64,000 nt of DNA from Solidesulfovibrio aerotolerans (GTDB lineage Bacteria; Desulfobacterota; Desulfovibrionia; Desulfovibrionales; Desulfovibrionaceae). Where the stretch lies: NCBI RefSeq assembly GCF_009856865.1, contig NZ_WVUD01000003.1, positions 62,001 through 126,000 of the forward strand, given 5' to 3'. The stretch's first letter is position 1. Each line of letters opens with the position of its first letter. A program made the translations under genes and the position numbers. Positions 1-64,000 of this stretch are shown here, piece by piece. The notes beneath the pieces were generated by a model. That model ran no database searches. It saw only the letters and a program-made list of their open reading frames with translations, and had not been told where the DNA came from.

Positions 1-1
1 A

Positions 2-1099
2 AGCCGCATGACCGAAGCGGGCATCCGCCATCTGCTGGTGACCGGCGACGGCGAACCGGTGGGCATGGTCACGGCCAACGATCTGCTGCTGGCCCACGGC
101 CGCTCGCCCATGGCGCTCATGCGGGCCATCCGCCGGGCCGGGGATGCCGTGGATCTGGCTGCCCTGTGCCGCCGGACCGGTCCCCTGGCTGCCGCCCTGG
201 CCGCGCGGGGGGCCACGGCAGCGACGGTTGGCGGGTTGCTGACCATGACGGCGCAAGCGGTGCTGGCCCGCCTGCTGGAACTTCTTGTGCGCCGTTTTGG
301 CCCGCCGCCGGCCCGCTGGTGCCTGCTCGCGCTGGGAGCGGCCGGCCGGCGGGAGCTGTTGCCGGGGTTGGGGCTTGATTTGGTCGTTGTGGCCGACGAC
401 GGCGACGACGACATCATCGGACGGGCCATGGAAACCTACTGCCACACCGTCCTGCCGGTCCTGGCCGGGCATCTGGCCGACTTTGGCCTTGGCGGTGCAC
501 ATCTTGCCGGGCCGGTGTTCTTGTCCGGGCTTACGGCCTTTTTGCGCACCGGACCGGAGTTTGCCCACCTGGAAGCCCGAATGGTTGCCGGCGACAGCGG
601 CTTGGGCGAGGGCGTGCGGGCGCGTTTGCTCCACAGCCGGCCGGACCGGGATGCGCTGCGTGCGTGTTTGGCGGCGCAGCTTCTCAATCCCGCACCGCTT
701 GGCATCCATCAGGGAAAACTCGTTGAGCGCGACGGCTCCTTTGCTGCAGTCTTTGACATCGCCGCCCGGGGCACGCAGCCGATTGTAACCATGGCCCGTC
801 TGGCCGGGCTGCTGGCCGGCATACAGGAAAACGGTACTGCCAACCGCTTGGCTGCCCTGGGCCGCCTGGAGCGGCTTCCCCCGGAGGTGGCACGAAACGC
901 CGAGGATGCTTTCGCCTTTTTCCAGCGCGAACGCCTCATGGCCCGTTTGTCGGGATTGACCGGCGATCCTGACGTCGTCGCCAGGCCAAGCGCCCTTTCG
1001 GCCCGCCGCCGACAGGAATACCGGGCCGCTTTCGGGGCCGTGGAAGCCTTGCGCCAGGCCCTTGGCACCGGATTGGGGGCAGGGGAGGGCGCGCCATGA
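2..1099 (+). CDS. CBS/DUF294 signalling protein, 5' end outside the window
   Basis: The reading frame is open to the left window edge. The first readable residues (MTEAGIRHLLV, then GMVTANDLL) are the end of a CBS domain, so this is the C-terminal part of a longer protein. It continues with a GlnD-like nucleotidyltransferase domain (about residues 85-160) and a DUF294-type C-terminal domain. The nucleotidyltransferase motif looks degenerate: the usual GS is GA (LGAAGRREL) and the expected DxD is GLD. Family members usually carry cNMP-binding and CBS modules at the N-terminus and act as cytoplasmic nucleotide sensors. The stop overlaps the next start (ATGA), so it is translationally coupled to the exonuclease gene. 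The domain call is solid; the biological role is not known. Confidence 0.8.
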   Translation, partial: SRMTEAGIRHLLVTGDGEPVGMVTANDLLLAHGRSPMALMRAIRRAGDAVDLAALCRRTGPLAAALAARGATAATVGGLLTMTAQAVLARLLELLVRRFGPPPARWCLLALGAAGRRELLPGLGLDLVVVADDGDDDIIGRAMETYCHTVLPVLAGHLADFGLGGAHLAGPVFLSGLTAFLRTGPEFAHLEARMVAGDSGLGEGVRARLLHSRPDRDALRACLAAQLLNPAPLGIHQGKLVERDGSFAAVFDIAARGTQPIVTMARLAGLLAGIQENGTANRLAALGRLERLPPEVARNAEDAFAFFQRERLMARLSGLTGDPDVVARPSALSARRRQEYRAAFGAVEALRQALGTGLGAGEGAP

Positions 1100-1821
1100 C
1101 GCTTTGGGCCGGTTTGTGGTCACGCCTGGGCTTGCGGGCCGGCTCCCGGGGGCACCATCCCCGTCTGGCTGCCCATCATGCCATCCAGGCCGGGCGTGAT
1201 CCCCAGGCATTTTTGGAGGATATTGAGTTCGTCTCCGTGGACACGGAACTGACCGGGTTTGATCCCCGGCGCGACGCGGTGGTGTCCATTGCGGCGGTGC
1301 GGCTGCGGGGGCTCTCGATCATGGCCGGCGAAACCTATGCCACCCTGGTGCGTCCGGGCCGGGACGTGCCCCGCACATCGTCGCTCATTCATCGCTTGAC
1401 CGCCGCCGAGCTGGAACAAGCCCCGGAGATGGACGAAGCCTTGGCCGGACTCCTCGATTTCATCGGTCCGGCCGTGGTCATCGGCCACCATGTGGATCTG
1501 GACATGGCCTTTCTCAACGCGGCGTCCAAACGCACCTTTGGTGGCGAGCTGGCCGCGCCGTGCATCGACACCCTGCGTCTGGCCATGGCCTACGAGGAAA
1601 AACGCCTGACCCTGGAGGGCGGGGGCGACCTGGAACAGGCCGGCTACACGCTGCCGACGCTGTGCCGGCGCTATGGCCTGCCGGCCTTTGCCGCCCATGA
1701 CGCCCGCCACGACGCCCTGGCTGCGGCCTATCTCTTTCTCTATCTGGCCAAAAAACTGGGGCGCTCCCGCCCCATGCCGCTGTCCGGGCTGTGGCGGGCC
1801 AGCCGGTTGTGGTGGATGTAG
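1096..1821 (+). CDS. DnaQ-like 3'-5' exonuclease (DEDDh family)
   Basis: A 241-residue protein with an exonuclease fold like DNA polymerase III epsilon. Motif ExoI is DTELTGFDP (Asp and Glu), ExoII is GHHVDLDMAFLN and ExoIII is HDARHDAL with His and Asp spaced as in the DEDDh class. All acidic metal ligands are present, so it should be active on single-stranded DNA or RNA ends. The start overlaps the stop of the CBS/DUF294 gene by four bases. That pairing, a nucleotide-sensing CBS/DUF294 protein with a DnaQ-like nuclease, is one I recall from other Proteobacteria, but its substrate is not established. It is unlikely to be the replicative epsilon subunit, because no polymerase-binding tail is recognisable. 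Confidence 0.85.
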   Translation: MTLWAGLWSRLGLRAGSRGHHPRLAAHHAIQAGRDPQAFLEDIEFVSVDTELTGFDPRRDAVVSIAAVRLRGLSIMAGETYATLVRPGRDVPRTSSLIHRLTAAELEQAPEMDEALAGLLDFIGPAVVIGHHVDLDMAFLNAASKRTFGGELAAPCIDTLRLAMAYEEKRLTLEGGGDLEQAGYTLPTLCRRYGLPAFAAHDARHDALAAAYLFLYLAKKLGRSRPMPLSGLWRASRLWWM

Positions 1822-1842
1822 CGGTGCGCAGCAAAAAAAGGG

Positions 1843-1877
1843 TTGACGGACCAAGACGGATTCTCTAAATAGGAATC
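1843..1877 (+). promoter_or_regulatory. Promoter and candidate PerR/Fur operator of the rubrerythrin operon
   Basis: TTGACG at 1843-1848 and TAAATA at 1866-1871 are separated by 17 bases, a good sigma-70-type promoter. An interrupted inverted repeat, GATTC-N9-GAATC (1859-1877), covers the -10 box. It is a plausible autoregulatory site for the Fur-family gene that starts 24 bases further on. The operator call is inference. Confidence 0.55.
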
Positions 1878-1900
1878 AACAGCATTTAGGAATAAAACGC

Positions 1901-2341
1901 ATGCAGATTGAAGCCCTCAAAATTTTGTTCGCCCAAAGCGGACTCAAGTTTACCAACCAGCGGTATGTGGTCTATAAGGCCATGGTCGCGGCCCGGGATC
2001 ATCCCTCGGCCGAGACGGTCTGGCGGCGGGTTCGCGAGGAGGCTCCGGCCATCTCCCTGGACACGGTCTACCGGACCCTGGCTGCCCTCGAAGCGCGGGG
2101 ATTGGTGACGCGGGTGCCGGCCGGGGGCGATGAGGCGCGTTTTGACGGCGATGTCACGGCGCACCATCATGTGGTGTGCTTGCGCTGCGGGGCCATTAGT
2201 GATTTTACCATGACCGGGGCCACCTTGACCGATCTGCCGCCAACAGTTGCAGCCTGGGGGCGCGTGCGCGACGCCCAGGTGCTGGTGCGCGGCATCTGTC
2301 ACAAGTGCCTTGGCCCAAACGACAACACCCAACCGAATTAA
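1901..2341 (+). CDS. perR: Fur-family regulator, probably PerR
   Basis: A 146-residue Fur-family repressor. It has the N-terminal winged helix (LKFTNQRYVVYKAM, SLDTVYRTLAALEARGLV) and the C-terminal dimerisation domain with the metal-binding run AHHHVVCLRCG. There are two CxxC pairs (CLRC and CHKC) for the structural zinc. A PerR role is inferred because rubrerythrin and a rubredoxin-like protein, classical peroxide-defence genes in sulfate reducers, follow directly. Fur or Zur cannot be excluded from sequence alone. Spacing to rbr is 16 bases with a good ribosome binding site, so the three genes are probably one transcript from the promoter at 1843. Confidence 0.85.
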   Translation: MQIEALKILFAQSGLKFTNQRYVVYKAMVAARDHPSAETVWRRVREEAPAISLDTVYRTLAALEARGLVTRVPAGGDEARFDGDVTAHHHVVCLRCGAISDFTMTGATLTDLPPTVAAWGRVRDAQVLVRGICHKCLGPNDNTQPN

Positions 2342-2357
2342 ATCAAGGAGCGCGTCA

Positions 2358-2852
2358 ATGACCAAGACCATGGAAAACCTTCAGGAAGCTTTTGCCGGTG
2401 AGTCCCAAGCCAATCGCAAATACTTGGCTTTTGCCGCCCAGGCTGAGAAGGAAGGCCTTGCCGGCGTGGCCAAGCTGTTCAAGGCTGCCGCTGCTGCCGA
2501 GACTGTCCATGCCCACACCCATCTGCGCAACATGAAGGGTGTCGGCACCACGGCCGAGAATCTGGCCGCCGCCATTGCCGGCGAGACCCATGAATTCAAG
2601 AACATGTACCCGGCCATGATCGAGGCCGCCAAGGCCGAGGGCGACAAGGCGGCCGAACGCGGCTTCACCTTCGCCAATGCGGTGGAAGAACTGCACGCCA
2701 ATCTGTATGCCCAGGCTGCCGCTGATCCGGCCGGCTATGCGGCCAAAGACTGGTACGTCTGTTCCGTGTGCGGCTATACCATTGCCGACGCCGCGCCCGA
2801 AAAGTGCCCGGTGTGTTTGGCCCTGGCCAAGGCGTTTTTCAAGGTCGACTAG
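2358..2852 (+). CDS. rbr: Rubrerythrin
   Basis: A 164-residue cytoplasmic non-haem iron protein that reduces hydrogen peroxide in anaerobes. The N-terminal four-helix diiron domain carries the expected Glu/His ligands (AFAGESQANRKY, AAAETVHAHTHL, AGETHEF, VEELHANLY). The C-terminal rubredoxin domain has two CxxC knuckles (YVCSVCGY and KCPVC). It is shorter than the classical rubrerythrin of about 190 residues. The chosen ATG follows AAGGAGCG; the open frame upstream overlaps the regulator and is not used. It sits between perR and a rubredoxin-like gene that may supply electrons. Confidence 0.95.
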   Translation: MTKTMENLQEAFAGESQANRKYLAFAAQAEKEGLAGVAKLFKAAAAAETVHAHTHLRNMKGVGTTAENLAAAIAGETHEFKNMYPAMIEAAKAEGDKAAERGFTFANAVEELHANLYAQAAADPAGYAAKDWYVCSVCGYTIADAAPEKCPVCLALAKAFFKVD

Positions 2853-2896
2853 ACCCTGCCTAGTTGCGTCGCATCATCCGCAGAGAAGGAGCGAAC

Positions 2897-3112
2897 ATGT
2901 CCGCGCCTGAGAATATGTGGCAGTGTCAGACGACCAATTGCGGCTATATCTACGACCCGGACCGGGGCGACCGCAAGGGCAAGGTGCCCGCCGGAACATC
3001 CTTCGAGGATCTGCCCGAGGGCTGGAAATGCCCGATCTGCGGCGGCACCAAGAAATGTTTCCGACCCCTGGCCGGCCCGGGATCGACCAAAGAAGTGAAA
3101 TGCCCTGTCTGA
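2897..3112 (+). CDS. Rubredoxin-like protein with a CX4C first knuckle
   Basis: A 71-residue small iron protein. The second knuckle, KCPICGGTKKCF, is normal, and the core YDPDRGD...GTSFEDLPEGWKCP is typical rubredoxin. The first knuckle reads CQTTNC, that is C-X4-C rather than C-X2-C. Such a two-residue insertion is known from the second rubredoxin (Rd-2) of Desulfovibrio desulfuricans. The ATG at 2897 is preceded by AGAAGGAG. As the last gene of the perR-rbr operon it is the likely electron donor to rubrerythrin, which is inference. A strong terminator follows. Confidence 0.9.
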   Translation: MSAPENMWQCQTTNCGYIYDPDRGDRKGKVPAGTSFEDLPEGWKCPICGGTKKCFRPLAGPGSTKEVKCPV

Positions 3113-3115
3113 ATG

Positions 3116-3152
3116 CTCGGGCGGCCCGCAAGGGTCGCCCGAGTTCGTTTTT
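3116..3152 (+). terminator. Rho-independent terminator after the rubredoxin-like gene
   Basis: The stem CTCGGGCGGCCC pairs with GGGTCGCCCGAG (one G:U) across a GCAA tetraloop and is followed by a T-rich run (TTCGTTTTTAT). It begins four bases after the stop codon. Confidence 0.85.
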
Positions 3153-3233
3153 ATGCGTTTGGCAAGGGGGGCGGGGATACTTGCGGCCCAGGGGTATTTG
3201 ACCGAAAAGGCAAGCGGTCGTACACTGTCGGCA

Positions 3234-5348
3234 ATGTTCACCGAGAGGTCCATTGTGCCCCATTTCGCCGCAAACCGTCTGCTCGCCGGTCTGCTTGTCC
3301 TGGTGCTCTCGCTTACAACGGCTGCCGCCAACAGCGCTGCGGCAACGGATAAACCCTTTGGCATCGACGCCATGCTGCGCGTGGCCATGCTCGACGACAT
3401 CCGGATTTCCACCGATGGCCGCCTGACAGCTTTTGTCGTCACCCGGGCCATGCCCGATGGCGGTGAGGGGGAACTCTCCTCGCGCATCTATCTGGCCGAT
3501 AAAACCAAGGGTCCGGCCAAGCCGGTCACCCCGGAGAAAACGGTCTGCGATAAGCCGCGTTTTTCTCCAGACGGGTCCAAACTGGCCTATCTCGCTCAAA
3601 ATGAAGACGCGACCGACGTCTATCTGCTCCAGATCGCCACCGGCCAAGCCCGCCGTCTCCTGCGAGGCCGCGACGAGATTCTCGATCTGGCTTTTTCCCC
3701 GGACGGAAAATCCCTGGCCCTGACCATGGCCACGGCCGCCAAAACAACGGAAGCGCGCCAACCCGGCTGCGATGCCGAGGTGGAGGTTCTCGACACCGGA
3801 AGTGGCGTATCGAGCCTGTACCTCGCTCCGCTGGTCGGGGCGGCGACCCCGCGTCCCCTGGTCATGGATCGCGATGTGGCTGCGTTTGCCTTTTCCCCTG
3901 ACGGCCGGTTTATTGTTTTTGAAACCACCGATCCGGCTGCCGCGCCCCGGGGCCGGCACCACGTCACACCTTCCGGCGATCCCAGCCCCCGCGATGCCAC
4001 CCACGCCGACATTGCCGTCGTTGCCGTGGCCAAGGGGACTGTCCGGCTGCTGGCCGCGACCGAGGCCTCGGAAAACGCCCCGTGTTTTTCCCCTGACGGG
4101 TCGCTGGTGGCCTATGTCGCCACGGCTGCTCCCGGATTTTATTTCACCGCTGCCCGGATCATGGTGACCCCTGCCGCCGGCGGCACGGCTAGACCCCTGG
4201 CCCAAACGCCTGACGCCCGGCCTGAGCTGCTGGGCTGGTCTGCCGATGGCCAAAGCCTTTATGTCCGTGAGGCGGCAGGGGTCAGCTCCGTTATCTACGC
4301 CGTGCCCCTGGACGGCACGCCGCCCCGTCCCGTGTCCGACACGCCCCATGTCGTGGCCCGGGCAGCCCTGTCACCCGGTGGCAAGTGCCTGGGGCTGGTG
4401 CTGACCGACTCCGACCTCCCCCCGGAAGTCTATGTGACCGCGCCCAGTCCGTTTGTTCCCAAGCCGGTTTCTTCGGTCAATCAGGAGTTTGCCGCCTACC
4501 GCACGGCCAAGTCCGTCGCGGTGCGCTGGCAATCCACGGACAATACGACCATCGAGGGGCTCTACACCCCGCCTGTGGTCGCCGTTGCCGGCCAGGGACC
4601 GCCGCCGCTTTTGATCGAATTGCACGGCGGCCCGGCCCAGGCGTCGCAGCGCCTGTATCTTGGCAGCCTCAACAGCTATCCGCTGGCGGTTTTTTCCGAG
4701 CGCGGCTACGCCATTTTCCAGCCCAACGTACGAGGGTCCGACGGCTATGGGCCGCAGTTTCGCCAAGCCCTTGTGGGCGATTGGGGCGGCCAGGATTTTG
4801 CGGACTTGCAAACCGGCATTGATGCCCTGGTGGCTCGCGGTCTGGCCGATCCCAACCGTGTGGGCCTTATGGGCTGGAGTTACGGCGGCTATCTGACCGC
4901 CTGGGCCATCGGCCACACCGACCGCTTTGCCGCAGCCTCCATAGGCGGCGGCATCACCAACCTGACCAGCCTGTGCGGCAGCATGGATCTGCCGGATTTC
5001 ATCCCGCTCTATCTCGGGGGCGAAGCCTACGAACGCTTCGACTTCCTGTTTGACCGCTCGCCGCTCAAATACGCCGCTGCCATCAAAACCCCGACCCTGT
5101 TCCAACATGGGGTCAGCGACGAGCGGGTGCCGTTTACCCAGGCCCTGGAACTCTACACCGCCCTGGCCCGCCGGGGCGTGGTCACCCGCTTGGCCGCCTA
5201 TCCCAGAAGCGGGCACGATATCGCCGAACCGGGGCTTATCCGCGATCTTATGGTGCGTAATCTCGCCTGGTTTACAAAGTTTATACCCATCGGCGGTCTT
5301 TCGGCCTCGGTGCCGCCCCTGCCCGTAAGCCCGCCAGACAACGGCTAG
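3234..5348 (+). CDS. Secreted S9-family prolyl oligopeptidase (acylaminoacyl-peptidase type)
   Basis: A 704-residue serine peptidase. The N-terminus (FAANRLLAGLLVLVLSLTTA then AANSAAA) is a signal peptide, so it probably acts in the periplasm. Residues about 40-410 hold WD40/TolB-like beta-propeller repeats (FSPDGSKLAYLAQ, FSPDGKSLALT, FSPDGRFIVF, FSPDGSLVAYV). The C-terminal alpha/beta hydrolase has a complete triad: Ser549 in GWSYGG, Asp629 in HGVSDERVP and His661 in RSGHDI. The propeller normally restricts substrates to short peptides. The longer upstream frame starting at 3153 lies inside the preceding terminator and is rejected. A barrel-like exported protein gene follows after nine bases. 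Confidence 0.92.
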   Translation: MFTERSIVPHFAANRLLAGLLVLVLSLTTAAANSAAATDKPFGIDAMLRVAMLDDIRISTDGRLTAFVVTRAMPDGGEGELSSRIYLADKTKGPAKPVTPEKTVCDKPRFSPDGSKLAYLAQNEDATDVYLLQIATGQARRLLRGRDEILDLAFSPDGKSLALTMATAAKTTEARQPGCDAEVEVLDTGSGVSSLYLAPLVGAATPRPLVMDRDVAAFAFSPDGRFIVFETTDPAAAPRGRHHVTPSGDPSPRDATHADIAVVAVAKGTVRLLAATEASENAPCFSPDGSLVAYVATAAPGFYFTAARIMVTPAAGGTARPLAQTPDARPELLGWSADGQSLYVREAAGVSSVIYAVPLDGTPPRPVSDTPHVVARAALSPGGKCLGLVLTDSDLPPEVYVTAPSPFVPKPVSSVNQEFAAYRTAKSVAVRWQSTDNTTIEGLYTPPVVAVAGQGPPPLLIELHGGPAQASQRLYLGSLNSYPLAVFSERGYAIFQPNVRGSDGYGPQFRQALVGDWGGQDFADLQTGIDALVARGLADPNRVGLMGWSYGGYLTAWAIGHTDRFAAASIGGGITNLTSLCGSMDLPDFIPLYLGGEAYERFDFLFDRSPLKYAAAIKTPTLFQHGVSDERVPFTQALELYTALARRGVVTRLAAYPRSGHDIAEPGLIRDLMVRNLAWFTKFIPIGGLSASVPPLPVSPPDNG

Positions 5349-5357
5349 GACCGGCCC

Positions 5358-6224
5358 ATGGCGCGCCCGCAACCAGCCAGCCGAACCGCTTTATACGCCG
5401 TCGTCTGGCTGACCGGCCTGCTTGTGCTGGCCGGAGGCGCAGCGGCGGCGGCCGACGAGGGACGCCTGGAAGTGTCGGCCACGGCGCGCTCCCTGGGCTA
5501 CAGGGACATGCGCGAACCCGTTTCGTTTACGCCCTCAGCCGCCTTTATCCCCCAGCACGGCGGCTGGACCCGCAACTGGACGGAACAGCGGGCCTATGCC
5601 GGCGTCCTCTATCGTCTGCTTGACCAGCAGCACCTCACCTTGGCGCTTGGCGGCCATATCGGCACGGCTGTGGGCCGTTTTGAGGCCAAAAACGTCGGCC
5701 AGGGCTTTTACGAAGCCTGGGAAATCCGGCCGGCCTTGCTCTGGGGGCCGTGCGCCCGGCTGGTTGTCCGCCGGGAGCCGGGGCAGGGGGCCTTTGCCCG
5801 CCTGGATTACGCCTTTTTCACTGCCGCCGCGCCCGAAGCCCGCGAAGAGATGGCCAGCATCACGGGAAAAGGCACGTCGCCCGCAGCCCGGGACGCCTTT
5901 TTCTCCTGGACCAGCCATGAGGCCTCGGCCGTCGTCGGCTACGACTGGGGACGGTTTTCCGCTGCCGCCGGCCTGTCGCTCGTGGCCTTTCGACTCGATA
6001 AGCGACTGACCCACCATGTTGACCCGTCCGGGGCTGACGGCAAGGCGCTGGCGGCCATCCTGGCGCTCAACGCCTTGCCCAGCCGCTACAGCTACCAACC
6101 CCAAAACCTTGTGGCTCCGGTGCTGACCGTGGCCTTTCGACCGACTCCTCGTCTGGCCCTGGAAGGCAGTTTGCGCCCCACCGATCAGCCCGACGTCTCC
6201 TTGCGCCTGATTGTCGGGTTTTAA
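5358..6224 (+). CDS. Exported protein, probable outer-membrane beta-barrel; function unknown
   Basis: A 288-residue protein with a signal peptide (LYAVVWLTGLLVLAGGAAAA). After it come alternating hydrophobic/polar strands (RAYAGVLYRLL, HLTLALGGHIGTAVG, ARLVVRRE, ASAVVGYDWGRFSAAAGLSL, VAPVLTVAFRPTPRLALEGSL). It ends in VSLRLIVGF with a C-terminal Phe, as expected for proteins assembled by the BAM machinery. I do not recognise a named family. It starts nine bases after the S9 peptidase stop and is probably cotranscribed, which hints at a joint cell-envelope role. The barrel assignment is from sequence pattern only. Confidence 0.7.
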   Translation: MARPQPASRTALYAVVWLTGLLVLAGGAAAAADEGRLEVSATARSLGYRDMREPVSFTPSAAFIPQHGGWTRNWTEQRAYAGVLYRLLDQQHLTLALGGHIGTAVGRFEAKNVGQGFYEAWEIRPALLWGPCARLVVRREPGQGAFARLDYAFFTAAAPEAREEMASITGKGTSPAARDAFFSWTSHEASAVVGYDWGRFSAAAGLSLVAFRLDKRLTHHVDPSGADGKALAAILALNALPSRYSYQPQNLVAPVLTVAFRPTPRLALEGSLRPTDQPDVSLRLIVGF

Positions 6225-6291
6225 GCCGCTGGCCCGACATACGCTGTTCGTGAGCCAGATCGGGCCTTATTTCTCGCTGTATCGCTTTTTC

Positions 6292-6317
6292 GTGTTACGT
6301 TCTTGCAATTGTTATGA
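6292..6317. promoter_or_regulatory. Weak candidate NikR half-site upstream of the nickel operon
   Basis: GTGTTAC at 6292-6298 matches one arm of the NikR operator described for deltaproteobacteria (GTGTTAC, spacer, GTAACAC). The expected second arm is poor: GTTATGA at 6311-6317 matches only three of seven positions. The call rests on one arm and on genomic context. Confidence 0.2.
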
Positions 6318-6384
6318 GTGCGAGCTACTTTCCTGGTGCGTCGTATGGCTGTTGACGCCAATAAATTGGAAAGGAGACTCCCCT

Positions 6385-7164
6385 ATGCGCCTTTCAAGTC
6401 TTCCTCTGGCCCTGGCCGGTCTGCTGCTCAGCGCTGCCCCGGCCCTGGCCCACTTCGGCATGGTTATTCCGTCGGCGGATGTGGTCACGGATAAAAGCAA
6501 AGCAAAGGTGGAGCTTGCCGTTTCTTTTTCCCATCCCATGGAAGGCAACGGCATGGACATGGCCAAGCCCAAGGCGTTTGGCGTCATGGACGGCGAGCAC
6601 AAGACCGATCTGCTGCCGACGCTTACGGCCGCCAAGATCATGGACCATGCGGCCTGGACCGGGGAGTACACGTTTAAAAAGCCCGGCGTCGGCACGTTTT
6701 ATCTCGCACCCGAGCCATATTTCGAGCCGGCCGAGGACAAGTTCATCGAGCACCTGACCAAGGTTGTGGTGCCGGCTTTCGGTGAAGAAGAGGGCTGGGA
6801 TGCGCCGGTCGGGTTGGCGGCTGAAATTGTGCCGCTCACGCGCCCCTTTGGCAATTACGTCGGCAACGTGTTCACGGGCAAGGTGCTGGTGGATGGCAAG
6901 CCGGCGGCCGGCGTCACCGTCGAAGTGGAATTTTACAACAAGGACAAGGCCTATGAGGCCCCCAACGAATATATGACCGCCCAGGTGGTCAAGACCGACG
7001 CGGCCGGCGTGTTTAACGTCGCCGTGCCGTTTGCCGGCTGGTGGGGGTTTGCCGCCCTGACCGACGCGCCCGAAACCATGCAGAAAGACGGGGCAGCCAA
7101 GAAGATCGAGCGCGGGGCGGTTTTATGGACCAAGTTCGTTGAACCCAAACGCAAGAAGAAGTAG
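6385..7164 (+). CDS. nikK: NikK-like periplasmic component of nickel ECF transport (DUF4198)
   Basis: A 259-residue exported protein with a clear signal peptide (LPLALAGLLLSAAPALAHFG). The body matches DUF4198/NikK proteins, which accompany nickel-specific CbiM/NikM transporters and are thought to present metal to the membrane core. The mature N-terminus begins at His in AHFGMV, a typical metal ligand position. A second domain (about residues 165-245, KVLVDGKPAAGVTVEVEF) is carboxypeptidase-regulatory-like. The ATG at 6385 follows AAAGGAGA; the in-frame extension to 6211 overlaps the preceding gene and is rejected. It is the first gene of the nik operon. Confidence 0.8.
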   Translation: MRLSSLPLALAGLLLSAAPALAHFGMVIPSADVVTDKSKAKVELAVSFSHPMEGNGMDMAKPKAFGVMDGEHKTDLLPTLTAAKIMDHAAWTGEYTFKKPGVGTFYLAPEPYFEPAEDKFIEHLTKVVVPAFGEEEGWDAPVGLAAEIVPLTRPFGNYVGNVFTGKVLVDGKPAAGVTVEVEFYNKDKAYEAPNEYMTAQVVKTDAAGVFNVAVPFAGWWGFAALTDAPETMQKDGAAKKIERGAVLWTKFVEPKRKKK

Positions 7165-7171
7165 AACGAAC

Positions 7172-7214
7172 CGCTTTGCGGGGAGCGGGGCAAGCGGCCT
7201 GCCCCCGCAAAGCG
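7172..7214 (+). promoter_or_regulatory. Intra-operon hairpin between nikK and nikM
   Basis: The 12-base arms CGCTTTGCGGGG (7172-7183) and CCCCGCAAAGCG (7203-7214) pair perfectly around a 19-base loop. No T-run follows, so it is more likely an mRNA stability or attenuation element than a terminator. It sits 7 bases after the nikK stop and 25 before nikM. Confidence 0.5.
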
Positions 7215-7239
7215 TGCAAACCCGCATCCAAGGACGGCC

Positions 7240-7848
7240 ATGCATATTTCCGAAGGTGTTCTTTCCGGGCCGGTCCTGGCCGGCGGCTGGGCGCTTGCTG
7301 CCGTCGGCACAACGCTTGGGCTTAAGCGTCTCGACTACGACCGGCTCATGACCGTGGCCATGCTCTCGGCTGCGTTTTTTGTGGCCTCGCTCATCCACGT
7401 ACCCATCGGGCCGGTGAGCGCCCATCTGATCTTAAACGGCCTGCTCGGGGCCATTCTCGGTCTGGCCGCCTTTCCGGCCATCTGCGTGGCCTTGCTGCTC
7501 CAGGCCGTGCTTTTCCAATATGGCGGCCTTATCGTCCTTGGCGCCAACACGTTTGACATGGCCTTTCCGGCCGTGCTCTGTTCCCTGGTTTTCGGGCCGT
7601 GGCTGCGCCGCACCGGGACAGTACGCAGCGTGGGCGCGTTTTGCTGCGGCTTTTTCGCCGTGCTGCTGGCTGCGCTGCTGACGGCGACGGCCCTGGCCCT
7701 GTCCGGCGAGGCGTTTATGACCACGGCCTGGGCCATTTTCCTGGCCCATCTGCCGATCATGGTCGTGGAGGGCGTTATCACCGCCATGGCCGTGGGATTT
7801 CTGGCCAAGGTGCGCCCGGAGCTGCTGTCCATCCGGCTGGCGGAGTAA
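7240..7848 (+). CDS. nikM: CbiM/NikM substrate-specific membrane component of an ECF nickel/cobalt transporter
   Basis: A 202-residue membrane protein with about six hydrophobic segments. It starts with MHISEGVLSGPV, the invariant N-terminal Met-His motif of CbiM/NikM whose His2 coordinates the metal. Further family motifs are HVPIGPVSAHLILNGLLG and LLLQAVLFQYGGLIVLGANTFDMA. It binds Ni2+ or Co2+ and delivers it through the NikQO module encoded downstream. Nickel is favoured over cobalt because nikK- and nikL-type partners flank it and no cobalamin gene is near. Length and start are standard. Confidence 0.92.
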   Translation: MHISEGVLSGPVLAGGWALAAVGTTLGLKRLDYDRLMTVAMLSAAFFVASLIHVPIGPVSAHLILNGLLGAILGLAAFPAICVALLLQAVLFQYGGLIVLGANTFDMAFPAVLCSLVFGPWLRRTGTVRSVGAFCCGFFAVLLAALLTATALALSGEAFMTTAWAIFLAHLPIMVVEGVITAMAVGFLAKVRPELLSIRLAE

Positions 7849-7977
7849 CGGCCGTTTCGTGTGCCCTTTCCCGGACAGGCGGGGTGCCGCTCGGGGGCAG
7901 GGAAGGTGTGTCACTGCAACACTTTTTGCACCGGACAGCCTTGTGGTTGGTTAGAGAATGCGAGGCAAGGAGTCACC

Positions 7978-8808
7978 ATGATGCGTGTCCTTTTGCGCCC
8001 TTGGGCCATGCCCGGGGTTGCGCTGCTGCTTGCGGTCTGGGCCTGTCCGGCGCTGGCCCACCGGGTCAACGTGTTTGCATATGTTGAAGGCAATGAGGTG
8101 GTGGTGGAATGCAGCTACAGCCGTTCTGAACGGGTGCGTTTTGGTGAAATAGCCGTGCAAAACGCTGCCACGGGCGCGGTGTACCTGACCGGCAAGACCG
8201 ACGAAAAGGGCGCTTTCCGGTTTCCTGTGCCGCCGGCTGCCCGGGCGGCCAAAGCCGATCTGCGCATTGTGCTGCGGGCCGGGGAGGGGCATCAAAATGG
8301 CAGCGTCGTGACGGCCGGGGAGTATCAAATGCCTGCGGCATCGGCCGCGCCTGCGGTGCCTGCCGTATCTGCTGCACTCGCCGCACCTGCCGGAATCGCC
8401 ACGCCAGCCGCATCAGCCGGGCCTGCGTCCCCTGCCTCGGCTGCGGACCCGGTGCACTCCCCGCAAATGGCGGCCTCGCCGGCGGCGATCCCGGCCACGA
8501 CCATCGCTCTCTCGGGCGCAGCTCCGGCCGGCGGCCCGCCGAGGACCGGCCAGACAGACGCGGTCCCTGCGGGCGCACCAGTCGTTGCCCAGGCCGAATC
8601 CCGGGGCGTCGTCCTGGACCCGGCGGCGTTGTCGGCCCTTGTCGAAGCGGCGGTGGAGAAAAAAATCGCGCCCCTGCGTGCCATCCTCGTGGGCGAAAAG
8701 GAAAAAGGGCCGGGCCTGACCGAAATCCTCGGCGGTATCGGCTGGCTGGTGGGACTGGCCGGTATCGCCGCCTACGCCGGCAGCCGGCGGGGACGCCCCG
8801 GCGCATGA
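7978..8808 (+). CDS. nikL: NikL-like accessory component of nickel ECF transport
   Basis: A 276-residue protein. A signal peptide (MPGVALLLAVWACPALAH) leads to AHRVNVFAYVEGNEVVVECS, the NikL/CbiL-like N-terminal domain of about 100 residues. A long Ala/Pro-rich linker follows (about residues 115-215). The C-terminus has one transmembrane segment (LTEILGGIGWLVGLAGIAAYAG) and ends RRGRPGA. This is the expected NikL design, a periplasmic domain tethered to the membrane. The start is ATG 7978 or the adjacent ATG 7981, both served by AAGGAG at 7967. The preceding 129 bases (7849-7977) hold no gene. The stop overlaps the nikQ start (ATGA). Confidence 0.75.
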   Translation: MMRVLLRPWAMPGVALLLAVWACPALAHRVNVFAYVEGNEVVVECSYSRSERVRFGEIAVQNAATGAVYLTGKTDEKGAFRFPVPPAARAAKADLRIVLRAGEGHQNGSVVTAGEYQMPAASAAPAVPAVSAALAAPAGIATPAASAGPASPASAADPVHSPQMAASPAAIPATTIALSGAAPAGGPPRTGQTDAVPAGAPVVAQAESRGVVLDPAALSALVEAAVEKKIAPLRAILVGEKEKGPGLTEILGGIGWLVGLAGIAAYAGSRRGRPGA

Positions 8809-9572
8809 TCGACGAACACTTCGCCGGGGGAACCTCGCCTATCCACGCCCTGGACCCGCGCTATCGCCTGGCTGCCTGCCTGCTCCTGTCCCTGGTCGCC
8901 GCCCTGGCCCGCACCCCGCAAACGCCGCTGCTCATTCTCGGGGCCGGACTGGTGTTGACCGTCTTGTCCGGGGTCTCGGCCAAGCTGGTGTTGCGCCGCG
9001 CGGCAGCGGTCAACCTCTTTATCATCTTTCTCTGGCTGTTTTTGCCGGTCTCCACCCCGGGAATGCCCCTGTGGCAGGGGCTGGGCCTGACCGTCACCCG
9101 GGAGGGCGTCGCCCTGGCCGGCCTCGTGACGCTTAAGGCCAATGCCGTCTTTTTGTGCGTCCTGTCGCTTATGGGCACCATCCCGGCTCCGGCCCTGGGA
9201 CGGGCCTTGACCGCCCTTGGCGCGCCGGCCAAATTTTCCTTTCTCTTTGTCTTTACCTACCGCTATCTGCACGTCATTGCCGAAGAATACGGCCGGTTGG
9301 TCACAGCGGCCCGGCTGCGGGGCTTTGTGCCGGCAACCGACGGGCGCACCTACCGGACCTATGCCGCCCTGGTGGCCATGGTGCTGGTGCGCAGCTACGA
9401 CCGCTCCCAGCGGGTCTATCAGGCCATGCTGCTGCGCGGTTTTACCGGGGTGTTTCCCTGCCTGGACCGGTTTGCGGCCGGCAGGCGGGATGTGCTATTT
9501 CTGGGCTGCGTCGTGGCGCTGGCTGCTGGCGCGGTCTGGATCGAATGGTTGGCCGGGAGAGGAAATGTCTGA
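8805..9572 (+). CDS. nikQ: CbiQ/NikQ transmembrane protein of the ECF transporter
   Basis: A 255-residue ECF T-component with several transmembrane helices. It begins with the family's conserved region (HALDPRYRLAACLLLSLVAA). The ATPase-coupling part follows the pattern RGF...RSYDRSQRVYQAMLLRGF, including the A-R-G-like motif (AARLRGF) and the second R-G motif (MLLRGF). These connect the membrane core with the ATPase. It overlaps nikL by four bases and nikO by eight, so translation of the three is coupled. Confidence 0.9.
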   Translation: MIDEHFAGGTSPIHALDPRYRLAACLLLSLVAALARTPQTPLLILGAGLVLTVLSGVSAKLVLRRAAAVNLFIIFLWLFLPVSTPGMPLWQGLGLTVTREGVALAGLVTLKANAVFLCVLSLMGTIPAPALGRALTALGAPAKFSFLFVFTYRYLHVIAEEYGRLVTAARLRGFVPATDGRTYRTYAALVAMVLVRSYDRSQRVYQAMLLRGFTGVFPCLDRFAAGRRDVLFLGCVVALAAGAVWIEWLAGRGNV

Positions 9573-10290
9573 GCCGTTGCTGGAATTGGTGCAGGTGGGT
9601 TTCATGTATCCGGGAAAAACGGTTCCCGTGCTGTCCGGTCTGAATTTTCGTTTGGAGGCGTCAGAGCGCATCGGCCTCTACGGTCCCAACGGGTCCGGCA
9701 AGACCACGCTGCTCCATGTGATCATGGGCTTGCTGCCCCCCCAAGCCGGTGCAGTGCGCCACAAGGGGCGGGTGATGACGACGGAACGGGATTTTCGGGA
9801 GGTGCGGCGCAGCATCGGCATGCTGCTGCAAAACGCCGACGATCAGATCATCTACCCCACGGTGCTTGACGACGTGGCCTTTGGGCCGCTCAATCGCGGC
9901 CTGTCCCGGGGGGCCGCCCGGGAACTGGCCGAACAGACCCTGGCCATGCTGGGGCTGGCCGGCTTTGGCGACCGGCTGGCCCATCGCCTCTCTGGCGGCG
10001 AGAAAAAACTCGTGTCCTTGGCCGGCGTGCTGGCCATGGAACCCGAAGCGCTGCTCCTGGACGAACCGACCGGGGGGCTGGACCCCGACACGCGAAACCG
10101 CCTCGTGGACATCCTGGCCCATCTGGCCAAGCCCATGATCGTTATTTCCCACGACTGGGATTTTCTCGCCCAGGTCACGGACACCTACTATTCCATCCAG
10201 AGCGGTCAGCTGATCCGCAACCCGGATTTCATCCTGCACCGCCATGTCCACGGCCACCCCATGGGCGATCACGAGCATCATCACCACTAA
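9565..10290 (+). CDS. nikO: CbiO/NikO ATPase of the ECF nickel transporter, with a His-rich tail
   Basis: A 241-residue ABC ATPase that powers the transporter. Walker A is GPNGSGKTT, the Q-loop is LLQNADDQII, the signature is LSGGEKK, Walker B is ALLLDEPTGGLDP and the switch His is VISHDWDF. The C-terminus ends in a metal-binding-like run, HRHVHGHPMGDHEHHHH, suggesting local nickel binding or sensing in the cytoplasm (inference). The ATG at 9565 lies eight bases before the nikQ stop. Last gene of the operon; a convergent gene follows. Confidence 0.93.
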   Translation: MSEPLLELVQVGFMYPGKTVPVLSGLNFRLEASERIGLYGPNGSGKTTLLHVIMGLLPPQAGAVRHKGRVMTTERDFREVRRSIGMLLQNADDQIIYPTVLDDVAFGPLNRGLSRGAARELAEQTLAMLGLAGFGDRLAHRLSGGEKKLVSLAGVLAMEPEALLLDEPTGGLDPDTRNRLVDILAHLAKPMIVISHDWDFLAQVTDTYYSIQSGQLIRNPDFILHRHVHGHPMGDHEHHHH

Positions 10291-10331
10291 AGGGCAGGGG
10301 CGGCGCTTAAAAGTCGCTGGTGCAGGCTCGA

Positions 10332-11069
10332 TCAATCCAGGCCGAGCTGGGCCAGCAGATCGTCCACCGCGCCCTGCTGGACGTCGGTTTGCGGTCCTTT
10401 GAGTTCGGACACTTTCTGCTTGGCCTCGGCTTTGAGTTCCTCGATATCGCGGTCCGGGGCTTCGGCCTGGGCGCGAATCTGCAATCCGGTGGACAGGTAC
10501 AGCTCCAAAACGATCTGTTCGACCTTTTTAATCGCCGAAATAATACGCTTGATGCGCTGGCCGGTCAGATCCTGGAAACTGAGCGTGGTCATGATGCGCA
10601 TGAGGTCTTCGCCCAGCGCCTCGTTGGCGCTTTGCAACTTGGCCACGTCCCGGGGACCGGCATAGCCGCCGGGCAGTCCGGCCAGGACGCCGGCCGACTC
10701 GGCTTGCAACTCCATGTGCTTCTCGACGATGTCCATGATCTCCGTGGTGGCCGATTCCGTAGTCTGGAGGATGTTGTCGAGCTGCTGGGCGGCTTCCTGG
10801 AACAGCTGGTCGGCCTGCTGCCGGCCGCCGGGAGTTGGCGGCTCATTGTCGTGCTTGGCGGCCTGGACAATCTCTTTATAGATGTCCTGCAAGCCTTGCT
10901 GCATTTCCAGGTTGAGGCGTTTGTGGAATTCGCTTTCCAAAAGTGCCCGGGACAGCGTTCTGGCCACTTCCCGTTCAATGGTGGCGCTAATACTTTCGCG
11001 CAGATCAGGCACCACTTCCTGAACGATCTTTTCAAGCAGGCGGTCGAGCAGTTCTTCGTCGTTGACCAT
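10332..11069 (-). CDS. cheZ: CheZ-like CheY-P phosphatase
   Basis: A 245-residue protein, largely helical. It has the CheZ active-site motif FQDLTGQRIKRI with Asp167 and Gln171 in the spacing of the catalytic pair of E. coli CheZ. The C-terminal peptide VDDLLAQLGLD (235-245) matches the CheY-binding tail of CheZ. It should therefore dephosphorylate CheY-P in chemotaxis. It is not in a che cluster here. It is the last gene of a minus-strand operon, six bases behind a PilZ-domain gene, which suggests a link between motility and second-messenger signalling (inference). Confidence 0.9.
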   Translation of the reverse strand: MVNDEELLDRLLEKIVQEVVPDLRESISATIEREVARTLSRALLESEFHKRLNLEMQQGLQDIYKEIVQAAKHDNEPPTPGGRQQADQLFQEAAQQLDNILQTTESATTEIMDIVEKHMELQAESAGVLAGLPGGYAGPRDVAKLQSANEALGEDLMRIMTTLSFQDLTGQRIKRIISAIKKVEQIVLELYLSTGLQIRAQAEAPDRDIEELKAEAKQKVSELKGPQTDVQQGAVDDLLAQLGLD

Positions 11070-11075
11070 ACGGCA

Positions 11076-11609
11076 TCAGTCCCATTTTTTCCCGCGAAGC
11101 TCGTCGCGTTGGCTTTGAAAAACGAATTGCACAATGCTTTCCAGATCGCGTTCCCGGATGCGGGTGAAATCAAGGGCGTAGGTATACGCACCATCGGCTT
11201 CCTCGCAACGAACGAGTTGGCCAATGGCCCCGGCCATGCGCAAAGGAAAACGCGACAGGATGAGAACGGCTTCCACGGGCTGCTCCAGCGGCAACTCGGT
11301 CAGACTTAAAAACCGGACACCCGCGCCGCTGATTTCCACGATATCCATGGGGACTGGGAAGTCCGCCTCCAAGAGATCGCGGTTTTGCATGGACAGCAGC
11401 ATATCGAGCTTGGTGTTGATGGTGGAAAGCATGGCATAGAGTGGTTCACTCATGCCGGTTTCACGAGGATCAAGGATGATGGCCGTTGAGCCCATGGGCG
11501 GCGTTTCACGGTAAAGCGGCATGTCCTCGGGGCCTGGCAGCAGCCGCAAGTGGCCACGCAGGCGCGTTGGAATGCGCATGTACGAGCGTTTTTCTTCCAC
11601 GGCAGACAC
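11076..11609 (-). CDS. PilZ-domain protein (putative c-di-GMP effector)
   Basis: A 177-residue protein. The PilZ signatures are RSYMR (RxxxR) near the N-terminus and VEISGAGVRFL, close to (D/N)xSxxG but with Glu in the first place. A C-terminal TILL-like part (YALDFTRIRERDLESIVQFVF) completes the PilZ barrel and helix. It probably binds cyclic di-GMP. I place the start at GTG 11609, eight bases after the ferredoxin stop; an internal ATG would cut into the RxxxR region. It lies between a NIL-ferredoxin gene and cheZ on one transcript. Confidence 0.78.
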   Translation of the reverse strand: MSAVEEKRSYMRIPTRLRGHLRLLPGPEDMPLYRETPPMGSTAIILDPRETGMSEPLYAMLSTINTKLDMLLSMQNRDLLEADFPVPMDIVEISGAGVRFLSLTELPLEQPVEAVLILSRFPLRMAGAIGQLVRCEEADGAYTYALDFTRIRERDLESIVQFVFQSQRDELRGKKWD

Positions 11610-11617
11610 CTTTGCGA

Positions 11618-12061
11618 CTACATCACGCCGTTTTCGAGCAACATCTCCATGGCCTTGACCGGGCAGACCTTGGTGCACATGCCGCAGGCCGAACAGGTTT
11701 CATCGTCAAATTCCACCAGTCGGGTTTCAATATTGAGGGACAGGGCCTTGGTCGGGCACAGTGCCGTACACATGCCGCAGTGGATGCAACTGTCGTCGTC
11801 CCGGGAGATGCGCTGGGCCACCGGAACCACGCCGATGTCATGGTCCTTGAGATAGGCGATGCCGCGCTCGTAGGCGTCTCTTGGGCCGGTAATCTCAATC
11901 GTCATCTGGCCCTCGTGACGCGGGGTGATCCGGGCTTGCAGGATGCTGAAAGCCAGGCCGTGCACCCGGGACAGATCGCAGACCAGTGGCTTGCCGGAGG
12001 CCTCGGGCGGAAAGGTCAGGTAGACGACCTTGCGGTACTGCTTGTCTTGTGGCGTGTCCAT
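11618..12061 (-). CDS. NIL-domain 2x[4Fe-4S] ferredoxin
   Basis: A 147-residue protein. The N-terminal NIL domain (about 10-85, VVYLTFPPEASGKPLV...MTIEITG) is the ligand-binding type found next to methionine ABC ATPases. The C-terminal bacterial ferredoxin has two complete clusters (CIHCGMCTALCP and CSACGMCTKVCP). Such NIL-ferredoxins occur in anaerobes and are associated with sulfur amino-acid assimilation. The ATG at 12061 has a GAGG site; the TTG three bases upstream is less likely. It is cotranscribed with ybgF and the PilZ gene; a functional link to them is not evident. Confidence 0.85.
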   Translation of the reverse strand: MDTPQDKQYRKVVYLTFPPEASGKPLVCDLSRVHGLAFSILQARITPRHEGQMTIEITGPRDAYERGIAYLKDHDIGVVPVAQRISRDDDSCIHCGMCTALCPTKALSLNIETRLVEFDDETCSACGMCTKVCPVKAMEMLLENGVM

Positions 12062-12085
12062 CAAAACCCTCGCTCCTTGCCGGCC

Positions 12086-13066
12086 CTACTTGGGCATCAT
12101 GGTTTTGGCCCGGGCGGCAAAGGCGGAATCCGGGTATTTGTCGATAACTTCCTTAAACGACAACTTGGCGGCTCCGGCATTGCCGAGCTTGGAAAAAGCC
12201 ACGCCGCGCTTGAAAAGGGCGTCGGCATGCTTGGCGCTTTTCGGATATTTCTCGATGACTTCCTGATAGGCCAGGGCGGCATTGGCGAAATCCCCAAGTT
12301 GAAAATAGCATTCGCCCATCCAGAACTGGGCGTTGGGCATAAGCGGGCTGGTTTTAAAACCCCGGGCAAACTCCTGGAAAATACCGAGTGCCTGCTGGTA
12401 TTGGCGGGCATTGAAGCTGGCCAGCCCCTTGGCATAGACCGCGTCGGCCGGATTCTGCGTTTCGGCCACGACCGGCGGCGCGCTGGGGGCGGGCGGGGCC
12501 GCAGCCGGAGCCTGGGCACCGTAGCCGGACGCGGTATTGGGCGGGATGGATGGTTCGTCGGTATCGCTGCCGTAGCCGGCCTGGGCCGGCGCGCCATAGC
12601 CGCCTTGCCCCTGGCCATAGCCAGCCTGGGGAGCTGTGCCGTATCCGGTTTGTGGCGCAGCACCATACCCGGTTTGGGGGGCGGTTGCGTAGCCGGCACC
12701 TGTGCCGTAGCCGGGCTGGGGTGTCGCGGTCCCTGCGCCGTAACCGGGTTGGGCGGCCGGCCGGGGAGCGCCGCTGGCATCGACGTCGATGGCCAGCTGC
12801 GAGGCCATGCGGCTGACTTGACCTTCCAGGCGGGTCAAGCGGCCGGCCAGTTCCGGGTCTTGCCGGTTGTGCTCCACCTGCTGGGTCAATTCCTCGACCT
12901 TGGCGTTTAAACGGCGCAGTTCGCCCTTGGTGTTCTCCAGTTCAGCCCACATGTCGGCCGGGGTATTGAGCGGCGACGGGGCTTTGGGAGCCGGCGCGCA
13001 TCCACCAAGTAGAGCGGCGAGCAGGGCGGCTGACAGCGCCGTGCCTTTGGCGTGACGGGTTCTCAT
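12086..13066 (-). CDS. cpoB: YbgF/CpoB-like periplasmic lipoprotein with TPR repeats
   Basis: A 326-residue protein. The N-terminus (GTALSAALLAALLGGC) is a lipoprotein signal with lipobox LGGC. A short coiled coil follows (ELENTKGELRRLNAKVEELTQQVE, about residues 50-95), then a Gly/Tyr/Pro/Gln-rich repetitive linker of about 95 residues built on GYG-type repeats. The C-terminal 120 residues are tetratricopeptide repeats (DAVYAKGLASFNARQYQQAL...). This is the YbgF/CpoB layout, a protein coordinating peptidoglycan synthesis with outer-membrane constriction. It is not beside tol-pal genes here. The ATG at 13066 overlaps the upstream stop by four bases; the frame extension to 13198 is rejected. 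The expanded linker is unusual. Confidence 0.82.
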   Translation of the reverse strand: MRTRHAKGTALSAALLAALLGGCAPAPKAPSPLNTPADMWAELENTKGELRRLNAKVEELTQQVEHNRQDPELAGRLTRLEGQVSRMASQLAIDVDASGAPRPAAQPGYGAGTATPQPGYGTGAGYATAPQTGYGAAPQTGYGTAPQAGYGQGQGGYGAPAQAGYGSDTDEPSIPPNTASGYGAQAPAAAPPAPSAPPVVAETQNPADAVYAKGLASFNARQYQQALGIFQEFARGFKTSPLMPNAQFWMGECYFQLGDFANAALAYQEVIEKYPKSAKHADALFKRGVAFSKLGNAGAAKLSFKEVIDKYPDSAFAARAKTMMPK

Positions 13067-13293
13067 GACGGCTTGCGACCTCGCTTGCGTCCCCAGATAA
13101 GGTAGATAATACCTCCCAGCAGGGGCACGAAAATGGCCAGGAGGAACCAGAACATCTTCTCCATGTGGGTGGGAAACTCTCTGTGGAAGCTGTGCCATAT
13201 CGCAATGAAATTGGGAAGGATGGGCAGCGCCAGAAGCGCGAACAAAAGGGCCATCTGGCCCGGCGTCATGGCCGGAAGTTCAGGCAGGATCAT
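13063..13293 (-). CDS. Small membrane protein with a PLDc_N-type domain
   Basis: A 76-residue protein with two hydrophobic segments (MALLFALLALPILPNFIAIW and FWFLLAIFVPLLGGIIYLIW). A positively charged end follows (GRKRGRKPS). The pattern matches the phospholipase-D nuclease N-terminal (PLDc_N) family, small two-helix membrane proteins of unknown role. The ATG at 13293 is 16 bases after lspA; the longer frame is not used. It overlaps the next gene by four bases, so it is probably real and translationally coupled. Confidence 0.7.
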   Translation of the reverse strand: MILPELPAMTPGQMALLFALLALPILPNFIAIWHSFHREFPTHMEKMFWFLLAIFVPLLGGIIYLIWGRKRGRKPS

Positions 13294-13309
13294 GTGCGTC
13301 CTTACGGTG

Positions 13310-13801
13310 TTAGGAGCCGGACGTGGGCCGGCGGAAACGGTAAAAGGCCACCAGCAGCCCAAGCGACCCCAGGAATATGGCGATATCAGCCACGTTAAAG
13401 GCTGGCCAGTGGTAACTTTTCCAATAAAAATCCAGGAAATCCACGACTTCACCGGTCTTGATGCGGTCGATGAGGTTGCCCAGTGCCCCGCCTAGGATGC
13501 AGGCCAGGCCGATGATGAGCAGTTTGTCGTCGTCGCGGGCCATACGCAGCAGATGAAAGATAATCATGACGGCCAGAGCCGTGGCCGCGAAGAAGAAATA
13601 CGTCTGCCACTCGATATCTGACCGGTTTAAAAAACCGAACGCCGCGCCACGGTTGAGCACATGGACGAGGTTGAAAAAGCCCGGGATGACCGGATGGGTG
13701 GTGAAAAGCACCAGATGATCCTGGACCCACAGCTTGGTGATCTGATCGAGGATAACGATGGCAGCGGCCAGGGGGGCCGCTATTTTGTAACTGAGCCGCA
13801 T
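13310..13801 (-). CDS. lspA: Lipoprotein signal peptidase (signal peptidase II)
   Basis: A 163-residue integral membrane aspartyl protease that cleaves prolipoproteins after lipidation. The family motifs are complete: DQITKLWV, LNRGAAFGFL, the first catalytic Asp in GGALGNLIDRI and the second in FNVADIAIFLG. Four hydrophobic segments are visible. It starts three bases after ileS, the classical ileS-lspA order in bacteria. Its product could process the YbgF-like lipoprotein encoded two genes downstream. Confidence 0.95.
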   Translation of the reverse strand: MRLSYKIAAPLAAAIVILDQITKLWVQDHLVLFTTHPVIPGFFNLVHVLNRGAAFGFLNRSDIEWQTYFFFAATALAVMIIFHLLRMARDDDKLLIIGLACILGGALGNLIDRIKTGEVVDFLDFYWKSYHWPAFNVADIAIFLGSLGLLVAFYRFRRPTSGS

Positions 13802-13804
13802 GGT

Positions 13805-16630
13805 CTAAACACCTTCGGCGGCCAGGACAGCCGCGCAGCGCGGACACAGGTCAGGGGCCTGCGGTCCGGCCATTTCCTCGTAGTACACCCAGCAGCGGGC
13901 GCATTTTTCGCCCTTGGCCCGGGACACCCCGATAGCGGCTCCGGCCACGTTTTCGCAGGCGGTAGCATCCGCCGGTACCGTCTCGGCCGGGGCCAGCGAC
14001 ACCTGGGACACGATAAACACTTCGCGCAAATCCATGTCCAGACCAGCCACCGAGGCCAGCACCGCCTCAGGCAGATACAGAACCACAGCAGTCTCCAACG
14101 AATGCCCGACATCGCCGGCCTTGCGCCGGGGTTCGATGGCCCGGGTCACTTCGCCGCGCAGGGCAAAGACCAGTTCCAGGCGTTCCCGGGTGGCCGTGTC
14201 CAACCGCCAGCCGCCAAGGCCGTCGCTGGGGGGCAGGGTGAATACCGAGGCCCCCTCGCCGCGCTGGCAAACCGGCATGTGGCGATAGACCTCTTCGGCG
14301 GTAAACGACAGGATCGGGGCCATGTCGAGCAGCAGCATCCGCAGGATGCGCCACAGGGCTGACTGGGCCGAGCGGCGTTCCAGAGAGTTGGTGGCCGAAA
14401 CGTAAAGACGGTCTTTTAAAATGTCGAGATAAAAGGCCGACAAGTCGGTGACGCACAGGTTGTGCAAGGTGTGAAAGACCTTGTGGAATTCGTAAACGCC
14501 ATAGGCTTCGACCATACGGCCGTGGTCGCGGGCCACGGTGTCCAGGACAAAGCGGTCGAGCGGCAGCATGGCCTCGGGAGCCACGTCGCTTGCGGCCGGA
14601 TCGAAGTCGGCCAGATTGCCGAGGATAAACCGGCAGGTGTTGCGGATGCGGCGATAAGCTTCCACCAGCCGGGCCAGGATCTCGTCGGAAATGCGGATGT
14701 CGTCGCGATAATCCACGGCCGACGTCCACAGGCGCAGAATTTCCGCCCCATGCTTGTCAATGATTTCTTGGGGTTCCATGCCGTTGCCCAGCGACTTGGA
14801 CATCTTGCGGCCATCACCATCCACCACGTAGCCGTGGGTGAGGACCTGCCGGTACGGGGCAACGCCGCGCGTGCCCATGGCAGCCAAAAGCGAGCTGTGA
14901 AACCAGCCCCGGTGCTGATCCGAGCCTTCGAGATACATGTCGGCCGGAAAGCCCAGTTCCGGGCGTTTTTCCAGCACCGCCGCAAAGCTCGTGCCCGAAT
15001 CAAACCACACGTCCAGGATGTCGGTTTCCTTGCGGAAATGATTGCCGCCGCACTGGGGGCAGGTCAATCCCGCCGGCACGATGTCGGCAAGCTCGGCCTC
15101 GAACCAGTAGTCGCAGCCGCGTTCATGATCGGCAAACTTTTCGGCCACCGAGCGCATCCAGGCGGCGTCGTTGTAGGCCGCGTCGCAGGACTCGCACAAA
15201 AGGGCCAGGATCGGCACACCCCAGGTGCGCTGGCGCGAGATGCACCAGTCCGGGCGAAAGGCGATCATATTGTGGATGCGTTCCTTGCCCCAGGCCGGAA
15301 TCCATTCCACGTCGCCCGCGATGGCGGCCAGGGCTTTGGCCCTCAGTTCATTGGCATCCATGGAAACAAACCACTGGGTGGTGGCCCGGAAAATGACCGG
15401 CTCCTTGCAGCGCCAGCAGTGGGGATAGGAGTGCTTGAGTTTTTTGAGCGCCAGCAGATGCCCGGTTTCCTTGAGCTTCTCAATGACTTTCGGGTTGGCT
15501 TCCCAGACCGTAAGCCCGGCAAAATAGGGCACCACGTCGAGGAATCGGCCGGCGTCGTCCAGAGGCGAAAGGATGTCGAGGCCGTAGCGAAGGCCGGTGT
15601 CGTAGTCCTCGCGGCCGTGGCCCGGGGCGGTGTGGACCAGCCCCGTACCGGCGTCGAGGGTCACGTAATCGGCCGTGACGATGGGCGAAGGGCGGTCGTA
15701 GAAGGGGTGCCGGGCGGCCAAGCCTTCCAGGGCAGCACCCGGGGTCTCGGCCAGGATGGTCGCCTCGGTCCAGCCAAACAGCTCGCGCACGGTGTCGAGC
15801 AGCTCCCGGGCCAGGACGTACTGGCTCTCGCCAGCGGCCACCAGCACGTAGTCAAAGTCCGGGTGCACCGCCACGGCCATGTTGTCCGGCAGGGTCCAGG
15901 GCGTGGTGGTCCAGATGACGGCGTAGGCCTTGGCCGGGTCGGCCATGGGGAAGATGTCTTTGATTTTGGGATCGGTCAGCGGAAAGCGGACATAGACCGA
16001 CGGTGAAGTCTCGTCGGCGTATTCCACCTCGGCCTCGGCCAGGGCGGTTTGGCAGGACAGACACCAGTGGATGGGCTTTTTGCCCCGATAGACCGAGCCG
16101 CGCTCCACGAAATCGCACAGCGCCAGGGCCGTTGCCGCCTCGTAGGAGGGGTGCATGGTCAAATACGGGTCGTCCCAGTCGCCAAAAACGCCCAGACGCT
16201 TGAATTCCTTGCGCTGGATATCGACGAATTTCTTGGCGTAGTCCCGGCACAAACGGCGCACGGTGACGGCGGGCAGATTTTCCTTGCCCTTGGCTTTGAG
16301 CTCCTGGGACACCTTGTGCTCGATGGGCAGGCCGTGGCAGTCCCAGCCGGGCACGTAGGGCGCTTGCTGGCCGGCCATATGGCGGGATTTGACGATGATA
16401 TCTTTTAATATTTTATTGAGCGCATGGCCCATGTGCAGATGGCCGTTGGCGTAGGGCGGGCCGTCGTGCAGGATGTAGCGGGGGGCACCTTCCCGGTCGG
16501 CAAGCATGCGCCGGTAAATGTCGCTTTCAGCCCAGAATCTGAGTGTTTCCGGTTCTTTTTCCTTTAAATTTGCCTTCATGGGAAAAGAGGTCTGGGGAAG
16601 CTTGAGGGTCTTTTTATAATCGGTGCTCAT
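13805..16630 (-). CDS. ileS: Isoleucyl-tRNA synthetase
   Basis: A 941-residue class I aminoacyl-tRNA synthetase. The HIGH-type motif is GHLHMGH and the KMSKS motif is RKMSKSLGN. An editing domain ([10 protein letters not shown]) is present, and the C-terminal zinc finger has CARCW and CPRC pairs. The ATG at 16630 ([14 protein letters not shown]) is preceded by a purine-rich site; the upstream in-frame extension of 51 residues has no family resemblance. It is the first gene of a seven-gene minus-strand operon ending with cheZ. The 239 bases up to carB are the divergent promoter region; no riboswitch or T-box was recognised there. Confidence 0.97.
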
Positions 16631-16869
16631 GGAGTGTCCTTGCGCTATTTCCGGCATCCAAGCGACGCTGGAGAAACAGGCTTTTTGAAACAAGGCGGCC
16701 CGGAAGTCAAGAAAGGCCCAGGCGGACCACCGCGCGGCGGCTGATGCCTGTGCCAAAAAACGTCCAGCCGGCCCCCGGAGCAAACCCCTTGCCCAAAGGG
16801 GCGAAGTGGCTTATCCCTGTGCGGTTCCGCTTACATCGTTTCACCCTCTAAAAAAAATACCCCACGCCC

Positions 16870-20106
<3,237 letters not shown>

Positions 20107-20122
20107 CCCCGGGCGACGCACC

Positions 20123-21541
<1,419 letters not shown>

Positions 21542-21547
21542 CGTCGC

Positions 21548-21904
21548 ATGGCATTATTTAATATCGATTTGGCTTCGGCCAAGGACAAGTCCTTATCCAA
21601 ACTGCTTCTTTCGGCGGCCAAGCCGTTTTTGAGCAAGTACGGCGAAGTGCAGTATCTGGCCATTGACAGCGCCGCCCGGACGCTGACAGTGGACGTGCTG
21701 CCGCTCGGCGAGCGCGACACCATCCGGGTGGAACTGATCGGCTACGGCCTGACCAGCGACGAGACCGGACGCGGCTGGCTGACCTTTGCCCAGTTGTCCA
21801 CCTCGCGCCAGTGGCTGACCCTGGTTGCCGAAAAAGCCCTGCCCGAGCGGCGGATCATGCTCCCTTCGGCCACGCCCATGGCTCTGCTTCAGGCCATGCT
21901 GTAG
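21548..21904 (+). CDS. Small conserved-looking protein of unknown function
   Basis: A 118-residue protein, mixed alpha/beta by eye (VQYLAIDSAARTLTVDVLPLGE, DTIRVELIGYGL), with no signal peptide, membrane segment or catalytic motif. It starts six bases after purF and is followed by a strong terminator, so it is the last gene of the carB-purF transcript. I do not recognise the family. The tight spacing and clean reading frame support a real gene. Confidence 0.7.
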   Translation: MALFNIDLASAKDKSLSKLLLSAAKPFLSKYGEVQYLAIDSAARTLTVDVLPLGERDTIRVELIGYGLTSDETGRGWLTFAQLSTSRQWLTLVAEKALPERRIMLPSATPMALLQAML

Positions 21905-21928
21905 TTGATCCTGCCATATCTTGATTGC

Positions 21929-21962
21929 AAGCGCACCGAAGCCTCTTCGGTGCGCTTTTTTA
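21929..21962 (+). terminator. Rho-independent terminator after the carB-purF operon
   Basis: AGCGCACCGAAG (21930-21941) pairs with CTTCGGTGCGCT around a very short loop and is followed by TTTTTT. It lies 25 bases after the stop of the 118-residue gene and also shields the convergent DUF2867 gene. Confidence 0.9.
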
Positions 21963-22023
21963 TTCCATGGGCCGGTCCGACAGGGAGAGCAACGTCTCGC
22001 ATCCCTTTTTCCCTGCCGTACCG

Positions 22024-22578
22024 CTACGCTTTACTATCCTGGACAAATACTGCGTCTTCTGGAGTACCCGCCAGCACGGCGGCCCCTTCGCGGGCCATGC
22101 AGGCAACCACGAGGTTGTGAAAGGGCTTGATGATGGCGAAATAGATCGACCCCGTCCAATGGAGGAATTTCGCCCCGGTGACAATATGAAAGCGGTTTGC
22201 GCCGCTTTCCAGCGGTTCGGCAATCACGCCCAGATAGCCGGTGATCATTGTATCGGTTGCTTTTCCAATCCAGAAGCTGTCTTCCCTGGCCTCGATGACG
22301 GTGAAAATCGAAGATTGCTCCCCTTTGGCGAAGGGGACGCCGTCCGGGGCCACGAACAGCGATGCCGGGACACCATCCTGCCTCGCCCCGAGCAGGCGGA
22401 CGAAAACCCATCGTACGCGGTAGAGAAAACGCATCCAGCCTGGCATATAGGACAAAACAGCAGACAGGAATTCGCGCAGGCTTTTGCGGCAGTCCACGCT
22501 TACCACATGGATGTTGTCGGCCCCGTTGAAAATGGCGGCGAGTTCAGGAATGGCGGTGATGGCGTTTTCTTGCATCAT
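22024..22578 (-). CDS. DUF2867-family protein
   Basis: A 184-residue cytoplasmic protein. The C-terminal part (NRFHIVTGAKFLHWTGSIYF then AIIKPFHNLVVACM) matches DUF2867, a family found alone or fused to NAD-dependent epimerases. The family's function is unknown to me. The start is ATG 22578 (MMQENAITAIPEL) with AAGGAA six bases upstream; the longer frame runs back into the divergent regulator. It is transcribed away from a tetR-aarF pair across 138 AT-rich bases, which suggests control by that TetR protein. Confidence 0.72.
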   Translation of the reverse strand: MMQENAITAIPELAAIFNGADNIHVVSVDCRKSLREFLSAVLSYMPGWMRFLYRVRWVFVRLLGARQDGVPASLFVAPDGVPFAKGEQSSIFTVIEAREDSFWIGKATDTMITGYLGVIAEPLESGANRFHIVTGAKFLHWTGSIYFAIIKPFHNLVVACMAREGAAVLAGTPEDAVFVQDSKA

Positions 22579-22640
22579 TTCAATTTCCTTCGGTATTTTA
22601 GGGTTTTGTGCGCTGCCGTTCCTACGGCGCGTCGTAAATG

Positions 22641-22677
22641 TTGACCTCAATCTGAAATCAATATATTTAAAAGTCAA
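22641..22677. promoter_or_regulatory. Divergent AT-rich promoter region, DUF2867 versus tetR-aarF
   Basis: Rightward, TTGACC at 22641-22646 with TATATT at 22662-22667 (15-base spacer) faces tetR. Leftward, the complement of AGTCAA at 22672-22677 gives TTGACT with a weaker -10 (CAGATT, 17-base spacer) toward the DUF2867 gene. The two promoters overlap, so one bound repressor could silence both. The region is markedly AT-richer than its neighbours. Confidence 0.4.
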
Positions 22678-22716
22678 GTTTAATGTGTTTAATAAATAGT
22701 ATGTTCGGAATGGTGT

Positions 22717-23472
22717 ATGAAAATCAGCGCCAAGCAGAAGATTGAGACCAGACAGGCCATTCTTGACGCCGCCGTCGCTCTGATCATCGAAAAGGGGTTC
22801 CGCGCGACGAGCATGCGGGCAATCGCCCAGCAGGCCGGGGTGGGCGACGCCACTATTTACAACTATTTTCCCACCAAGGAGGCCATTTTTTTCGCCTATT
22901 ATGAGGATCGCTTCGCACAGGCGGCTGCGAGCCTGCAGCGGATCGAGGGGCTTGACGAACATTCATTCCAGGAGCGGCTTCAGGCTTTTTTCGAAGAAAT
23001 CCTCCATGCTTTCCTGCCGGACAGGGAATTCCTTCAGGCCACCTTTCATTCAGTTTTTTTCTCCATCCCGCCCAACTCCCGGGAGCTTCGCCCGATCCAG
23101 GAGCCTTTCTTCGCGACCGTGTCGGCAGCCTTTGCTGCGGCCAGGGAGAAGGGAGAGTTCGAGGACATGCTGTTTGAGGAAATTATCGTGCGTTTATTTT
23201 GGGATTATTGCATTGGCATTGTCCTTTACTGGCTCAAAGACGCATCCGAGCGGTTCACGGCCACAAGCGTTCTCATCGACAAGACCATGGATCTCGGCTG
23301 CGCCCTGTTGCGAGCGAACGTGGCGACAAAGGCCTATGATATCTGCTCTTTTCTCTTCAGGAGCCATGTACTCGCGCGCCTGGAAAGTATGCGGCCCGGC
23401 GCGGACGCCTTGAAAACCATAGTCACGGCCTTTATGGAGGGCGGCGATGGGCGCAAAAGTACCAAGCGGTAA
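22717..23472 (+). CDS. TetR-family transcriptional regulator
   Basis: A 251-residue regulator. The N-terminal TetR helix-turn-helix is complete (TRQAILDAAVALIIEKGF, TSMRAIAQQAGVGDATIYNY, FPTKEAIFFAYY). The C-terminal ligand-binding part is all-helical and shows no recognised ligand signature. Its 3' end overlaps the AarF-like gene by 26 bases, so the two are translationally coupled. It most likely represses its own operon and the divergent DUF2867 gene (inference from layout). Confidence 0.88.
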   Translation: MKISAKQKIETRQAILDAAVALIIEKGFRATSMRAIAQQAGVGDATIYNYFPTKEAIFFAYYEDRFAQAAASLQRIEGLDEHSFQERLQAFFEEILHAFLPDREFLQATFHSVFFSIPPNSRELRPIQEPFFATVSAAFAAAREKGEFEDMLFEEIIVRLFWDYCIGIVLYWLKDASERFTATSVLIDKTMDLGCALLRANVATKAYDICSFLFRSHVLARLESMRPGADALKTIVTAFMEGGDGRKSTKR

Positions 23473-24763
23473 GCTGCGGCGGGGAATCATCGGCAGCGCG
23501 ACCACCGCAAAGGTGGGCGCCAACGTGCTCGGCTACCTGGTAAGGAAGCCGTTTCTCAGCGAGGACGCCAGACTCGACGCCCGGGAAAAGGCGGACGCAA
23601 AAAACGCCCGGCTGCTGTTTTCCTGTTTGAGCATGCTCCGGGGTGCCGCGCTCAAGACCGCCCAGCTTTTGAGCCTGGAGCTGGAGCTTCTGCCTGAGGT
23701 CGTCTGCAATGAGTTGGAGCAATCCTACAACCAGGTTTTGCCCATGAACAGGGTTCTGGCCCGTAAGGCGGCGTCCAACGCCCTGGGCTGCGATCCCGGC
23801 GAGGTCTTTGCCTCCTTTACGGCCACCGCCTTTGCTGCGGCCAGCCTGGGGCAGGTCCACGAAGCGACAAGTCCAGAAGGGGCAAAGCTGGCGGTCAAGC
23901 TTCAGTACCCGGGCATCCGGCAGACCATCGGCGACGACATGGGCCTGATCCGGGGAACGCTCGGGCGGCTGCCGGATGTCCGAGGCATCGCGAAGGTTTT
24001 CGATGAGATCGAAGCACGATTCCTGGAGGAGACGGACTATCGCCTGGAGGCGGACAACATGGCCTTTTTCCGGGACAATCTGACTGTTGCCGGCGTGCGC
24101 GTCCCAGAGGTCTGGGAAAAGGGGTGCGGGCAGGAGATTCTGTGCGCCCAAAGGCTGCCCGGGCTGCCGCTGAATCAATGGCTTAAGACCAATCCGGGAC
24201 TGGAGGCGCGAAATCTCGTGGCCGCCCGGCTCAATGCCGTTTTTCTCCAGAGCTTTTACCGCCTGGGCCGCATCCACGCCGACCCCAATCCAGGCAACTA
24301 CATCATTGGCGAAGACCTTTCACTTGGGCTGGTGGATTTTGGTTGCGTCAAATCCTTCACCCCAAAATTCGTCGAGTTGTACCGAAAGCTGCCCCAGGCC
24401 ATGGTCAACGGCGACCGGGACCGGTATTTTGATCTGCTGCGCAGCCTGCATTTCATCGAGGAAAAGCTTGACGCGCAGACGGAGGAAGCCGTTTACGAGA
24501 CCGCCTATGACTTTGGCCGCTGGCTTGGCCGCCTCTATGCCTGCGAAGAGTTCGATTTTGCTGCGGCTCCCGGATGTATCGCCAAAGGCCGGGAACTTTC
24601 GCGGGCCATGTGGAAACATCGCAGGCATTTTTCCATGAACCCGGACATGGTCTTCCTCGACCGAACCCGCTACGGCCTCTTGCGTATCTATGAAAAGCTC
24701 GGCTGTCGCGTCCGGCTTCGCAACGCATACGAGTGGAGCGGGGCAGAGAACGATCCGTTGTAA
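23447..24763 (+). CDS. AarF/UbiB-type (ABC1) atypical protein kinase
   Basis: A 438-residue UbiB-family protein. Hallmarks are present: the Ala-rich nucleotide loop (FAAASLGQVHEA), the ATP-binding Lys (AVKLQYPG), an acidic helix (EARFLEETDYRLEADNM), the catalytic loop HADPNPGNY and the metal-binding VDFG. The family's KxGQ motif reads KTAQ (LRGAALKTAQLLSLE), a Gly-to-Ala change. UbiB proteins support quinone synthesis or lipid homeostasis; this one is shorter than UbiB and has no obvious C-terminal membrane helices. The TetR gene overlaps its 5' end. Confidence 0.85.
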   Translation: MGAKVPSGKLRRGIIGSATTAKVGANVLGYLVRKPFLSEDARLDAREKADAKNARLLFSCLSMLRGAALKTAQLLSLELELLPEVVCNELEQSYNQVLPMNRVLARKAASNALGCDPGEVFASFTATAFAAASLGQVHEATSPEGAKLAVKLQYPGIRQTIGDDMGLIRGTLGRLPDVRGIAKVFDEIEARFLEETDYRLEADNMAFFRDNLTVAGVRVPEVWEKGCGQEILCAQRLPGLPLNQWLKTNPGLEARNLVAARLNAVFLQSFYRLGRIHADPNPGNYIIGEDLSLGLVDFGCVKSFTPKFVELYRKLPQAMVNGDRDRYFDLLRSLHFIEEKLDAQTEEAVYETAYDFGRWLGRLYACEEFDFAAAPGCIAKGRELSRAMWKHRRHFSMNPDMVFLDRTRYGLLRIYEKLGCRVRLRNAYEWSGAENDPL

Positions 24764-25279
24764 GGGGGGCAGGCCAAGCCCGCCATAACGCTCCAATGCC
24801 CCCGAATGCACCTGCGCCTGTTGCGGTTTGAGGCGACGGCATGGACCGCTCTCCGCTAAAATGCGCTCTGCGTGCGGGCGCTTGTTGCGGCCCCAAGACA
24901 CCCCCGCAGTGCCCGGCTCTACGCGGGTCCGATCTGAGACGTTGCGTTCGGCCAGAGCCAGTCACGAAGAGCGCAAAGGCCGTGTTGCCCGGGCAAGGCC
25001 AAACCGTCCCTGGCCGGCGTGCTTTTTATTTCCCCCATTTTCTTCCGTAAATTCAATCCGGTTGCCTGCGGTTGGCCAAATACGTGGTAAATTACCAATT
25101 TTAATTTATTTTACTGCATGTTATGGGAAGGTCAAGGCAACCAGGAAATTGGAGAATACGCCGTTTTGCCATTGCTTTGCTCACGAAACCATTGTCAGCA
25201 CCAGGCATTTGTCGCCCCGGCCCCGGTGTCATTTTTTTTGCCCTGATCCCCGGCGCAACGCCCAAGGAGACCGCCTGCC
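24764..25279. other. 516-base intergenic region upstream of the hdr-like operon
   Basis: No coding sequence with family resemblance was found; the overlapping frames (for example 24828-25679) have shadow-like composition. The left half is GC-rich. The right half (25075-25135) is AT-rich and holds a 13-base palindrome listed separately. It is probably the promoter region of the Hdr-like operon. Confidence 0.6.
25085..25097. promoter_or_regulatory. 13-bp palindrome upstream of the hdr-like operon
   Basis: TGGTAA-A-TTACCA is a perfect 6-1-6 inverted repeat in an AT-rich block, 183 bases before the HdrD-like start. It is a plausible operator; the binding protein is unknown. Confidence 0.35.
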
Positions 25280-26608
25280 ATGGAGCCTTTGGAACTCGCC
25301 GTCGCCTCGCCGGAACTGCAGGACCGGTTGCAGGCCCTCGACGTCCGGTCGTGTCTGGGCTGCGGGGCCTGCGCCAGCGGCTGTCCCATCCCGGGGACGC
25401 CGGGCATGGAAGGCTTTGATCCCCGGGTGGCCGTGCGCCTTCTGGCCATGGGGCGCGAAGCTGAGGCTGCGGCCTCGCCGTTTCCCTGGGTCTGCACGAG
25501 TTGCGGCCGCTGCTCCCATGTCTGCCCCATGGGCATTGACCTCACCGCCGTATTCAGCCTGCTGCGCGGTCTGGTGCCCCGGGCCAACGTCCCGGGAACG
25601 CTGGAAAAGGGCGTTGCCTCGGTGCTGGAGACCGGCAACACCCTGGCCATCCCCCTGGAAGACTTCCTCGACACCTTAAGCGACATTGGCGGCGAACTCG
25701 CCGAAGAAGAGTGCCCCGGCTTTTACGTGCCTGTGGACAAGCAGGGGGCCGATCTCCTCGTTTTCCTCAATTCCAAAGAAGTCTTCGGCGATTTTGATGA
25801 TCTTAAATGGTGGTGGCGCATTTTTTACAACGCCCGGGAGAATTGGACCGTGCCGTCGCGCAACTGGGAAGCGGAAGATTGGGGGCTTTTCACCGGCAAC
25901 CCCGATGTCTCCCTGGTCCTGGCCCGGCGCAAGCTCGATCTCATGCGCAGCCTCGGCGCGGCCCGGCTGCTGATCCCCGACTGCGGCGGCGGATCGTACG
26001 GTTGCCGCATGGGCCTTAAAACCTGCGCCTTGCAAGACCCGTCGCGTCAGGTCGATGCCGTGTATTTCTACGATTACCTGTTGGAGCGCATCGCCTCGGG
26101 CCGCATCCGGCTCGATCCGACCCGCAATGCCGGGCGGACCTACGTCTGGCATGACGCCTGCAAACACGGCCGGGAACTGGAACGCCATTTCGGCAAGGGC
26201 TATTACGATGAGCCGCGCGCCATCCTGGCTGCCTGCGTGGGCCAGGAAAATGTGGTGGCCATGGACCCGGACCGGGCCAACAATTATTGTTGCGGGGCTG
26301 GCGGCGGCAACTGGCCCATGCCTTTTGAAAAAGAATCCGCGGCCCACGGCCGGTTCAAGGTGGCCCAGCTCGAAGCCTGCCGGGCCGATGTGGTGGTGGT
26401 GGGCTGTGCCAACTGCCGCGATCAACTGCAAAAACGCCTGCCCCGGTTTTATCCCGGCCGCTGCCGCTATGAAGTCAAATACCTGTGGCAGTTGGTGGCC
26501 GAAACCATGATTGCCACCCCCTGGTCCCAGACGGAAATCGAGGCGGCCCAGGAACGCAGCCGCCTGCAGCAGCGGCATTTCCAAGCCGAACTGGACGGAG
26601 GCTTTTAA
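25280..26608 (+). CDS. HdrD-like iron-sulfur protein (ferredoxin plus CCG domains)
   Basis: A 442-residue protein with two [4Fe-4S] motifs at the N-terminus (CLGCGACASGCPIP and CTSCGRCSHVCPMG, about residues 28-85). Two CCG-like regions follow. The first, DCGGGSYGC, is degenerate. The second has the full CX(n)CCX(n)CxxC pattern (DACKHG, NYCCGAGGGN, GCANC) that binds the noncubane cluster of heterodisulfide reductase. No membrane segment is visible. It should pass electrons between a soluble donor and a thiol/disulfide or quinone-side partner. The stop overlaps the next start (TAATG), coupling it to the HdrA-like flavoprotein. Confidence 0.82.
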   Translation: MEPLELAVASPELQDRLQALDVRSCLGCGACASGCPIPGTPGMEGFDPRVAVRLLAMGREAEAAASPFPWVCTSCGRCSHVCPMGIDLTAVFSLLRGLVPRANVPGTLEKGVASVLETGNTLAIPLEDFLDTLSDIGGELAEEECPGFYVPVDKQGADLLVFLNSKEVFGDFDDLKWWWRIFYNARENWTVPSRNWEAEDWGLFTGNPDVSLVLARRKLDLMRSLGAARLLIPDCGGGSYGCRMGLKTCALQDPSRQVDAVYFYDYLLERIASGRIRLDPTRNAGRTYVWHDACKHGRELERHFGKGYYDEPRAILAACVGQENVVAMDPDRANNYCCGAGGGNWPMPFEKESAAHGRFKVAQLEACRADVVVVGCANCRDQLQKRLPRFYPGRCRYEVKYLWQLVAETMIATPWSQTEIEAAQERSRLQQRHFQAELDGGF

Positions 26609-28668
26609 TGGACGCCCGGGACCGACTCCCTGTGCTTGTTGCCGGCGGCGGTCTGGCCGGCCTGCGCGCCGCCCTCGATCTGGCCGTAGCCGGGCAGGAG
26701 GTGCTCCTCATTGAGGCCGGCACGCGCCTTGGCGGCGGCGCGGCCCATCTTGCCGCCCTGGTCCAGACCGGACAGCCGGTCCAGGCGCTTGTAGCCGAAC
26801 TGGCCCAAGCGGTTGCGGCCCATCCGCGCCTCACGGTCCGCTTCGGCTGTCGGCTGGAATCCGTAACTGGTGCGCCCGGCGAATTGTGCGCTGTCCTGGG
26901 CCAGACCGGGGAGGGGAGCACGGAACAGATCCGGGTCGCAGCCGTTATTCTGGCCACGGGGTGTTCGCCCTTTCAACCCGGCGGCCTTGATTTTCTGGCG
27001 TACGGTGTCGTCCCGGATGTGGTCACCAGCCTGAGCGTGGAAACCATGCTGGCTGCCGATGGCGGCGTGGTGCGTCCTTCGGACGGATGCCCCCCCCGGT
27101 CCGTGGCCTTTATCCAGTGCGTTGGCTCGCGAATGCACCAGCCCGAAGAGCGTCCGGCCTGCTCTGCCGTGTGCTGCGCCGTGTCCGTGCGCCAGGCCCT
27201 GGCCCTGCCCCAAGCCCGCCGCACCCTCTACGCCATGGATCTGCGCGCCCATGTGGCCGGCACCCAGGAAGCCCTCAATCAGGCTGAAGCCCAGGGCCTC
27301 ACCGTCCGTTATGCCCGGCCCCACACCCTGGCCGCCGGCCCGGACGGGCGCGGCGTAACCTTTCGCTTTATCGACCAGCAGGGCACCGAATGCCAGGACG
27401 CCGTGGACATGGCGGTCCTGGCGGTCGGCATCGGCCTCTCGGCCGCCAACCGGGCCATGCTGGACGCTTCGGGGGTGGAACTTGGCCGGGGCGGTTTCGT
27501 GGCCACCGATCCGTATGCGCCGGTGGCCACCAGCCGACCGGGCGTTTTTGTGGCCGGCACCCTGGGCGGTCCGGGCGAAGCCTCGCTGGCCTCGGTCCAA
27601 GGCTCGGCTGCGGCCCTGGAAGCTCTGGCTGCGGTCCGGGTGTCGCCGCCTCCCCGGGAACCACTGCCGGTCCTGGTCCTGGGCGGCGGGGCGGCCGGGC
27701 TGGCCTGCTCCCTTGGGCTGGCCGGCTGCGGGCAGCGCGTGACCCTGGTTGAGGCGAGTGCGCGCCTGGGCGGCCATCCGCGCAAGCATCCAACGGTCTG
27801 GAAGGGCCGGGAAACAAAGGAAGCTGTGGCGCAGATGGCCGAGGCGGTCCAAAGCCTCCCGGGCATTACCGTCATGACTGACGCACGTCTGATCGCAGCG
27901 GCGCAAACGCCGCAAGGCTGGACCGGCAGTCTCGCCACACCCCTGGGAACGCAGGAGATCGCTTTTGGCGCGGCTGTCCTGGCCCTTGGCAGCGGCGAGG
28001 CCCGGCCGGACGAGTATCTGCTCGGCCGTGACCCCCGAGTCATGACCCAGCTCGAATTTGAAAACTGGCGGCGCACCCATCCCGAACCGGACGATACACC
28101 GCAAACCGTGGTTTTTATCCAGTGCGTGGGTTCACGGCAGCGCCATGGCTTTACGGCCTGCGCCCGGGTGTGCTGCGCCCAGGCGCTGTGCGCCGCCGTG
28201 GAGCTGAAAAAAAGCCGTCCCGGTGCCCAGGTGGCGGTCTTTTACCGCGACATCACCACGCCCGGCGAATCCGAAGACCTCTACACCGAGGCCCGGCGGC
28301 TGGGCGTGCTCTTTTTCCGCTACGACCCCGAGCGAGCGCCCCGGGTGGAACGCCTGGGAGCCGATCTGGCCGTCACGGGTGAGGATATCCTCCTTGGCCG
28401 CAGCGTGCGTCTGCGACCGGACCGGCTGGTGCTGGCCGTGCCTGTGGTCCCGGTCGGTCTGGCCGAGACAGCGGCGCTTTTTGCCCTGCCGACAACCGGC
28501 CCCGGGTTTCTTGCCCCGGTGCATCCGGTCCTATTGCCCGTGGATCTGCCCCGGCCCGGTCTTTTTGCCGCCGGGCTGTGCCTTGGCCCCAAACCGCTGG
28601 ATGAGTCCGTGGCCGAAGCCCAGGCGGCGGCCATGCGGGCCATTGTGTATCTCGCTGGTCGAAGCTGA
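26608..28668 (+). CDS. Tandemly duplicated HdrA/Qmo-like FAD protein
   Basis: A 686-residue flavoprotein made of two homologous halves. Each half starts with a dinucleotide-binding fold (VLVAGGGLAGLRAALDLAVA near residue 10; VLVLGGGAAGLACSLGLAGC near 352). Each also carries the HdrA/QmoA-type cysteine motif (FIQCVGSR then CSAVCCAVS; FIQCVGSR then CARVCCAQA). No ferredoxin domain is seen, unlike true HdrA or QmoB. The layout looks like a QmoA-QmoB-type heterodimer fused into one chain. It is translationally coupled to the HdrD-like gene, so the two probably form one redox complex. The partner and physiological substrate are unknown. Confidence 0.8.
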   Translation: MDARDRLPVLVAGGGLAGLRAALDLAVAGQEVLLIEAGTRLGGGAAHLAALVQTGQPVQALVAELAQAVAAHPRLTVRFGCRLESVTGAPGELCAVLGQTGEGSTEQIRVAAVILATGCSPFQPGGLDFLAYGVVPDVVTSLSVETMLAADGGVVRPSDGCPPRSVAFIQCVGSRMHQPEERPACSAVCCAVSVRQALALPQARRTLYAMDLRAHVAGTQEALNQAEAQGLTVRYARPHTLAAGPDGRGVTFRFIDQQGTECQDAVDMAVLAVGIGLSAANRAMLDASGVELGRGGFVATDPYAPVATSRPGVFVAGTLGGPGEASLASVQGSAAALEALAAVRVSPPPREPLPVLVLGGGAAGLACSLGLAGCGQRVTLVEASARLGGHPRKHPTVWKGRETKEAVAQMAEAVQSLPGITVMTDARLIAAAQTPQGWTGSLATPLGTQEIAFGAAVLALGSGEARPDEYLLGRDPRVMTQLEFENWRRTHPEPDDTPQTVVFIQCVGSRQRHGFTACARVCCAQALCAAVELKKSRPGAQVAVFYRDITTPGESEDLYTEARRLGVLFFRYDPERAPRVERLGADLAVTGEDILLGRSVRLRPDRLVLAVPVVPVGLAETAALFALPTTGPGFLAPVHPVLLPVDLPRPGLFAAGLCLGPKPLDESVAEAQAAAMRAIVYLAGRS

Positions 28669-28697
28669 CCGGAGAACCTGGGCAGGGGGGGGATTTC

Positions 28698-30593
28698 ATG
28701 CTAGGTGGTGCGGACATCCCCATGAAAAAATTCCAACCCCAGGGAATCCGGTTCATGCAGCATCCAAAGACCTTCCCCAAGGCCATTGTTCTTGGCATCG
28801 ACGGACTCGACCCGGCCCTGTGCCGCCGGCTTATGGCCCAGGGTCGCCTGCCGCATCTGGCCCGGTTGGCTGAAACCGGCCGTTTCGTTGCCCTTTCTAC
28901 GGCCAATCCGGCTCAGAGCCCGGTGGCCTGGACGTGTCTGGCCACCGGAACCAACCCTGGCCGCCATGGCATTTTTGATTTCATCGTGCGCAGCCCCGGG
29001 GCCTATCTGCCGCGCCTGTCGCTGACCCGCCCGGGGCCGGGAGGCGTGCCCCAACCGGCCTACACCGGCGAAACCTTTTTCGAGACGGCCGCCAAAGCCG
29101 GGCTGCCGGTCACGGCCGTGCGCTGGCCTGTGACCTATCCGCCGGCCTTTGATGGTGTGACCACCCTGGCCGGTCTTGGCGCTCCCGATATCAAGGGACG
29201 CCTGGGCAACTACGTCCAGTATGCCGAAGACGCGCCGCAAACCCGGGAAGCGGGGGGGCGTGGAAAGTTCGTGCCGGTGCGCTTTGCCGACGGCCGGGCC
29301 GAGCTTGCCGTGGAAGGCCCGCTGGCCACAGTCATGGGCAAGCGGGCGGCCGCCACCGTTTCATTGGAACTGACGCGCTCGGACGGGCGATTGGCCTATA
29401 CGCTGTGCGGCCGGTCCGGCAGCCTTGAACCCGGCCAGTGGTCGCCGTATCTGCCCCTTTTTTTCGATACGGGCCAGGGCGGGGTGGTGCGCGGCCTGAC
29501 CCGGCTGTGGCTGGGCAGCGTTACACCCCTGGCGCTTTATCTCGGCCCCCTCCAGATTGATCCGAGCCAACCGCATCTGCCCATTGCCGCCCCGCCGGGC
29601 TATGCCGCCGAATTGGCCACAGCCCTGGGCGGTCCCTATGCCACGTTGGGCATGCCTGAAGAGACCAAGGGATTGACCGACGGCGTTATGACCGACGAGG
29701 CTTTTTTAGCCTTGTGCGACGACGTCACCCGCGAACGCGAGGCCATGCTCGATTACGAATTGGGGCGGTTTCGGGAAGGGCTGTTGTCCGTTGTTTTCGA
29801 CACGTCCGACCGCATCCAGCACTGTTTCTGGCGTTTGCACGACCCGGCCCATCCCCTCTACGACGCAGCCGAGGCCGCCCGTCTGGGGCCGGTCATTGAC
29901 GACCATATGGTTCGCATGGACGCCGTCGTCGGGCGGACCATGGCCGCAGCCGGCGACGATACAGCCCTGTTTGTCTGCTCGGACCACGGCTTTTGTTCCT
30001 ACACCCGTTCCATCAATCTCAATGCCTGGCTGGTCCGGGAAGGCTATTTGAAGCTTACTCCCCACGATCCGGCCGACAGCGGCGAACTGTTCCGCTTTGT
30101 CGATTGGCCGGCCAGCCGGGCCTTTGCCATGGGCTTTGGCTCCATCTACCTCAATGTGGCCGGGCGCGAACCGCAAGGGGTCGTTACTGCGGGCGAGCCG
30201 GCTGACTCCCTGGCCCGGGAGCTTGCCGCGCGCCTTACCGCCCTGACCGACGGCAACACCGCGCCCATTGCCGCCGTGCACCGGCAGGCCGACCTCTACG
30301 AGGGGCCGCTGGCCGCCCAGGCCCCGGATCTGGTGGTGGGCTGCCGCCCGCCGTACCGGGTGGCCTGGACCTCGGCCATCGGCGGCACGGGCGGGGCGGT
30401 CTTTACGGACAACCGCCAGAAATGGTCTGGCGACCACTGCGTGGACGCCTCTTTTGTGCCGGGATCGCTTTTTTCCAATCTGCCGCTGGCCGCCGCTGCC
30501 GACGGCGTGGCCCAGACCCGGCTGGCGGCCACGGTCTGCCGCTGCCTGGGGCTTACTCCGGCTCAGCATATGGCTGTCGATCTCTTGGAATAA
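28698..30593 (+). CDS. Alkaline-phosphatase-fold phosphodiesterase/nucleotide pyrophosphatase
   Basis: A 631-residue protein of the type I phosphodiesterase family. Metal and nucleophile motifs fit: VLGIDGLDP near the N-terminus, the candidate Ser/Thr nucleophile region ANPAQSPVAWTCLATGTNPG, VFDTSDRIQHCFW, and LFVCSDHGF with Asp-His metal ligands. No signal peptide is apparent, so it is likely cytoplasmic. The ATG at 28698 follows a G-rich site six bases upstream; ATG 28722 or 28755 are alternatives. It lies 29 bases after the HdrA-like gene and may be cotranscribed. The substrate is unknown. Confidence 0.78.
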   Translation: MLGGADIPMKKFQPQGIRFMQHPKTFPKAIVLGIDGLDPALCRRLMAQGRLPHLARLAETGRFVALSTANPAQSPVAWTCLATGTNPGRHGIFDFIVRSPGAYLPRLSLTRPGPGGVPQPAYTGETFFETAAKAGLPVTAVRWPVTYPPAFDGVTTLAGLGAPDIKGRLGNYVQYAEDAPQTREAGGRGKFVPVRFADGRAELAVEGPLATVMGKRAAATVSLELTRSDGRLAYTLCGRSGSLEPGQWSPYLPLFFDTGQGGVVRGLTRLWLGSVTPLALYLGPLQIDPSQPHLPIAAPPGYAAELATALGGPYATLGMPEETKGLTDGVMTDEAFLALCDDVTREREAMLDYELGRFREGLLSVVFDTSDRIQHCFWRLHDPAHPLYDAAEAARLGPVIDDHMVRMDAVVGRTMAAAGDDTALFVCSDHGFCSYTRSINLNAWLVREGYLKLTPHDPADSGELFRFVDWPASRAFAMGFGSIYLNVAGREPQGVVTAGEPADSLARELAARLTALTDGNTAPIAAVHRQADLYEGPLAAQAPDLVVGCRPPYRVAWTSAIGGTGGAVFTDNRQKWSGDHCVDASFVPGSLFSNLPLAAAADGVAQTRLAATVCRCLGLTPAQHMAVDLLE

Positions 30594-30606
30594 CGCCGAC
30601 GTGGCC

Positions 30607-30654
30607 TTGACGCATCGCTGAGGCGGCCTTACTGTTTCCTTAACTAACTATTAG
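30607..30654 (+). promoter_or_regulatory. Promoter and candidate operator of the marR-MFS operon
   Basis: TTGACG (30607-30612) and TACTGT (30630-30635) are 17 bases apart. The palindrome CTAA-CTA-TTAG (30644-30654) lies just downstream, where MarR autorepression would act. The promoter is plausible; the operator is inferred. Confidence 0.4.
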
Positions 30655-30669
30655 CGGTAGGGTACAGCC

Positions 30670-31131
30670 ATGGTCAATTCCCTCGACATCTGCGCCCGTG
30701 AAATGCTCGACGTCATGCCGCTGGTCATGCAGGACTTCAGGCGTACCATGCGCAGCCAGAGCGCTCCTGATCTGCGGGTGCCGGAACTGCGCAGCTTGGC
30801 CTTTTTGCGGCACAACACTGGCTCCAACTTAACGGATCTGGCCGAGTACATTGGCGTTTCCCTGCCATCGATGTCCAAATTGGTGGATACGCTGACCTCT
30901 CGGGGCTTTATCGAACGCACGCCGGATACGTCGGATCGCCGACGGGTGCGCCTGGGGCTGACCGAAGCCGGTCTGGCCATCCTGGCCACGGCCCGGGAGG
31001 CGGTCAAAGCCTCCTTTGCCGCCAAGCTGGCCCGGCTGACCCCTGACGAAGTGGCCACCATCACCGCCAGTATGGCGCTTTTGAACACGCTGTTTGCCCT
31101 GGCCCCTGAAGGCGACGAAACCGGCAGTTGA
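30670..31131 (+). CDS. MarR-family transcriptional regulator
   Basis: A 153-residue winged-helix regulator. The MarR core is clear: LRSLAFLRHNTGSNLTDLAE, then YIGVSLPSMSKLVDTLTSRG, and the wing FIERTPDTSDRRRVRLGLTEAG. It precedes an MFS exporter gene by 70 bases and probably represses it and itself in response to a small toxic or phenolic ligand. No Cys-based redox switch is evident. Confidence 0.9.
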   Translation: MVNSLDICAREMLDVMPLVMQDFRRTMRSQSAPDLRVPELRSLAFLRHNTGSNLTDLAEYIGVSLPSMSKLVDTLTSRGFIERTPDTSDRRRVRLGLTEAGLAILATAREAVKASFAAKLARLTPDEVATITASMALLNTLFALAPEGDETGS

Positions 31132-31153
31132 TCCCTGGCGGGAAAGGATGACA

Positions 31154-31195
31154 GACAAACGGCCCGCAGCCGCCTAAGCGGCGCGGCCGTTTGTC
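31154..31195 (+). promoter_or_regulatory. Long hairpin directly before the MFS start codon
   Basis: The 11-base arms GACAAACGGCC (31154-31164) and GGCCGTTTGTC (31185-31195) are perfect. They enclose an inner stem, GCCGC-CTAA-GCGGC. No T-run follows. The hairpin ends six bases before the MFS ATG, where the ribosome binding site should be, so it may control translation or act as a partial terminator. Confidence 0.55.
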
Positions 31196-31201
31196 CTCCC
31201 T

Positions 31202-32446
31202 ATGGAAACCCCTGCTGCGCCAGCCCGCGACCGCCTGCTGCGCTCCTTTCGGCACCGCAATTTCCGGCTTTTTTTTGCCGGCCAGTTTGTCTCGCTCACC
31301 GGAACCTGGATGCAGTCGGTGGCTGTGTCCTGGCTGGTGTATCGCCTGACCGGATCGAGCATGGCGCTGGGGCTGGTGGGCTTTGCCAGCCACATCCCTG
31401 TCTTTCTCTTTGGCCTTTTTGGCGGCTGTCTGGCTGATCGCGGCAACAAACGGGCCATCCTCATCGCAGCCCAGGCTGCGGCCATGCTGCAAGCCCTGAC
31501 CCTGGCCGCCCTGACCCTGTCGGGAACCGCCAATGTCTGGTTGGTCGTCTCCCTGGCCACCTTCCTGGGGCTGGTCAATGCCGTGGATATGCCGACCCGC
31601 CAGGCCTTTGTGGTGGACATGGTGGGGCGCGAAGATCTGCACAACGCCATTGCGCTTAATTCCTCAATGTTCAACAGCGCCCGGGTCGTCGGCCCGGCCA
31701 TGGCCGGCGTGCTGGTGGCCGTCATTGGCGAGGGCTGGTGCTTTCTGGTCAATGGCCTCAGTTATCTGGCCGTCATCGCCGCCCTGGCTGCCATGCGCCT
31801 GCCGCCTTCCCAGCCGCGCTCCAACACCGGCTCGGTGTTAAGCCATGTCCGCCAGGGGGTGGCCTATGCCTGGGGCGAGGGCAGCATACGTTCGATCCTG
31901 GGCTGCCTTATCGTTACAAGCCTGTTTGCTTCGTTTTACATGGTACTGTTGCCTGTGGTCGTCACGACGGTGCTGGGCCAGGGAGCCCAGGGCCTGGGCT
32001 TTCTTATGGCCGCAACAGGAATCGGCAGCGTGGCGAGCGCCTTGCTGCTCGCCCTTCGCCAGAAGGGCCGGGGGCTTTCGCGGTGGCGCGTCATTTCCGG
32101 TCTGGGAGTGGGGCTGGTCATGGTGGCCTTCGCCTTCTCCCAGACGTTTTGGCTTTCGTTGTGCCTGTCAACGCTCCTGGGTTTTTGCCTGATCTTTTTT
32201 TTCGCCGCTTCCAATACGATGCTGCAACAGCAAAGCCCCGACGCCATGCGGGGCCGTATCATGGCCCTTTATTCCGTCACTCTCGTCGGCATGGCCCCCT
32301 TCGGTTCGCTGTTGGCCGGGACGACGGCCAGTCTTGTGGACGCGCCGACCGCCATTGCCCTGGCCGGTGGACTGTGCGCGGCCGGGGTGGCCCTTTTTGC
32401 AAGCCTGGATCGCCGGAGCAGCAACCCCAACCAGACATGCCCCTAG
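31202..32446 (+). CDS. MFS transporter (EntS-like exporter family)
   Basis: A 414-residue membrane protein with about 11-12 hydrophobic segments. The N-terminal pattern (RSFRHRNFRLFFAGQFVSLT then GTWMQSVAVSWLVYRLTGSS) and LGLVNAVDMPTRQAFVVDMV are typical of the MFS_3/EntS type that exports siderophores or drugs. The substrate is unknown. The ATG at 31202 has no Shine-Dalgarno sequence, because a strong hairpin ends just upstream. It follows a marR gene, the usual arrangement for a ligand-induced efflux pump. Confidence 0.88.
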   Translation: METPAAPARDRLLRSFRHRNFRLFFAGQFVSLTGTWMQSVAVSWLVYRLTGSSMALGLVGFASHIPVFLFGLFGGCLADRGNKRAILIAAQAAAMLQALTLAALTLSGTANVWLVVSLATFLGLVNAVDMPTRQAFVVDMVGREDLHNAIALNSSMFNSARVVGPAMAGVLVAVIGEGWCFLVNGLSYLAVIAALAAMRLPPSQPRSNTGSVLSHVRQGVAYAWGEGSIRSILGCLIVTSLFASFYMVLLPVVVTTVLGQGAQGLGFLMAATGIGSVASALLLALRQKGRGLSRWRVISGLGVGLVMVAFAFSQTFWLSLCLSTLLGFCLIFFFAASNTMLQQQSPDAMRGRIMALYSVTLVGMAPFGSLLAGTTASLVDAPTAIALAGGLCAAGVALFASLDRRSSNPNQTCP

Positions 32447-32527
32447 CCTGTTGACAGCCGGTTTGGACCGGCGGCACACTCATTGGCAATCAAACCGGCC
32501 GGCCCGGCGCGGCCAAGGAGTTCGATC

Positions 32528-33553
32528 ATGCGTACCTGGGAACTCGGCACCACCGGCATCGTCGCCTCGGCCGTGGGCTTTGGCGGCATCCCCATCATCC
32601 GCCTGGATCGGGAGGCGGCGGCGGCGCTGTTGCGCCATGCCGTGGACCGGGGCTTCACCTTTTTCGATACGGCCAACCGCTACCTGGACAGCGAAGAAAA
32701 GATGGGTCTGGCCTTTGCCGGCCTGCGCGACAAGGTGGTCATCGCCACCAAAACCGGCATGCGCGGGGCCAAGGAAGCCATGGAGGAGTTGGAACTGAGC
32801 CTGACGCGTCTTCAAACGGACCGCATCGACCTCTACCAGCCGCATCAGGTGTCCACGCCCGAGGATTTCGAGACCCTGCTCGGGCCGGGCGGGGCCATGG
32901 AAGCGCTGGTCAAGGCCCGGGAACAGGGCAAGATCCTTCATATCGGCGTCACCTCCCACAGTTTGGAGATGGCCCGAAAGCTTGTGGCCACGGGCCTTTT
33001 CGCCACCATCCAGTTTCCCTACAACATCGTTGAGACCGAAGCCGCCGCCGACCTTTTCCCCGAGGCCCGGGCCAAGGGCATGGGCATCCTGGCCATGAAG
33101 CCCTTTGCCGGCGGTATGCTCGACGACGGCGAGCTGGCCCTGCGCTTTTTGCGCCGCGAGCCTGACCTCCTCGTGCTGGCCGGCTGCGACACGGCAGAGC
33201 AGGTGGATCAGGCGGCCGACGTCTTTTCGGGCGAGGCCGTCTGGACCGAAGCCGACGCAGCCAAGGCCGAGGCGTTTCGCCAGGAACTCGGCTCGCGGTT
33301 TTGCCGGCGCTGCGAATACTGCCAGCCCTGTCCCCAGGGCGTGCGCATCACCTACGCCATGATGTACAAGGTGGTGACCAAGCGGCTGTCCCCGGCCAAG
33401 GCGGTCGGCTTTTCCGGCGCAACCATGGAGACGGTGCGCGAGTGCATCGACTGCGGCGAGTGCGCCACGCGGTGTCCCTACAATCTGCCCATCCCGGAAA
33501 TGTTGCGGGAATATCTGGCCCTGTATGACAGCCACAAGCAGGGGGCGGTCTGA
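32528..33553 (+). CDS. Aldo/keto reductase with C-terminal 2x[4Fe-4S] domain
   Basis: A 341-residue oxidoreductase. The AKR barrel (about 1-260) shows FFDTANRYLDSE with catalytic Asp and Tyr, IATKTG with Lys and YQPHQV with His. The C-terminus holds two cluster motifs (CRRCEYCQPCP and CIDCGECATRCP). This AKR-ferredoxin fusion type is common in anaerobes; electrons may come from ferredoxin rather than NADPH (inference). The ATG at 32528 follows AAGGAG. Its stop overlaps pyrE (TGATG). Confidence 0.9.
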   Translation: MRTWELGTTGIVASAVGFGGIPIIRLDREAAAALLRHAVDRGFTFFDTANRYLDSEEKMGLAFAGLRDKVVIATKTGMRGAKEAMEELELSLTRLQTDRIDLYQPHQVSTPEDFETLLGPGGAMEALVKAREQGKILHIGVTSHSLEMARKLVATGLFATIQFPYNIVETEAAADLFPEARAKGMGILAMKPFAGGMLDDGELALRFLRREPDLLVLAGCDTAEQVDQAADVFSGEAVWTEADAAKAEAFRQELGSRFCRRCEYCQPCPQGVRITYAMMYKVVTKRLSPAKAVGFSGATMETVRECIDCGECATRCPYNLPIPEMLREYLALYDSHKQGAV

Positions 33554-34164
33554 TGTCGGCCGGACCGGCCCTGGCCGAACGGTTCTGGCAGGCCGGGGCG
33601 GTCACCGTCTCGGCCGAGCCCATTACGCTTAAATCCGGGCGCGTCAGCCACGTCTACGTGTCGCTGCGCCAGTTTGTCTGTAACCCGGGCAATCTGAAAC
33701 TGCTGGGGGATGTCTTTGCGCTCTGGCTGGCCGAGCGGCGTCTGGCCCTTGGCAGCGTGAGCAGCCTGCTTTCGCCGGTCTTGTGCGGGGCCTTTGCCGC
33801 CCGGTGTGGCCTGCCGCTGGCCCTTTTCCGGCCGGATACGTCGGAAAAAGGCCTGGCCGGGCAGGTTTTTGGCGGTGAAGCCGGGCTGCCCGTGGTCCTT
33901 CTCGACGACGTGCTCACCTCCGGCGGCACAGCCCTGGCCGCAGCCAAAGCCTTTGCCGGGCAGGGGATGGGCGATGTGTCGCTCTATGTCTTTGTGGACA
34001 AGCGGCCGACCGGGCTGCGGCAGACATTTGCCCTGCCCGTGACCGCGCCGCTGACACTCACGGCGCTGTTGGGGCACGGCCTGGCCGCCGGCCATATCGT
34101 GGGGCCGGCCGTGGCCTTTGCCGAGGCGGAGCTGGCGTTTTTGGAAGGTGATGCGAAGAGATGA
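33553..34164 (+). CDS. pyrE: Orotate phosphoribosyltransferase
   Basis: A 203-residue enzyme that converts orotate and PRPP to OMP in pyrimidine synthesis. The PRPP loop is VVLLDDVLTSGGTA, and the substrate Lys region is ITLKSGRVSHVYVSLR. It starts at the last base of the upstream AKR stop. The C-terminus (EGDAKR) is encoded by the first bases of a dispersed hairpin repeat that continues past the stop, so the repeat defines the gene end here. Divergence from E. coli PyrE leaves some doubt on substrate. Confidence 0.82.
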   Translation: MSAGPALAERFWQAGAVTVSAEPITLKSGRVSHVYVSLRQFVCNPGNLKLLGDVFALWLAERRLALGSVSSLLSPVLCGAFAARCGLPLALFRPDTSEKGLAGQVFGGEAGLPVVLLDDVLTSGGTALAAAKAFAGQGMGDVSLYVFVDKRPTGLRQTFALPVTAPLTLTALLGHGLAAGHIVGPAVAFAEAELAFLEGDAKR

Positions 34165-34254
34165 GAAGAGAAGGCAGAAGAGGCCTCCGGCGGCCAAAGG
34201 GCTGAGCCCTTTGGAATCCCACCTGGAGGCAAGGGGAGAAGTTCTTCCCGGGGC
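34165..34254 (+). repeat. Stop-proximal hairpin repeat, copy 1
   Basis: A purine-rich lead (GAAGAGAAGGCAGAAGA) and GGCCTCCGGCGGCC are followed by a stem CCAAAGGGC (34194-34202), loop TGA and GCCCTTTGG (34206-34214). Then comes a tail ending in GTTCTTCCCGGGG. Copies 2 (47101) and 3 (61395, minus strand) share the layout and the position right after a stop codon. It may act as a terminator or mRNA-end element. Confidence 0.7.
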
Positions 34255-34428
34255 TCCTGTCTGGTTTGTTTTTTTATTGAGGACTGGGCAAGACTTCTGG
34301 TCTATGATCGCCTTGCCCGGAATCGAGCGCACCATCGGCGGTTTTTCGGCCGGGTCAACCAGCTGCCGCATCCCTGTCCGGCCGGGGATGCTCCCTGCCA
34401 AGCCCGTTTTTTACAAGGAGTCTGCGCC

Positions 34429-36075
<1,647 letters not shown>

Positions 36076-36103
36076 GCAGGCGCACCGCCTCGCGCTGACG
36101 GTG

Positions 36104-36148
36104 CAGGCCGGCGGCCCTGTCCATAGGAAGGACAGGGCCGCCGGCCTG
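36104..36148. terminator. Bidirectional hairpin between pgi and the MoxR/VWA operon
   Basis: The 19-base arms at 36104-36122 and 36130-36148 (CAGGCCGGCGGCCCTGTCC and its complement) are perfect around a 7-base loop. The element sits between two convergent genes. A strong T-run is lacking, so termination efficiency is uncertain. Confidence 0.65.
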
Positions 36149-36176
36149 GTCATTTTGCGGCGGGGTTGCCGTCCTC

Positions 36177-36635
36177 TTAGCGGGCAAGCCGCAAGAGCCG
36201 CTCGGCCATAAGCCCGGGGGCGATATCCCGCTTGAGGCTGGCCGACAGAGCCAGTTCCCCGCGTACGTCCATGGGCTGGCTGTCATGGGCGGCGGCCAGG
36301 GCCGCCTCGAAGACCCGGCGCAATTCCCGAAACGACGCCTCCACCTCGGGATAGGCATTGTCCTCGCGCCAGGGCAGGCGCACGGATTGCCGCAGTGTGC
36401 CGGCAGCGTGGTTGGGCGTGGCCAGCTGATAGACCCTGGCCGGCGCTTTGCCGGCCCGTTCGTGTTCGTTGGGGTAGCAATGGGACTGCCAGGACGCGTC
36501 CGGCTCGGGGATGGTGGAGTCGATGCGCACATAGGGCAGGGCCAGGGCCTTTTCATGGCCTTCGAGCAGCACGTCGTAGAACAGTTGCGGGCGCAGGTTG
36601 CCGCGTTTTTTTTCAATATGCCAGGTAATGCGCAT
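36177..36635 (-). CDS. Unknown 152-residue protein, third gene of the MoxR/VWA operon
   Basis: The sequence (MRITWHIEKKRGNLRPQLFY start) has no signal peptide, membrane segment or recognised motif. It reads as a folded alpha/beta protein with a helical C-terminal half (FRELRRVFEAALAAAHDSQP, LKRDIAPGLMAERLLRLAR). It begins 12 bases after the VWA protein stop on the same strand and is probably cotranscribed. Its constant company, a MoxR ATPase and a VWA/metallopeptidase protein, suggests that it is the client or adaptor of that machine (inference). Confidence 0.7.
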   Translation of the reverse strand: MRITWHIEKKRGNLRPQLFYDVLLEGHEKALALPYVRIDSTIPEPDASWQSHCYPNEHERAGKAPARVYQLATPNHAAGTLRQSVRLPWREDNAYPEVEASFRELRRVFEAALAAAHDSQPMDVRGELALSASLKRDIAPGLMAERLLRLAR

Positions 36636-36647
36636 GGATGTTTCCTT

Positions 36648-37973
36648 TTAGGCGGAAAGATGCAGGACGTCGCCAAAGGGCGGCCGTCCCCGGGCTGCGG
36701 CCGGCACGACCCAGAGCACCGGATAGGGCGGCTCGGCCGGAAATCGGTCGCATTCAAGATCGGTACAATACAGCAGGCAGGCCGGGTGCAGGCCTTCGCT
36801 GGCCACTTTGGCGAAGACCGGGCGATAGTCCGTGCCGCCACCACCGGCCGGGACAAATTCCAAGGGCGGGTCGGCCCGGGTCCAGACCTGCGCCTGGCTA
36901 ACGGCCATATCGCAGCAGTAGACCAGCAGACGGGCGTCGCAGACCTCAAGGACGCCCGACAGTTCGGCACAAAAGGCGGCCAGAAGTGGCGCGTCCACCG
37001 AGCCTGAGGTGTCGATGGCCAGCACCACGTCGCCGAGTGACATGGAACGCGGTGAGGGCAGATACAGGCCCATGTGGATATGACGGCGGTTGGGCGGCGA
37101 CCAGGAATAGTCGCTGACCGCCCGGTCCAGAATAAACCGGCGCAGCAGGGTGGACCAATCGAGCTTTGGCCGGGCCAGTCCGGCCAGCACCCGTTCAAGC
37201 CCGGCCGGCATGTTGCCCATGGCGGCAGCGGCCCGGCGGGATTGGCTGACGTCCTGGCGCAGTTTTTCGGTCAGTTCGCGGCGCTTAGGCTCCTGGCGCG
37301 CTCCGTCCAGATCGGGATGGTCGCGCACTTCGCCAACACTGTGGCTGGATTTGTCTCCGATCCGGCCGTCGCCGTCTTTGTCGCCGCTAGCCGATTGGCG
37401 TTGCCTTGTGGCCCCGGACAAATCGGCCCCGGCCGGGGCGGCCTTGGGATCGGTGGGGGCACCGGCAAAGGGCGTGTCGCCGTCGCCGCCGCCGGGTGCT
37501 GTTTCGGCCGGTGCGGCCGAGGTCTTGGCCTTTTTCTCCGATCCGCCGCCACCGCGTTCGTCGTTGTTGCCGGTTAAGGCGGCATAGATGGCCTCGGCCG
37601 GTTTGCCGGCCTGGGCAGCTTCGAAAGGATGGCCTTTGGGCAGGGGGAAGCCCGCTTCCACCAGCAGGGCGGCAATGGCCAGATCGCAGGCCTTGTTCCA
37701 CAGGGCCGGGTCGCGATCTTTGCGGCGCAGATGATGCTCGCAGGCCAGATGGAGGATCTCATGGGCCACCATGACCGTTATATCCTCTTCGCTGCGGCTG
37801 GCCAGGGCCAGCGGATTGTAGCCAAGGTGGACGCCGTCGGTCCACATGTCCCGACAGCCGGCGTCGTCGATGGGGATGAGCCGCAGGGCCATGGCCCCGA
37901 AAAAGGGATGGGCCAGCACCAGTTCCATCCTGGCCCGCACGAGCTTTCGGACCATGGCGTCAGGGGCGCTCAC
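36648..37973 (-). CDS. DUF2201-type VWA/putative metallopeptidase protein
   Basis: A 441-residue protein. The N-terminal putative metallopeptidase domain has HEILHLACEHHLRR (His71, Glu72, His75). A low-complexity acidic/Gly/Ala linker spans about residues 135-225. The C-terminal VWA-like domain has the MIDAS motif DTSGS (321-325). The start is GTG 37973, overlapping the MoxR stop (GTGA); ATG 37955 is an alternative. Codons of the N-terminal extension up to 38357 lie antisense in style to the ATPase and are rejected. VWA proteins next to MoxR ATPases act together as metal-insertion or assembly chaperones. Confidence 0.85.
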   Translation of the reverse strand: MSAPDAMVRKLVRARMELVLAHPFFGAMALRLIPIDDAGCRDMWTDGVHLGYNPLALASRSEEDITVMVAHEILHLACEHHLRRKDRDPALWNKACDLAIAALLVEAGFPLPKGHPFEAAQAGKPAEAIYAALTGNNDERGGGGSEKKAKTSAAPAETAPGGGDGDTPFAGAPTDPKAAPAGADLSGATRQRQSASGDKDGDGRIGDKSSHSVGEVRDHPDLDGARQEPKRRELTEKLRQDVSQSRRAAAAMGNMPAGLERVLAGLARPKLDWSTLLRRFILDRAVSDYSWSPPNRRHIHMGLYLPSPRSMSLGDVVLAIDTSGSVDAPLLAAFCAELSGVLEVCDARLLVYCCDMAVSQAQVWTRADPPLEFVPAGGGGTDYRPVFAKVASEGLHPACLLYCTDLECDRFPAEPPYPVLWVVPAAARGRPPFGDVLHLSA

Positions 37974-38953
37974 ACGAACACCGCAGCATTGTCCCTGGCC
38001 CAGGCGGCAAACGACTCGGTCTGGGCGGCCCGGCTGTCGTGGCGCACGGCGTCGCGCATGAGCAGCACCCCGAATTCCACCGGCAGCCGGGCGGCGTAGC
38101 GGGTCAACGCCGGCATGGTCTCGGGGGAGGCCATGCGCCCCAGCGCCTCGCAGATGGCATAGGCCGCCCCGGGTTCGACCGGGGCCGGCGCGGCGTCGGG
38201 ATCGGCCAACACGGCATCGGTGTCGGGAAGCTCCCGCCACAGCTTTAAATAACCGGAAAATTCCAGGGCCGCACCGTCGCCGACGGCCCCGCGCAACAGT
38301 TCCAGTTCCACGTCCGGGTCGGGCGAGCCGGCCAGCATGGTGGAGACGAACTCCCATGACCGGGGCGTGGGAAACGCCCGCGAGGCTACGGCAGGATCGA
38401 AATCATGGAGCAGTGACGGCCGAAAGCGGAGAAAGGCGATGACTTCCGGGCGCATTGCGGCGCAAGTGGCCCAGGCCACCCAGTCTTCGAGATGGGCCTC
38501 GATTTCCAGATGCACAAACCGGTTGGCCAGGGCCGAGGGCATGCGGTGGGTGACGGCCCGGTCCTGTTCGCGGTTGCCGGCGGCAAGGACGGTCCAGCCG
38601 TCGGGCAGTCGGTATTCGCCCAAGGCCCGGTCGAGAATGAGCTGGTAGCAGGCAGCCTGGACCAGGGGCGGGGCGGCGTTTAATTCGTCGAGAAAGAGCA
38701 CCCCCTGGCCCTGGACAGGCAGAAAAGCCGGAGCGCGCCAGTGGGTGCGCCCATCGGCATCGATTTGCGGCAGACCACGCAGATCCACGGGATCGAGAAG
38801 CACGGCCCGGATGTCGATGAGGTCAAGGCCAAGGCTGGCGGCCGTCTGGGCCACGATCTGGCTTTTGCCCACGCCCGGCGGTCCCCAGAGGAACACGGGC
38901 TGGCGGATGGGGAGCAGGGTGGTCAGGGCGCGGCGGATATGGGATGGGATCAC
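37970..38953 (-). CDS. MoxR-family AAA+ ATPase
   Basis: A protein of about 327 residues. Walker A is FLWGPPGVGKS, Walker B is VLFLDELN and sensor 1 is LAAGNREQDRA. DIRAVLLDPVDLRGLP is typical of MoxR proteins that pair with VWA partners. I chose GTG 38953 because GGAGG lies nine bases upstream; ATG 38995 adds 14 residues but lacks a ribosome binding site. It opens a three-gene minus-strand operon behind the promoter at 39094-39122. Confidence 0.88.
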   Translation of the reverse strand: MIPSHIRRALTTLLPIRQPVFLWGPPGVGKSQIVAQTAASLGLDLIDIRAVLLDPVDLRGLPQIDADGRTHWRAPAFLPVQGQGVLFLDELNAAPPLVQAACYQLILDRALGEYRLPDGWTVLAAGNREQDRAVTHRMPSALANRFVHLEIEAHLEDWVAWATCAAMRPEVIAFLRFRPSLLHDFDPAVASRAFPTPRSWEFVSTMLAGSPDPDVELELLRGAVGDGAALEFSGYLKLWRELPDTDAVLADPDAAPAPVEPGAAYAICEALGRMASPETMPALTRYAARLPVEFGVLLMRDAVRHDSRAAQTESFAAWARDNAAVFV

Positions 38954-39093
38954 GTACGGGAGCCTCCGGTGGATACTATCCCGAAGCGTTGCCATGATCA
39001 GAGCAGGAACGCGTCAAACGGCTTGGCGCGGACTTCCGTACCGCCTGACGCGCCGGGCAGGGCCACCGTCGGGCAACGCCTCGGGACACCTTC

Positions 39094-39122
39094 TTGATAT
39101 TGAAATTGAGAATTGTTGTCAA
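39094..39122 (-). promoter_or_regulatory. Promoter with overlapping Fur-box-like operator, MoxR/VWA operon
   Basis: On the minus strand, TTGACA (39122-39117) and TATCAA (39099-39094) are exactly 17 bases apart. The 15-base element TGAGAATTGTTGTCA (39107-39121) lies between and over the -35. It follows the 7-1-7 Fur pattern (TGAxAAT-N-ATTxTCA) with five of seven symmetric pairs. Binding there would block the promoter. The promoter is strong by sequence; Fur control is inference. Confidence 0.55.
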
Positions 39123-39234
39123 TTATAATCGAAAAGCGCCGTGTGGGGGCAGCCGTTCTGGCGTCTCAGACGGCCGGCATCCCGGCAAACGCCCGCCCCA
39201 GGGCACAACGCGGGCGCGGCTGGGTCAGCCCAAA

Positions 39235-39269
39235 CGAAAAAGCGCGCCGCCTGGGCTGGCGGCGCGCTT
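39235..39269 (-). terminator. Terminator of the S24 repressor gene
   Basis: On the minus strand, AAGCGCGCCGCC and GGCGGCGCGCTT (12-base arms, 39269-39258 and 39251-39240) are followed by TTTTCGTTTG. It begins 39 bases after the repressor stop. Confidence 0.85.
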
Positions 39270-39307
39270 CTGGGGAATAAGGCGGGCAAAAACAGACCGG
39301 AGCGAAA

Positions 39308-40009
39308 TCAGACTGATTGGATCACCCAGATAACACGGCCGACGATGCGCTCGGCCGAACCATCGGCCGGCAGCGTCTGATCCGCGAAATCCGTATTTTC
39401 CGAGCGCAGGATGAGCCTGCCGTTTTCACTGTCATGCACGATCTTTTTAATAACCAGTCCTTCCATGGGCATATCAAGGGCATAGAGCGCACCGGAGCGG
39501 ATGGTCCGGCGGTCCTTGTCGATGCCGACATAGGCACCGCGATGGATGACCGGCTCCATGTCGCTTTCGTCCATACGCACGACAACCAGCCCAGGACGAT
39601 GGAACTGTTCGGGCACGGTCAAGGATTCCACCGGCTGTTCCTGCCAGGGCCCTTGTGCGTCTTCCGGCAGGGCCATGGTGCACACCGGCATCTGGTAGTG
39701 CTTTGGCTTACGTCCGTACGCTTCGGCCGGTTCCTTGACCTGGAAGGCACCTGTCCGCTGTTCGCCCAGAAACTGCGGGGTATCGCCGTCGAGAATCCAG
39801 CTCGGGTTGAGGTTGTAGACCTGATAGAGCTTGATGAGCCAGCTATCGGGAATGGACTGGCGACGCTTGGCATCCGATATGCTGGATTGACGAATGTCCA
39901 GCAGTTTGGCGATTTCCACCTGCGTGCGCATGCCGGTGGCTTTCTTGATGCGATCGAATGCATCGTCGAAGCGGCTCATCGTTGCCTGGTTTGTTTCATC
40001 TGTGTTCAT
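39308..40009 (-). CDS. CI/LexA-like S24 repressor without the usual catalytic serine
   Basis: A 233-residue regulator. An N-terminal phage CI-type helix-turn-helix (FDRIKKATGMRTQVEIAKLL then DIRQSSISDAKRRQSIPD, about 17-57) is joined to a C-terminal S24 peptidase-like domain (about 105-225). The Lys of the dyad is in GLVIKKI (188/189). Where the family has G-D-S-M, this protein has E-S-D-M (148-151), so the serine position is occupied by Asp150. RecA-stimulated self-cleavage may therefore be lost. No phage genes are nearby. The ATG follows GGAGG. A CATGTCC/GGACATG inverted repeat upstream may be its operator. Confidence 0.82.
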   Translation of the reverse strand: MNTDETNQATMSRFDDAFDRIKKATGMRTQVEIAKLLDIRQSSISDAKRRQSIPDSWLIKLYQVYNLNPSWILDGDTPQFLGEQRTGAFQVKEPAEAYGRKPKHYQMPVCTMALPEDAQGPWQEQPVESLTVPEQFHRPGLVVVRMDESDMEPVIHRGAYVGIDKDRRTIRSGALYALDMPMEGLVIKKIVHDSENGRLILRSENTDFADQTLPADGSAERIVGRVIWVIQSV

Positions 40010-40702
40010 GTCGCCTCCAACGCTATGAATTGATTTGTGTCACATGTCCAGAAGCGGACATGGGTACTACTGGCTCTGCAAGAAAAAGTAGGGGTGCTGC
40101 TTGCAAAAGATAATCATACACAAGTCAGTTATACTGATACCGGAGCATCCATCACTTGGAATAATTTCCGTATTTGATTAATTGCATATGAACTGATGCC
40201 TATTGCAGGGTAAATATTTTTTGCATTTTCACGCTTTGACAAGCCACTTCTTTATATAAAATACGCATCAAAACACGAATCGTCAAGGGTTGTCATACAT
40301 GCGTCGGTTGTCAGCGCTTCGTTATACTGCTAACAATTACCAGTGTTCTGGATTGTGGCCGGTTGCGTTGTGATTTTTGCAGAATCGATAAAACAGTGCG
40401 GGCCTTCCCGCCCTGGACACAGCCCCAGTGCTGATACTATGCTTTTTTTAACGGTTTTGTAAGGAGAGGGCTTCGTCACACCAGGCAGCCCGGTTCCAGA
40501 CAGGACAGCCGGCTGGACGCGCCATCTTTGGCGTGCCTCGGTCCTCCAACCAGTCTGCCACAGGCCCGAGGCGTAGGGGGAAAATGCGCCAGCAGCCATT
40601 TGCGCTGAGGCCTACTTCCCGGCAGCAAGCCTGTCAATTCAATTTATACCAATTTAATCCAAATTTAATCTTCGTGGAATATCGCTACCCTATTGCGTTT
40701 TC
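40010..40702. other. 693-base AT-richer intergenic region between the S24 gene and hypF
   Basis: No convincing gene. It is visibly richer in A+T than its neighbours, especially 40110-40340. It holds the palindrome at 40043 and an isolated TTGACA (40236-40241) followed by TATAAA at 40255, a spacer of only 13. A T7 run sits near 40443. The frame at 40330-40599 (minus, 89 codons) has no family look. A small RNA cannot be excluded. Confidence 0.5.
40043..40062. promoter_or_regulatory. Inverted repeat upstream of the S24 repressor
   Basis: CATGTCC (40043-40049) and GGACATG (40056-40062) are separated by six bases, 33 bases before the repressor start. This is a typical place and shape for an autoregulatory operator of a CI-like dimer. 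The assignment is inferred. Confidence 0.4.
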
Positions 40703-43021
40703 CTATCGAGCAAGCATGGACCCGAAGGCCGCTTGCCCAAGGCTTATACATCCGTCGTTGGACGGCAGGCGGCGGTGCACCAAGGCCTGCAAACCACGGC
40801 GTTGCAAGGCCGCCGGCAGGGCAACGGCCAGGGTGCGGTTTTGCAGCACACCGCCGCTTAAAGCCACGTGCCGGATGCCGGCCCGCCTGGCCATGGCCTG
40901 GGCCAGATCAGCCAGTCCTTCCACCAGCCCCAGGTGGAAGCGCCGCGACACACACCCCGGCGGTACGCCCCGGGCGGCATCAGACGCCACCTGATCATAC
41001 AGTGTCAGGGTGTCCAGCACGGCCGGTTCGCCTGCGCCAACAACCGGGCAGGCATAGGGACGCGTCTCGGATACATCCTGGATTCGCTCCAGCCGGATTG
41101 CGGCTTGGCCTTCATACTCAATGGTCAGGCACAGCCCCAGCGCTGCCGCCACGGCGTCGAACAACCGCCCGCAACTGGTTGTCACGGGGCAGTTAATATT
41201 TTTTTGGAGCATCTGCTCCACCACCCTTGCCGCGCCAGCGTGGGCCGGCAGCCACGGCCAGGGCAGGCCGTCCCCGAGCTGCCGGCCCAGGGTGAAATGG
41301 CAGGCCTGGGCGATGCGCCAGGGTTCGCGCACGGCCGCGTCGCCGCCGGGCAGGGCCATGGGCGCGATATGGGCCAGCCGCTTGTGGGTCAAAGCGCTCG
41401 GATCAACGAGCAGGCATTCCCCACCCCACAGGGTTCCATCCTCGCCAAGCCCTGTGCCGTCCAGGGCCAGGCCGAGGACCGGTTGCGTTATCCGATGCTC
41501 GGCCAGGACGGCATGGATGTGGGCGACATGGTGCTGCAGGCGCACCACCGGCCAGCGGTCCTGTTCCAGGGCGTAGTGGGTGCTCGGATAATCGGGATGC
41601 AGATCGGCCACGCACAGTTGGGGCGAAACACCAAGCACTCCGAGCAGATGGTCGAGGGTTTCCCGGTAAAACTGCATGGCCGACAGGCTCTCCAGGTCGC
41701 CGATATGCTGGCTGACAAAGGCCTGGTCGCCCTTGGTCAGACAGATGGTGGCCTTGAGCATCGGCCCAAGCCCGACCACGGCCGGGCCGGACCGGGCCAG
41801 GGCCACGGGCGAGGGAACATAGCCCCGCGCCCGGCGCAAAAACATAGCTGACGTCCCGGCCGCCGCCGCTTCACTGGCATTAAGGGGCCGCACCACCGAA
41901 TCGTCGGTGCGCACCAGGATGTCGCGGGTGTGCAGCAAAAACACGTCGGCAATGCCGCCCAGCCGTGCCAGCGCCTCCCGATTGCCAAGGCAGATGGGAT
42001 CGCCACCGAGATTGCCCGAGGTCATGACCAGGGCCGGCAAACGCCCGGGACCAACTGCGGCAGCGAAATCGGCCAGCAGCAGGTGGTGCAGGGGCGTGTA
42101 GGGCAGCATGACGCCGATTTCCGCCACATCCGGGGCGATCGAGGCCGCCAGCCCGCTTCCAGGTCGCAGCGGCAGCAGGCAGATGGGGCGTACGGCCCCG
42201 GCCAGCAGGTCGCGCGCGGCCGCGTCCACCTGTCCCAGGCGCTCGGCAACGGCCAGATCCGCAACCATGACGGCCAGGGCCTTGGTGGGGCGATGCTTGC
42301 GGCGACGCAGCAGCGCCACGGCCGCGTCGTCGCCGGCATCGCAGACCAGATGAAAGCCGCCCAGGCCCTTGACCGCAGCGAGCTGCCCCTGGGCCAGGGC
42401 CTGGGCCAGGGCTTGGATGGCCGCATCACCCCGGGCCAGGACGGTTCCCTGCCGGTCGGCCAGCCACCAAGCCGGTCCGCAGGCCGCACAGGCATTGGGC
42501 TGGGCATGGAAGCGCCGGTCGCCCGGATCGTTGTATTCGGCGGCGCAGGCCGGACACAGGGGAAAGCAGGCCATGGACGTGGTTTCCCGGTCGTAGGGGA
42601 CGCGGCGGGTGATGGTGTAGCGCGGGCCGCAGTTGGTGCAGTTGGTGAAGGGATAGCGGTGGCGGCGTCCCGCCGGATCAGCCATATCGGCCAGACAGTC
42701 CGGGCAGGTGGCCGTGTCCGGGCTGATCAGCACAGCATGCCCGGTGCCGGGCGCGCTGGGCACGATGCCAAAGCCGGTTTCGCCTGTAGCCGGGATGGTG
42801 GCTGTGCTCTGGGACAGGAGGCGGGCCAGGGGCGGCAGCTCGACCGGCAGGCGGCGGGCAAAGGCCATCAACGCTTCCGGCGCGCCTTCCACCTCAATGA
42901 CCACGCCGGCCGGGGTGTTTTGGACCCAGCCGGCCAACCCGAGTTCCCGGGCCAGACGGTAGATATACGGGCGAAATCCCACGCCCTGGACCTGACCGGC
43001 CACAACATGGCGGCTTCGCAT
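40703..43021 (-). CDS. hypF: HypF, carbamoyltransferase for [NiFe]-hydrogenase maturation
   Basis: A protein of about 772 residues that makes the cyanide ligand precursor of the [NiFe] site from carbamoyl phosphate. The N-terminal acylphosphatase domain (VVAGQVQGVGFRPYIYRLA, about 1-90) is followed by two zinc-finger regions (CPDCLADM with CTNCGPRY, CPACAAEY with CAACGPAW). A YrdC-like domain (about 190-380) and a Kae1/HypF C-terminal domain (HVAHIHAVLAEH, GGVLQNRTLA) complete it. The start is ATG 43021 or ATG 43033. It fits with the nickel uptake operon and with carB in the window; no hydrogenase structural gene is visible. Confidence 0.95.
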   Translation of the reverse strand: MRSRHVVAGQVQGVGFRPYIYRLARELGLAGWVQNTPAGVVIEVEGAPEALMAFARRLPVELPPLARLLSQSTATIPATGETGFGIVPSAPGTGHAVLISPDTATCPDCLADMADPAGRRHRYPFTNCTNCGPRYTITRRVPYDRETTSMACFPLCPACAAEYNDPGDRRFHAQPNACAACGPAWWLADRQGTVLARGDAAIQALAQALAQGQLAAVKGLGGFHLVCDAGDDAAVALLRRRKHRPTKALAVMVADLAVAERLGQVDAAARDLLAGAVRPICLLPLRPGSGLAASIAPDVAEIGVMLPYTPLHHLLLADFAAAVGPGRLPALVMTSGNLGGDPICLGNREALARLGGIADVFLLHTRDILVRTDDSVVRPLNASEAAAAGTSAMFLRRARGYVPSPVALARSGPAVVGLGPMLKATICLTKGDQAFVSQHIGDLESLSAMQFYRETLDHLLGVLGVSPQLCVADLHPDYPSTHYALEQDRWPVVRLQHHVAHIHAVLAEHRITQPVLGLALDGTGLGEDGTLWGGECLLVDPSALTHKRLAHIAPMALPGGDAAVREPWRIAQACHFTLGRQLGDGLPWPWLPAHAGAARVVEQMLQKNINCPVTTSCGRLFDAVAAALGLCLTIEYEGQAAIRLERIQDVSETRPYACPVVGAGEPAVLDTLTLYDQVASDAARGVPPGCVSRRFHLGLVEGLADLAQAMARRAGIRHVALSGGVLQNRTLAVALPAALQRRGLQALVHRRLPSNDGCISLGQAAFGSMLAR

Positions 43022-43064
43022 GCAATTTGGCATACCGCGCAAGGTAGCGGGCTTTGCCGTCCTG

Positions 43065-44015
43065 TCAATGTTTGGGGGGCTTCTGAGGAGTGGGGCGCAG
43101 GGTCACCAGGAGGCTTTTGAGGCGTCCCCGGATGAACCGGCTGGTTTCAAAGTTGAGCGGTGCCAGCAGCTCTTTGACCACGAAGCCTTCTGCGCTAAAA
43201 TCGTTGAGATTGTTGAGTGGATAGACAAGGCCCAGCGGGTCGGTTCCGGGCAGGCCCCGGGCTATGGCCGCCTGCCATAAGGGAATCCGGCGCGGCGACA
43301 GGCCAAGCAGGGTATAGACGGCCGTGTCCAGGGCCACGGGGCTGGCCGCCGCTCCCAAAAGGCCCAATGCAAAAGGCTCGCCGCCCACCGGCCCGGCCTT
43401 GTGCATGCAGACCACGCCGTCCAGCAGCGCCGTGGACGGGGGCAGAGCGGCCAGCACATCGAGGATCATTGCGGCAAAGCGGCCGGGTTCCCTGCCCAGG
43501 CGCTGGTGGGCCAGGGATTTGCGAAAGCCGCACACGCAGCCGAAGAGATTTTTAACAGTGAGGGTCAGGCCCATCTGATCGTGGCATTTGAGCCGGGCGA
43601 CGTTTAGGATGTGGTCGGCCTCCAAAGCCAGCCGGGAGACGCCTATGCTGCCGCCGACAGACAGGGCAATGGCCCGGGGGCGATCCAGGCTGGCTACGGC
43701 AACCGGCAGATCGGCCACCGCCTCGGTCAGTCCGGCCAGCCGGGCCACAATGCGCCCGGTGCCAAAGGCCGGGGAGTCGGCCACGGTGACCCGGGCCGCG
43801 CCCTTTTCCAAGGCATAGAGGCAGGCGGCCCGCACCACGGCCGGGCTGGTGCAGGACAGGGCGGGATTGCGCGGGGCCACCAGATTGGGTTTAATGAGCA
43901 CCTTGCTTCCAACCCCGACCGGACAGCCGGCCCCATCAAGCAGGGCGGCCACGGCGGTGTCCAGGCCCGGGTCGTCGTAGCGGGCAACGCGTTTGAGATA
44001 CACAGGCTGGGTCAT
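43065..44015 (-). CDS. DUF362-domain protein
   Basis: A protein of about 316 residues. DUF362 features include KVLIKPNLVAPRNP, ARVTVADSPAFGTGR and the cysteine-containing segment VKNLFGCVCGFRKS. The family often carries ferredoxin domains, but none is seen here. Function is unknown; relatives occur near redox and cell-envelope genes in anaerobes. The start is ATG 44015, or 44027 with a GGAGG that sits too close. It lies 43 bases upstream of hypF on the same strand and may be cotranscribed. Confidence 0.8.
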   Translation of the reverse strand: MTQPVYLKRVARYDDPGLDTAVAALLDGAGCPVGVGSKVLIKPNLVAPRNPALSCTSPAVVRAACLYALEKGAARVTVADSPAFGTGRIVARLAGLTEAVADLPVAVASLDRPRAIALSVGGSIGVSRLALEADHILNVARLKCHDQMGLTLTVKNLFGCVCGFRKSLAHQRLGREPGRFAAMILDVLAALPPSTALLDGVVCMHKAGPVGGEPFALGLLGAAASPVALDTAVYTLLGLSPRRIPLWQAAIARGLPGTDPLGLVYPLNNLNDFSAEGFVVKELLAPLNFETSRFIRGRLKSLLVTLRPTPQKPPKH

Positions 44016-44101
44016 GGCGTGGGGCATACCTCCGGCATCGGCGACACGGCAGGCCTTACCGCGCCGGGACGCCGGAAGCAACCAGGGAATTGGCTCGTGT
44101 G

Positions 44102-44202
44102 GCGTTCACAAAAAACATGTATGTTTTTTGTGAATAAAAATAATAAATTCAGTATGTTGATGTTAGGTAAACCAGAACAGCAATTACCGAACGCGACACG
44201 AG
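44102..44202. repeat. AT-rich intergenic repeat, copy A
   Basis: About 101 bases. They open with the perfect inverted repeat TTCACAAAAAACAT (44105-44118) / ATGTTTTTTGTGAA (44121-44134), continue through AATAATAAATTCAG and end in GAACAGCAATTACCGAACG and CGACACGAG. Copy B at 51185-51286 matches along the whole length. Both copies lie 3' of a minus-strand gene (here PfpI). A mobile or terminator-derived element is possible. Confidence 0.7.
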
Positions 44203-44216
44203 AGAGGGCGGTATGG

Positions 44217-44735
44217 TTAGCCGACCTTTTTCATGACCTCGCGCATAAAATCCGGCAGATCGTCGGGGATCCGGGAGGTGACGAGCGGGCCGTCCACCAC
44301 CACCGGGGAGTCCTCATAAAGCGCGCCGGCTTCCTTGAGTTCCCCGGCCACGGTTTCGTAGCAAGTGGCGTGTTTGCCGCGCAGCAGCCGGGCGCTGACC
44401 AGAATCTGGGGACCGTGGCAGATGGCGGCTATGGGGATGCCGGAAGAGGCAAAATCCGTCACGATGTCAATGACCTTGGGGAGCGTGCGAAGGGTCGCCG
44501 GAGCCTTGCCGCCGGGCAGGACGAGCAACGTGTAGCCGCACGAGCCGGCCGATTCCACGGCGTCCACAGCCAGATTGGCAGCCACGGCATAGCCGTGCTT
44601 GCCGGTGATGGTTCCGGCAGCGGGCGCGGCGACGTCCACCACGAACCCGGCTTCGCGCAGACGGTACAGCGGGTAGAGAAGTTCGCTGTCTTCGAAAGCA
44701 TCAGCGGAGATAATCAGGGCTTTTTTGGCTTGCAT
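44217..44735 (-). CDS. DJ-1/PfpI-family protein
   Basis: A 172-residue protein with the DJ-1/PfpI fold. The nucleophilic Cys is in PIAAICHGPQIL, and the partner Glu is in ADAFEDSELLYPL. Members are called intracellular proteases, glyoxalase-like enzymes or stress chaperones; the exact activity cannot be read from sequence. The ATG at 44735 follows GGAG seven bases upstream; the long N-terminal frame is rejected. It is followed by repeat copy A. Confidence 0.88.
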   Translation of the reverse strand: MQAKKALIISADAFEDSELLYPLYRLREAGFVVDVAAPAAGTITGKHGYAVAANLAVDAVESAGSCGYTLLVLPGGKAPATLRTLPKVIDIVTDFASSGIPIAAICHGPQILVSARLLRGKHATCYETVAGELKEAGALYEDSPVVVDGPLVTSRIPDDLPDFMREVMKKVG

Positions 44736-44996
44736 GGCGGTACTCCAGGTATAAAACGGGTTGAAGTCGTCAAAATTGTGAAACTTACACCACCCTATGC
44801 CGCAATGGACAGTCGAAGGCAAGTCCGGGCACCACACCCAGGAACCAGGAGCCAAACGCTGCGGCTTCGGGCCAAACGAACTGCGCCGCGAAAATCCATA
44901 CCCGGGAATCGAAATGCCGCGGGGCGCGGGTCAAACGCCGCGTCAAGAGGTTGCCAAGCGCCGCCGGCTGGGACATAGCAACCGTGGGAGGACGCC

Positions 44997-47102
44997 ATGG
45001 AACACCGCACGCCCAATCGGCTTATCAACGAGAAAAGCCCCTATCTCCAGCAACACGCCTATAACCCCGTGGACTGGCACCCCTGGGGCGAAGAGGCTTT
45101 TGCCCTGGCCCGGGCCGAGGACAAGCCGATCTTTTTGTCCATCGGCTATTCCACCTGCCATTGGTGCCATGTCATGGAACGGGAATCGTTTGAGGACGCG
45201 GACATTGCTGCCCTGTTGCGAGCCACGGTGGTGGCCGTCAAAGTGGACCGCGAGGAACGCCCTGACCTGGACACCCTCTATATGACCTTTTGCCAGGCGC
45301 TCACCGGCCGGGGCGGCTGGCCGCTGACTGTCTTTCTCACACCCGACGGCCAGCCTTTTTTCGCCGGCACCTATTTCCCCAAGGAATCGGGCTACGGCCG
45401 CACCGGTCTGCGCGAGTTGTTGCAACGGGTACTCATGGCCTGGAAAAGCAACCGGCAGGCTGTTATCGGCAACGCCTCCCAGGTGCTGGACGCCGTGCGC
45501 GACCAGATGGCCGCCGCCGATACCGGCGCGACCGTGGAGCCGGCCGAGGCCGAGCTGGAAGCGGGGCGCGCCCAGTTAACAGCTATCTTTGACGCCCAAA
45601 ACGGCGGCTTCGGCGGCGCGCCCAAGTTCCCTTCGCCGCATAACCTGCTCTTTTTACTTCGGGAATACCGCCGCACCGGGGATTCGGCCTGCCTTTCCAT
45701 GGTTCGGGCCAGCCTTAACGCCATGCGCCGGGGCGGAGTCTACGACCAGGTTGGGTTTGGCCTGCACCGCTATGCCACCGATGCCGTCTGGTTCCTGCCG
45801 CATTTTGAAAAGATGCTGTATGATCAGGCCCTGGCTGCCATGGCCTACACCGAAGCCTTTCTGGCCACTGGCGAGGCGGCGTACAAGCGCACGGCGCTGG
45901 AGATTTTTGACTATGTGCGCCGCGATCTGACCAGCCCGGACGGGCTTTTTTACAGCGCCGAGGACGCCGACAGCGAAGGGGTCGAGGGCAAGTTCTATGT
46001 CTGGACGGCCACAGAACTGCGCGCCTTGCTGGGAGCCGATGCGACGCTTTTCATGAACGTTTACGGCGCCAGCGAGGACGGCAATTTCCACGACGAAGCC
46101 ACTGGCGAGGGCAGCGGCGGCAATATCCTGTCCCTGCCGGCCAGCCTGGAAGCAGCGGCGGCCACGGCCGGACTGGACGCGGCCGGGCTGGCCGAGCGCC
46201 TGGAACGCTGCCGGTTGATCCTGCTTGCCGCGCGGGAAAAGCGGGTGCGCCCCCTTTGCGACGACAAAGTGCTGACAGACATCAATGGGCTGATGATCGC
46301 CGCCCTGGCCAAGGCCGCCCGGGCCTTTGACGACGAGGAGCTGGCCAATCAGGCGCGCCGGGCCGCCGACGGCCTTTTGGCACACCTCGCGCTGCCAAAC
46401 GGCCGGTTGCTGCATCGGCTGCGGCTGGGCGAGGCGGCCATCCCCGGCATGCTCGACGACTACGCCTTTCTGGCCTGGGGACTCATCGAACTCTACCAGA
46501 CCGTCTTTGAGACAACCTATCTGGGGCAGGCGGTCGGTTTGACCAAGGCCCTGCTGGCGCATTTTGGCGACGGCGAGGCCGGGGGCTTTTTCCTCACGCC
46601 CGACGACGGCGAGACGCTGCTTTTGCGCCAAAAAATCTATTACGACGCGGCCATTCCGTCCGGCAACAGCGTGGCCTTTTTCGTGCTGACCACGCTGTTC
46701 CGCCTGACCGGGGATACGACATACAAAGAAAGCGCCGCCGCCCTGGCCCGGGCCATGGCCCCACGGCTGGCCGAGCATGCCTCGGGCCACGCCTTTTTCC
46801 TGTGCGGCCTGTCCCAACTGCTGGCCCGCGCCTCGGAAGTGACCATTGCCGGTGATCCGGCCAGCCCGGACACCCAGGCCCTGGCCCGGGCGATTTTTAC
46901 CCAATATCTGCCGGAAGCGGCGGTGGTGCTGCGCCCGGCCACGGCCTCTGACGACGACGAGCCGGACATCGTGGCCTTGGCCCCCTTTACCCGCTACCAA
47001 CTGCCGGCAGACGGCCATGCCGCTGCCCATGTCTGCCGGGGCGGCTCATGCCAACCGCCGACCACCGACGTAGCGAAGATGCTCAAATTATTAGGAGATT
47101 GA
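44997..47102 (+). CDS. DUF255 (YyaL/SSP411-like) thioredoxin-domain protein
   Basis: A 701-residue cytoplasmic protein. The N-terminal thioredoxin-like domain begins [20 protein letters not shown] and carries the motif CHWCHVM. The remainder is an alpha/alpha-barrel glycosidase-like domain ([50 protein letters not shown]). The family is widely conserved, but its reaction is not settled. The ATG has GGGAGGA upstream. Repeat copy 2 begins at its stop. Confidence 0.9.
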
Positions 47103-47183
47103 AGAAGAAAAGGCAGAAGATGAAGATGCCTCCGGCGGCCGGGGGCCTGAGGCCCCCGGACCCCCCCACTGGGAAAAGTTTTT
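47101..47183 (+). repeat. Stop-proximal hairpin repeat, copy 2
   Basis: GAAGAAGAAAAGGCAGAAGA and TGCCTCCGGCGGCC lead to the stem CCGGGGGCC (47139-47147), loop TGA and GGCCCCCGG (47151-47159). The tail is GGGAAAAGTTTTT. Compared with copy 1, both sides of the stem have changed together. It starts inside the stop codon of the DUF255 gene and ends at the convergent tgt stop. Confidence 0.72.
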
Positions 47184-48318
47184 ATTCCGTCGCCTCATCC
47201 TCGGCATCAGGGTAGAGGGCTTCCATCTCGGCCCGGAAGGCGGCGAAACGGCCCTGGCGGATAGCCTCCCTGGCCCGCTCCATCATGACTGAGAAAAACG
47301 TCAGGTTGTGCAGGGTGTTCAGGCGATAGGACAGCAGTTCCTTGGCAATATAGAGGTGACGCAGATAGGCTTTGGAAAAGGTCTGGCAGGCGTAGCAGGG
47401 GCAGGTGGGGTCCAGCGGCGAGTCGTCTTCGCGGTATTCGGCCCGTTTGATGTTGACCTTACCCTGGAAGGTGAAAAGCGTGCCGTTTCGGGCATTTCGC
47501 GTGGGCAGCACGCAGTCGAACATGTCGATGCCGGCGGCCATGCCGGCCAGCAGATCCCGGGGCGCGCCCACGCCCATGAGGTAGCGGGGCCGTTCGGCTG
47601 GGAGCAGGGGGGCCGCGTCGTCCAGGATGTCGTACATTTCGCTGCGGCTCTCGCCCACGGACAACCCGCCCAGGGCATAGCCGTCAAAGCCGAGGCCGAT
47701 GATTTCTTCGGCGCTTTTGGCCCGAAGATCCTTGAAAAATCCGCCCTGGACGATGCCAAAAAGAAGCTGCCCCCGGTCGCCGGCCGGGTGCGCCTCCCGG
47801 CAGCGTGCGGCCCAGCGGGTAGTCAGACCCAGGGATTTTTCGGTATAGGCCCGGTCTGCGCCATAGGGCACGCATTCGTCCAAAACCATCATGATGTCCG
47901 AGCCGAGATTGCGCTGGATGGAAATGACTTTTTCCGGCGAAAACAGGTGGCGCGAGCCGTCGATATGGGAAGCGAAGGTGACGCCTTCCTCGGCGATCTG
48001 GCGCAGCCCGGACAGGCTAAACACCTGGAAACCGCCGGAATCAGTGAGGATGGGGCCGTCCCAGGCCATAAATTTGTGCAGCCCGCCCAGACGGGCTATC
48101 AGTTCGTCGCCGGGACGCAGATAGAGATGGTAGGTGTTGCCAAGAATAATCTGGGCGTGAAGTGCCTGCAAATCGGTGGGGCACAGGCTTTTGACCGTGC
48201 CCAGGGTGCCGACCGGCATAAAGATTGGGGTTTCGATGTCGCCATGAGCGGTGGTCAGCCGAGCGGTGCGGGCGCGGCCGTCGGCTGGGCCGAGGATGAA
48301 AGTTCCTGGTGCGTTCAT
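47182..48318 (-). CDS. tgt: Queuine tRNA-ribosyltransferase
   Basis: A 378-residue tRNA-guanine transglycosylase that inserts preQ1 at position 34. Catalytic Asp motifs are [14 protein letters not shown] and [17 protein letters not shown]. The zinc site is [17 protein letters not shown]. The ATG at 48318 ([10 protein letters not shown]) fits the family; the upstream frame is rejected. Divergent from ade across 78 bases. Confidence 0.95.
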
Positions 48319-48396
48319 GGGCCGGCTTATAGAGAAAAACGGCCGGCGATTCAATCCCATTTTCTAAAGTGATGCTTTAACAAAAAGAGGCCGACC

Positions 48397-50130
48397 ATGC
48401 CTGTTGCCGAAAATCTTGATGTCCTCAAACACCGGCTGGCCGTGGCCCGCGGCGACGCACCGGCTGATTTGCGCATCAAAAACGCTCGGTTGCTCAACGT
48501 GCTGTCTGGGGAAATTCATGACGCCGACGTGACCATAGCCGACGGCGTCTTTGTCGGGTTTGCCGGCGGCGAGGCCGTCGAAACCATCGACGCCGCCGGC
48601 CGCTATCTGTGCCCGGGGTTTATCGACGGGCATATTCATATTGAATCCACCTTGCTGTCGCCGCCGGTGTTCGCCCGGGCCGTGGCCCCGCATGGCACCT
48701 GCGCCGTGGTGTCCGATCCCCACGAGATCGCCAACGTGCTCGGGCTGCCCGGCATCGAATACATGCTGGCCTGCAGCCAGGATCTGCCGGTCACCTGCTA
48801 TTTCATGATGCCGTCGTGCGTGCCGGCCACCGACATGGCCACGTCCGGGGCGCGTCTGGGGGCCATGGACGTGGCCGCCATGCTGGCCCGGCATCCCGAC
48901 CGCATCCTGGGGCTGGCCGAAGTCATGAACTTCCCCGGCGTTGTGGCCGGCGACGATATGGTGCTGCGAAAGCTCATCGCCGCCCGGGGCCGGGTCATTG
49001 ACGGGCACGCCCCGGGGCTGACCGGCCGGGCGCTGGACGCCTATGCCACGGCCGGACCGGGGTCGGACCACGAATGCACCGAACTTGACGAGGCGCGCGA
49101 AAAATTACGCCGGGGCCTGCACATTATGATCCGGCAGGGCAGCACCGAAAAAAATCTGGAAACGCTGATCTCGCTGGTGACCCCGGACAACGCGGCCCAG
49201 TTCTCCCTGGTCAGCGACGACCGTGACCCCACGGATTTGAGCCGGGAAGGGCACCTAAACGCCCTGGTGCGTCAGGCGGTTGCCCTGGGCGTGCCGCCGC
49301 TTCGGGCCGTGGCCATGGCCTCGATCAACCCGGCCCGCTATTTCGGCCTGAATCGCCGGGGGGCCATTGCTCCGGGCTATCGGGCCGACGCTGTACTCGT
49401 CGAGAATTTAACGTCTTTTTCCATAAGCCAGGTGGTGCTGGCCGGACGGCGGCTGGAGGAATGGGAATTTGCCGACCGGTCTTGTCTGACCCCGCCCCGG
49501 GCCATGCGGGTGGGAGGGGAACTGGCCGAGGCCCGTCTGGCTGTACCGGCCACATCGTCCCGGATGCGGGTTATCGGCATCGTTCCGGGCCAGATCGTTA
49601 CCGAAGCGCTGGTTGTCGCCCCGACGGTACGCGATGGGCTGGCCGTGGCCGATCCGGGGCGCGATTTGGCCAAACTGGCCGTTATCGAACGCCACAAAGG
49701 CACCGGCAACCTGGGGCTGGGCTTCGTCCAGGGCCTTGGCCTCAAAGCCGGGGCCATTGCCGGCACCGTGGCCCATGACGCCCACAACATCATTGTGGCT
49801 GGCGTCAATGACGCGGACATGGCCTTGGCCGCCCGCACGCTCATGGTGTCTGGCGGCGGGTTTGCCGTGGTGCGTGACGGCCAGGTGTTGGCCCAGGTGC
49901 GGCTGGCCGTGGCCGGGCTTATGAGCGATGCGCCGCTGGAAGTCGTTCTTTCGGGCCTTCAGGCTTTGGACGGGGCTTATCGGGAAATCGCCGGCCTGTC
50001 GCCGCACGTGGAGGCGCATCCGTTTATGGCCATGTCGTTTCTGTCCCTGGAGGTCATCCCGAGCCTCAAGCTCACGGACAAGGGGCTGGTGGACGTTATG
50101 GCTTTTGCGCCTGTGCCGCTTTTCCTCTAA
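48397..50130 (+). CDS. ade: Adenine deaminase
   Basis: A 577-residue amidohydrolase converting adenine to hypoxanthine for purine salvage. The metal-binding motif is PGFIDGHIHIEST, followed by GHAPGLTG, FSLVSDDRDP and the C-terminal Ade motifs GGGFAVVRDGQVLA and MSFLSLEVIPSLKLTDKGLV. Length is standard. The start has AAGAGG. Confidence 0.94.
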   Translation: MPVAENLDVLKHRLAVARGDAPADLRIKNARLLNVLSGEIHDADVTIADGVFVGFAGGEAVETIDAAGRYLCPGFIDGHIHIESTLLSPPVFARAVAPHGTCAVVSDPHEIANVLGLPGIEYMLACSQDLPVTCYFMMPSCVPATDMATSGARLGAMDVAAMLARHPDRILGLAEVMNFPGVVAGDDMVLRKLIAARGRVIDGHAPGLTGRALDAYATAGPGSDHECTELDEAREKLRRGLHIMIRQGSTEKNLETLISLVTPDNAAQFSLVSDDRDPTDLSREGHLNALVRQAVALGVPPLRAVAMASINPARYFGLNRRGAIAPGYRADAVLVENLTSFSISQVVLAGRRLEEWEFADRSCLTPPRAMRVGGELAEARLAVPATSSRMRVIGIVPGQIVTEALVVAPTVRDGLAVADPGRDLAKLAVIERHKGTGNLGLGFVQGLGLKAGAIAGTVAHDAHNIIVAGVNDADMALAARTLMVSGGGFAVVRDGQVLAQVRLAVAGLMSDAPLEVVLSGLQALDGAYREIAGLSPHVEAHPFMAMSFLSLEVIPSLKLTDKGLVDVMAFAPVPLFL

Positions 50131-50314
50131 GCCGCACAGGAGCGATTGACTGGCAATGCTGCGGTTGCTGCCCCGGAGTGCGTGGGTTGAGTCTGCTGTG
50201 GCGAGATGCTGCTGATCCAGCGTCCATCCTGGCCGACAAGCCGGCCGCCAGACATGCAGCCGACAGGGGTCGTATCGGCATCAGGGCTGCGACGGCAATC
50301 AGTAAACAAAGTGT

Positions 50315-50329
50315 AATACGAATCGTATT
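50315..50329. promoter_or_regulatory. 15-bp perfect palindrome
   Basis: AATACGA-A-TCGTATT is a perfect 7-1-7 inverted repeat, 185 bases after the adenine deaminase stop. It has operator shape, but no target gene is evident. Confidence 0.3.
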
Positions 50330-50341
50330 CAAAAAGTAATC

Positions 50342-50381
50342 AGCCCCCGGCAAGCCGTCAGTGTGCGGCTTGCCGGGGGCT
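50342..50381. terminator. GC-rich hairpin, possible terminator
   Basis: AGCCCCCGGCAAGCCG (50342-50357) pairs with CGGCTTGCCGGGGGCT (50366-50381) over an 8-base loop. It is followed by TCTTC. It lies 212 bases after the ade stop and could be its transcript end. Confidence 0.45.
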
Positions 50382-50439
50382 TCTTCGGCAGGGCGCGTGG
50401 ACACCGACCCCCGCTTCAATGCCACCCTTGCCAATGTCC

Positions 50440-50455
50440 CATAATGTAAATTATG
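50440..50455. promoter_or_regulatory. Palindrome pair near 50.45 kb
   Basis: CATAAT-GTAA-ATTATG is a 6-4-6 inverted repeat. A second one, TTGCT-CA-AGCAA, follows within about ten bases. These have operator shape, but no clear gene starts downstream. Confidence 0.25.
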
Positions 50456-51050
50456 TTAACTTTGCTCAAGCAAGGGGAAATGAGGGCGGCAAATCCTGCC
50501 GCCGACAATCATCTGTCCAAAACGCCTTGCCCTGTCCAAGCCCAGGCCTTGCCGTGCTCCCGGCACCCGGCCCTGGCAAAGGAAACCCCTCATGCTCCGT
50601 CTTTTCAAATAACGGGCACAGCCAGCCGCAACGTCACGAACACCTGGATGACTTCTTTCGGCGTGAACTATCCATCCATAGTCAATTCGCAAGAAAAGCC
50701 TCGCAACCAATGGGTTCGCCTACGCCAACACTATCGGCGAAAAACGGGACCGCACCATTTGGGGCTTTCTGAAGGACGCCTATGCGGACTGTGGTCGCGC
50801 GCATCCCCTCGCATCTTCTTTGCCGCGCCGGCGCCCCAGGCGCATGGCACGCCCGAAACGAAACCAAACCGTGCTGGCGCACGGTTCGTCTTTCGCCAAC
50901 GGCGCACCGCGCTGCCGCCAGCCGGACGCCGCCAACCGGGTGCCATGCGGGCCGGTGGCGGGCACTCCCGAACGGCACGCCCAAAACAAACGCTGTGCGC
51001 CAGATGGCGACGCCGTGTTTCCAGCGTCAAACGAAGTTTGCGGAGAAAGA

Positions 51051-51100
51051 GACTCATGGGTCGGATGTCGGTTGCAACACCGATGATCGAACCATGAGTC
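51051..51100. repeat. Nested 50-bp inverted repeat
   Basis: The outer arms are GACTCATGG (51051-51059) and CCATGAGTC (51092-51100). Nested inside are TCG/CGA and TCGGT/ACCGA around TGCAAC. It would form a long interrupted hairpin or cruciform. No gene is attached to it. Confidence 0.5.
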
Positions 51101-51184
51101 CAAAGTGTTGCGGCGACGATGACGCTATACGACTTATGAGCACGCCCAAATGTATGCCGGCGCTTCCAGACCGCAGCTCGTGCA

Positions 51185-51286
51185 GCGTTCACAAAGGAAC
51201 ATTTATATTTTTTTGTGAATAGATTAATAAATTTAGAGCTTTGCCACCAGGAAAACCATGACAGCAATGGCCGAAGGCGACACTAG
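51185..51286. repeat. AT-rich intergenic repeat, copy B
   Basis: It matches copy A at 44102-44202 along its length: GCGTTCACAAA, TTTTTTGTGAAT, TTAATAAATTTAG, AAACCATGACAGCAATGGCC and GGCGACACTAG. The first inverted repeat is less perfect than in A. Its end overlaps the stop codon of the minus-strand YHS gene. Confidence 0.7.
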
Positions 51287-51597
51287 GCGCGGCCGTCTTC
51301 GGGGCGGTCCGAGGCTTTGCCCTGGTCAACGGACTGGGTCCGACTGGCTTCCAGGCGCTTGACGAAGGTGTCGCGGCATTCGTAGCTGCAAAAGGCATAG
51401 ACCTTGTTGCCATCGCGGGCGCGGATGTCGGCGTCGGCCGGAACATAGGTGCCGCAGACCGGGTCTTTGACCATCTCGCCTGTGGCGGCCATGTGTTTTT
51501 TGATCTCGACTTCTTTTTCTTTTTTGCGTCCCCGGTCGCCCATGAAAAGCTTATAGAGAATAAAAGCGGCTGCAATCAGAATAAGCCATTTGGTCAT
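51283..51597 (-). CDS. Membrane-anchored YHS/TRASH-domain protein
   Basis: A 104-residue protein. One N-terminal transmembrane helix (MTKWLILIAAAFILYKLFMG) is followed by a charged stretch and a YHS-type domain (MVKDPVCGTYVPAD ... VYAFCSYECRDTFVKR). Its Cys residues (CG, CSYEC) suggest metal binding. A role in metal handling is likely, but not specified. It lies upstream-adjacent to folK in reverse orientation order and may share its transcript. The 3' end carries repeat copy B. Confidence 0.8.
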   Translation of the reverse strand: MTKWLILIAAAFILYKLFMGDRGRKKEKEVEIKKHMAATGEMVKDPVCGTYVPADADIRARDGNKVYAFCSYECRDTFVKRLEASRTQSVDQGKASDRPEDGRA

Positions 51598-51630
51598 AGC
51601 ACTCCTTCCCTGGCCCCGATGTAAGGCCGG

Positions 51631-52134
51631 TCACTCGGTTGCTCTTACAATTTTCCCGACTTCTTTGGAAGGCATTTTCGCCAACGCCTGGGCAACGCTT
51701 CCCCCCTGCCCGTCCGGGATGGGCACGTCTCCAGCGAGGTCGGCCAGAGGCAGGAGCACAAAGGCGCGCTGGCGCAGCCGTGGATGCGGAATGGTCAGCT
51801 CTGGCGTATCAAGACGGAGCGCGCCAAAAAGCAGGATATCCAGATCCAGGGTCCGGGGGCCGTACGGACGCTTGGGGTGGCGTATCCGGCCCTGGTCGGC
51901 TTCAATGGCCCAAAGGGCGGCCAGCAGGCGATGCGGCGTCCAGGTCGGGCCAAGGGTCAGGGCCACAACCTGATTGTGGTAGGCCGGCTGGTCGGGATCG
52001 CCCCACGGCTCGGTCTCATAGATCGGACTGGCTGCCGCCAACAAAGCGTCCGGGAGCGCGGCAAGGCGCTCCCGGGCCGCTTGCAGACAAGCTGATCGGT
52101 CTCCCAGGTTGGACCCCAGGCCGATATAGGCGAT
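51631..52134 (-). CDS. folK: HPPK (folK) lacking a canonical start codon
   Basis: 6-hydroxymethyl-7,8-dihydropterin pyrophosphokinase of folate synthesis, about 167 residues. The motifs AYIGLGSNLGDR, SPIYETEPWG, RPYGPRTLDLDILLFG and IPHPRLRQRAFVLLPL are complete. No ATG, GTG or TTG lies in frame between the conserved N-terminus and two GTG codons at 52317/52314, deep inside the upstream aminotransferase gene. The family start coincides with ATC at 52134, overlapping the dapL stop (TAATC). Either a rare ATC start with translational coupling or a long N-terminal overlap is used. Coordinates assume the former. Confidence 0.75.
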   Translation of the reverse strand: MAYIGLGSNLGDRSACLQAARERLAALPDALLAAASPIYETEPWGDPDQPAYHNQVVALTLGPTWTPHRLLAALWAIEADQGRIRHPKRPYGPRTLDLDILLFGALRLDTPELTIPHPRLRQRAFVLLPLADLAGDVPIPDGQGGSVAQALAKMPSKEVGKIVRATE

Positions 52135-53300
52135 TACAGTTTGGCGATGCGTGACAGGGCCTCTTCCAGACGGGCCACCGGGACGGTCATGGCAATGCGG
52201 AAATAGCCTTCGCCGGGCGCGCCAAAGCCGTTGCCCGGGGTCAGGACCACGCCGGTTTCCTGGAGCACCTTGGTGACAAAGGCCGAAGACGTCTGGCCGG
52301 CCGGGGTCTTGCACCACAGGTAAAACGAGGCCTTGGGCGTGCGGCAGGCAATGCCCATCTTGGCCAGGGCGGCCACGGCCACGTCCCGGCGCTCTTTATA
52401 GATGCCCCGGAACTGTTCAGCATAAGGCTCGCCCTTGGCCAGGGCAACGATGCCGGCTTCCTGTACGGCCTGGAAGATGCCGGAATCGACGTTTTCCTTG
52501 ATCTTGCCCAGGCCCTTGACCAACTGCTCGTTGCCAACGGCCATGCCGATGCGCCAGCCGGTCATGTTGTAGGTCTTGGACAGGGAATGAAATTCAATGG
52601 CCACCTCGCGAGCCCCTTCGATCTCCAGGATCGACATGGGGCGCTCGGCGGGATCGTAATACATCTCGGTGTAGGCGGCGTCGGAAACCACGATGGTCTT
52701 GGTTTCCCTGGCCTTGGCCACGAGCTTTTCATAAAAGGCGCGCGGGGCTACGGCCGAGGTGGGATTGTTGGGATAATTGACGAAAATCATCTTGGCCCGG
52801 GCCCATTCGGCGTCAGTGACGCTGTCGAGATCGGGCAGATAGTCGTTGGCGTCGGTGAGCGGCAGGATCTTGACCTCGCCACCGCAAAAGCCCGTGGCCA
52901 CCGGATACACCGGGTAGTTGGGCGAGCAGACGATGACCAGATCACCGGGGTTGACAAAGGCCAGCGGGAAATGGGCAATGCCTTCCTTGGAACCAATAAG
53001 GCTCACCACTTCCTTGGCCGGGTCAAGGGTCACGCCAAAACGGGTCTTGTACCAGTCGGCCACGGCCGCCCGGAAGGCGAGCAAGCCCACATAGTCGGGA
53101 TACTGGTGGTTTTCGGGCTTTTTCGCTCCGGCGCACAGGGCCTCGACGATAAAGTCCGGGGTGGGCAGATCGGGATCGCCGATGCCCAGGGATATGATGT
53201 CCACGCCCCTGGCCCTGACTTCGGCCTTGACGCGGTCGATCTCGGCAAACAAATACGGCGGCAGCGCGGCCACGCGGTCGGCCATGGGAAATTCGATCAT
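52134..53300 (-). CDS. dapL: LL-diaminopimelate aminotransferase (DapL type)
   Basis: A 388-residue PLP fold-type I aminotransferase. The PLP Lys is in SLSKTYNMTGWRIGM. Other conserved parts are SLGIGDPDLPTPDFI, YPDYVGLLAFR, NYPNNPTSAVA and the C-terminal FRIAMTVP. It probably converts tetrahydrodipicolinate to LL-diaminopimelate for lysine and peptidoglycan; another aminotransferase specificity cannot be excluded. ATG 53300 has AAAGGAG upstream. Its stop overlaps folK. Confidence 0.85.
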   Translation of the reverse strand: MIEFPMADRVAALPPYLFAEIDRVKAEVRARGVDIISLGIGDPDLPTPDFIVEALCAGAKKPENHQYPDYVGLLAFRAAVADWYKTRFGVTLDPAKEVVSLIGSKEGIAHFPLAFVNPGDLVIVCSPNYPVYPVATGFCGGEVKILPLTDANDYLPDLDSVTDAEWARAKMIFVNYPNNPTSAVAPRAFYEKLVAKARETKTIVVSDAAYTEMYYDPAERPMSILEIEGAREVAIEFHSLSKTYNMTGWRIGMAVGNEQLVKGLGKIKENVDSGIFQAVQEAGIVALAKGEPYAEQFRGIYKERRDVAVAALAKMGIACRTPKASFYLWCKTPAGQTSSAFVTKVLQETGVVLTPGNGFGAPGEGYFRIAMTVPVARLEEALSRIAKL

Positions 53301-53445
53301 GAACGGCTCCTTTGGGCGTGTGTCCCCGCCTTGCGGCGGCAGGCCGGATACAATAAGGAACGGCTAAAGCCCGTGTCAAGCCGCCAGAAGGCGGTCACAG
53401 CCGTTTACGACCGGGACAAATCATGGCAGGATGCTGTATCTGCCC

Positions 53446-54381
53446 ATGATGACCCACGACATGTCCCCTGCCCCGCCCCGTCCAGCCCACCCCTGGATCG
53501 ACCGCTATCTGGAGCATCTGATAGTGGCCAAGGGGCTTTCTGAGCATTCCATCGCCGCGTATTCAACCGATATCACAGCTTTTTTAATTTTTTTAAACGA
53601 GCACGCCGGCACGCTTGAAGCTGTCAGCGACGAGACAGTGCTCCTCTATCTCATGCACTTGCGCGCGCGTGGGCTGGCCAGCCGTTCCCTGGCCCGGCAT
53701 CTTTCGGCCCTGCGCGGTTTTTTTGCCTTTGCCGCTGACGAGGCCTGGTTGCCCCAGTCGCCGGCCGCCCTGATCGAGAATCCCAAACTGCCGCGCCTGC
53801 TCCCCGACGTGCTCTCACGCGAGGAGGTCGTTCGCCTGCTTGACGCCCCGGACACGACCACGCCGCTGGGCTACCGCGACCGGACCATGCTGGAACTGCT
53901 CTACGCCGCCGGCCTTCGCGTCTCGGAACTGGTGGGCCTTAATCTGGCCGATTTCGACGCCCAGGCCGGCCTGCTGCGGGTCTTTGGCAAGGGCTCCAAG
54001 GAACGTGTCACACCCATCCACGCCTTGGCCATGGAATTTCTCGCCACCTATCTTTCCTCGGTGCGCGGCGCGTTTTCTCCCAAAGACCAGCATGTCTTTT
54101 TAAACCGTTCCGGCCGGGGACTGACGCGTCAGGCCGTGTGGAAGGGCATCAAACGCTACGCCCTGGCCGCCGACGTTTCCACCCGCATCTCGCCGCACAG
54201 CCTGCGCCATTCCTTTGCCACCCATCTGCTCGACGGCGGGGCCGATCTGCGCACCGTGCAGATGCTGCTCGGCCACGCCGACATCAGCGCCACGGAAATC
54301 TATACCCATGTCCAGGCCGGCCGCTTGCTGGCCGTCCACCGCGCCCACCACCCCCGGTCCCGCGACCAGGGCAAAGAGTAA
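53446..54381 (+). CDS. xerD: Tyrosine recombinase XerD-like
   Basis: A protein of about 311 residues. The N-terminal SAM-like core-binding domain (LEHLIVAKGLSEHSIAAYST) is followed by the catalytic domain with Arg (GLRVSELVGL), Lys (GKGSKERVTPI), HxxR (PHSLRHSFATHLLDGG), His (LLGHADISATEIY) and the Tyr nucleophile in IYTHV. It is the chromosome dimer resolution type rather than a phage integrase, given its standard length. ATG 53431, 53446 and 53461 are possible starts. The next gene begins 16 bases on. Confidence 0.9.
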   Translation: MMTHDMSPAPPRPAHPWIDRYLEHLIVAKGLSEHSIAAYSTDITAFLIFLNEHAGTLEAVSDETVLLYLMHLRARGLASRSLARHLSALRGFFAFAADEAWLPQSPAALIENPKLPRLLPDVLSREEVVRLLDAPDTTTPLGYRDRTMLELLYAAGLRVSELVGLNLADFDAQAGLLRVFGKGSKERVTPIHALAMEFLATYLSSVRGAFSPKDQHVFLNRSGRGLTRQAVWKGIKRYALAADVSTRISPHSLRHSFATHLLDGGADLRTVQMLLGHADISATEIYTHVQAGRLLAVHRAHHPRSRDQGKE

Positions 54382-54396
54382 AGTGATACTTGAGCT

Positions 54397-57138
54397 ATGA
54401 GCATGCCACCCAAGCCTGATCTGATCCGCGCCGCAACCATCATCACCGGCCACGCCAATGCCGATTTCGACTGTCTGGCCGCCATCATCGCCGCCGGCAA
54501 GCTCTATCCCGGCGCAACACTTATCTTTCCGGGCAGCCAGGAAAAAAACATCCGGCACTTTTTCATCCAAAGTGCCACCTATATGTTTAATTTCAAGAGC
54601 TTTAAGGAAATCGACCCCGGGAGTGTCACGACCCTGGTCCTGGTCGATACCCGCCAGCGCTCCCGCGCGCCCCATATTGAAGCCGTTTTTAACACCCCAG
54701 GCCTGGTCATCCACTGCTACGACCACCATCCCGACACCGACGAGGATGTGGCCGCCGAAAAATCGGTGGTCAAAAATTGGGGCTCGACCACGGCGATTAT
54801 CATGGACGAGATCATGGCCCGGGACATGACGCTCACCCCGGATGAGGCCACGATCCTCGGGCTTGGCATCTACGAAGACACGGGATCGTTTACTTTCGCC
54901 TCCACCACCGAGCACGATCTGGCGGCGGCGGCCTGGCTGCGGGGACGCGGCATGGACGTCGGAGTCATTGCGGATCTCATGACCCGCGAGCTGTCCTCGG
55001 AACAGATCACCATCATGAGCCAGCTTATCGAGACGGCCCAAACCCATGACATAAACGGCATCGAAGTGGTCATTGCCGAGGCCGCTTCCGACCAATACAT
55101 CGGCGATTTCGCCCTGCTCGTGCACAAGTTTTTGGACATGGAAAACCTGCGCGTGCTCTTTGCCGTCGGGCTTATGAACGACCGGGTGCATCTGGTGGCC
55201 CGCTCGCGCACCCCTGACGTGGACGTGGGCAAAATCTGCGCCGCCCTAGGCGGCGGCGGCCATCCCTACGCCGCCTCGGCCTCGATCAAGGACATGACGC
55301 TCACGCAAGTGCGCGAGGAACTCTTCGGCCTGCTCTATTCCCAGATCAATCCGCAGGTCCACGCCCGGCAACTCATGAGCAAGCCGGCCGTGTCCATTGA
55401 GGATACCGCCACCATGCGCCGGGCCGAGGAGATCATGACCCGCTACGGCTTAAAGGCCCTGCCCGTGGTGGCCAAGGGCAGTAAGCGCTGTGTGGGGGTC
55501 ATCGAACACGACATTATGGATAAGGCCATTAACCACGGTCTGGGCGACGTGCCGGTCGGCGACTACATGATCCGCGACCCGGCTGTGATCACCCCGGACA
55601 CCGACCTCTACGCTGTCATGGAGATCATTCTCGGCCGCCGGCAACGGCTGGCCCCGGTGGTGGAGGACGGCCAGCTTACCGGCGTGGTCACCCGCACCGA
55701 TCTGGTCAACACGCTTGTCAAGGAGCCGGCGCGCATTCCCGAGGCGCTTTTGCCCGAGCGCAAAAAGGAACGCAATATCGGCGGTGTGTTGCGCGAGCGG
55801 TTGCCAAAAAAGCTGCTGGCCATGCTGCAACAAGCCGGCAAGCTCGGCCAGGAGCTGGGCCAGGCCGTCTATGTCGTGGGCGGGTTTGTCCGGGATCTGC
55901 TGCTCAAACACCCCAACTTCGACGTGGATCTGGTGGTCGAGGGCGACGGCATCGCCTTTGCCGCCGAAATGGTGCGGGTCTTCGGCGGGCGCTTCAAATC
56001 TCATCCCAAGTTCAAAACCGCTGTCGTCATCCTGCCGGATGGCCAGCGGGTGGACGTGGCCACGGCCCGGCTGGAATACTACGAATACCCGGCGGCGCTG
56101 CCCACGGTGGAGCTTTCGTCCATTAAAATGGACCTCTACCGCCGGGATTTTACCGTCAACGCCCTGGCGGTCCATCTCTCGCCCGAGCGGTTTGGCGATC
56201 TGGTGGATTTTTTTGGTGCCCAGCGCGACATCAAGGACCGGGTGCTGCGGGTCCTGCACTCCTTAAGCTTTGTGGAAGACCCCACCCGCATCGTGCGCGC
56301 CATCCGCTTTAGCGAACGCTTCGGCTTTCGCATCGGCGGGCAAACCGACCGGTTGATCAAAAACGCCGTGCGCCACAGCTTTTTTCACAAGCTCTCCGGT
56401 GCCCGGGTCTTTCACGAGTTGCAGCTTATTTTCGAGGAAAAGACCCCGTTGTCCTGCCTGCGCCGCATGCAGGACTATAAGCTCCTGGCCGCCATCCATC
56501 CGCTCCTGGCCCTGACGCATTCCAAGGAAGCCGTGCTCCTGGAAGTGGAAAACGTCGTCAACTGGTACCGCCTGCTCTACATCGAGCCGCAGCCGCAAGT
56601 CTGGCTGCTTTACTTCCTGGCCCTGTGCACCGGCCTTGATGCCGAGCAGTTTTCCATTATCGCCCGACGGCTCAACTTCTCCAAGCGCGTGGCCGGGGAC
56701 ATGGCGGCCATGCGCCAGCAGATCCGCGACACGGCCCAAGGCATTTACAACTGGGAATACCACAAGGGGCCGCTGTCGGAGTTGTATTTCCTGCTGGAGC
56801 CGCTGCCCTTGGAAGGGGCGCTTTATCTTATGGCCCGCAATCCCCGCGAGCCGCTCCAGAAGTACGTGTCCATGCACCTGACCACGCTTCGCCACAAGCG
56901 GGTGGAGGTGACGGGCAATGATCTCAAAAAGCTCGGCGTCGAAGCCGGTCCCCGCTACGCCGACATCCTGCGCCGGGTGGTCGGGGCGGCCATCGACGGT
57001 CTGGCCGTATGCCGGTCCGAACAACTTGAACTGGCCCGCCGGCTGGCCAAGGGCGAACCGGTGGCCGCGCTCCTGACGCGCCCCCCGAGCGGCGAGCGCT
57101 GCCAACTCCCGGAAACCGACCCCTCGTCGCCAGCCTAA
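54397..57138 (+). CDS. DHH/DHHA1-CBS-CBS-tRNA nucleotidyltransferase fusion
   Basis: A 913-residue protein with three modules. Residues about 1-315 are a DHH phosphoesterase (GHANADFDCLAAI, CYDHHPDTDED, GGGGHPYAASAS). Residues about 325-445 are two CBS domains (MSKPAVSIEDTATMRRAEEI, DYMIRDPAVI). The remainder is a class II CCA-adding/poly(A) polymerase head and body (VVGGFVRDLLL, DVDLVVEGDG, RRDFTVNALA, DPTRIVRAIRF). It may add A or CCA to tRNA and hydrolyse short RNA or pAp, with CBS control by adenine nucleotides. The reaction split is inferred. Probably cotranscribed with xerD. Confidence 0.88.
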   Translation: MSMPPKPDLIRAATIITGHANADFDCLAAIIAAGKLYPGATLIFPGSQEKNIRHFFIQSATYMFNFKSFKEIDPGSVTTLVLVDTRQRSRAPHIEAVFNTPGLVIHCYDHHPDTDEDVAAEKSVVKNWGSTTAIIMDEIMARDMTLTPDEATILGLGIYEDTGSFTFASTTEHDLAAAAWLRGRGMDVGVIADLMTRELSSEQITIMSQLIETAQTHDINGIEVVIAEAASDQYIGDFALLVHKFLDMENLRVLFAVGLMNDRVHLVARSRTPDVDVGKICAALGGGGHPYAASASIKDMTLTQVREELFGLLYSQINPQVHARQLMSKPAVSIEDTATMRRAEEIMTRYGLKALPVVAKGSKRCVGVIEHDIMDKAINHGLGDVPVGDYMIRDPAVITPDTDLYAVMEIILGRRQRLAPVVEDGQLTGVVTRTDLVNTLVKEPARIPEALLPERKKERNIGGVLRERLPKKLLAMLQQAGKLGQELGQAVYVVGGFVRDLLLKHPNFDVDLVVEGDGIAFAAEMVRVFGGRFKSHPKFKTAVVILPDGQRVDVATARLEYYEYPAALPTVELSSIKMDLYRRDFTVNALAVHLSPERFGDLVDFFGAQRDIKDRVLRVLHSLSFVEDPTRIVRAIRFSERFGFRIGGQTDRLIKNAVRHSFFHKLSGARVFHELQLIFEEKTPLSCLRRMQDYKLLAAIHPLLALTHSKEAVLLEVENVVNWYRLLYIEPQPQVWLLYFLALCTGLDAEQFSIIARRLNFSKRVAGDMAAMRQQIRDTAQGIYNWEYHKGPLSELYFLLEPLPLEGALYLMARNPREPLQKYVSMHLTTLRHKRVEVTGNDLKKLGVEAGPRYADILRRVVGAAIDGLAVCRSEQLELARRLAKGEPVAALLTRPPSGERCQLPETDPSSPA

Positions 57139-57337
57139 ACCGGTACGCCGGTCGCGGTCGGGACGCCGACTGCTACCGGAACGCCCAACAAAAACATCAA
57201 GCAACACTTTATGTATTTTTGAAAATATGCATAATACAAGACGAGTAGCCGCCAGTATCCATCGTCTCGACATTTGCCGCGCTTGGGCCTAAATTGGGGT
57301 ACTTCACTAATCAATGCCAAGTCCCAAGGATATTCCC

Positions 57338-58645
57338 ATGCCCTGCCCCCGTTTTACCATCACCGGCCCCGACGATTTCGGGGCGCTTGCCTCCCTGCTG
57401 GCCACCCGCGAGGAAGCCGCCGGCGACGTCATCCCGAAAGTCGAGCACATCCTGGCCGATGTGGCCGCGCGCGGCGACGAAGCCTTGGTGGAAATGACCC
57501 GCGATTTCGACTGCAAGACCTTCGACGCCGCCTGCCTGCGCGTGCCCCCCGCCGATATCCTGGCCGGGCGCGACGCCGTGCCTGCCGCCGATCTGGCCAT
57601 CATTGAAGAGGCTGCGGCCAACATCCGCTCCTTTCATGAACGGCAAAAAGAGCAATCCTGGTGGGTTCCCTCCCATGACGGCACCATGCTCGGCCAGATC
57701 GTCACTCCGGTGGACGCGGCCGGCTGCTATGTGCCGGGTGGACGCGGCGGCGAAACGCCGCTGATTTCCAGCCTGCTCATGAACGCCATTCCGGCCCGGG
57801 TGGCCGGCGTGCCGCGCATTGTGGTCGTCTCCCCGCCCCGGGCCGACGGCACGCTCAATCCCTATATCCTGGCTGCTGCCGCCGTGTGCGGCGTCACCGA
57901 GGTCTACCGGATCGGCAGCGCCTGGGGCATCGCCGCCCTGGCCTACGGCACGGCCTCCATCAAACCGGTGGACGTGGTGGTCGGGCCGGGCAACATCTAT
58001 GTCACCACGGCCAAACGGCTGCTCATTGGCCGCATCGGCATCGACATGATCGCCGGCCCCAGCGAAATCGCCATTCTGGCCGATGCCACGGCCAATCCCG
58101 ACTGGCTGGCTGCTGACATGCTGTCCCAGGCCGAGCACGACCCCATGGCGGCGGCCGTGTGCGTCAGCGACGACGCGGCCCTGCTTGACGCCGTGTGCGC
58201 GGCGCTGACCCGCCAACTGGCCGATCTGCCGCGAAACGAGATTGCCGCCTCAGCCCTGGGGCATTACGGAGCCCTGGCCCTGGTGCCGGATATGGGCGTT
58301 GGCATGCAGCTCATAAACGCCATAGCGCCCGAGCACTTCGAGCTGTGCGTGGCCGATCCCTGGGCCGTTGTCGGCCAGGTGCGCCATGCCGGGGCGGTCT
58401 TTATGGGGCACCACTGCCCGGAACCGGTGGGGGATTATTTCGCCGGTCCCAACCATGTGCTGCCGACCATGGGCACGGCCCGGTTTTCCTCGGCCTTGTC
58501 CGTCTCGACGTTTACCAAAAAAACCAGTCTCATTGCCGCTGCCCCGGGCTATGTGGCCGCCCATGGAGCCAAGATCGCCCGGCTGGCACGCCTTGAAAAT
58601 CTCGAAGCCCACGCCCGCAGCGTGGAATGCCGCTTCAAAGCTTAA
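57338..58645 (+). CDS. hisD: Histidinol dehydrogenase
   Basis: A 435-residue enzyme for the last two steps of histidine synthesis. Motifs include VDAAGCYVPGGRGGETPLIS, VVGPGNIYVTTAKRLL, IAGPSEIAI and the C-terminal NHVLPT...ALSVSTFTKK. Zinc-binding Gln/His residues are in QAEHDP and GHHCPEPVGDYF. ATG 57338 has AAGGAT seven bases upstream and is preferred over ATG 57314. The preceding 199 bases hold an AT-rich promoter-like stretch, but no clear box pair. Confidence 0.95.
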   Translation: MPCPRFTITGPDDFGALASLLATREEAAGDVIPKVEHILADVAARGDEALVEMTRDFDCKTFDAACLRVPPADILAGRDAVPAADLAIIEEAAANIRSFHERQKEQSWWVPSHDGTMLGQIVTPVDAAGCYVPGGRGGETPLISSLLMNAIPARVAGVPRIVVVSPPRADGTLNPYILAAAAVCGVTEVYRIGSAWGIAALAYGTASIKPVDVVVGPGNIYVTTAKRLLIGRIGIDMIAGPSEIAILADATANPDWLAADMLSQAEHDPMAAAVCVSDDAALLDAVCAALTRQLADLPRNEIAASALGHYGALALVPDMGVGMQLINAIAPEHFELCVADPWAVVGQVRHAGAVFMGHHCPEPVGDYFAGPNHVLPTMGTARFSSALSVSTFTKKTSLIAAAPGYVAAHGAKIARLARLENLEAHARSVECRFKA

Positions 58646-58660
58646 ACGAGGATTGTTGCC

Positions 58661-59554
58661 ATGCACGCCGTTATCGAAACCGACATCAAGGCCTATCCCC
58701 TGCTCTCGCGCGGCAAGGTCCGCGACATCTACGCCTTGTCCCCGGAAAGCCTGCTGCTCGTCACCACAGACCGTATTTCGGCCTACGACGTCATCATGCC
58801 CGATCCCATTCCGCTTAAGGGCGTGATCCTCAACCAGATCACTCTTTTTTGGATGGAGCAATTCAAAGATCTGATCCCCAATCATCTGCTCGCCGCCGAC
58901 ACGGCCGATTTTCCGGCACCGCTCGCCCCTTACGCCGCTGATCTGGCCGGCCGGGCCGTGGTGGCCAAGCGGGCCAAGCCGCTGCCCATCGAGTGCATCG
59001 TACGCGGTTTTATCACCGGGTCGGGCCTGAAAGACTATCAGGCCACAGGCACGGTCTGCGGCCACGCCCTGCCGGCCGGACTGGTGGAGTCGCAAATCCT
59101 GCCCGAACCCATCTTCACGCCGTCCACCAAGGCCGAGCTGGGAGCCCATGACGAGAACATCACCCGGGACGCGGCCCGGGAACTGCTCGGGACTGCCCTT
59201 TTCGACAAAGTCGAAGCAACGAGTCTGGCCATGTACGCCAAGGCCCGGGATTATGCCCGGGAGCGCGGCATCATCATCGCCGACACCAAATTTGAATTCG
59301 GCCTCCTTGACGGCGAACTGATCCTCATTGACGAAGTGCTCACCCCGGACTCGTCGCGCTTCTGGCCGGCCGAAGGCTATGTGGCCGGCAAGTCACAGCC
59401 GAGCTACGACAAGCAGTATCTGCGCGACTGGCTGACCGCTGTCGGTTTCAACAAGCAGCCGCCGGCCCCGCACCTACCCGAGGACGTTGTGGCCAAGACC
59501 CAGGAAAAGTACCTGACGGCCTACGCGGTGCTGACCGGAAAAAAATTGGCCTAG
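58661..59554 (+). CDS. purC: SAICAR synthetase
   Basis: A 297-residue enzyme of purine synthesis that joins CAIR and aspartate. Signatures are LLVTTDRISAYDVIM, LPIECIVRGFITGSGLKDYQ, GIIIADTKFEFG and VLTPDSSRFWP. It starts 15 bases after hisD, so they are cotranscribed. This is the longer PurC type (about 300 residues). Confidence 0.96.
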   Translation: MHAVIETDIKAYPLLSRGKVRDIYALSPESLLLVTTDRISAYDVIMPDPIPLKGVILNQITLFWMEQFKDLIPNHLLAADTADFPAPLAPYAADLAGRAVVAKRAKPLPIECIVRGFITGSGLKDYQATGTVCGHALPAGLVESQILPEPIFTPSTKAELGAHDENITRDAARELLGTALFDKVEATSLAMYAKARDYARERGIIIADTKFEFGLLDGELILIDEVLTPDSSRFWPAEGYVAGKSQPSYDKQYLRDWLTAVGFNKQPPAPHLPEDVVAKTQEKYLTAYAVLTGKKLA

Positions 59555-59609
59555 CCCGCATTTTTTGCTTGCCAAGATCAAGGGTCTTGGCTAGATAGCA
59601 GTGCTTCGC

Positions 59610-59699
59610 GGAGAGGTGTCCGAGCGGCCGAAGGAGTACGATTGGAAATCGTATGTACCTTAACGGGTACCGAGGGTTCAAATCCCTCCCTCTCCGCCA
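59610..59699 (+). tRNA. tRNA-Ser (anticodon GGA)
   Basis: The acceptor GGAGAGG pairs with CCTCTCC. Anticodon stem TACGA/TCGTA encloses loop TTGGAAA with anticodon GGA (59644-59646). A long variable arm (TGTACCTTAACGGGTACC region) marks class II Ser tRNA. The T-arm is GGGTTCAAATCCC, and CCA is encoded (59697-59699). Confidence 0.96.
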
Positions 59700-59707
59700 C
59701 GAATTTT

Positions 59708-59797
59708 GGGGAAGTCGGATGGCGGTTTCGCCGCCAACCCCGTCAGGTCCGAAAGGAAGCAGCGGTAACGGTTGGAGCCGGGTGTCCGGCTTCCCTT
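59708..59797 (+). ncRNA. ffs: Small signal recognition particle RNA (4.5S)
   Basis: The core GTCAGGTCCGAAAGGAAGCA is the Ffh-binding region with the GGAA-type tetraloop context. The ends GGGAAG and CTTCCC close a single long hairpin of about 90 bases. It sits nine bases after tRNA-Ser and ends in a terminator. Confidence 0.95.
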
Positions 59798-59798
59798 G

Positions 59799-59836
59799 AA
59801 AGCGCGAGGCAACTCGCGCTTTTTTCTTTTTGTGCG
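59799..59836 (+). terminator. Terminator after the SRP RNA gene
   Basis: AAGCGCGAG and CTCGCGCTT pair over a GCAA loop and are followed by TTTTCTTTTT. Confidence 0.9.
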
Positions 59837-60109
59837 CCCTGCCGGGCCCACGCACTTGGAGCGGCATTGCCCGCCAGACAGGAAGTGGGGTTCGAACTCG
59901 AAACGGGAAAAAAGCGTACGACAAGACGTTTGCATGGGCCTTCTTCAAATAAACCGAAGTTCTTTTCCATTGTCTCCAAGTTTGAAATTATTGCATTTGT
60001 TTTGTGAAAAAATTCGGTCACGAAACCTCGCTCCGGTGGCGAATTGCTAGGCTTTGGCGTATGAATAGCTCCTCGTAGGAAAATCCCAAACGGACTCCGG
60101 AGGGGAATT

Positions 60110-61279
60110 GTGCACAACGCAACACACTTTTTGCCCCCTATATCCGAACATCGTCTTCTCGTTTGGCTCATGACGCTCGGCATCTTGTTGTCCGCCCTCG
60201 TCCCAAGGCAGGCCTCGGCCCTACGCTTTGTCGCCATGGGCGATTCGCGCGGCTACACAACGGCTGCGCCCGTCAACAACACAGTTTTGGGCGCTGTGAA
60301 CCAACAGGTGACGGCTTTAAATCCATCCCCAGAATTCCTGATCTTTTATGGGGACATGTCCTATCGGGCCAAAATCAACGGCCAATATACCTATTCGTCC
60401 TGGCTGAACTTCATGCGGGCCCAACCTACGGGCCTGCCAGCTTCGCTGCCGCTCTATCTGGCCATCGGAAACCATGAATTGCACGAGGCCGGCGGCACTT
60501 CGGTCGCGGCTGAGGAAGCCGTTCTCATGCGTTCCTGCCAAGTGGCCTATCAGGATTTCATAACCGCCAACCTTTCAGCCCAATTCATGCCGGGCATCAC
60601 GAATTACAACGATGAATACAAGTACCTAGCCTATTCGTTTACGGCCGATAACGGAAATTCGTTGTTTGTCGTTCTGGACGGTTTTTACGTAGACCCAAGT
60701 CAATCCTCGATCCCCTACACGGCATCCGGCTCTTTGAACCAAGCGCAACTCACTTATCTTCAGACGACTCTTTCCGCCAGCACCGCCAAGACCAAATTCG
60801 TAATTGTGCACAATCCAGCCTTTGAGCCAACCGATCAAGCCTACCACGCCTGTTGGGCCCCAAGCATGTGTTCGTTCTGGCAGATTATAAACGACCAAAA
60901 CGTAACTGCCGTCTTCAACGGGCACACCCACCTGTATTCACGGGTCATGATCGATTCAAACTTCAATGCCAGCAATCCAACCAACAATTTCACAAAATCG
61001 ATACCGCAAATCGTTGCCGGCACCTGCGGCGCGCCCATTGCCGGTACAGCGGACGAACCGGCCATGCCGGACGGTCCACCGAACTGGAATGAACAAAAAA
61101 AGTTCAATTATGCTGTCGTGGATGTAGACAATTCAGGGTCAGTAGGAAAGATATCCGTCCATTCCTATTGCAGCAGCAACGGGTCCGATCCTTGGAGCCT
61201 TTGCGACACCTATACCAGCCATCCTCCTTCCCAGGCTGCCCATAACCCCCTGTTGCTGCTAAACGCCAATGGACAGTGA
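60110..61279 (+). CDS. Secreted metallophosphoesterase (calcineurin-like)
   Basis: A 389-residue exported protein. The N-terminus (LLVWLMTLGILLSALVPRQA then SALRF) is a signal peptide. Metal-binding motifs of the calcineurin-like family are complete: MGDSRG, FYGDMSY, GNHE, FVIVHNPAF and NGHTHLYSR. The start is GTG 60110, with GGAGGGG upstream. The gene is lower in GC than most neighbours and stands alone after the tRNA-Ser/ffs pair, so a horizontal origin is possible. The substrate is unknown. Confidence 0.85.
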   Translation: MHNATHFLPPISEHRLLVWLMTLGILLSALVPRQASALRFVAMGDSRGYTTAAPVNNTVLGAVNQQVTALNPSPEFLIFYGDMSYRAKINGQYTYSSWLNFMRAQPTGLPASLPLYLAIGNHELHEAGGTSVAAEEAVLMRSCQVAYQDFITANLSAQFMPGITNYNDEYKYLAYSFTADNGNSLFVVLDGFYVDPSQSSIPYTASGSLNQAQLTYLQTTLSASTAKTKFVIVHNPAFEPTDQAYHACWAPSMCSFWQIINDQNVTAVFNGHTHLYSRVMIDSNFNASNPTNNFTKSIPQIVAGTCGAPIAGTADEPAMPDGPPNWNEQKKFNYAVVDVDNSGSVGKISVHSYCSSNGSDPWSLCDTYTSHPPSQAAHNPLLLLNANGQ

Positions 61280-61394
61280 CGATGAAGAAGTACGTCTAAG
61301 CTTTTGGCCTGGAACCTGAAGCCACAAGCCGCTTAGATTGGCGACTTGCATGTCCTGTTAGAGTACACTGCAGCGAGGCGTCAGGTAACACCGT

Positions 61395-61460
61395 TGCTGC
61401 GGTGGCCAAAGGGCTGAGCCCTTTGGCCACCGCAGGCCTCTTCCGTCTTCGCATCAGCCC
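61395..61460 (-). repeat. Stop-proximal hairpin repeat, copy 3
   Basis: On the minus strand it starts in the stop region of the AOR gene (TGATGCGAAGA, GGAAGAGGCC). The stem CCAAAGGGC and GCCCTTTGG (61406-61426) extends to 17 paired bases with TGCGGTGG/CCACCGCA. It shares the lead and position of copies 1 and 2. Confidence 0.65.
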
Positions 61461-63211
61461 GCCAAAGGCACGCCGAGTGCGGCCACGGCCCGGGCGTAGC
61501 CCTGGCGCAGGGCCTCCATGTAGACGGCGTCAATGGGCCCTTTCCAGGTGGTCACCTCGGAAAAGCGCTTGGGGATGCGCGTGGCCATGGGATCATAGCC
61601 GGTGGCGATTTTGAGCCGCCAACGGGCCCGCCGGGCATTTTCCGCCGCCGCGTCGAGATCGGCAGCCAGCTCGCCATGGCCGAGGCAGGCCAGGATATCG
61701 ACCATGGTCTGGGGCTTGTAGACCTCGCGGGCAAACAGGCAGGCCACAAGGCACGTCAGGAGCACGCGCTCGCGTTCGTCGTCCACGAGGAATTTGACCA
61801 CGGCATCGACGTCGTGTTCCTTGTGCTTCTGGTCGTAGGAATAGGCCCCGGTGTCGAGGTGGGAATGGCGAAAGGCCACGGTCTGGGAGGCGAAATAGGT
61901 TTCGCCGGTGGCGTAGCCGGCCATTTCCTGGCCCAGCACGCAGGCATAGTCGCCGCCGCCGTAGTGCGCGGCCGCGGCCATGGTCCCCTGCCCCAGCAGC
62001 GCATAGAAATCATTGGCCTTGTGCCCGATGAGCCACATGGCCCGCTTAAAGGCCGCAGCGTCGCCAAAGGTCAGCTTCACCTCGGTTTCCTTTTCCGAAA
62101 TAAGCCCTTTTTGGGTCGCTTCCACGGCCCAGGCCAGAGCCACGCCGGCGGAGATGATATCCAGCCCCTGGCGGTCGGCCATGTCATTTATGGCCAGCAC
62201 CTCGACCGGATCGACCACGCCGAGCATGGGGCCGGCGGCAAAGTTCGGCTCATGGTCATAGGCCACCTGATGGATGGCAAACCGGTGGGAGGTGGAAAAC
62301 ATCTCGCGCACCATGCCGACGTGGATGCAGCCCACCGGACAACCGGCGCAGGCCGCGTTGTGCATGAGAAGCTTGTCGGCAAAGGCCTCGCCGGAGATCT
62401 TGTCGGCGTCAGGATCGGAGGTGGCGGCCAGATTGCGCCAAGGCAGGGATTTGAGTTCGTTTAAGGGCAGCACGTTGGCCGGCGTGCCCAGGTTGTGGTA
62501 TTTTTCCATCATCCCCGAGGAGGTGACCTTTTCGTGGATGTCCTTAAACAGTTTGGCATAGCCCTTGTCTTCGGGCAGCGGCAAATCGCCGTCGCCCATC
62601 AAAACGATGGCTTTGACGTTTTTGGCCCCCATGACGGCCCCGGCTCCGAGTCGGCCGAAATGGCGGTAGGTATCGACGTTGATACAGGCGTAGCTTGAAC
62701 CGTTTTCACCGGCCGGGCCGATGCGCATGATGCTGCGATGCCCGGACGCGCCGGCAGCGATTTTACGCAGCAGCTTGCCGGTGGTAAAAACATCGGCCCC
62801 GGCCAGATAGTGGACGTCGATCAGTTCGATGCGCCGCGAACCCACCACCAACGTGGACAAAGACGCCGCTTTGCCGGTGACGACCAGGGCATCGTAGCCG
62901 GCAAAGCGCAAGGCCAGGGCCGAGCGGCCGCCGGCATGGGACTCGGCGTAGTTGGCATTGTAGGGGGATTTGAAACCGCACACGGTCTTGCTCATGAGCG
63001 GAAAATAGCCGGTGGCCGGTCCGATGGCGAAAATGAGCGGCTGGCCGGGATCAAAGGGGGCTGCCCCGGGCAGGCCGTATTTTTCATAGAGCAGCGCCGC
63101 CAAGCCCGAGCCGCCGATAAATTGCCGCCGGCCGGGAAGCATGACCAGCTCGCCGCGTTTGCGGCTGAGATCATAGACCAAAACGCGAAAAAGATCGTTA
63201 TCGCTCGACAT
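61454..63211 (-). CDS. Aldehyde:ferredoxin oxidoreductase family protein
   Basis: A 585-residue tungstopterin enzyme. The N-terminal domain opens LVYDLSRKRGELVMLPGRRQ and contains FIGGSGLAALLYEKYG. The [4Fe-4S] ligands are in CAGCPVGC (near residue 295) with a later Cys in LLTCLVACLF. GRLGAGAVMGAKNVKAIV is the AOR pterin-region signature. It oxidises aldehydes or related substrates with ferredoxin as acceptor. ATG 63211 is 14 bases before the ferredoxin gene stop; overlap is coupled. Exact substrate unknown. Confidence 0.9.
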   Translation of the reverse strand: MSSDNDLFRVLVYDLSRKRGELVMLPGRRQFIGGSGLAALLYEKYGLPGAAPFDPGQPLIFAIGPATGYFPLMSKTVCGFKSPYNANYAESHAGGRSALALRFAGYDALVVTGKAASLSTLVVGSRRIELIDVHYLAGADVFTTGKLLRKIAAGASGHRSIMRIGPAGENGSSYACINVDTYRHFGRLGAGAVMGAKNVKAIVLMGDGDLPLPEDKGYAKLFKDIHEKVTSSGMMEKYHNLGTPANVLPLNELKSLPWRNLAATSDPDADKISGEAFADKLLMHNAACAGCPVGCIHVGMVREMFSTSHRFAIHQVAYDHEPNFAAGPMLGVVDPVEVLAINDMADRQGLDIISAGVALAWAVEATQKGLISEKETEVKLTFGDAAAFKRAMWLIGHKANDFYALLGQGTMAAAAHYGGGDYACVLGQEMAGYATGETYFASQTVAFRHSHLDTGAYSYDQKHKEHDVDAVVKFLVDDERERVLLTCLVACLFAREVYKPQTMVDILACLGHGELAADLDAAAENARRARWRLKIATGYDPMATRIPKRFSEVTTWKGPIDAVYMEALRQGYARAVAALGVPLAG

Positions 63212-63647
63212 GGCAACTCTCCAGGCAGGGGGCAGCATCGGGCTTGTCGGCCTCGACCAGCTCCAGGCAATCGTGGGGGCAATAGGCGACACACTGGCCG
63301 CAGTGGATGCACACGCTGGGATTATTGGCGGCGTCCAGGGCGATGGCCTCCACCGGACAGGCGGCAGCGCACTTCCCGCATTGGATACACAGCGTTTTTT
63401 TGAGCAGCACGCCACCGCCGGCTTTGCGCTGGACCATGGCCCCGGTGGGGCAGGCCGCAGCGCAGGGGGCGGGATCGCACGCCAGGCACAGGATTGCCTG
63501 AAAGCCGCTGGAGACGCCGCCAGTGGAGCGGATACGGATGCCGGCCGTGTTCCAGGACATGGACTTGTAAACCAGCCGGGCGCAGGCCAGGGAGCACGAA
63601 TGGCAACCGATGCAGCGCTCCATGCGCAGGGCGCGATGGATCTTCAT
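63198..63647 (-). CDS. Polyferredoxin partner of the AOR
   Basis: A 149-residue iron-sulfur protein with four cluster motifs (CIGCHSCSLAC, CLACDPAPCAAACP, CIQCGKCAAACP, CIHCGQCVAYCP), like the HybA/DmsB-type 4x[4Fe-4S] subunits but without a signal peptide. It likely takes electrons from the AOR product downstream, whose start overlaps its 3' end. ATG 63647 has GGAG seven bases upstream; the TTG at 63653 is less likely. Confidence 0.9.
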   Translation of the reverse strand: MKIHRALRMERCIGCHSCSLACARLVYKSMSWNTAGIRIRSTGGVSSGFQAILCLACDPAPCAAACPTGAMVQRKAGGGVLLKKTLCIQCGKCAAACPVEAIALDAANNPSVCIHCGQCVAYCPHDCLELVEADKPDAAPCLESCHVER

Positions 63648-63832
63648 GAACAAACTCCGGGCGGCCAGGCCGCCAAAAAAGACATAATGGTTTCAGGGGT
63701 GTTTCGATTGACACAATGGCAAAAGCGGCGAGCGAGGTCAACACGGGAATATGACGATCAGGGTCACCCCAAAAAATGGCAAAGGTCTTCTTGACCGGGC
63801 CGACGATTGCGCTTATTAACCGTCTTCCCGAT

Positions 63833-63908
63833 GGGGGCGTAGCTCAACTGGGAGAGCGCTGCGTTCGCAACGCAGAGGTCGTGGGTTCGAGTCCCATCGC
63901 CTCCACCA
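63833..63908 (+). tRNA. tRNA-Ala (anticodon CGC)
   Basis: The acceptor GGGGGCG/CGCCTCC contains the G3:U70 pair that identifies alanine tRNAs. Anticodon stem CTGCG/CGCAG has loop TTCGCAA with anticodon CGC. T-arm GGGTTCGAGTCCC and an encoded CCA complete 76 bases. Confidence 0.96.
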
Positions 63909-63918
63909 ACGGATTTCA

Positions 63919-63958
63919 GGGGCTTACCGGCACACGCCGGTAGGCCCCCATTTTTTTT
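63919..63958 (+). terminator. Terminator after tRNA-Ala
   Basis: GGGGCTTACCGGC pairs with GCCGGTAGGCCCC (one G:U) over ACAC. It is followed by A and eight T residues. Confidence 0.9.
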
Positions 63959-64000
63959 GGATACGAGATTTTGGATACATACGAGTACCTTGCCCGGCCG

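Follow-up and report, generated by a model that had tools for sequence, protein, structure and literature searches.

The locus analysed here raises the question of when a MoxR-type ATPase and its VWA partner are put to work, and with which other protein. To our knowledge, few MoxR-VWA machines have known clients, and a tie to iron starvation together with a fixed third protein would provide both a condition and a partner with which to test such a machine. The locus lies in a stretch of 64,000 nucleotides (the window) of Solidesulfovibrio aerotolerans, from a genome of 4.6 Mb in 161 contigs. On balance we favour the reading that it represents an iron-starvation operon encoding MoxR, a VWA protein and an adaptor, which would be repressed by Fur and carry a regulatory RNA at its 5' end. 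Its features are collected in Table 1.

Table 1. Features of the MoxR-VWA locus, in window coordinates.
Feature	Position	Strand	Evidence
Fur-like operator TTGACANNNATTNTCANTTTCANTATCA overlapping promoter -35/-10	39095..39122	-	13/16 consensus; 28-base pattern upstream of relatives' moxR
Structured leader RNA, ~110 nt	38978..39087	-	Covariation on 12 sequences; fold z-score -3.0; no Rfam match
Shine-Dalgarno GGAGG of moxR	38963..38967	-	Invariant across genus alignment
moxR, AAA+ ATPase, GTG start, 327 aa	37970..38953	-	AAA_5/AAA_3/AAA over cut-off; conserved start
DUF2201 protein, DUF2201_N and VWA-like domain with MIDAS, GTG start	36648..37973	-	PF13203, PF09967 over cut-off; motifs
152-aa protein, undescribed family, fixed third member	36177..36635	-	No Pfam/NCBIfam match; conserved beside MoxR-VWA
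Strong hairpin, gap between small gene and convergent pgi	36102..36152 (approximate limits)		Fold z-score -6.5; 0/200 shuffles as stable

The three genes and their conservation

A first-pass annotation of this DNA described three coupled minus-strand genes, in which the MoxR stop overlaps the VWA start (GTGA) and the small gene follows after a gap of 12 bases, and this layout is present in the sequence, with the overlap at 37973-37970. In most loci the similarity to relatives sets in at the GTG at 38953, and this codon, behind GGAGG, is therefore most likely the start of MoxR rather than the ATG at 38995 of the mechanical ORF (the profile scan used a 341-aa ORF); an undescribed 5' leader of ~130 nt follows from this assignment. 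The earlier annotation included neither a structured RNA leader, nor the likely MoxR start, nor the regulation predicted for a related operon in 2004. At the other end of the operon, the hairpin before pgi is probably the shared end of the small-gene and pgi transcripts.

The suggestion that the small gene belongs with MoxR-VWA passed a survey of conservation, and we regard it as a fixed partner of the pair. The small protein was found in 25 of 99 genomes (that of the window included) and DUF2201 in 24, one of these below cut-off; the two occur together in 23, and all 23 genomes with DUF2201 over cut-off also encode the small protein. Only two genomes have the small protein without DUF2201, G012 as a remnant and G097 at a contig end, and only G037, with its sub-cut-off match, shows the reverse. 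Of the 25 loci retrieved, 21 show the three genes in order, a count that includes a duplicate of the locus in G003 (L050), a small gene truncated by a contig end (L051), a MoxR match that starts only at residue 80 (L046) and a moxR-VWA gap of 0.96 kb (L043). The remaining loci comprise VWA and small genes at a contig end (L034, L042), a small gene alone (L054) and the remnant (L052). Taxonomically, the small protein extends beyond the home family to two other families of the order; in a draw of 395 genomes from the phylum, the 10 that encode it all belong to the home family.

Motifs were counted without the second copy in G003 (L050, L059, L078), which was also excluded from the Fur-box count and the leader RNA alignment, and without loci that were too incomplete (L034, L052 and L054 for MoxR and VWA; L042 and L060 for MoxR). 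The MoxR Walker A motif GxxGxGKS is found in all 25 sequences that have letters there (26 aligned) and the Walker B DE in 25 of 26; the protein matches NorQ weakly (E 0.0059) and midasin at 8.8e-14. The MIDAS (DxSxS-T-D) ascribed to the DUF2201 protein was borne out in 28 of 28 VWA proteins. The window protein and 20 of 27 aligned relatives carry HExxH, which would suit a metallopeptidase that is active and has the small protein, or a client related to iron, as its substrate; in the other seven relatives, however, which include close relatives with an intact triad, its glutamate is replaced by V or T. Because the glutamate is missing in these relatives, a working metallopeptidase, as named in the first-pass annotation, is not supported as the function common to these proteins, and we consider a processing role improbable. 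Compared by sequence with solved structures, the VWA protein gave matches at chance level only (best E 0.21).

The small protein itself matches no described family. The HMM search recommended by the first-pass annotation found nothing in Pfam or NCBIfam up to E 1, no viral homolog was confirmed, and the best match by sequence to solved structures had an E of 0.95. An AlphaFold2 model built from 11 sequences (pLDDT 82.5, pTM 0.67; one of the five models reached only 45) consists of beta strands and, at the C-terminus, two helices. Foldseek returned a best E of 0.15 for this model and VIA-align a best Z of 4.1, with an rmsd of 4.3 over 85 residues, to mouse beta-mannosidase; since this match ties with unrelated folds, we assign the protein no fold.

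Among known systems, RavA/ViaA likewise pairs a MoxR ATPase with a VWA partner, and we know of no third gene of the small-protein family and no Fur leader RNA in that system. NorQ/NorD, a MoxR-VWA iron-insertion chaperone (PMC13036017), resembles the window pair in joining an AAA+ protein to a MIDAS-bearing VWA partner. The window pair differs from it in its VWA family (DUF2201), its third protein and its Fur control, and no nitric oxide reductase genes were found in the stretch of the window examined. A pairing of MoxR-vWA with a third protein is also a feature of ternary conflict systems, as far as the excerpted description of these goes. That the triad is such a system seems very improbable, however: its score against bpMoxR is 14.5 bits for a cut-off of 27, the profile scan recognised no third component of the kinds known from such systems (VMAP, iSTAND, FtsH or beta-propeller), the third protein being without a Pfam match, and it forms a single conserved triad rather than a set of variable effectors.

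A Fur-like operator and its conservation

The promoter named in the first-pass annotation, TTGACA (39122-39117), a 17-base spacer and TATCAA (39099-39094), is present in the window and contains the Fur-pattern core. The 17-mer TTGACAACAATTCTCAA at 39122-39106 fits 13 of the 16 specified positions of the delta-proteobacterial Fur consensus WTGAAAATNATTTTCAW, published in PMC545781. A single site of this quality is not significant in 64 kb, one with at most 3 mismatches having been found against 0.24 expected and at least one occurring in 23 of 100 shuffles, so that its support comes from position and conservation. A second box of at least 12/16 at a shift of 6 bp, the pattern seen in Desulfovibrio, occurs in some relatives (e.g. 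L036, L037, L044 and L061) and is absent in the window. The consensus promoter scan did not list TTGACA-N17-TATCAA, because it demands a T at the last -10 position; it listed a plus-strand TTGAAA-N18-TATAAT at 39100-39129, on the opposite strand of the same AT-rich patch.

In 21 of 26 moxR upstream regions the best Fur-like site reaches at least 12/16, a score that no more than 5 of 200 mononucleotide shuffles match. The site failed this standard upstream of L048, L049 and L053, where it is not beyond chance, and of L062 and L065, where it is weak; that of L047 is of doubtful quality. A site of at least 12/16, counted without shuffles, is also present in all of seven additional upstream regions from two genera. 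In other genera the site lies mostly ~50-150 nt before moxR (L062, at 315, is at chance level), distances for which the MoxR starts are approximate in some relatives. The locus shows what marks a member of the delta-proteobacterial Fur regulon, a dFUR box near the promoter (13/16) that is kept in relatives (21/26).

Iron-related genes were recognised by Pfam within ~7 kb of the triad in the three loci of other genera whose neighbourhoods were annotated (L046, L047 and L049; ten genes): ExbB/ExbD/TonB in L046, an HD-domain gene, TonB, Peripla_BP_2 and a FeoB-like gene in L047, and a Fur-family gene with FeoB in L049, whose FeoB cluster is shared by L048. Clustering of ORFs from 20 loci found no triad neighbour conserved across genera. 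Together, the conserved site and these neighbours support, as far as sequence can, the Fur control that had been proposed. The iron link may not be universal, because the L049 triad is preceded by SiaC, DUF6272 and SpoIIE-domain genes in place of a Fur box.

The idea of Fur regulation is not new, since PMC545781 predicted Fur control of a MoxR-like/CoxE-like operon of D. desulfuricans G20 in 2004 and listed it under Fur boxes. That operon (392971-70-69) comprises three genes, including those for a MoxR-like ATPase and a CoxE-like protein, behind tandem Fur boxes, and so resembles the window as a three-gene operon with a Fur box; in contrast to the window, no leader RNA is mentioned for it in the passages of PMC545781 consulted. 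The published G20 Fur site matched none of 288 family genomes, and the third protein of that operon is therefore not comparable with the small protein described here.

A structured leader RNA in Solidesulfovibrio

Between the Fur box and the Shine-Dalgarno sequence the leader is conserved within the genus and folds into what is apparently an undescribed RNA, with transcription likely to start near 39087. In its closing helix P1, 39087-39072 pairs with 38993-38978 (~15 pairs); an inner rod follows, with an invariant 13-mer GGAAGTCCGCGCC at 39037-39025 whose centre forms the apical loop. The structure was derived from RNAalifold and single folds, and the minimum-energy folds of some sequences differ from it. 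The fold of the window leader lies 3.0 sd below those of shuffled sequences, of which 2 in 200 are equally stable. In a set of 12 sequences, 89.4% of cells are paired in the structure; sliding it brings the share down to 38-45%, a control that favours the structure in that nine of the 12 sequences served to derive it. Its 25 doubly changed cells and its covariation score of 0.250 (at most 0.095 when slid) are each reached by none of 500 shuffles, while the counts of doubly changed pairs (10, reached by 15/500) and of further pair types (30, reached by 54/500) are modest.

An ATG with an open frame in several leaders could mean that the leader is conserved for a small peptide that it encodes, a reading to which we give very little credence. 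Three leaders, those of the window, G001 and G007, have no ATG at this position, the frame is disrupted by gaps of a single base in G011 and G001, and the pairs covary; a peptide-coding leader was rejected on these grounds.

No Rfam match to the leader RNA was found up to E 5. A covariance model recovered it in 12 of 14 genus genomes, of which G002, G007 and G012 are independent finds, the other nine having built the model, and nowhere else among 288 family genomes, where stricter filters applied; its E-values are rough. Among other genera, the best leader-like RNA (9.0 bits, right strand, L039) is at chance level, as is the best E of 0.21 from a covariance-model search of 18 such loci. As to its mode of action, no conserved sequestration of the Shine-Dalgarno sequence was detected: a hairpin covering it beats shuffles (at most 9/300) in four of ten leaders, while in the other six it is matched by 80-223 of 300 shuffles (102 for the window). 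A simple translational switch at this site is counted against by these figures, the window not being among the four. Neither a T-run nor a terminator-scan hit is present at the 3' end of the RNA in the window.

A thin literature search, which is no proof of absence, found no Fur-controlled regulatory RNA of sulfate reducers, and the main text of PMC11124144, on ncRNAs of O. alaskensis G20, mentions neither MoxR nor RyhB. If confirmed, the leader RNA would be such a regulator, and it may show how an mRNA leader becomes a stand-alone RNA.

A proposed mechanism and the RNA beyond its operon

In the mechanism that we favour, a fall in iron would cause Fur to leave the promoter-covering box and transcription to begin near 39087, and the first ~110 nt of the transcript would fold into a closed RNA rod, as the covariation supports. 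MoxR would be translated directly behind this RNA, and the VWA and small proteins by way of the start-stop overlap and close spacing. Together, the AAA+ ring of MoxR and the DUF2201 protein with its MIDAS probably make up a remodelling machine similar to NorQ/NorD, for which the small protein, given its near-strict co-occurrence with MoxR-VWA, may be a dedicated adaptor or regulatory subunit. The machine would act in iron shortage, perhaps by assembling, repairing or reclaiming an iron enzyme, and the leader RNA would most likely act in cis to tune its operon and may in addition remain as a free RNA.

RyhB is a Fur-repressed small RNA, and RNAs of its type resemble the leader RNA in being structured RNAs placed directly behind a Fur-type promoter. 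No sequence relation to them was found (no Rfam match) and, unlike them, the Solidesulfovibrio RNA belongs to the leader of an mRNA and has no recognised terminator. Two deletions and an element in a second genus nevertheless make a serious rival of the view that this RNA is mainly an autonomous, Fur-repressed iron-stress sRNA, RyhB-like in logic only, which would use its exposed, invariant bases to act on other mRNAs and for which the triad would be a distal part; we hold this as a tentative possibility.

The deletions concern G007 and G012, which lack DUF2201 yet keep the Fur box and the complete leader RNA. In both genomes homology with the nearest relatives breaks off at the 3' end of the RNA, and it resumes after the small gene in G007 and inside it in G012. 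The G007 RNA keeps 31 of 34 pairs (30/34 in G013) and is 95.8% identical to that of G013, against 84.3% at pgi four-fold sites. In G012, however, the 3' remnant of the small gene is still open, which argues for a recent loss, and the RNA, with 29 of 34 pairs and two P1 pairs broken, is no better conserved (87.6-89.3% to G005/G008) than the flanking genes (93-96%). A further two genomes, G004 and G010, are without both leader RNA and triad, and the 4.6-kb stretches around their pgi hold no 13/16 Fur site and no 13-mer of the RNA. The deletions in G007 and G012 thus fit an RNA that has an independent function, short of proof, and stable hairpins could alternatively mark deletion ends.

The second genus, g41 (G053, G116 and G117), has its Fur-like promoter 373-439 nt before moxR, directly followed by an RNA-like element of ~85-90 nt that ends in a T-run. 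Between G116 and G117 this discrete block is 98% identical over 88 nt; the corresponding figures are 75.5% for four-fold sites of moxR and ~59% for the alignment of the spacer that leads to moxR. The element folds 2.1-2.3 sd below shuffles, a structure that rests on three near-identical sequences and hence comes without covariation support; its Rfam matches are at chance level only, and no relation to the Solidesulfovibrio leader RNA is detectable. Against an autonomous sRNA stands the lack of a T-run in Solidesulfovibrio, and the terminator scan (loop limit 8) makes no call there or at the g41 T-run.

More speculatively, the Desulfovibrionaceae might possess a new class of Fur-repressed iron-stress RNAs that would have emerged as the 5' part of the MoxR-VWA operon, with unrelated sequences in each of two genera, and could outlive the operon as independent regulators, with the operon supplying a remodelling machine for the same iron-shortage response. 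The invariant 13-mer of the leader RNA occurs 38 times in 13 of the 14 genus genomes, 25 of these occurrences lying outside the leader RNA.

Sequence around the operator and variant operon architectures

Immediately upstream of the triad operon (moxR, the DUF2201 VWA gene and the 152-residue small gene), and on the same strand, lies a gene for a CI-repressor-like protein, while a promoter-like site on the opposite strand spans the Fur-like operator. Spacing within the operon is different in one genome, G028, where moxR and the VWA gene are separated by a gap that is nearly absent at the other loci. At a locus of genus g5, the genes of a partner-switch module, and not a Fur box, precede the triad, and Fur-family and FeoB genes are found downstream.

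Coordinates of the features described
Feature	Location	Strand	Details
CI-repressor-like protein	window 39308-40009	minus	Peptidase S24 domain
Promoter-like site	window 39100-39129	plus	TTGAAA-N18-TATAAT, 11/12 matches
moxR-to-VWA gap (G028)	L043:7899-8859		0.96 kb
Partner-switch module (g5)	L049:12313-14453		SiaC, DUF6272 and SpoIIE-domain genes

A second RNA-like element, in genus g41

Three g41 loci (L039, L119 and L120) carry a strongly conserved RNA-like element 373-439 nt 5' of moxR, immediately preceded by a Fur-like promoter and ending in a T-run. This element is not detectably related to the first one, that of Solidesulfovibrio.

Two triad regions in one genome

Genome G003 contains two triad regions (L037 and L050) in opposite orientation on a single 504-kb contig, the same S. 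alcoholivorans contig that holds loci L057 and L059. Match scores for the two regions are identical, and with contamination estimated at 8%, they may represent either a real duplication or an assembly artefact.
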